From the IMG/VR virus record IMGVR_UViG_3300030090_004523, positions 1 through 23,759 of that record: DNA of 23,759 nucleotides, one strand, 5' to 3'. The DNA is from a virus. The notes beneath the pieces are model-generated. The model did no database searches. It was not told the origin of the DNA and saw only the letters and a program-made list of their open reading frames with translations. Below, in pieces: positions 1-23,759 of the stretch (the stretch's first letter is position 1; each line of letters opens with the position of its first letter). The position numbers and the translations under genes are program-made.

Positions 1-190
1 GATTTGCAGAGAAAACATCTAAGTAATGAGCAGCATTACTGCCTGATTGTACTGAAGATGTAAAAAAAGTAGTTATAGAAGCAGCACCATCTGCCCACAT
101 ACCTGAAGATACAATATCTTTTACATTAGTTATAACATCACCAGATTCTGGACTATTTGGTGGTTGAATATTAAACTCTTTATAAATCAT
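1..190 (-). CDS. Phage structural protein, N-terminal fragment cut by the window edge
   Basis: An open frame of 63 codons starts at an ATG (188-190) and runs without a stop off the left edge. The start is preceded by AGGAG five bases upstream, a good ribosome binding site, and lies 17 bases after the stop of the preceding gene in the same direction. The translation begins MIYKEFNIQPP and contains a Gly/Ser/Thr-rich stretch (SSGMWADGAASITTFFTSS) of a kind I associate with structural proteins of marine T4-like phages. It continues the late structural operon. I see no catalytic motif and cannot name a specific virion part; tail-fibre or tail-associated protein is an inference from position. The rest of the gene is outside the window. 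Confidence 0.75.
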   Translation of the reverse strand, partial: MIYKEFNIQPPNSPESGDVITNVKDIVSSGMWADGAASITTFFTSSVQSGSNAAHYLDVFSAN

Positions 191-207
191 CTTTTACTCC
201 TATAAAT

Positions 208-879
208 TTAAAGTAATCCAACCGATAGGATAACATTGTTAGTTACAGTAATTGATTTAGTAGCACCTGTATCATTTCCTATAATAGTTAATTGTGTTGA
301 TTTACCTGCCGATGTTGTACTATCTGGAGATAAAGGTAATACACCAATTCTTACAGTTGAAGCAACAAGAGTTTTACTATTAGGTACATCATCATCACCT
401 AAGAAAAATGGTGTGGTAGCACCAGCTCCAGTAGCACCAGCAGCCTGTCCAACATTCATACTCACAATACTTTGGTCATGTAAAATAAATGTGTATGATT
501 GATCTGAAACATTAGCAGTAGTTGGTGTGACTGTAACTCTTGGTTGATTTAAACCACCACCCGCATTGAAAGACACTGCTTCTGGCTGTACATTAAGTAT
601 TGGCATCTTTTGAGTGTTCTTCGGAAGTGTTACTAACTTGTATCTTAATACATGATTTTCATCAGGAAAAGCTTCTAACAATGGCATGTTTTCTATAGCT
701 GCTCCATAAAAATCGGTTCCATTTGGATGTGAGGTGTCGAATAAACGATAATCAACCTCATCATCTGATAAAGCAAATTTTGTAATATTAAATGCATTTG
801 TACCTTGTGCTAATAACTCTCGACCTTTCTTAGTTAATATAGCATCTACGGTAACTGTAGTGTTATTCAGAAATCCCAT
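208..879 (-). CDS. Phage structural protein with an N-terminal LTKKGRELL motif (223 aa)
   Basis: This 223-residue protein begins MGFLNNTTVTVDAILTKKGR. The pattern TVDAxLTKKGRELLA followed by FxITKFALSDDEVDYxLFD (about residues 9-50) recurs, as I recall, in structural proteins of marine T4-like phages. The middle and C-terminal parts are rich in Thr, Val, Gly and Ser with alternating hydrophobics (for example PRVTVTPTTANVSDQSYTF), which suggests a beta-sandwich decoration or tail-surface protein. No transmembrane or catalytic motif is visible. The ATG has AGGAG about eight bases upstream, and a candidate late promoter lies 40 bases further up. It follows the giant tail protein by 81 bases and precedes another structural gene by 17. 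The virion role is inferred from position and composition; the exact location in the particle is unknown. Confidence 0.75.
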   Translation of the reverse strand: MGFLNNTTVTVDAILTKKGRELLAQGTNAFNITKFALSDDEVDYRLFDTSHPNGTDFYGAAIENMPLLEAFPDENHVLRYKLVTLPKNTQKMPILNVQPEAVSFNAGGGLNQPRVTVTPTTANVSDQSYTFILHDQSIVSMNVGQAAGATGAGATTPFFLGDDDVPNSKTLVASTVRIGVLPLSPDSTTSAGKSTQLTIIGNDTGATKSITVTNNVILSVGLL

Positions 880-919
880 AAAAAACTCCTAATTTGTGTT
901 TTGGATTGTATAATTTGAT

Positions 920-933
920 TCATATATAAATAT
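920..933 (-). promoter_or_regulatory. Candidate late promoter motif
   Basis: Read on the minus strand, the sequence is ATATTTATATATGA, located 41 bases before the ATG of the 223-residue structural gene, in an 81-base gap with no coding. The same core occurs before two other minus-strand late genes (12,497-12,510 and 14,750-14,763) and, on the plus strand, before the lone plus-strand gene (14,795-14,808). The complementary strand contains TATAAATA, the T4 late -10 sequence, so the direction is not proven. Confidence 0.45.
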
Positions 934-960
934 TACCATTTTGATTTTTTATTAAAAAAA

Positions 961-3900
961 TTATCTCCTACCTCTACGACCTCTTCTTTTTTTCTTTCTA
1001 GTTTTCTTTCTTTTTCTATTTATCTTACTTCCTAAGTCACGCGCAGATGTATCACTGCGACCTGCAACACCAGGTAATATAGTTGGCGTAATTCTACCTG
1101 ACATTCCTTTTACTTTTGGTTTTCTTTTCTTCTTTCTCTTTTTAATCCTTTTCTTTTTTCTGAAGTCATTGATAGTTTCTTCTAACTCACTTTGATTTAG
1201 AGGACGACCAAGAGATTCTTGAGCCTGCTTAATAGCAGCATCAGGTGAAGCTGGTACTCTTTTAATCTTATCACGTGTTCCTTTTTTACGTTTTCGTTTA
1301 AATTTAGCAACAATTCCTTCACCAGTATCTAATGTGGATTCACCTTCATCTTTTTGTACTAGTTTCGTAGGTGCTACTCTTGTTACCTCAACAGGTGGGC
1401 CGCCATCTTGTGTGGTTTTAAGTGTATTTTTAACTCCAGCGTAATATGAATTAAATCTTGCTTGACATTGTTCTACTAAATTGTCTATATCAACATTAAA
1501 GAATGAAGATGAGTTTGCTAATCCTAAAGATGCACTTGCTTGTGTACTAAAAAATTTCATTATCTTTTGATTATTACCGTAAATTCTAGACCCACTAATA
1601 ACTGGTTGTAGAACTTCTTTATAGTGTACATCATCCCCAAATGTAACCGAACCTGATACATAATCACCTGGTTGTTTCAAATTTTGCCAAAAAGGTATAT
1701 CGAGAAATCTATCTTTAATCTCAGAACCAGATGCTTCCTTTGTTAAATATTCTCCACTTGATGATAGAACAGAAGAGCCTGTCTCATAACTAAACATATC
1801 AACTCTACCAGTCCACTGTTCGTAATCAGTAATTGATAATCCCGCATTGAAAGAAGCAGTAACAACTATTTGAGAGTCTACATCTATCGACTCACTAAAA
1901 TATGGTTGAGTAAAAACAGGATCTCTTCCAATAATTACTTTTGGTCTTTCAAAAATATTTGGTTCAACAAGAATACCCAAATTAGGTTTGGCTCTTGCCG
2001 GTATCATCTTTCTAACTTGTGGAAACAATGATTGGTCATAATACTTTAGTAGTCTTATATAATCCCAAAAATTATTTGGAGATGTATATTTTTGCCAGTA
2101 GTTATCGGCTACATTTTTTAAACCACGATAATCTTGTTCAGTTTTGTCTCTTGGGTCTCCTAAGAAATTATCAAAATTAAGATTTGCAACAGAATTTATG
2201 ATATCATTATTTATGACATCTGTTGGAGCAAAGAAAACACCAACCTTATTTGAGTCATTTGGGGCTGTATCGTAAGCACTTATTGTTGCTCTTTTGTCAG
2301 CATTTAAATTGAAACCTGGCCTTAGTTTATTAGACTCCACCCTAATTTTATTTGTAACTCTTCTCAAAGCACCAATACTTGGTATGTTTGTTTTTGTCTC
2401 ATCTGTTATTGCTCTAAAAAAGTTGCCTGTAAATCCATCATGAGAACCTGAGTATGTAGTGGTTTGATTTGCACTTACATCACGAATACCATCTGTATCG
2501 GTGTTTAAATCTTTATTATCATCAAATGAATATCTCAATACTAAATTATTATAGGAAGATGATATTGTATTACCATCAAAAGCTTTAGGATTACCAATGT
2601 GATTTCTAAATGAGCCAGTATTTAATGTTTCTGTCCAATGCCTGTATTCCATTATCGAACCACTAAACTGAACACCTACTAATGGGTCATCTGCTTGACC
2701 ACCTATGTAGATTTCACCAGGTGTGGCGTAGGCACCTATGTAAGATGAAGAAGCAGCAACATTTAAATCCATTACTGAAGTGGAGAATTTGTCTATTTTA
2801 CTTCTTCCAGCATCATAATGTCCAACATGCAATTCAATCGATTGTGATATACCTAATGTCGAATCAGAACCAGACATTCTTCTTACCATTACAGAATAAA
2901 AATCACCATCATACACAGGAAAATTAGAAGAAGATATTTCCTTCAATCCATCAGAACCACTCAGTTGAAAAGCAACATGCCCAAAATTATCATCAGAATC
3001 ATTGTCTTTAAGTCTAATGTAAAAACTTGAGGACACATTAGGGCTGGTTGGTTCCTTTTCTACTAATATCTGATTTGAGCCGGTAGCAGCTCTAAATCTC
3101 AATTCAATAGTATCTGGCGTTCTATTAGAAGAATCATCAGTAGTCCAAATAGTTTTCACAAACTGACTATTTCTAAAATCTAGTGCTCTTGTAAACTTTC
3201 TGGCAATCTCAAACTGTGGTGTAGCATCGTCTGGTAAATCAGGACCACCGTATTCTTTGACTCTTAATATTGTTGATGGTATACCATAGGCACTTATCAA
3301 ACCTTTTATAGCCCTTACACTTCCTTTATTCTTCAGGAAGAAAGGCATATTATTAATAATACGACTCCAAATTTCTCTTGATACGTCTCTTTCAGATGTA
3401 GTTGAATAATCGTTGTATGCTGAACCTGTCACCTCTTTACCTAAAGCATACTTTGATAAAGAAATCATATCCTTACCATCATTGAGTTCCCACCCAAGGG
3501 ATTGACCAACACTTTTCAGTAAGTCTCGCGATATACCCTCTGTGAGTTTTTCCCTTCTATCAAAGACATCGGTTAAACCTTTTATATATACCCAAACATT
3601 GTCGAAGTGGTGTGCTATCATATCAACTAAAGTTAAGTAAGTCTTATTCGAAACATCATTTCTGATATGTAATGGAATAATATTACTTAACTTATTAAAG
3701 TTTTCTAAATCGTATAATGAACCACTTTGCATCTGTTCCCCAAACCAACTTACAGCTTGAGAAGAAGTCGCGTGTGCCAAAATGTACGGATCGGTTATTG
3801 TGCCTGAACCACCTGTTTTTGGCCAAGCATTATCGTAAAACTCTCCTAAAGAACTTGTAACAAAAGAAGAACTTTTGTAATACATATAATTTTCGAAAGG

Positions 3901-6900
3901 GTCGAAATTATTCTTCACATCTTTTATTTCATTGTGATAAAAATTCAAATCGGATTGTGAACCACTTATTCCTATATAGGAGGAACTAACTATTTTTAAT
4001 GATTCAATTTGTTCTACTTTAAATTTAAAATTGGATATTCTTTTTTCAGCAGAACTAAAGTTTATAAAATTTTCGAATCTTGTAAAATCTACATTCAATT
4101 CAACACTATCCAAACTTTGACTTAAAAATTCATTCTGTAGTTCATTTGATATAAATGCATCTTCAGATAATATATCACCTTCGGTTTTGTAATCAGTTGT
4201 TCTGACTTGAATAGGACTTTCAACATTCATCAAATCAGGATCTCTAAGAACAATATCACCCACTTCGGTGTCTATGAAATCAACGATTTCTACATTTTCA
4301 ATTACAGGATCTGCCATTTCTTTCACAACTGTACATTCACTAAGCGGTGATATATCAGACGGTAATGCCTCATACATTTTATAAGTTACAGAGTAAGGAT
4401 ATGGATTGCTTGTTACATCTTTTTTGAAGTTAGTCGTTAAAAAAGTTCTATTTCCAAATTTGAGATAAGTTCTTAAATCATATGGATTATACACCAAATA
4501 AGAAATTTCAAAATTTGAATAATCTATTGGCTGATCACCTTCAACAAGATATTGCTGACCATCCTCCGTAGTTAGGGCATTTGCTGCCTCTTCATATGAA
4601 CGATTTATATCTATACGATTACCATTGTGATGAATATTTCTTATCTGTGCTGTGAACGGTTTGTAAATAGGTGTTTGTGTTTCTTGTGAATTCAATGTAA
4701 TATCGGCAAAGATATTATCAACCCAAGTAACACCATATGCTGTATCGGGTGTTAAACTGTCATCCCATACATTGTGTCCATTAATTTTCAAAAACCAAGG
4801 TGCAGAAAGATTCCAATCCTCAGGAATCTCTATTGCAGTTTCATAAGAAGCCCAGCCACCAGCAGTTGTTGCATAATAGGGTTCAACAATCGTACTATAG
4901 CTGTATACAGGTGCTCCCTCTAATGAGTTCCATTCCGCATTGTCTCCATCCCACCGCCATTGATTTTGTGGACTTAAAGCTCCATCTTTGTAAGGATCGG
5001 GATCGAAAGAAAGTATCTCAGTGCCATCGTCATATACTGCATTAGGATTATAGTTGTCAGCAGCTGGATTTCTAGGCCCAAATATTAAATCTGCTCCACC
5101 AGTATCAACTTCACCTGCACCAAATGCGAAAGAAGTGACAGCTTTTTGACTACGCACTCCATCTTGTCTGGCATCATTGTTCATTTTGTAGTATGTATCA
5201 CCTATTATACAAGACCATACTGTAAAATGCCCACCATATATATCTCTTGAAAACGCAACATCCCATTCAGATGGTAAACCAGAAAATCCGTCTACCGCAA
5301 AATTTGCTGGGTAATCCTCATCAAAGAATGTACCACCACTACCTTCTTCAAAAAAGTCTCCATCTCCGTCACCCATTCTCCAAAACTGATTAGTACCTTT
5401 TATAGCAAAATAATGTTGAAATTTGCCTCCAGATCCACCTTTCTTTTGAAGCATAACTTCAAATTCACCACCATTACTATTTAATATATTATTAAAATCT
5501 TGATCTAGATCTATCCACTTTTTTAGTCCATCGTCATTTCCACCACCGCCTATTTCAGGAGAAAATTGTTCAACCATAAATGCTCTATTACAATCATCTT
5601 CACCTGAACCATTGGTGTAAAATACTATGAAAAAACCTACACGAATTGCGTTACTACCAGTTTTTCTTGTTCTTGTTATACTTTGTATTCTTCCATTTTC
5701 AAAAATATCATCGTAAAGTGTTTTGCCTGTGTCCTCAACTATAAAATTTCTAACAGCTGGAAAAAAATCATCAAATTTGTAAACTTCAACATCATTAGCA
5801 TTAGCAGTAAATGATTCTTTTAGTATCCAAATCAAGTCATCTTTAATCAACATAATTTTGTCTTGTGATCCTCCCGGATCCTCCTTTGATATTATCGTAC
5901 CAGTTTGCCATCCAGCATTTTCACCTGGTCTGGTGTTTCTTTGATAGATTGGCTCACCTTGTCCAGGAAACTGATACGGATGTGCATTAGCAACATTGTT
6001 ATAATCATCGGGATTAACAGTACCAACAGGTGCACCTGGCGCTGAACCAGCAACAGTTGTATTCCAAGTACCAGCACCATCCCATCTCCATTCACCGCCA
6101 GGACTTAATTCACCTTGCTTTGTATATTCAGGACCTAAGTTTGGTTTCCATTGATATATTGTACCTGATTTGCTTTCGATTATCCACGCACCCTCCCCTA
6201 TTCTAGTGGTTTCAGTGGTGTCACCCACCTCACCAACAAAAAAGTCTAAATTGTATTGATTTAATATCTGAGCTTGTCTAGCTGGTGGCTGTGGTTCGAT
6301 AGTCTGTGCATTTCCACTCGTATTAGCTAAGTAGCCATTAGGTGTTGGCGGCACTGCTTCTGTTGGCTCTACAGGATTGAAGGGATCGAAGTATCCTTCA
6401 GGTGGAGCAGTTGGTTTTGGTTCATTGAATATGCCAAGTGGATATATTAACTCCATACTAACACCTTTACCGATAAGAGTGCTCTTCATATCAAATTCAA
6501 TATTTATTTCATCTCCTGCACTAGCTCCAAGCGATTGTAGTTCTAATATTTCCTGCTTGACAGATAATTCTCTATGCCCATCGGTTACAGGCCAAGACTC
6601 ATAATCTACGAATACATTATTTTGGTCAATAAATTTAAGACAGTTTCCTCCTTGATTTCCTTCATTCCTAACAAACTTTGCATGATATCCTATACCAGAA
6701 CTCCCAGCATGAACGGTATCGGTTAAACCATTGTAGCCAGAAGTCCAATTTATTAATTTTATAGCATCACTGTGTAGACTTGAATCCCACGCCGCTTCTA
6801 TTATTGCAGGCTGACCAGTATTTGTATCAACCTCTATATCTTCAAAAGTATCATTTGAAATTATATTTAAATCAGTTCTTACTGTTTGTGTCTGATATCC

Positions 6901-7722
6901 CATTAGAAAAGCATCTGGTAAAGTAATCGTACCGCCAATCATATTATTAGTGAAAACAAAACCACCAGGTGCTGATGCTATTTCTAAAGTTTTAGAAGTG
7001 TTGTAATTTGTAGGTGGTGGTCCTGTTCCGGCATTGAAACCAGGTATAGAGGATGGGTCTTGATAAACTTCTTTAAATGATATACCCTCATCTATATATT
7101 CTATTCTTGTTGATTCCTGTAATTTTTGAAAATCGGTTATATATTGATGTCCGTCAGCCCCACCAAGAAAAGAATCCTCAATGTTTTTAGCTCTTAACCT
7201 TACTTCTGTTCTAGAATTAGATACAGCATCGATTATATACTTGTAGTCGGTTATAAGTAGAGTTTCAGCAATATCAGGATTTGCGTTGTATTCTTCTTCC
7301 GTTCCTTTGAAAATTTTACCAGTATTATCGATAAATATATTTGATGCATCTTGATTCAATATGTATATTTCATCTTCAAAACCAGGCTTTGTTCTAAGTA
7401 ATACAGGCTTTTCTCTACCACCTAATTCCCTTAAAAATCTGTATCTTATCTGAAATGTTCCTGTTTCGAAACCAAAATTTTCTTTCAAATTTTTTGCAGG
7501 TTTTAATTTTACAAAAACATCCTCTGTTTCTGCAAAAGCATCGGCAATACTTAAATCCTGATATTCAATAAAGTTACCACCGCTATCATACAACTCTATC
7601 AATACTTTATCTTTTGTAGGATTAGCACCCCAATTACCATTCTCATATGGCTTATTGCCCACTCTTTTTGTGATTCCACGAAGTAATCTTTCTCTATCTG
7701 CTGGTTTTAAAGCACTGGACAT
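961..7722 (-). CDS. Giant tail/baseplate structural protein with LamG-like lectin domain and basic C-terminal tail (2253 aa)
   Basis: At 2253 residues this is by far the largest gene here. Residues about 1-300 form a beta-rich start. Residues about 300-1150 are Gly/Asp/Trp-rich, with a duplicated short motif containing LSPxxxWRWDG at 535-554 and 912-932. About 1365-1495 carries helical segments ending in FLKNKGSVRAIKGLISAYG and VKEYGG, a pattern I associate with tail proteins of the P2 gpI/T4-like wedge type. About 1535-1715 reads as a LamG/concanavalin-like jelly roll (alternating strands, a FYSVMVRR-like core, then GSIMEYRHWTETL). The last ~115 residues have several Lys/Arg runs such as KKKRIKKRKKKRKPK and end GRRGRR. 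The start overlaps the upstream stop (TAATG). Gene order after gp6 suggests a gp7-like wedge or a receptor-contacting tail component; both are inference. The C-terminal basic tail is unusual for a virion protein. Confidence 0.85.
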   Translation of the reverse strand: MSSALKPADRERLLRGITKRVGNKPYENGNWGANPTKDKVLIELYDSGGNFIEYQDLSIADAFAETEDVFVKLKPAKNLKENFGFETGTFQIRYRFLRELGGREKPVLLRTKPGFEDEIYILNQDASNIFIDNTGKIFKGTEEEYNANPDIAETLLITDYKYIIDAVSNSRTEVRLRAKNIEDSFLGGADGHQYITDFQKLQESTRIEYIDEGISFKEVYQDPSSIPGFNAGTGPPPTNYNTSKTLEIASAPGGFVFTNNMIGGTITLPDAFLMGYQTQTVRTDLNIISNDTFEDIEVDTNTGQPAIIEAAWDSSLHSDAIKLINWTSGYNGLTDTVHAGSSGIGYHAKFVRNEGNQGGNCLKFIDQNNVFVDYESWPVTDGHRELSVKQEILELQSLGASAGDEINIEFDMKSTLIGKGVSMELIYPLGIFNEPKPTAPPEGYFDPFNPVEPTEAVPPTPNGYLANTSGNAQTIEPQPPARQAQILNQYNLDFFVGEVGDTTETTRIGEGAWIIESKSGTIYQWKPNLGPEYTKQGELSPGGEWRWDGAGTWNTTVAGSAPGAPVGTVNPDDYNNVANAHPYQFPGQGEPIYQRNTRPGENAGWQTGTIISKEDPGGSQDKIMLIKDDLIWILKESFTANANDVEVYKFDDFFPAVRNFIVEDTGKTLYDDIFENGRIQSITRTRKTGSNAIRVGFFIVFYTNGSGEDDCNRAFMVEQFSPEIGGGGNDDGLKKWIDLDQDFNNILNSNGGEFEVMLQKKGGSGGKFQHYFAIKGTNQFWRMGDGDGDFFEEGSGGTFFDEDYPANFAVDGFSGLPSEWDVAFSRDIYGGHFTVWSCIIGDTYYKMNNDARQDGVRSQKAVTSFAFGAGEVDTGGADLIFGPRNPAADNYNPNAVYDDGTEILSFDPDPYKDGALSPQNQWRWDGDNAEWNSLEGAPVYSYSTIVEPYYATTAGGWASYETAIEIPEDWNLSAPWFLKINGHNVWDDSLTPDTAYGVTWVDNIFADITLNSQETQTPIYKPFTAQIRNIHHNGNRIDINRSYEEAANALTTEDGQQYLVEGDQPIDYSNFEISYLVYNPYDLRTYLKFGNRTFLTTNFKKDVTSNPYPYSVTYKMYEALPSDISPLSECTVVKEMADPVIENVEIVDFIDTEVGDIVLRDPDLMNVESPIQVRTTDYKTEGDILSEDAFISNELQNEFLSQSLDSVELNVDFTRFENFINFSSAEKRISNFKFKVEQIESLKIVSSSYIGISGSQSDLNFYHNEIKDVKNNFDPFENYMYYKSSSFVTSSLGEFYDNAWPKTGGSGTITDPYILAHATSSQAVSWFGEQMQSGSLYDLENFNKLSNIIPLHIRNDVSNKTYLTLVDMIAHHFDNVWVYIKGLTDVFDRREKLTEGISRDLLKSVGQSLGWELNDGKDMISLSKYALGKEVTGSAYNDYSTTSERDVSREIWSRIINNMPFFLKNKGSVRAIKGLISAYGIPSTILRVKEYGGPDLPDDATPQFEIARKFTRALDFRNSQFVKTIWTTDDSSNRTPDTIELRFRAATGSNQILVEKEPTSPNVSSSFYIRLKDNDSDDNFGHVAFQLSGSDGLKEISSSNFPVYDGDFYSVMVRRMSGSDSTLGISQSIELHVGHYDAGRSKIDKFSTSVMDLNVAASSSYIGAYATPGEIYIGGQADDPLVGVQFSGSIMEYRHWTETLNTGSFRNHIGNPKAFDGNTISSSYNNLVLRYSFDDNKDLNTDTDGIRDVSANQTTTYSGSHDGFTGNFFRAITDETKTNIPSIGALRRVTNKIRVESNKLRPGFNLNADKRATISAYDTAPNDSNKVGVFFAPTDVINNDIINSVANLNFDNFLGDPRDKTEQDYRGLKNVADNYWQKYTSPNNFWDYIRLLKYYDQSLFPQVRKMIPARAKPNLGILVEPNIFERPKVIIGRDPVFTQPYFSESIDVDSQIVVTASFNAGLSITDYEQWTGRVDMFSYETGSSVLSSSGEYLTKEASGSEIKDRFLDIPFWQNLKQPGDYVSGSVTFGDDVHYKEVLQPVISGSRIYGNNQKIMKFFSTQASASLGLANSSSFFNVDIDNLVEQCQARFNSYYAGVKNTLKTTQDGGPPVEVTRVAPTKLVQKDEGESTLDTGEGIVAKFKRKRKKGTRDKIKRVPASPDAAIKQAQESLGRPLNQSELEETINDFRKKKRIKKRKKKRKPKVKGMSGRITPTILPGVAGRSDTSARDLGSKINRKRKKTRKKKRRGRRGRR
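4927..6120 (-). repeat. Internal duplicated protein motif (WRWDG) in the giant tail gene
   Basis: Two copies of a roughly 20-codon motif lie at 6061-6120 (residues 535-554) and 4927-4989 (residues 912-932). Both read K-x-G-x-LSP-xxx-WRWDG-x(3-4)-WN. They are 377 residues apart and the DNA has diverged, so this is an old protein-level duplication rather than a recent DNA repeat. The aromatic WRW core suggests a small surface or sugar-contacting element repeated on the virion; that role is inferred. Confidence 0.6.
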
Positions 7723-8027
7723 TATAGCTCTCTTATATCTCTATCTATTATCTGATTTATTGTATCATCATCTTTTAATTGTTCCACAACAGTAGTGGCA
7801 AATAAAGTGGTTGTTTCATCATCATACAACTCCCCTGTGTAAGGATTTTCAAAAAGTTTTATAGTACCGCTTTCGTCTCTAGTAATTAAACTACCATCAT
7901 ATGCTGAACCCGATACCGATATCTTTGTCTTTAGCCTTTCTATTTGTGTTAAATACTGCTGTTCATCTTCATCGATAAGATTTTGATAAAATGTATTGTT
8001 TTTAAGTTCTTCTTTTGTGTATGGCAT
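7722..8027 (-). CDS. Small hypothetical protein of the tail operon (101 aa)
   Basis: A 101-residue acidic protein beginning MPYTKEELKNNTFYQNLIDE. The first half is helical and charged (DEDEQQYLTQIERLKTKI, about residues 19-36). A short loop with Gly/Ser follows, then LFENPYTGELYDDE and a helical C-terminus ending IIDRDIREL. It has no transmembrane segment, cysteine cluster or known catalytic motif. It sits between the ferredoxin gene and the giant tail gene, and its stop and start codons overlap both neighbours by one base (TAATG), so translation of the three is probably coupled. A chaperone or small baseplate component is possible from position only; I do not recognise the family. Confidence 0.7.
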   Translation of the reverse strand: MPYTKEELKNNTFYQNLIDEDEQQYLTQIERLKTKISVSGSAYDGSLITRDESGTIKLFENPYTGELYDDETTTLFATTVVEQLKDDDTINQIIDRDIREL

Positions 8028-8329
8028 TAATCCATCTCCCTACCGAAAAAATCATAATTTAGTTTTATGTACTTTTCCCACTCAGCCGGAACCTCTGATT
8101 CTTCATAAATTGCTTCTACTGGACATTCGGGTTCACAAGCAGCACAATCTATACATTCATCAGGATCAATGTAAAGTGAATCGGTTTCCTTTGGGATAAA
8201 ACCATCTGCTTTTGCCTCTTCACCTGAACCCTCTTTATCATAAGGCCCGTGAATACAATCTACTGGACAAACCTCAACACAAGCAGTATCGCAAGTTCCT
8301 ACACATGGTTCTACTATTATATATGGCAT
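8027..8329 (-). CDS. FdxA-type iron-sulfur ferredoxin (7Fe/8Fe class, 100 aa)
   Basis: This small electron-transfer protein has the cysteine layout of Azotobacter FdI/Thermus-type ferredoxins: C9, C17, C21-P, C25, then C59-x2-C62-x2-C65-x3-C69-P. By family knowledge C21, C59, C62 and C65 bind a 4Fe-4S cluster, and C9, C17 and C69 bind a 3Fe-4S cluster. Here an extra C13 lies between C9 and C17, where many 7Fe proteins have Lys or Val, so a second 4Fe-4S cluster is possible. Residues 27-52 form an acidic loop longer than in the shortest family members, and the C-terminus (VPAEWEKYIKLNYDFFG) matches the usual family tail. The gene lies inside the baseplate/tail operon, two bases after the preceding gene and overlapping the next by one base. 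Its role there is unknown: an auxiliary metabolic gene supplying electrons late in infection, or a virion-associated Fe-S protein. Confidence 0.92.
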   Translation of the reverse strand: MPYIIVEPCVGTCDTACVEVCPVDCIHGPYDKEGSGEEAKADGFIPKETDSLYIDPDECIDCAACEPECPVEAIYEESEVPAEWEKYIKLNYDFFGREMD

Positions 8330-8331
8330 TT

Positions 8332-9489
8332 TTATCTCACTACTTTAAATGAAAAATCATCATCGAAGTATTGTACAGTTTCTTCATCTGTATTACTTCC
8401 ACTTACAACCTTAAATTCAAATTTATAATATCTTTCTGCTTGTAATCCATCTAACCATAGATTGAAGTAATTACCTGTAGAATCACAGCTAACTAAAGAG
8501 CCAGTTCCAAATGGTATTATTACATCGCCTGTTTGGTCGTCCAATACTGAGTAATAAACACCATCACCACCTATATTTTCCACACTACCGCTTGGTAAGT
8601 ATTTTATAGTTAAATACTCTGAGGCTGTGTTTGAAAAGGACTTTGTAGGATACCTACCTCTACCAACAACTCTAAATTTTATTTTTGATTTCTCTTTGTA
8701 TTCAGGTCTTAAATTTTTCATATAAAAAACTAAATCTTCTAATTCTGTTGAGGATAGAGCACTTAAAGAACCTGTACTCCACTTTGTATCATACCACTCA
8801 ACTTCAAGTTTTGGTGGATATATAGTGTTTGTTTGTCTTGAGAAAAATTTGAAATTACCTAAATGGTCGGTATTTCCCTCTTCACCAGAACCACTTCTTA
8901 CTGTTACACCATTATCTGTCACTTTAATACTTCCACTTCTTCTAACTATAAATCCTTCATTGGTGTAAGTTTCATCTAACCACTTATTTACAATTGGTGT
9001 GACATCCATTCTCATATCACCAGTTGACCAAAAGAAAGACTGTGATGCGTAAACTTCATCATGCCAAGTCCCACCTTGTTCATTAGTGAATGATGAAGAA
9101 GCAGGATTCCAAAAGTCCTCTTCCTCTGCACCTGTTTTGTAAGCCCAACTAGCACCTTGTGTTGTAGTTGGATTATCCATATCAAATCCCTCTCCCTCAA
9201 CCCAACTTTGACTTACAGGCCAAGCCCATAAAGATTGACTGTATGATAAATCAGTAGGATTAGCATCGTACATATTGAGATAAAATTTAGGATTCACAAT
9301 CTGTCCTCTAACAATTGATTGTGAAATGTAAGATAAATCGAATTTTATGAGTATACGAGAAACTTTTATATTAGTTCCATCGCTTTTCATATTTTTTTGT
9401 ACTTCTAATATTTCATCCAAACCTGTATTTTTACTACTTGAGGCTTGATATAAAGTTGTATCTATGTCTGGAAAAATAAAATAATGCAT
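8332..9489 (-). CDS. DNRLRE/CBM96-like structural protein of the tail module (385 aa)
   Basis: The N-terminus (about residues 1-215) follows the DNRLRE-type jelly-roll pattern. It has FPDIDTTLYQ, a spacer, NTGLDEILEV, then SRILIKFDLSYI, and later DVTPIVNKWL followed by GFIVRR. In known families this domain is a beta-sandwich found in secreted, often carbohydrate-binding, proteins. Residues about 230-385 contain further beta-rich sequence ending DDFSFKVVR, possibly a second Ig-like or sandwich domain. No signal peptide or transmembrane helix is seen. Its start overlaps the gp6 stop by one base and the ferredoxin follows two bases later. The slot just after gp6 is where T4 has gp7/gp8, so it may be a wedge or peripheral baseplate component; that is inference. 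Confidence 0.75.
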   Translation of the reverse strand: MHYFIFPDIDTTLYQASSSKNTGLDEILEVQKNMKSDGTNIKVSRILIKFDLSYISQSIVRGQIVNPKFYLNMYDANPTDLSYSQSLWAWPVSQSWVEGEGFDMDNPTTTQGASWAYKTGAEEEDFWNPASSSFTNEQGGTWHDEVYASQSFFWSTGDMRMDVTPIVNKWLDETYTNEGFIVRRSGSIKVTDNGVTVRSGSGEEGNTDHLGNFKFFSRQTNTIYPPKLEVEWYDTKWSTGSLSALSSTELEDLVFYMKNLRPEYKEKSKIKFRVVGRGRYPTKSFSNTASEYLTIKYLPSGSVENIGGDGVYYSVLDDQTGDVIIPFGTGSLVSCDSTGNYFNLWLDGLQAERYYKFEFKVVSGSNTDEETVQYFDDDFSFKVVR

Positions 9490-11486
9490 TAGTAACTACC
9501 TCCGGCAGAGCCACCACTATTAGTGTCGCCTACACATTTACCTTCAATATCAATTGATGGAAATTTTAGTTCGAAACAACTCGGATCCATAGATGGGTAA
9601 ACAACACCACCTTTGGTGGCACTCTTTATGTCATACAAATTTCCTGAATATCCTTCCGCACGATTGAATTTGTTTACAATCTGAACGGGTGGTCTGTCTT
9701 GTGAACTTGCTTCTTCATCAACATCATCAGGTGGAACAACTGCTGCTACACCATCAACTAAAGATATCTGATAAGCTAAATCCGATAGAACTATTGGTTG
9801 TCCTATTTGCCACTTATCAGTATCAAAGAATTCTCTAACTTTTTGTACTGACTGTAGGACAACTTGTTCCTTATTATAACCTGATTTAGCTAGTAAATTG
9901 AACTTGACACCTACATTAATAACATAGGCGTCTTTAATATTAACAGCGTCTGTAATCATTCTAAACTGTGTTAGATAAGTTTGAATGTTTTCTTTGACTG
10001 CTTGATTAACCTGAGTTAATTGTTTACCCGCATCATACCCTAAGACATATAGGTTTAATGCTAAGGGATTTTCTACTCTCACCCTGTTACCAGGCAAAGT
10101 GAATGTATTAGCAGGCCCTTGGTCTATCTGAGAGTCTTGTACGATATATGCTTTAGCAATATTACCATACTTAGGTGGTAGGGCGTAGACTCTAGTTATA
10201 TAGTCGGCTTTAGTTACTGCTCTTGATTGTGCTTGAAAGTAAGATAGTGTATTCTGTTTTACTTCTCCAACACTTTCCGCACCTTTACCACCGGATGTTG
10301 GATTTGGATTTATGACCGCTATAGAGTCTTTTACAGTGTTTACCAATGCTGAATCTAGTCCAACCTCATTCAATGAAATGGTTTGATTAGTTATCGAAGT
10401 TATTGAATTTGAATTTACATTATGATTAACACCACCACCATATCTATATGTAATTACAAGTGTAGTATTCGATGGTGCTTGACCATATGTTCTAGTGTTC
10501 AAAAAGTTAGAAGGGTCGAAAGCCGTTCCTAAGTATGTTGGTGAGCCTGGCAAAGTTGAACCAACTGAGTCAGGATTAGGAACTAACTCTTCATCTGGAC
10601 TATCTGATATTCCAGCTCCAAATCTCAATTCTGTTCTATTATCTGTTCTGACATAGCATGTGAATCTACGTGCAGTTTTCAAAAGTTTTAACAAATACGG
10701 TGCTTGGTCTTTGTACTGAAAGTCATCATTACCTTCTGTATTTAAATTTTCAACATCTGTATACACAGTGTCTTGTGCTAAAAAAGGAACTTCGTACCAA
10801 CTATTACCGTCATCATCTGTACAACTTATTATTTCAGTAACATTTGAGTTAGCTAAAGCAATTCTAGTATATTTTTCAGAATCACCAAATGAAAATCTTT
10901 CGGTTGCAACTTCACCACTTTCTATTTTTGCAACCTTTTTAAGTAAGTATGTTACAGGTGTATTTCCAGAACTTTCATATACTGTTTTTGACATTGGGTC
11001 ATATGAGCTTGAAAATTTAAAATTAACATCGCTTGTTGTTCTAAATGTAATACCCGTTTGGGAAGCTAATTGCATACCAGCGTCAATTTTCATAGCATAA
11101 TTTAAGTTTGGAAAAACTTTGTAATCCGCACCTGTTCCTGAAGATGCTGCTGGTACAAGTTGCATGACTTCAACTTCACCAAAAGATGGAGTTGCTAATT
11201 TAGGTTTATATCCGAAAGACTGAGCCATATTGTATACGGTTCTTTTTTCTTCTGCAAAAGCCAGTAAAGACTCTTTAAATTGATTATCTATATAGTATGA
11301 AAGAACATCACCGACATAACTAGCCATTTCAATAAACATCATACCTGGCGAAGCCTCATTAAAATCATTGTATGTATTTGGAAAGTAAACTTTCGCAAAC
11401 TCTATTAAGTTGGATTTGAATGAACTAAAGTCTTTATTTAAATATCTGACTTCTTTTTTGGATGTTTTTGGTACATTGTACGGCAT
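9489..11486 (-). CDS. gp6: Baseplate wedge protein gp6 (baseplate J-like, 665 aa)
   Basis: This is the T4 gp6 / baseplate J-like wedge subunit, which forms the ring of the baseplate and controls its opening during tail contraction. The N-terminus is diagnostic: YLNKDFSSFKSNLIEFAKVY, then NDFNEASPGMMFIEMASYVGDVLSYYID-type sequence (about residues 15-70), and a GYKP segment. A central beta-rich insert follows, then the classical C-terminal half: SRAVTKADYITRVYALPPKYGNIAKAY, NLYVLGYD, and a region of VNIKDAYVINVGVKF plus REFFDTDKWQIGQPIVLSDLAYQISLVDGVAAV. The length is close to T4 gp6 (660 residues). The gene follows gp25 by 13 bases, as expected for cooperating wedge proteins. The C-terminus is Gly/Ser-rich with two cysteines. 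Confidence 0.93.
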   Translation of the reverse strand: MPYNVPKTSKKEVRYLNKDFSSFKSNLIEFAKVYFPNTYNDFNEASPGMMFIEMASYVGDVLSYYIDNQFKESLLAFAEEKRTVYNMAQSFGYKPKLATPSFGEVEVMQLVPAASSGTGADYKVFPNLNYAMKIDAGMQLASQTGITFRTTSDVNFKFSSSYDPMSKTVYESSGNTPVTYLLKKVAKIESGEVATERFSFGDSEKYTRIALANSNVTEIISCTDDDGNSWYEVPFLAQDTVYTDVENLNTEGNDDFQYKDQAPYLLKLLKTARRFTCYVRTDNRTELRFGAGISDSPDEELVPNPDSVGSTLPGSPTYLGTAFDPSNFLNTRTYGQAPSNTTLVITYRYGGGVNHNVNSNSITSITNQTISLNEVGLDSALVNTVKDSIAVINPNPTSGGKGAESVGEVKQNTLSYFQAQSRAVTKADYITRVYALPPKYGNIAKAYIVQDSQIDQGPANTFTLPGNRVRVENPLALNLYVLGYDAGKQLTQVNQAVKENIQTYLTQFRMITDAVNIKDAYVINVGVKFNLLAKSGYNKEQVVLQSVQKVREFFDTDKWQIGQPIVLSDLAYQISLVDGVAAVVPPDDVDEEASSQDRPPVQIVNKFNRAEGYSGNLYDIKSATKGGVVYPSMDPSCFELKFPSIDIEGKCVGDTNSGGSAGGSY

Positions 11487-11499
11487 AGAATTTCTCCGA

Positions 11500-12015
11500 T
11501 TATAAGGTATAGAAAGGGTCTAGTGTGTCGTACTCACCATCACCAATTATTGAATCTGTTAACTCATCATACATAGACTCACCGCCTGCTTGCCCAACAG
11601 TTGCGATATCATCTTTTCTCAAATTTAAATCTAGTGTAGCAACCCTTTGGTCTATGTCAATACTGAAATTCATCTTTACATTGATTTTATTTGGGTTTCT
11701 TTCATCAGATGTTGTAACTATATCTACCACTTTGACATATGGCAACCACTCAGTCAAAGCTGCTCTTATTGCCTCTTCTACTTTTTCAGCTATACTACCA
11801 TCATCTGGCTCAAAAATAACTTTCATCAATTCGCTTCCAAACGTGGGATTACCCAACCGCTCGCCCTTCATCGTCAATAATAAATTTCTTATGTTAGAAC
11901 GTGTTTGTTGTAAAGTTGTTCTTGTTTTATTAAAGAATCCTTGACTACCATAATCTAATGGTAGAGATATTCCTATAAAAACATCTGGATTTAAATCTTT
12001 TTCTAAATTAGACAT
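11500..12015 (-). CDS. gp25: Baseplate wedge protein gp25 (171 aa)
   Basis: This is the gp25-like wedge protein that joins gp6 in the baseplate and contacts the sheath. The pattern from about residue 15 to 125 fits the gp25/GPW family: a first strand LPLDYGSQGFFNKTRTTLQQ, RSNIRNLLLTMKGERLGNPTFGSELMKVIFEP, an EEAIRAALTEWLPYVKV helix and strand, and a C-terminal NKINVKMNFSI-type strand. The GER-x-x-NPxFGS element is the hallmark. The protein is longer than minimal gp25 (about 130 residues) because of an acidic C-terminal extension (YDELTDSIIGDGEYDTLDP). It directly precedes gp6, and its start overlaps the stop of the upstream small gene (TAATG). Confidence 0.93.
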   Translation of the reverse strand: MSNLEKDLNPDVFIGISLPLDYGSQGFFNKTRTTLQQTRSNIRNLLLTMKGERLGNPTFGSELMKVIFEPDDGSIAEKVEEAIRAALTEWLPYVKVVDIVTTSDERNPNKINVKMNFSIDIDQRVATLDLNLRKDDIATVGQAGGESMYDELTDSIIGDGEYDTLDPFYTL

Positions 12016-12485
12016 TATTTTTTCCCATCTTTTTTATCTAATGCTGCCATCACTCCTCTATAATCTTTTGTTAAATTACTCATCACATCTTGTACTGCTG
12101 GATTGGATGTGTCAGCACCAGCTGCTTGTGCTGTTTGTATAGCAGATGCTTGTCTTTTAGTTTCGGCATTACCTAACATATTACCGTAACCTAAAGCATC
12201 AGCCATCTTTGAAGTATCAAATGTTCCCCCACCCATCGTTGGATATTCATCCATTTCTTGTGAGTGTGCTGTTTCATTGAGTATTTTGTTTAGAACAGGA
12301 TCTTTAACATAAGTTTTTTGTTCTTTGCGTTTGGGTAATACATCGGGTACATCAAACCCACCATTGGATTTAGACATTACTGACTTTTTACCTTCGTTAA
12401 TAAATATATCCGTTATCTGTTTTTTTACTTCTTGTTTAACTACTTCTCTAATTAAACCAACAAGTGCTTTTGTTTTATTAGCCAT
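12015..12485 (-). CDS. Small structural-module protein, helical, basic N-terminus (156 aa)
   Basis: A 156-residue protein with an N-terminal amphipathic helix (ALVGLIREVVKQEVKKQITD, about residues 7-26), a polar linker, a Gly-rich PTMGGGTFD segment near residue 83 and a helical, Ala-rich C-terminus ending NLTKDYRGVMAALDKKDGKK. No known catalytic motif, membrane segment or signal is seen. A strong AGGAG ribosome site lies just before the ATG, and a candidate late promoter sits 12 bases upstream, so this gene may start a transcript covering gp25, gp6 and the tail genes. Similar small KEVKK-type proteins recur in marine T4-like phages as I recall, but I cannot assign a part; a baseplate or tail-assembly helper is inferred. 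Confidence 0.75.
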   Translation of the reverse strand: MANKTKALVGLIREVVKQEVKKQITDIFINEGKKSVMSKSNGGFDVPDVLPKRKEQKTYVKDPVLNKILNETAHSQEMDEYPTMGGGTFDTSKMADALGYGNMLGNAETKRQASAIQTAQAAGADTSNPAVQDVMSNLTKDYRGVMAALDKKDGKK

Positions 12486-12496
12486 AATAACTCCTA

Positions 12497-12510
12497 TTTT
12501 ATATAAATAT
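12497..12510 (-). promoter_or_regulatory. Candidate late promoter motif
   Basis: On the minus strand the sequence reads ATATTTATATAAAA and runs directly into TAGGAGTTATT-ATG of the 156-residue gene. It shares the ATATTTATATA core with the motifs at 920-933, 14,750-14,763 and 14,795-14,808. The motif ends only 12 bases from the ATG, so a transcript started here would have a very short leader; it may instead be part of an AT-rich leader. Confidence 0.35.
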
Positions 12511-12525
12511 TTTACTTTTAATTAT

Positions 12526-13041
12526 TTATTTAATTCCAAGCTGTTTGTTCTTTTGTTCATTAACTTTATCAGATTCTTCCTTATCTTTGACTGCTTTTTG
12601 TAATCTGTCTTTTATTTGCTTTGTACTAACTTTTAGGTTATCGACAGTTGGCTCTAAAATGTCACTTACACTACCTAAGTCTTGAATCTCACCTTTAAAT
12701 TTGTCCATAAGTTTTTCTTGAATTAAAGATATGGCAGCAGCAGCCGGATTCAATGCTGAACCAATCACATTGGCTTCTCTTAACTTTTCAGCACCACTTA
12801 GTCCTGATTTGGCAGTTCTGAGTAAACTCGATAATTGATTTTTAAAATTATCAATAGTGACTTGTGTATTTTCTAAATTAGTTATTCTATCTAATACTTT
12901 ATTAACTTCACTAATAGTATCAGAACCACCTTTACCTGACCTGATTTTAGCGACTAATTTTTTCGAGTCCTTTGACAAATCGTCAATCGGATTATTAACA
13001 CTTCGTTTGATAAAATTTCTTACATTGTCTCCTAATCCCAT
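12526..13041 (-). CDS. Coiled-coil protein of the baseplate module (171 aa)
   Basis: A 171-residue, largely helical, Lys-rich protein with probable coiled coils at about residues 40-70 (ISEVNKVLDRITNLENTQVT) and 125-165 (DNLKVSTKQIKDRLQKAVKD). An Ala-rich helix (SALNPAAAAISLIQEKL, about 93-109) lies between them. No catalytic, membrane or metal motif is visible. Its start overlaps the stop of the gp5-like gene by one base, so the two are probably translated together, and it ends 40 bases before the next gene. Its position next to the hub protein suggests a hub-associated or tail-tube-initiator helper; this is inference, and I do not recognise the family by sequence. Confidence 0.75.
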   Translation of the reverse strand: MGLGDNVRNFIKRSVNNPIDDLSKDSKKLVAKIRSGKGGSDTISEVNKVLDRITNLENTQVTIDNFKNQLSSLLRTAKSGLSGAEKLREANVIGSALNPAAAAISLIQEKLMDKFKGEIQDLGSVSDILEPTVDNLKVSTKQIKDRLQKAVKDKEESDKVNEQKNKQLGIK

Positions 13042-14330
13042 TATCCTCTAACTCCTGCAGGATCAGTAATTTTTTCCACTTCGTAATTCTTACTAACAAT
13101 GTTTTCATCTAATTCAGGCCACTCTGCATTACTAAACAATTCTTCTACATCTAAATCATCTTCAGGTAGAGGTGGTGCTTTTCTATTTGGAACAAAAACC
13201 TTATCACTGTAAAACCTAGGTACTCCTTCAAGTTCACTTCTTAAATCTTGTATTGATTTTCTAAATTTTTCTCTCGCATTTGTAATATCTGTATCTTGTT
13301 TGGCTTTTATCATTTCGTTTAGGAAAGCTAAATTTGCTAATAACATATCATCTAAAAAATCGTTCAATGCTTTTCCTATGACTGCAGGCCCGGCTTTAGA
13401 ATCACCAACATATGTTCCTAAGTTTACAGTTCCATTTTCTGTTTCTAAATTAATTGAAGTCTGTGCTGATAAGTTTATATTTCTGTCAGCAAATCCGAAA
13501 ATATCACCACCTGGTGAAGAAACTTCTCCGAACCCTTTGGCATTAAGAGATACGCTATCTGCGTTCAACGATATTACAGAACTTAGAGCTCCACCTAAAT
13601 TTTTAGATAACATCTGACTCGGTGAGGCGTTTCTAAGAGGTATATGTCCATTGTTAGTAATGTAGATATTTGCCTCATCTAAATTTACATCTTCGACATG
13701 AGCTAAGTCTTCATTAAATCTTTTAGCAGTAATATTACCAGAACTTTTACTCTGACCTACAGTCAACTTCATAAAAGGTTGTACAAAATTATTATCGCTA
13801 CCAAAATGTATAGATTGTCCAAATCTACCTTGTATGACAGTATCTCCTTGTTCACAATAAATCTTTCTGTTGAATTTTGTTAATTGTTCATAAGGTTTAC
13901 CATCTCCTTTTGAAAAGGGAACTCTATTCATATTGACTTTTCCAAACAAATTCAAAGGATTAAAGTAATAGAGTTGTCCTAAATAACTAGCAACATTAAC
14001 CACTTCACCTATAATTGGATATTGAATTATATGTGGGGATAAAGGTTTTGCTAAATCATCTAAAACTTCTCCTGTGGGTTGACTATATTTTAGACTAACG
14101 GTTACAGCACCCAACATTGATAAATCAACATTACCATCAGGACCTACTGGAAAATCTTTATCTTTTGGGTCTAAATGACATTTAACAACTTGCGCTGGTT
14201 CTATTTCATAAAACTCATCTGATGTAGACATTTGTTCTATTAAATCTACAACATTACTTTGATTCATAAAACCAGTGCTACTACCTATTGAGGCAACAGA
14301 GTTAGTAACTTTTCTATAGCCAGGTTGCAT
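13041..14330 (-). CDS. Baseplate hub / spike protein, gp5-like, without lysozyme domain (429 aa)
   Basis: Residues about 45-145 look like an OB-fold domain: VVKCHLDPKD, LGAVTVSLKYSQP, and PIIGEVVNVASYLGQLYYF. The motif IYCEQGDTVIQGRFGQSIHFGSDN (about residues 155-178) follows; I associate it with gp5/VgrG-like hub proteins of marine myoviruses. A run of short beta repeats (SLNADSVSLNAKG, DRNINLSAQTSINLETENGTVNLG; about 255-305) fits the triple beta-helix spike. A helical region (DDMLLANLAFLNEMIKAKQ) and a Pro/Asp/Glu-rich tail close the protein. I see no lysozyme-like domain, which in T4 gp5 lies between the OB fold and the helix. It is upstream of the gp25-gp6 block, as hub genes often are. 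Assignment as gp5-like hub is by pattern, not alignment. Confidence 0.8.
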   Translation of the reverse strand: MQPGYRKVTNSVASIGSSTGFMNQSNVVDLIEQMSTSDEFYEIEPAQVVKCHLDPKDKDFPVGPDGNVDLSMLGAVTVSLKYSQPTGEVLDDLAKPLSPHIIQYPIIGEVVNVASYLGQLYYFNPLNLFGKVNMNRVPFSKGDGKPYEQLTKFNRKIYCEQGDTVIQGRFGQSIHFGSDNNFVQPFMKLTVGQSKSSGNITAKRFNEDLAHVEDVNLDEANIYITNNGHIPLRNASPSQMLSKNLGGALSSVISLNADSVSLNAKGFGEVSSPGGDIFGFADRNINLSAQTSINLETENGTVNLGTYVGDSKAGPAVIGKALNDFLDDMLLANLAFLNEMIKAKQDTDITNAREKFRKSIQDLRSELEGVPRFYSDKVFVPNRKAPPLPEDDLDVEELFSNAEWPELDENIVSKNYEVEKITDPAGVRG

Positions 14331-14332
14331 AA

Positions 14333-14719
14333 TTAATTCTCCACCTTTCCTATTTCATTTATATCATCAGAGTGTTTTTGTGCATCAGCTGCTACCTCTT
14401 CTACAGCAGACATTAGTTGTTCCTTTTCCGCATCACTCAAACCAAACTCTTCTTCAGCACCACCTTTGTTTTCTGTGGATATAAGTCTTTGAACTATACT
14501 GGCAACTTTAACTAATTGGTCGTCGTTCTTTACATTAATTTCTAAGTATTCTTTTAACATAGGAATTATTTGAACTGCTGTGTCACCGTCTTTAATAAAT
14601 CCAACAACTTCTTTCATCAGAACTTCCAATTGTTCTTTATTTCTTGCCGTATTATCGTATATATCTTTAAATAAGTCTGACAATGACTTACCATCAAAGA
14701 TTTCATAATCATTTGCCAT
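14333..14719 (-). CDS. Small acidic helical protein, first gene of the late minus-strand operon (128 aa)
   Basis: A 128-residue protein beginning MANDYEIFDGKSLSDLFKDI. The N-terminal FDGKSLSDLFKDIYDNTARNKEQ is a recognisable pattern in unnamed proteins of marine T4-like phages, as I recall. Almost the whole protein is predicted helical (KEQLEVLMKEVVGFI, VQIIPMLKEYLEIN, LVKVASIVQRLI, EKEQLMSAVEEVAADAQ). It is acidic overall and has no cysteine, transmembrane or catalytic motif. A GAGG ribosome site precedes the ATG, and a candidate late promoter lies 30 bases upstream. The gp5-like hub gene starts two bases after its stop. A structural or assembly role is inferred from operon position only. 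Confidence 0.75.
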   Translation of the reverse strand: MANDYEIFDGKSLSDLFKDIYDNTARNKEQLEVLMKEVVGFIKDGDTAVQIIPMLKEYLEINVKNDDQLVKVASIVQRLISTENKGGAEEEFGLSDAEKEQLMSAVEEVAADAQKHSDDINEIGKVEN

Positions 14720-14749
14720 TTTTATCCTCTGAATTGTTATAGAATTGTA

Positions 14750-14763
14750 TCATATATAAATAT
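14750..14763 (-). promoter_or_regulatory. Candidate late promoter for the structural operon
   Basis: Minus-strand sequence ATATTTATATATGA, 30 bases before the ATG of the 128-residue gene and identical over 14 bases to the motif at 920-933. It lies in the 128-base divergent gap. The plus strand at this place reads TATATAAATAT, which contains the T4 late TATAAATA, so it could instead drive the plus-strand gene at 14,848 with a leader of about 80 bases. Confidence 0.5.
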
Positions 14764-14794
14764 TTAGATTTTCAACTTTTGATTAATATATATT

Positions 14795-14808
14795 ATATTT
14801 ATATATAG
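14795..14808 (+). promoter_or_regulatory. Candidate promoter for the plus-strand membrane protein gene
   Basis: Plus-strand sequence ATATTTATATATAG, 39 bases before the ATG at 14,848. It shares the ATATTTATATAT core with three motifs that precede minus-strand late genes, but here on the plus strand before the only plus-strand gene. This orientation match is the main evidence. The minus strand at the same place contains TATAAATA and could alternatively serve the divergent structural operon. Confidence 0.5.
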
Positions 14809-14826
14809 GGTGAAACTCCCTTTTTT
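14807..14826 (+). terminator. Weak terminator-like hairpin in the leader of the plus-strand gene
   Basis: AGGG-TGAAACT-CCCT followed by six T resembles a short intrinsic terminator with a 4-bp stem. It echoes the strong terminator at the other end of the same gene, whose loop region also reads GTGAAA with CTCCC. If transcription starts from the motif at 14,795-14,808, the hairpin would begin at or before the start site and be inactive; if it starts near 14,770, it could act as an attenuator. The evidence is weak. Confidence 0.25.
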
Positions 14827-14847
14827 GTTAACTAATGGAGAATAAAC

Positions 14848-15069
14848 ATGAAGGAAATAATAACAATGGTAAAAGGCTACATAGATGATTTAGCTCATCT
14901 TATGATGTCTTTTGTAGCCATAGGTGCTATATCTGAAGTAATATTCGGTACTGGCGTCTTTGGTGTCAATGTTATTGGTAACCTGACATCTATCATAAAC
15001 ACATTCGGCGAATCTGGTTTCGCTGGGTTAGTCGCGTTGTTGGTGTTGGTGGGTTTGTTTCGTAAGTAG
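14848..15069 (+). CDS. Small two-helix membrane protein, lone plus-strand gene (73 aa)
   Basis: A 73-residue hydrophobic protein. A short charged N-terminus (MKEIITMVKGYIDDLAH) precedes a first hydrophobic segment at about residues 18-41 (LMMSFVAIGAISEVIFGTGV). A polar Asn/Thr/Ser linker (IGNLTSIINTFGESG) follows, then a second hydrophobic segment at about 57-70 (FAGLVALLVLVGLF) and a C-terminal RK. The ATG has a GGAG ribosome site nine bases upstream. It is the only gene on this strand, has a candidate promoter, and ends 15 bases before a strong terminator, so it is its own transcription unit. Its later codons are richer in G and C than its neighbours. Two short TM helices and a positive end fit a small holin or an inner-membrane accessory protein, but I recognise no specific family. 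Confidence 0.8.
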   Translation: MKEIITMVKGYIDDLAHLMMSFVAIGAISEVIFGTGVFGVNVIGNLTSIINTFGESGFAGLVALLVLVGLFRK

Positions 15070-15084
15070 TTCTAAAACAAAGAA

Positions 15085-15110
15085 GGGGAGTGAAAACTCC
15101 CCTTTTTTTT
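15085..15110 (+). terminator. Strong intrinsic terminator after the plus-strand gene
   Basis: GGGGAGT-GAAA-ACTCCCC forms a perfect 7-bp GC-rich stem with a stable GAAA tetraloop, followed directly by eight T (15,103-15,110). It lies 15 bases after the stop of the 73-residue gene. The T tract overlaps the last bases of the converging gp55-like gene by two bases. On the minus strand the hairpin is followed by TTCTTTG, so some termination of the converging transcript is also possible. Confidence 0.92.
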
Positions 15111-15870
15111 ATTCTCTAGTTAAAGAGCCTGTATAAGATACATCAACGACACCCTCTTTTTCGAATTCAGAATATAATCTCTTATTATACTTTTTCATAA
15201 CATTAATAATACGAGTTATATGTTGTGTATTAGAACCTGTCATTTCTCGAATAAGAATGTACAGTGCCTTTTTATTGAAGTTTTCTAAGTTTTGTTTTAT
15301 CCTAAAGAGATGTAGTACAGAGTCGGCAACTCTAATATCTTTATCTCTACGAAATATATTTGTTAGATTATATTCCCAAAATCTAACCAACTCTTCTGTA
15401 AATAAAGAATTAATTTCGGTTCTCTCACTTAAATTAGTTTCACCTGTTATGTTTCTTTTATAATCTAAAACATCTATTCCATCGTGTATCTTACCCATTT
15501 TGTAATTCTTATTATTATTTAGAATAAGGTAGTTTTTAGCAACAATACTAAAGTAAGAAAATGCTTTTCCTTTACCTTCTTTAAATTTGTGCATGTTCAT
15601 CACAAGAAAAGATACCACTTCATTCTTTACTTCTTCAGATGTTGTATCGAAGTAATAAAACTTAAACGTATGAATTATGTTCTCTGCTAATTTATCAAAA
15701 GCAGCTCTTATATGTTCATTGTAAATCTTATTTCTTAAACTTGGACTGTCACTATTATTATATCTTATTATTGCTTTCTCAGTTCCCTGATGAAAATAAT
15801 AGTTCTTTGGTCTCTTCTTTCTTTTCTTTCTTTTCTTTGCTACTGAGCCTGATGTTTGCATTGATGGCAT
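15109..15870 (-). CDS. gp55: gp55-family late transcription sigma factor (253 aa)
   Basis: In T4, gp55 is a minimal sigma factor that directs host RNA polymerase to late promoters. Here the pattern YYFHQGTEKAIIRYN, then IYNEHIRAAFDKLAENIIHT, TFKFYYFD, EVVSFLVMNMHKF, and KGKAFSYFSIVAKNYLI (about residues 25-120) matches the conserved sigma-region-2-like core of this family in marine T4-like phages. The C-terminal part has the HITRIINVMKKYNK helix expected of a DNA- or polymerase-contacting end. The N-terminus is very basic (KKRKKRKKRPK). The length exceeds T4 gp55 (185 residues). The start overlaps the preceding gene's stop by one base. Candidate late motifs stand before the structural genes it would control. 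Confidence 0.88.
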   Translation of the reverse strand: MPSMQTSGSVAKKRKKRKKRPKNYYFHQGTEKAIIRYNNSDSPSLRNKIYNEHIRAAFDKLAENIIHTFKFYYFDTTSEEVKNEVVSFLVMNMHKFKEGKGKAFSYFSIVAKNYLILNNNKNYKMGKIHDGIDVLDYKRNITGETNLSERTEINSLFTEELVRFWEYNLTNIFRRDKDIRVADSVLHLFRIKQNLENFNKKALYILIREMTGSNTQHITRIINVMKKYNKRLYSEFEKEGVVDVSYTGSLTRE

Positions 15871-16127
15871 TACTGTTGTTCTCCTCTAAAGTTATCTAAT
15901 TGTTTTATTATATTTTTTATTTCATCAAAGATTACACCTGTTTCATCATCAGATTCAAATGAACCTCTGTAATCTATTTTTTTCAAATCAAATTGAATTT
16001 TTTCTACTGCTTCCATAAAATTTGAAACCCAATCTTCTAACATTTCTTGTTTGAGATTTAAATTCCATATCACATAACAAGATGTTAAAAACAGTAAGGT
16101 TACAATTGTAAAAGATACTTCTAACAT
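15870..16127 (-). CDS. Small single-TM protein (85 aa)
   Basis: Residues about 4-23 form one hydrophobic helix (VSFTIVTLLFLTSCYVIWNL) and the rest is cytoplasmic and acidic. The C-terminal half contains SFESDDETGVIFDEIKNIIKQLD; the DDExG-F-x-x-I-K pattern recurs in short unnamed proteins of marine T4-like phages next to the late sigma gene, as I recall. It overlaps the stop of the HD gene and the start of the sigma gene by one base each (TAATG), so its translation is tied to both. No enzymatic motif is present. It might be a membrane-tethered partner of a replication or transcription protein, but this is a guess from position. Confidence 0.75.
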   Translation of the reverse strand: MLEVSFTIVTLLFLTSCYVIWNLNLKQEMLEDWVSNFMEAVEKIQFDLKKIDYRGSFESDDETGVIFDEIKNIIKQLDNFRGEQQ

Positions 16128-16903
16128 TACTTAGTTTCTCCAAAGAGTTCATCAAAAAGGTCTTGTGACTTAGAACTCAGTTTAGGTGATGGTTCAGATT
16201 TCTTCTCTCCGTTAACCGCTTTCTTCATATTCGTAGTAAGGTTTGTATTATAGTCTTCATCTGCTCGTTTCCATTCGTCACCTTCGATGTGTGTTGCCAT
16301 CATATCGGCTTGATGAAGTATGTATGCTATATTGGATTTCAACGCCCAATCAGGATTGTAACTAAGGTAGTAGGTTTTATTTGCTTCCTCATACAAACCA
16401 TCAGTTAAACGTAATCCGATATATTCCCATTGTGTCATTGGAATACCGAAGTGATTTAAAAGAAAAATAGCTCGGTCGGTAACAGACATATATTGAAGTT
16501 TCGGATTGTGTTTGAATATCTCACCTCTATTCTTACGATGCCATTCGGAGTCTTGTGGTATATAATAATCTTCATCTAAATCACCAACCTTACCTAAGTC
16601 GTGATGTAGGGCAGCGAAGATAAGTTCCTCATCGGTGAAGTTGATGGTGGCTCCATTTTTCTCCCACAGCTCTTTGATTTGAAGAGCTGAATCAACTACA
16701 TGCAACACATGCTCTACATAACCACCTACCATAGCATTGTGATAAGCTGCCTTACCACTGGCTGGTGCTACTGACATTCTATCTTCAAAGTAGACATACA
16801 TAGTCTTAAGCTTTTTTAATCTATCTCCTTCGAATGTATCTTCTATAAGTTTCATTAACTTATTCCAATTCTCTACTATTTGTTGTTCTGAAAGTTGTTT
16901 CAT
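16127..16903 (-). CDS. HD-domain phosphohydrolase (258 aa)
   Basis: HD proteins are metal-dependent phosphohydrolases acting on nucleotides, cyclic nucleotides or RNA ends. The signature is clear: GGYVEHVLHVVD around residues 60-72 supplies the first His, AALHHDLGKVGD has H100-H101-D102, and HQADMMATHIEGD near residue 200 gives the final Asp. The FKHNPKLQYM and WEYIGLRLTDG stretches lie between and fit the helical bundle. YhaM-type 3'-5' exoribonucleases have a similar C-terminal HD domain, but the OB-fold of YhaM is absent here. The ATG overlaps the previous stop (ATGA). A nucleotide-pool or RNA-end role is plausible; the substrate cannot be read from sequence. It sits between the modification-like cassette and the late sigma gene. 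Confidence 0.85.
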   Translation of the reverse strand: MKQLSEQQIVENWNKLMKLIEDTFEGDRLKKLKTMYVYFEDRMSVAPASGKAAYHNAMVGGYVEHVLHVVDSALQIKELWEKNGATINFTDEELIFAALHHDLGKVGDLDEDYYIPQDSEWHRKNRGEIFKHNPKLQYMSVTDRAIFLLNHFGIPMTQWEYIGLRLTDGLYEEANKTYYLSYNPDWALKSNIAYILHQADMMATHIEGDEWKRADEDYNTNLTTNMKKAVNGEKKSEPSPKLSSKSQDLFDELFGETK

Positions 16904-17220
16904 CTTATTCTCCTAAAAGTATTTTTTACTAATTTAAATGGATATCTTCCTGGCACATAGCCGTTTGTTTTTTTGTTCCAATTAAGCATTTCTTTTTTGA
17001 TTTTTTTACCCCAACCAATATATTCTAGTTCTTCTTTGGGTTGAAACTCCCACCATTGTGTTTCTATATCCTTAGCATCATTTAATATATTAAGCATCGC
17101 CACAGCTTTACTACCTATCTTACTTACTAAGTAAGCAGCATCTTCTTCGTTTGAAGCATAATATACTTCTTTATCTTCCTTAAAAGCCTCAGGTGTCCAA
17201 CTCACAATGTATGGTTTCAT
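16900..17220 (-). CDS. Hypothetical protein (106 aa)
   Basis: A 106-residue protein beginning MKPYIVSWTPEAFKEDKEVY. It has an N-terminal strand, a helix with AYLVSKIGSKAVAMLNIL (about 29-46), a Trp/Glu-rich middle (IETQWWEFQPKEELEYIGWG) and a basic C-terminus (PFKLVKNTFRRIR). No cysteine, metal or membrane motif is visible. Its ATG immediately follows the stop of the glycosyltransferase-like gene (TAAATG), and its stop overlaps the HD gene's ATG by four bases. An AGGAG just upstream of the HD start lies inside this gene. The tight packing makes it real; the function is unknown. Confidence 0.7.
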   Translation of the reverse strand: MKPYIVSWTPEAFKEDKEVYYASNEEDAAYLVSKIGSKAVAMLNILNDAKDIETQWWEFQPKEELEYIGWGKKIKKEMLNWNKKTNGYVPGRYPFKLVKNTFRRIR

Positions 17221-18558
17221 TTATCTAACCTCATAACCGCTTTTTGTTAATTTAATTGTTGGTTCTTCTCTAAGTCTATTTCTATAGATGTCAAAAGGTA
17301 TTCCTCTACCCCAACCAAGATAATCCATAATTTGTTCTTTAGTTACCGAGCCAACTTTGTGAATGTAATTTAATATTTTGTTATAACCATCTGTATCTTT
17401 TTTTACTTTTTTGAATTTCTCTTCCGCTCTTACAAAATGACTATTATACTTTTTTATAATATTTTCCCACGAGTTTTCTTTTCCTAATTCTATACACCTA
17501 TTGGAATATTCTTCTCTTAGATTTTCGTTATCTAACATCATATTCATCTTCTTTAGAAACTCTTCATCTTTATCAAAATAAATACCAGCATTCTCAGCAT
17601 ACTGTGAATAGTAGTCAGCATTGTAGAATATATAAGGTACACCAACTGCCATACCATCAGAAGCAGAGTTAGCCCAACCCGTATGGTGTGATTGTCCACA
17701 CACACCAACCCAACATTTAGATAACTCTGTAAAGTAACCTTGTCTATCAAATTTTTTATTGTAGATATACTCTCTATCTATTGAGTCTGATAAAGGAACC
17801 CATGCCGTAAAGTCTTTTCTCTGTTCCCATAATTTATCAATCTGTTGTAGAAACCAAGGATAACTTTTATAACTATTAGCCCTATGATTCCAAACTATTA
17901 TCTTTGGTTCTTTTTGTGGTTTCTTTCGTGGGCCTTCTACATTATCCCAACCACGTGGTAGTGGTTCTATCTTATCTTTCAATATCTCCACATCACTATC
18001 TGGCAAGCAAGTCGGTGCGTTCTCTATTATAGTATCTTTCACTGCTTGTGAGTTAACACCACAACTGTTCATAGACATCAAACCAGCATAGTGCTGTCTA
18101 AGTAAACTAGCTTCATAACCAGTAGTCTTTGGTATTTCTATATATGCATCGTAACCAAATATTACAGGTCTGCAGTTAGTCAAATTTCTAAAATGATTCT
18201 CCAACTGTAATGTATGTTCTGGCAAATATGTATATAAAAAATCCCAATCTTTAGTTTTGAAATCAGTTATTTTAGATAACTGATAAGTATCAAAATGTTG
18301 TCTCATCTCATTTGGATATGTAGGTTGTTTGTAGATAATCTGTTCAGTATTTTCATATTGAAAGCCTGGCATAATTTCAGGAGTTAATACTACAAAAAAT
18401 ATATCCGGCCTTAACTTTGTTAAATGTTTTAAAATGTTAGACATTATTATGTAGTAACTATCCTTAGTAAAATCTTTTTGAAAGGTTATATTAGGATAAA
18501 CTAAACATCTAAAAGGATATTCTCTATCCTCATCGGTATCTTGAAAGAAGTTGTTCAT
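17221..18558 (-). CDS. GT-B-type glycosyltransferase-like protein with C-terminal winged-helix-like tail (445 aa)
   Basis: The C-terminal half has the feel of a GT4-type nucleotide-sugar-binding domain: KIIVWNHRANSYKSYP near residue 220, HTGWANSASDGMAVGVPYIFYN near 285-306, then IYFDKDEEFLKKMNMMLDN and a short LGKENSWENIIKKY helix. The GMAVGVPxIF pattern is the usual donor-site loop. The N-terminal half holds another Rossmann-like half (LVYPNITFQ, IFFVVLTPEIMPG, DAYIEIPKTTG). The last about 55 residues (NKILNYIHKVGSVTKEQIMDYLGWG) look like a winged-helix or HTH DNA-binding domain, unusual for a carbohydrate enzyme and suggestive of DNA as the acceptor. It overlaps the upstream ParB-nuclease gene by one base. 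T4 alpha- and beta-glucosyltransferases modify hydroxymethylcytosine; this protein is not obviously either. Confidence 0.72.
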   Translation of the reverse strand: MNNFFQDTDEDREYPFRCLVYPNITFQKDFTKDSYYIIMSNILKHLTKLRPDIFFVVLTPEIMPGFQYENTEQIIYKQPTYPNEMRQHFDTYQLSKITDFKTKDWDFLYTYLPEHTLQLENHFRNLTNCRPVIFGYDAYIEIPKTTGYEASLLRQHYAGLMSMNSCGVNSQAVKDTIIENAPTCLPDSDVEILKDKIEPLPRGWDNVEGPRKKPQKEPKIIVWNHRANSYKSYPWFLQQIDKLWEQRKDFTAWVPLSDSIDREYIYNKKFDRQGYFTELSKCWVGVCGQSHHTGWANSASDGMAVGVPYIFYNADYYSQYAENAGIYFDKDEEFLKKMNMMLDNENLREEYSNRCIELGKENSWENIIKKYNSHFVRAEEKFKKVKKDTDGYNKILNYIHKVGSVTKEQIMDYLGWGRGIPFDIYRNRLREEPTIKLTKSGYEVR

Positions 18559-19826
18559 TATTTAATTTCGAGAGGATTTTTAGAATTTATAACTACTTTA
18601 CCACTTGACTTTTCATACCATTCTCCAACTAAAATTTTAGATGTTGGATTATGATATAAAGCAGGCAAACCCATTTTACAACCTCTCCATTTTCCACCGA
18701 CAGGTCTCCAATCTTCTTTTTTTACATATGCTAAAATTACTACTACTCTATCAACATTATCTTCATAACCAATAAATACTGTCCAAGCATCTCTTTCAGT
18801 ATCAGCGCCTGTTGAAAATTTGGTTAGAGAGGGGTTATCAGTAATTTTACTTGCTTTAATTTCCATAGAATCGAAAAACAGAGGAAAGAACCAATCTGGA
18901 TCATTTACTGATGTTGATGTTTCAACTTTTAAATTAGGGTTTACCATCTCTATACATTCCCCACCAATAATCATAAATTGGTCGGATACTAATCCACTTC
19001 TTGTTTTTGTTTCAAGTTTTGGGCCAGGTGTAATAATTTTCTTCTTACCATTGTGAGCCAATCCAATTTCTATTTTATCATGTTGATGAATATAATTTCT
19101 AACAGCAATACAAGTCATTAAAGCCATTTCTGTAGTATATATACTCTCAAAATCAGTATTTCCTTGATATTGTGGAGTATTAACTTTTTTTGGAGTTGGT
19201 GGAAATAACAAATCAAAAGCTTTTGAATATTTCATACCATCATCTATTTTTTTTAAATATGTCTGCCCCTGATTATGTTTACCAATTCTCCAAAGCTTTT
19301 TTATATAAGTCAAAGATTTATTAGAATCATCTTTCCATAAATAGTCATAAATTGATTCAATATTTATTTTATCTTTTCCTTTTACTAATCTCATTTTTTC
19401 ATGTACTAACTTTATCTGATTAAAAGTTCTAACTGCACTGTCTTTACGAACTCTTGAAGCTGCTTCCAACACTTGAATTGCATTTAAAGGATCGCTTAAA
19501 TCTAAGTCAGTTTCATATTCAGTAATCTTCATCCAATTATGATCTTCGCCGGTATCCTTATCAATACCATTATGAAAACTATCTCTTGTTTCTTTCTTCT
19601 CAAACCACCTAGTATGGCCAGAAACCACAGTTCCAGCAGGATAAGGACCATTTTTCTTTTTCAAAACTGATGGTGGATGTATTAAACCAACTCCATTGTC
19701 AATTGTTTCTGATATATGTTGCGTATCATACTCATTACTTTGCCAATCGTCATTCAATGCGTGTTTCTTTAGAGAATCTATATGTGCATATAAAACACCG
19801 TCTATAACTTTTGTTTCGTATTTCAT
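18558..19826 (-). CDS. ParB-like domain fused to a PD-(D/E)xK nuclease core (422 aa)
   Basis: The N-terminal part carries a ParB/sulfiredoxin-like motif: HPPSVLKKKNGPYPAGTVVSGHTRWFE, with G70-H71-T72-R73 at the position of the GHRR-type motif. A helical middle (about 120-220) contains RTFNQIKLVHEKMRLV and SLTYIKKLWRIGKHNQ, resembling an HTH. The C-terminus reads NDPDWFFPLFFDSMEIKASK with P310-D311 and E322-x-K324, the spacing of PD-(D/E)xK nucleases, followed by a DRVVVILAYVKKEDW strand-helix and KILVGEWYEK. A ParB fold plus a nuclease core in one chain suggests a site- or modification-aware DNA endonuclease, and its neighbours suggest it acts with the adjacent glycosyltransferase-like and DruA-like genes. 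The assignments rest on motifs only. It overlaps the next gene by one base. Confidence 0.72.
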   Translation of the reverse strand: MKYETKVIDGVLYAHIDSLKKHALNDDWQSNEYDTQHISETIDNGVGLIHPPSVLKKKNGPYPAGTVVSGHTRWFEKKETRDSFHNGIDKDTGEDHNWMKITEYETDLDLSDPLNAIQVLEAASRVRKDSAVRTFNQIKLVHEKMRLVKGKDKINIESIYDYLWKDDSNKSLTYIKKLWRIGKHNQGQTYLKKIDDGMKYSKAFDLLFPPTPKKVNTPQYQGNTDFESIYTTEMALMTCIAVRNYIHQHDKIEIGLAHNGKKKIITPGPKLETKTRSGLVSDQFMIIGGECIEMVNPNLKVETSTSVNDPDWFFPLFFDSMEIKASKITDNPSLTKFSTGADTERDAWTVFIGYEDNVDRVVVILAYVKKEDWRPVGGKWRGCKMGLPALYHNPTSKILVGEWYEKSSGKVVINSKNPLEIK

Positions 19827-19847
19827 TTATTATTTCCTAATTGTTAA

Positions 19848-21041
19848 TTATCTACCTACTTCTGATAGGTACATTTCTTTAGTTTCTTCCCAAGTCTTTC
19901 CTACGATATCTCCGTAGAAAAGTTTTTCAGGCTTCAATCTATTTTCGTCAAATAATTTACTGTATCTTCTGATAGCTTTAGGTTTCCACCAATTAATAAT
20001 GTAATCGCTATCATCACTATACTTTTTCTTCATCTTCAAATCTTTTTCTTCTATCTCTCCACGCAAAAACTCTCTACCATTTTCATATATGTCAGCGTAG
20101 AAGATACCTCTTTTAAATCCATGTTGGTAATCAGAACCCTTCACACCAACTGCTTTAAAAATCATATTAATTGTTTTTTGTTTCACACCTGTAGGAGGAC
20201 CGGCAACCCCTTCTTTTTGAGTAGTTTGTCTAAGGTACTCATCTTTTTGGTTTTCTTTCAACCACTGATGCCATACATCATAAGTGGAATCATCAGGCTT
20301 CAGTGCTATTCTACCTTTAGACTCACCAAGTGTTTTCCAAAGTGGAATACTGTTATACATTGAGTGTATGCCGTATAGGGATGTGGTTGATGCTCCTACT
20401 AAGGTCTGACCATAAGTCTCTTTCCAAGCATCTCTAACTACTGATGATGTTACGAAACAAGCCACCAACTTACCACCTAAGAAATTGAATCCCAATGGTT
20501 GAGCACAACATATCGTTGTACCTATGGAAGTATATTTAAGTTTACCATCTTTAAATTTATTTTCTTTTGTCCATCCAATATAGTTATCTCTGGCACCTAA
20601 TGAAGTAACATCTGAACCCATACAAACAATTCCTAATATTTTGCCAGTTACTTTATCTTTCAAATAAAACTTTAGGTTTCTGCCAGGGTTAGCAGTAAAC
20701 TCCATAGTGTGAATCAACCTACGAACTAATGTCCACTCTTCATTGTGTTTAGCATTACCTTGTTCTGTCATTTCTAAGTAAGGTTCTAATGCTTCGATTT
20801 CTTTTATGGTTTGTTCTTTATTATTTATATCAGTAGGTGTCCAAATAGACTTTTCTATCTTAGAGAACTGAGTTGCTTTCTGAGTCATAGAGTAAACATC
20901 AGCATTAAACTCTTGCCATTTCTTATATAGTGTTTGTTCTTGTACAGACATAGACTTTAGAAAGTCTAAGTTATCGATAAACTTCTTGCGTTCAGCTTCG
21001 AAGTCAAATTGTGGCTCGTCAAAAAAATTGTTAAAACCCAT
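19848..21041 (-). CDS. DUF4338 / DruA-like protein (397 aa)
   Basis: The central region matches my recollection of the DUF4338 family (DruA of the Druantia defence system). WTLVRRLIHTMEF is followed by LKFYLKDKVTGKILGIVCMG, LGARDNYIGW (R151-D152, G156-W157), FLGGKLVACFVTSSVVRDAWKETYG, and STTSLYGIHSMYNSIPLWKTLGESKG. Related proteins occur in marine T4-like phages; the fold may belong with GNAT/Mom-type acyltransferases, but that is my inference. The N-terminal 100 residues are helical (EAERKKFIDNLDFLKSMSVQ). An AGGA ribosome site precedes the ATG, and the gene follows the tRNA by 52 bases. In a phage this domain could modify DNA, scavenge a substrate or counter host defence. Two cysteines sit in TTICCAQPLG, but no clear catalytic triad is visible. 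Confidence 0.75.
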   Translation of the reverse strand: MGFNNFFDEPQFDFEAERKKFIDNLDFLKSMSVQEQTLYKKWQEFNADVYSMTQKATQFSKIEKSIWTPTDINNKEQTIKEIEALEPYLEMTEQGNAKHNEEWTLVRRLIHTMEFTANPGRNLKFYLKDKVTGKILGIVCMGSDVTSLGARDNYIGWTKENKFKDGKLKYTSIGTTICCAQPLGFNFLGGKLVACFVTSSVVRDAWKETYGQTLVGASTTSLYGIHSMYNSIPLWKTLGESKGRIALKPDDSTYDVWHQWLKENQKDEYLRQTTQKEGVAGPPTGVKQKTINMIFKAVGVKGSDYQHGFKRGIFYADIYENGREFLRGEIEEKDLKMKKKYSDDSDYIINWWKPKAIRRYSKLFDENRLKPEKLFYGDIVGKTWEETKEMYLSEVGR

Positions 21042-21093
21042 TTTAATTCCTGTTAATTTTCAATAGTTAAATAGCCTAGCTGGCCAAAAGTTG

Positions 21094-21165
21094 AGCGGAG
21101 GGTAGGAGTCGAACCTACATCTCTTCTTTGGAAAAGAAGTGTGTTTCCTATAACACTTCCCCCGC
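21094..21165 (-). tRNA. tRNA-Gly(UCC)
   Basis: A full cloverleaf folds on the minus strand. The acceptor stem pairs GCGGGGG with CCTCCGC including one G-U. The D-arm is GTGT/ACAC with GG in its loop. The anticodon stem is CTTCT/AGAAG around loop TTTCCAA (anticodon TCC, 21,130-21,132). The T-arm is GTAGG-TTCGACT-CCTAC. It reads GGA glycine codons. Positions 8-9 are A-A rather than the usual U-A, and the 3' CCA is not encoded (CAA follows the discriminator), so the host enzyme must add it. It lies between the acidic 77-residue gene and the DUF4338-like gene. Confidence 0.9.
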
Positions 21166-21206
21166 AATAATATATATATTTAAATTTCACCAAATACAAA
21201 TATTTT

Positions 21207-21239
21207 TTCAACAACCCACTAAACAAGTGGGTCGTTGAA
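21207..21239 (-). other. Strong hairpin spanning the stop codon of the acidic 77-aa gene
   Basis: A 13-bp stem with one G-U pair and a 7-base loop. On the minus strand TTCAACGACCCAC pairs with GTGGGTTGTTGAA, and the TAG stop lies in the loop and the first bases of the 3' arm. It is not followed by a U tract in the minus direction (AAAAATATTTG comes next), so it is unlikely to be a classical terminator. It may protect the mRNA 3' end or act as a processing site upstream of the tRNA. Confidence 0.6.
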
Positions 21240-21452
21240 TGTATCATAGTCTTCAGAATCGAAGGAAGAACTCTCATAGTACCCAGCAGGCACATCAAGT
21301 ACTTCATCCAACGAATCCATACCATCATCATAGTCTGATATCCCTGTGAGGGAATCATCAGGACCAATGACAGGTACATCAATGATTTTGTCAAGACCGA
21401 AGTCTTTGAGTTGATTATCATCTACGATGAAATCATTTACATCTATTTTCAT
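21219..21452 (-). CDS. Very acidic small protein (77 aa), possible DNA mimic
   Basis: This 77-residue protein has 19 Asp and 3 Glu against 3 Lys and no Arg or His, giving a net charge near -19. It starts MKIDVNDFIVDDNQ and ends TFNDPLV, with acidic residues spread along the whole length (SDYDDGMDSLDEVLD, FDSEDYD). No transmembrane, cysteine or repeat pattern is visible. An AAAGGAAAA-type ribosome site precedes the ATG, and the gene lies 18 bases downstream of the preceding gene's stop. Small acidic phage proteins such as Ocr and Arn imitate DNA to block host nucleases; this gene fits in size, charge and early location, but no homology is visible to me. It could also be a disordered regulatory partner. 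Confidence 0.75.
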   Translation of the reverse strand: MKIDVNDFIVDDNQLKDFGLDKIIDVPVIGPDDSLTGISDYDDGMDSLDEVLDVPAGYYESSSFDSEDYDTFNDPLV

Positions 21453-21470
21453 TTTCTGTTTTCCTTTACT

Positions 21471-21815
21471 TTAGTTGTTGTTTAAAACTTTGTTAAAAAA
21501 TTCATCTTTAGTAATACCAAGTCTACCTTTGGTGTTTCTACCCCAAGCATACTCATTCTTCAGTTGTTTGTTAGCCAACACTTTAGTCCAAAACTCAGTA
21601 GTTGGATTCTCACAAATAAACTCATAGTTTTTGAGAAATCTATCAACAGCACCTTTTCTGAAAAAGTACATTCTTTCATTTCTGAGATTCAGTGTAGTAG
21701 TGCTTAATTTCAAACCAAAATAACCAATCTCAGCTCTAACCATATGGGTAGTGCCGGTTTTTTTATTTACCCAATAAGTGTAGGTATTTTCATTTTTGAA
21801 TTTTCCGAAGTTCAT
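21471..21815 (-). CDS. Hypothetical basic protein with duplicated leader (114 aa)
   Basis: I place the start at ATG 21,815 (MNFGKFKNENTY), not at the in-frame ATG 21 bases upstream. AAAGGA precedes the later ATG, and the 58-base leader is shared with the gene at 22,703 at an identical distance from this ATG. The protein is basic, with an N-terminal YTYWVNKKTGTTHMVRAEIG segment, a beta-rich middle (LSTTTLNLRNERMYFFRKG), a helical VDRFLKNYEFICEN region, and a C-terminus of KGRLGITKDEFFNKVLNNN. No catalytic motif, transmembrane segment or metal site is visible. It lies between the 3'-phosphatase and the acidic 77-residue gene in the same direction. Unknown function. Confidence 0.7.
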   Translation of the reverse strand: MNFGKFKNENTYTYWVNKKTGTTHMVRAEIGYFGLKLSTTTLNLRNERMYFFRKGAVDRFLKNYEFICENPTTEFWTKVLANKQLKNEYAWGRNTKGRLGITKDEFFNKVLNNN

Positions 21816-21873
21816 TGTTTTTCCTTTATTTCTCATATGTAAAGCTACGAAGAATTTTGCTAATATACAAGGA
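21816..21873 (-). repeat. Promoter/leader module, copy A (direct repeat)
   Basis: Copy A of a two-copy element. The 34-base core (21,840-21,873) differs from copy B (22,728-22,761) at one position only. The following 24 bases to the ATG keep the same length and the same AAATAAAGGAA ribosome-site segment. Read in the direction of transcription, the core runs TCCTTGTATATTAGC and then AAAATTCTTCGTAGCTTTA. TATATTAG resembles a -10/-7 element. It lies between two genes with no coding, so it is probably an early or middle phage promoter plus leader. Confidence 0.7.
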
Positions 21874-21899
21874 TTATTTCTAGTTTTTTTGATCTTTTT

Positions 21900-22412
21900 T
21901 TAGAAATCACCTGGCGCTACCTGAAATGTATTTAGTCCTAAATCTCTCCACATTTTGACAACTTTATCTCTGTCATCTACAACAAGAAATACATCATCAA
22001 TATCTACAAAAGCATCTAACATTTTTCTTTTCAAAATTTCATCAGGTGCGAATCTCCAATTTGAAACTGCGGGATTACCGGCAGCTACAGGAAAATCATC
22101 CTTCTGATATTTGTCTGGTCTCATAACCAATAAGTCGTAAGGTACATCATTCCACTCTAACCATTCTTTTGTCCTATCAAACATTCTATCATTTCTGCCT
22201 GAAAATATAACAATCTTAAATCCATCTTGTTTGAACAACTGAGCCATTTTTATTACTGGCTCATTTGGTTCATCGAATGCTATATGGGCTGGATTGAAAA
22301 ACTCATTCCAATTCATCTTACCATTTTTACCCATTTTGAGTGCATGGTCTCTTCGTCTATCTATGTTAGCCAGAGTACCATCTAAATCGAATATGACTGT
22401 ATTTTTGTCCAT
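21900..22412 (-). CDS. HAD-family polynucleotide 3'-phosphatase (PseT-like phosphatase domain alone, 170 aa)
   Basis: The HAD signature is complete: motif I FDLDGTLA (D9 nucleophile, D11), motif II IFSGRND (Ser in SGR), the lysine helix PDEILKRKML, and motif IV VVDDRDKVVKMWRDLG. The end QVAPGDF and the DDRxxVVxMWRxxG stretch are close to the C-terminal phosphatase domain of T4 Pnk/PseT, which removes 3'-phosphates and 2',3'-cyclic phosphates from broken RNA or DNA. The N-terminal 5'-kinase half of PseT is missing; a kinase and a ligase could be elsewhere. The ATG is preceded by AGGGA, 11 bases upstream. The neighbouring tRNA and tmRNA suggest a role in healing RNA cut by host anticodon nucleases, which is known for PseT; here it is inference. 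Confidence 0.9.
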   Translation of the reverse strand: MDKNTVIFDLDGTLANIDRRRDHALKMGKNGKMNWNEFFNPAHIAFDEPNEPVIKMAQLFKQDGFKIVIFSGRNDRMFDRTKEWLEWNDVPYDLLVMRPDKYQKDDFPVAAGNPAVSNWRFAPDEILKRKMLDAFVDIDDVFLVVDDRDKVVKMWRDLGLNTFQVAPGDF

Positions 22413-22424
22413 TTGAATTATTCC

Positions 22425-22703
22425 CTATTTAAAAGGATTAACCATAGTTAAATCTGCTCCAACCCAACCTTTAGATTCAGAGTAAACCATTTTAAACCTA
22501 CGACCTAAACCACTAACATCCTTAGATACTCTAATGACATCGTAATTTTTGTTCCATTTATCACTGAACATTCTTTTCATAACTTTGGTGATATACCAAG
22601 ATTTGCTTGTATCGTCAGTAGTGACATGATCTGTAAAACTCATAGTTTTACCATTGACTTTATTTCTCATTAAAAACCTAAATGATTCCATTTTTAATCT
22701 CAT
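22425..22703 (-). CDS. Hypothetical basic protein with duplicated leader (92 aa)
   Basis: A 92-residue basic protein beginning MRLKMESFRFLMRNKVNGKT, with SKSWYITKVMKRMFSDKWN (about residues 33-51), a Val/Ser/Arg-rich middle (NYDVIRVSKDVSGLGRRF) and the end VGADLTMVNPFK. The ATG has AAAGGA upstream and is preceded by copy B of the shared 58-base leader. No metal, membrane or catalytic motif is visible. It ends 12 bases before the 3'-phosphatase ATG, so the two are likely co-transcribed. Alternating Lys/Arg residues and aromatic positions suggest possible nucleic-acid binding, but this is not a recognised family. Confidence 0.7.
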   Translation of the reverse strand: MRLKMESFRFLMRNKVNGKTMSFTDHVTTDDTSKSWYITKVMKRMFSDKWNKNYDVIRVSKDVSGLGRRFKMVYSESKGWVGADLTMVNPFK

Positions 22704-22761
22704 TGTAATTCCTTTATTTTTCTTACCTAAAGCTACGAAGAATTTTGCTAAGATACAAGGA
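22704..22761 (-). repeat. Promoter/leader module, copy B (direct repeat)
   Basis: Copy B of the element described at 21,816-21,873: 34-base core at 22,728-22,761 with one substitution (C for A in TATCTTAG versus TATATTAG on the minus strand), then a 24-base leader to the ATG of the 92-residue gene. Upstream of the core, TTTGAC lies 22 bases before TATCTTAG, a spacing slightly longer than the Bacteroidota -33/-7 pattern; copy A lacks the same upstream TTTG. Confidence 0.7.
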
Positions 22762-22781
22762 AAAGATCAAAAAAAGTCAAA

Positions 22782-23210
22782 TTATTTTTGTGGTTTTACT
22801 AATAAATTTTCTATTATTTCATTTAGAGCTTTGAATGATGTAACTACGCTTTCAGTACCAGTCGTAAATGCTGGTTCTAAGGGAGCGCCAGATGCTGCTA
22901 CAGATGACGTAATCGTAGATGTAATAGCAGTAGAAACACTTGTTGCTAATGTTATAGCAGCGTTCACAGATTGTATAGATATTATAAACGGTGGAGTTGT
23001 AATGGCAACCGGCGGTAAACCAATAGGCGGTGGTAGTAACATTCGAGCTAACTGAAGATTTACTTCTGTTAAGTTAGCTACCGCTGGGGCAATCTGAGTT
23101 GCATAAGCAGGTCCTGATGCTTTGACTGCATTATTATCTGCCACACTAGTTCCACTTTTAGAAGCATCTAATGCTTTTTCGGCTGATTCTAATAGTTTTG
23201 TTTTTGCCAT
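22782..23210 (-). CDS. Ala/Thr/Ser-rich hypothetical protein next to the tmRNA (142 aa)
   Basis: I place the start at ATG 23,210 (MAKTKLLESAEKAL), preceded by AGGA. A longer in-frame version would begin inside the tmRNA T-arm and is rejected. The protein has a helical Lys/Ala N-terminus, a Pro-rich segment (LLPPPIGLPPVAITTPPF, about residues 58-75), a long low-complexity Thr/Ser/Ala/Val helix (ITLATSVSTAITSTITSSVAA) and a C-terminal helix ending LLVKPQK. No cysteine, metal site or known domain is visible. The composition suggests a structural or membrane-associated protein rather than an enzyme. It begins 18 bases after the tmRNA 3' end and ends 20 bases before the leader copy at 22,761. Confidence 0.65.
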   Translation of the reverse strand: MAKTKLLESAEKALDASKSGTSVADNNAVKASGPAYATQIAPAVANLTEVNLQLARMLLPPPIGLPPVAITTPPFIISIQSVNAAITLATSVSTAITSTITSSVAASGAPLEPAFTTGTESVVTSFKALNEIIENLLVKPQK

Positions 23211-23227
23211 TTTTTTCCTAAAGGTTG

Positions 23228-23636
23228 TGGAGCTGAGGGGAGTCGAACCCCTGTCCAAGTAGTTTTCTTCAATAAGTCATTTACAGCTTAGCTGGTTTCC
23301 ATCGGTAGAAACCAGCAAACAACCATGTGGATTCCTTTTACTCAGAACATACCCTTTAACTGATATACTTTATACTCGCATATTAGAGTTGGTGTCTAAC
23401 TCATTTTATGACCGAGTGTTAGACAACTCAGTAACTTATGCAGCGTATGCGTAAGTTGGTTGGTCTTGATTATAAGCAACCATAGGTGAGTAATCATACT
23501 CAGCTAAATGCCAATCAATTACCAACCCGTCTAGCGATTCATCGCCAATTAGGTTAGTTGAGTTTTATTTAAGAGTCTACTCAAACTCTGCTGCACTTAA
23601 TTGTCAAATAACACCTGTCGAAACCATTACAGCCCC
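23228..23636 (-). ncRNA. ssrA: Transfer-messenger RNA (tmRNA)
   Basis: This rescues stalled ribosomes and tags incomplete proteins for degradation. The tRNA-like ends pair: 5' GGGGCTG with 3' CAGCTCC. The T-arm reads CAGGGGTTCGACTCCCCT, and a 5' GGTTTCGAC segment matches the usual tmRNA D-like region. Pseudoknot PK1 is visible at tmRNA nucleotides 48-79: AGAGT pairs ACTCT and TTGAGT pairs ACTCAA. That matches the E. coli placement (49-79). Twelve bases later the resume codon GGC (nucleotide 91) begins a 36-codon tag frame. A GCTGGTTTC/GAAACCAGC hairpin lies near the 3' end. The discriminator is A and CCA is not encoded. The RNA is about 409 nucleotides and begins roughly 10 bases after the likely start of its own promoter. 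Confidence 0.92.
23436..23546 (-). other. tmRNA proteolysis-tag reading frame (36 codons plus stop)
   Basis: The frame runs from GGC at tmRNA nucleotide 91 to TAA at 199-201. The tag starts GDESLDG, has DWHLAEYDYSP in the middle and ends PTYAYAA. The two bases TA at -5/-4 relative to the resume codon match the conserved UA of E. coli, and the distance from PK1 is as in E. coli. Ending in AA after an aromatic/Ala stretch fits protease-recognised tags. A shorter 13-residue tag starting at the in-frame GCT (AYNQDQPTYAYAA) lacks the -4 A. Confidence 0.75.
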
Positions 23637-23652
23637 AAATTTTTCACTATCA

Positions 23653-23681
23653 TCACTATCACATTTTTTTGTGTGTGTCAA
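23653..23681 (-). promoter_or_regulatory. Probable sigma70-like promoter of the tmRNA
   Basis: A perfect -35 TTGACA lies at 23,676-23,681 on the minus strand. With a 17-base spacer the -10 would be TAGTGA, a weak match; GATAGT at 15 bases with a TG extension is an alternative. Transcription would start about 10 bases before the mature tmRNA 5' end, needing normal 5' processing. It lies between the partial upstream gene and the tmRNA. Confidence 0.55.
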
Positions 23682-23690
23682 GTATTTTTT

Positions 23691-23759
23691 TCAATCTTTA
23701 TCGTCTGCGCCTTTCCACCAATCCTCATCTTCTCTATATTGTTCAAAAACATCATCATC
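23691..23759 (-). CDS. C-terminal end of an unknown acidic protein, cut by the window edge
   Basis: Twenty-two codons and a TGA stop are open to the right edge on the minus strand. The sequence DVFEQYREDEDWWKGADDKD is strongly acidic with a Trp-Trp pair, typical of exposed C-terminal tails. The stop is followed by the tmRNA promoter within 10 bases, so the gene ends where the tmRNA unit begins. Nothing else can be said, because its body lies outside the window. It would be the last protein gene before the RNA gene on this strand. Confidence 0.6.
   Translation of the reverse strand, partial: DDDVFEQYREDEDWWKGADDKD

Follow-up and report, generated by a model that had tools for sequence, protein, structure and literature searches.

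The locus examined here raises the question of whether a virus-encoded tmRNA resumes translation at the head of a reading frame of 36 codons, and what so long a tag would do. The window, that is, the whole stretch of 23,759 nucleotides that was analysed, belongs to a virus record of 26,692 bases (IMGVR_UViG_3300030090_004523). Comparison with relatives indicates that the locus is a real and conserved variant of tmRNA, with both its structure and its reading frame well supported.

The tmRNA gene and its genome setting

The first-pass annotation, made from the letters of the DNA, had proposed a phage-encoded tmRNA. This was borne out on the minus strand by ARAGORN and by the Rfam model RF00023, the kind of model search it had recommended, which matched the gene over the complete model (positions 1-374, 106 bits, E 8e-41; gathering score 47). 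The main parts of the gene are as follows.

23225..23636, minus strand: one-piece tmRNA gene (ssrA), placed at 23227-23636 by ARAGORN and at 23225-23636 by Rfam RF00023
23559..23588, minus strand: PK1, stems GAGU/ACUC and UGAGU/ACUCA, possible in relatives with paired changes
23547..23551, minus strand: UAAUU, the frame-setting nucleotides, with A at -4, from the Rfam alignment
23439..23546, minus strand: tag reading frame of 36 codons, GDESLDGLVIDWHLAEYDYSPMVAYNQDQPTYAYAA, from the Rfam resume codon, the translation and the relatives
23436..23438, minus strand: tag stop codon TAA, from the translation
23386..23429, minus strand: PK2-like pseudoknot 3' of the stop codon, from the Rfam alignment, read by eye

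The gene is collinear with the one-piece model in both ARAGORN and Rfam and not of the two-piece permuted form, and the presence of the 36-codon frame sets it apart from the TLD-only form of the DS6A type. The genes around it encode tailed-phage proteins, such as a baseplate wedge protein with 46% identity to that of Microcystis phage Mel-JY01. Compared with the related contigs G001 and G030, the baseplate and tail proteins of the window are 41-68% identical and the tag block is retained. A blastn search with the tmRNA gene of the window against 50,697 phage records gave no match.

Several other genes of the window were observed. A protein of 397 residues at 19848-21041 (minus strand) matches Druantia DruA (PF14236, E 3.9e-25) and has homologues in G001 (89%) and G030 (57%). 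A stand-alone polynucleotide kinase 3'-phosphatase domain is encoded at 21900-22412 (minus strand; PF25109, E 7e-29), and homologues with this domain lie near the tmRNA in some relatives, including L062 and L074. Among the baseplate and tail genes, a 4Fe-4S ferredoxin-like protein of 100 residues is encoded at 8027-8329 (minus strand; PF00037, E 1.9e-8).

The tRNA-like domain and PK1

A T-arm and an acceptor stem with G3-U70 were found in all 92 sequences examined (the window and 91 records), in a count that required at least 6 acceptor pairs and a paired T-arm, did not require G3-U70, and dropped three records with short flanks. The G3-U70 pair is the alanine signal of tRNA-like domains. The acceptor stem of 7 bp occurs in 10 types with covariation at pairs 4-6, and one type is mismatched at pair 5.

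PK1 is in the expected place, as the first-pass annotation had noted, and ends 12 nt before the resume codon. Each of the 63 distinct upstream regions is able to form both of its stems (the script chose the best-pairing 3' arm), and bases on the two arms change together, for example from UGAGU/ACUCA to UGAAC/GUUCA. The spacing between PK1 and the resume codon is 10-13 nt in 49 of the 63; the other 14 are ambiguous, the script having taken a later match 3 nt away. In E. coli, this spacing is 12 according to the available text of PMC2481249.

Resume codon and length of the tag

The resume codon is assigned to GGC at 23544-23546, because Rfam aligns its consensus UAAuU-GCa with UAAUU-GGC, and the 36-residue tag claimed for the window is thus placed at GGC by Rfam and by the position of PK1 together. 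An A at -4 precedes the resume codon in 95 of 95 readable records, although the script itself required this A. The YAYAA end described earlier stands directly before the stop codon, and the final tag residues are small or hydrophobic as in other tags, with A as the last residue in 91 of 94 long-tag records.

The tag had also been described as longer than usual, and this stands: 36 residues is just above the range of 8-35 given in the accessible part of a review (PMC8012679), and relatives have 34-43 residues, with 49 in two that have lost the stop codon. The accessible part of a 2025 database paper (PMC11915505) gives 10 as the commonest tag length and mentions tags of 2.

A much later resume codon, which the first-pass annotation had named as speaking against its reading, was proposed only by ARAGORN and is contradicted by the relatives. 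In the window, ARAGORN placed the tag start at codon 16 (GAG), leaving 21 residues. Among the relatives its start shifts, giving tags of 11, 20, 21, 22 or 23 residues, while the frame from GGC persists. This start was rejected because it is inconsistent among relatives, because coding-type variation and in-frame insertions lie upstream of it, and because the relative L074 starts at GGC. In this family, all long-tag calls by ARAGORN that were examined put the start of the tag in the wrong place.

Survey of relatives

An exact search with an 18-base motif gave 13 contigs, of which L012 and L014 were dropped as chance matches; the remaining 11 carry the tag, 10 of them passing Rfam and one being truncated where its contig begins. 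With a degenerate GLVIDWHLA pattern, 55 viral contigs were found, each carrying the block within a long frame positioned as in a tmRNA (the contig of L056 is cut before the stop codon). Two tag-blind searches, whose patterns were drawn solely from the 5' domain, gave 59 and 83 contigs, 48 of them common to both and 94 in total. With the window and the contig L062 from a metagenome-assembled genome (MAG), the tag-blind set comprises 96 records, and since L159 ends before the tag, 95 are readable; the patterns confine this survey to relatives whose 5' domain is similar. Part of the records were run through Rfam, with passes for the 10 above, for 11 in a further run and for the records of L024 and L062. 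Rows L059-L061 were dropped as not tmRNA, tags of more than 45 residues were left out of the alignments, and L046 fell outside the regular expression of one block tabulation.

In the tag-blind set, a long tag was found in 94 of the 95 readable records, with 34-43 residues, or 49 in L028 and L047, and 67 of the tags are distinct. All 94 long tags contain LxGLx[IV]DW, preceded by S in 93 and by N in L046. Their layout is a conserved front, SLxGLx[IV]DW[HQ][LMF], a middle part that varies in length and sequence, and mostly a YAYA(A)-like end. The one remaining record, L074, has a short tag of 9 residues, GNTANFAYA, at the same resume codon GGC. L028 and L047 lack the stop codon of the tag (YAYAQVSELSNTRT), so that their frame runs to 49 codons; the near relative L032 retains the stop.

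A pattern from the 3' domain gave nine contigs: L074, the long tags L015, L040, L054, L179 and L183, and L180-L182, which are cut at the contig or locus end. The DNA of the short L074 tag as query matched only L074. Exact GLVIDWHLA had four matches in genome contigs, namely Pedobacter twice, Moraxella and the MAG contig L062; the two Pedobacter matches and the Moraxella match were rejected as long-tag tmRNAs, since ARAGORN found no tmRNA there. A gapped pattern search gave no match, and a motif search in G001 and G030 returned the tmRNAs themselves as sole matches.

Evidence for translation of the whole frame

In an alignment of 60 sequences, obtained partly from block-based searches, the lengths of all 12 distinct gap runs within the tag are divisible by 3, whereas in the 5' domain this holds for 1 of 9. 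In the distinct tags of the tag-blind set, mean diversity at third positions exceeds that at positions 1 and 2, both in codons 10-15 (0.33 versus 0.05, p 0.004) and in codons 5-15 (0.32 versus 0.07, p 0.0005), the p-values being only indicative because the sequences are related. One-codon in-frame insertions were observed in L024, L046 and L169, upstream of the starts called by ARAGORN. The entire 36-codon frame is predicted to be translated, because the indels keep the frame, third positions vary while residues stay constant, and L074 has the same start. At the level of sequence, the comparison establishes the tmRNA fold and the position of resumption; it also shows selection of the translation type where the tag is conserved, and indels that keep the frame in the rest of it.

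The conserved front block

23502..23546, minus strand: conserved N-terminal block of the tag, residues 1-15, GDESLDGLVIDWHLA, from the 67 distinct tag-blind tags

In the 67 distinct tags, L5, G7, L8, D11 and W12 are invariant, and residue 9 varies (V/E/D/N). Codons 10-15 retain I/V, D, W, H/Q, L/M/F and A (F in two distinct tags), and their third positions vary. Three codons of the block are themselves fixed or nearly so, namely TCG for S4 (66/67), GGG for G7 (67/67) and TTG for L8 (63/67); within their own amino acids these codons make up 3.7%, 2.7% and 14.5%, respectively, in G001. Because codons are fixed at helix positions, the block appears to be under both protein and RNA constraint, the resume hairpin and the in-frame helix, both described below, constraining codons 4 and 7-8 further at the RNA level.

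The tag had no match in Pfam, in PDB sequences or in the phage collection. From 61 tags, AlphaFold predicted no structure with confidence (pLDDT 62), which is what a free peptide would be expected to show. Along the block, hydrophobic residues recur at alternate positions (L8, I10, W12, L14), a spacing that might allow the block to join a partner protein as an additional strand.

RNA pairing within the tag frame

23533..23546, minus strand: hairpin containing the resume codon, from pairing in aligned relatives
23521..23527, minus strand: 5' arm of a predicted in-frame helix, GGUUGGU, from pairing in relatives
23454..23460, minus strand: 3' arm of the predicted in-frame helix, ACCAACU, with one compensatory pair, in L104

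A small hairpin, GCGA-UGAA-UCGC, had been reported to overlap the resume codon and had been called unusual. Its existence is confirmed; its unusualness is not, since a resume-codon helix is predicted in 23 of 29 tmRNAs of the presumed host phylum (28 called by ARAGORN plus L070 of TMED198), and the hairpin was rejected as a feature peculiar to the phage. All five pairs are present in 59 of 60 aligned sequences, and compensatory changes from C-G to U-A and from G-C to A-U were found in one sequence each. By predicted folding, the resume bases lie in a helix in every one of the 67 distinct long tags, and likewise in L074 by another sequence. This criterion, on which the count of 23 of 29 also rests, is weak, because 47% of shuffled sequences likewise have two resume bases in a helix, though at a mean energy of -3.3 as against -6.3 for the real sequences. 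Several tmRNAs of the TMED198 phylum (L126-L154) have a resume-codon hairpin of 4-6 bp with changed sequence, such as GCCGAUUACGGC and UGCCAAUUCUUUUGGCA, and the hairpin is possibly a lineage feature of tmRNA in that phylum. For the E. coli tmRNA, the loss of function of an A86C mutant has been proposed to reflect a helix around the resume codon (PMC2481249, available text), whereas in the phage tmRNA the A at -4 lies outside the five-pair helix.

The predicted in-frame helix, in which codons 7-9 pair with the P-T codons, is complete (7 of 7 pairs) in 31 of 60 sequences; 16 have six of the pairs and 13 have five. One double compensatory change was found, in L104. Pairing in an alternative register fits too.

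The presumed host and its tmRNA

One MAG, TMED198 (G002), contains both a short-tag bacterial tmRNA and, on a contig of 7.5 kb that shows synteny with these phages, a long-tag one, although binning into a MAG is weak host evidence. Among the proteins of G001, a relative of 165 kb, is one with a TonB-dependent receptor plug domain (PF07715) that is 66-68% identical, over nearly its full length, to its best matches in the TMED198 phylum. The ends YAYA and YAYAA of the phage tags resemble the ends VAYA and AYAA of TMED198-phylum tags (e.g., ADNFAYAA and ANSFGNVAYA). On the basis of the MAG contig, the identity of the TonB-plug protein and the similar tag ends, the host probably belongs to the TMED198 phylum. 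The G001 protein with the plug domain (G001:C1:123599-126337) and its counterpart in G030 (G030:C1:184538-187330) are 912-930 residues long and 63% identical to each other, and such a protein could alter the surface receptors of the infected cell.

Among 80 genomes of the TMED198 phylum, 77 have some RF00023 match, and in 56 it is above the cut-off. Of the 29 best-scoring loci, ARAGORN gave a call for 28, whose tags have 8-12 residues; L142 yielded none. These tags were sampled from the 30 best-scoring loci of the 80 genomes, so that an odd, low-scoring long-tag tmRNA could be missed, and the sampling is biased towards ordinary tmRNAs. A long tag borne by the host itself was rejected, since the block pattern occurred in 1 of 245 TMED198-phylum genomes and there only on the phage contig of the MAG; the tag, which had been suggested to be virus-specific, is so far found on phage contigs only. 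Because the C-terminal YAYA(A) resembles the tags of the TMED198 phylum, the comparison suggests that degradation by a host protease is retained and that the N-terminal block is the new part.

SmpB was not found in the record of the window, in 41 other phage contigs or in Microcystis phage Mel-JY01, a weak absence because the phage records are mostly fragments; SmpB would then have to be that of the host. SspB was not found in 12 contigs.

Comparison with known tmRNAs

With bacterial one-piece tmRNAs (RF00023; TMED198 phylum), the phage tmRNA shares the tRNA-like domain, PK1, the A before the resume codon and the stop codon, and with those of the TMED198 phylum also the YAYA-type end in some and the predicted resume-codon helix. 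It differs from the latter in its tag of 34-43 residues as against 8-12, in the front block, found only in the phage, and in the predicted in-frame helix. The bacterial tmRNA tag of Mesoplasma florum, a Lon tag of 27 residues, is also longer than usual, and is not known to have such a front block.

A tmRNA gene on a phage genome is likewise known from the mycobacteriophage Bxz1 group and Bacillus phage G (PMC4131195, accessible part). Marine phage-encoded tmRNAs have been described in Melnitz and in pelagimyophages; that of Melnitz is of the permuted two-piece form according to the available text of PMC9004378, whereas that of the window, also from a marine phage, is one-piece. Among the matches listed for tmRNA tags and phage tmRNAs, in a literature search covering few subscription papers, no title or abstract opening described such tags.

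Proposed mechanism and alternatives

We consider it fairly probable that the gene encodes a working, alanine-chargeable phage tmRNA that uses the SmpB of the host and adds a two-part tag, a host-type degron preceded by a specific binding module. The phage tmRNA would be charged with alanine, work with host SmpB and enter stalled ribosomes, where translation would resume at GGC and add Ala and 36 residues. The YAYA(A) end would serve as a degron of the host type, recognised by ClpXP or a similar protease; during infection, tagged chains would thus be destroyed and ribosomes freed. The front block SLxGLx[IV]DW[HQ][LMF] may be a short binding module for one specific partner, from host or phage, with the variable middle as a linker. 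More tentatively, trans-translation may serve as a delivery system, in which the phage module on every rescued chain binds a dedicated partner; if this is true, the fate of tagged proteins differs between infected and healthy cells.

The alternatives differ in what they make of the front block. Resumption further downstream, at GAG for 21 residues or for about 11, with the block as untranslated RNA, would agree with the ARAGORN calls of 21 residues in the window and 11-23 in relatives. It is very improbable, because the called start does not keep its position among relatives, codons 5-15 vary in a coding manner in the tag-blind set, the one-codon insertions upstream of the called starts keep the frame, L074 starts at GGC where Rfam aligns the resume codon, and PK1 lies from GGC at the distance given above, close to that of E. 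coli. If the block were instead retained for RNA structure only and the peptide merely carried a C-terminal degron, the near-fixed S4, G7 and L8 codons, far more frequent in these tags than in G001, would be explained, as would the resume hairpin and the in-frame helix; we regard this as unlikely, since codons 10-15 keep their residues while third positions vary, and residue 9 changes while D11 and W12 are constant in the 67 distinct tags.

By analogy with the Lon tag of Mesoplasma florum, the extra length might give a longer unstructured initiation region easing engagement by a host AAA+ protease, for which the lack of a confident AlphaFold fold and the middle part, variable in length and sequence, would speak; this too is doubtful, as a plain spacer should not hold invariant L, G, L, D and W. 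The gene might instead yield a decoy tmRNA that titrates SmpB or alanyl-tRNA synthetase and thereby inhibits trans-translation in the host. This would be compatible with the failure to find SmpB in 42 phage records, mostly fragments, and in Mel-JY01, and has a parallel in the TLD-only molecule of phage DS6A, which inhibits endogenous tmRNA in E. coli (PMC11915505, accessible part). A decoy would need neither reading frame, PK1 nor acceptor stem, yet all three are maintained, and this explanation is highly improbable.

On the reading of a working tmRNA with a two-part tag, this virus lineage keeps its tag under what appears to be strong protein-level selection, while the bacterial tags compared are short. 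The block offers a defined 15-residue peptide for pull-down, with L074 as a natural short-tag control.

A further long frame was observed in the huge phage LR756508 (L066, 1501-1947), which has an RF00023 match, the resume codon GGC and a 36-codon frame, GVNNADYES...KPAAV. A pattern search with this tag found no relative. A GCGU/ACGC hairpin was seen there by eye, and ARAGORN calls the tag GRRKPLSW instead.
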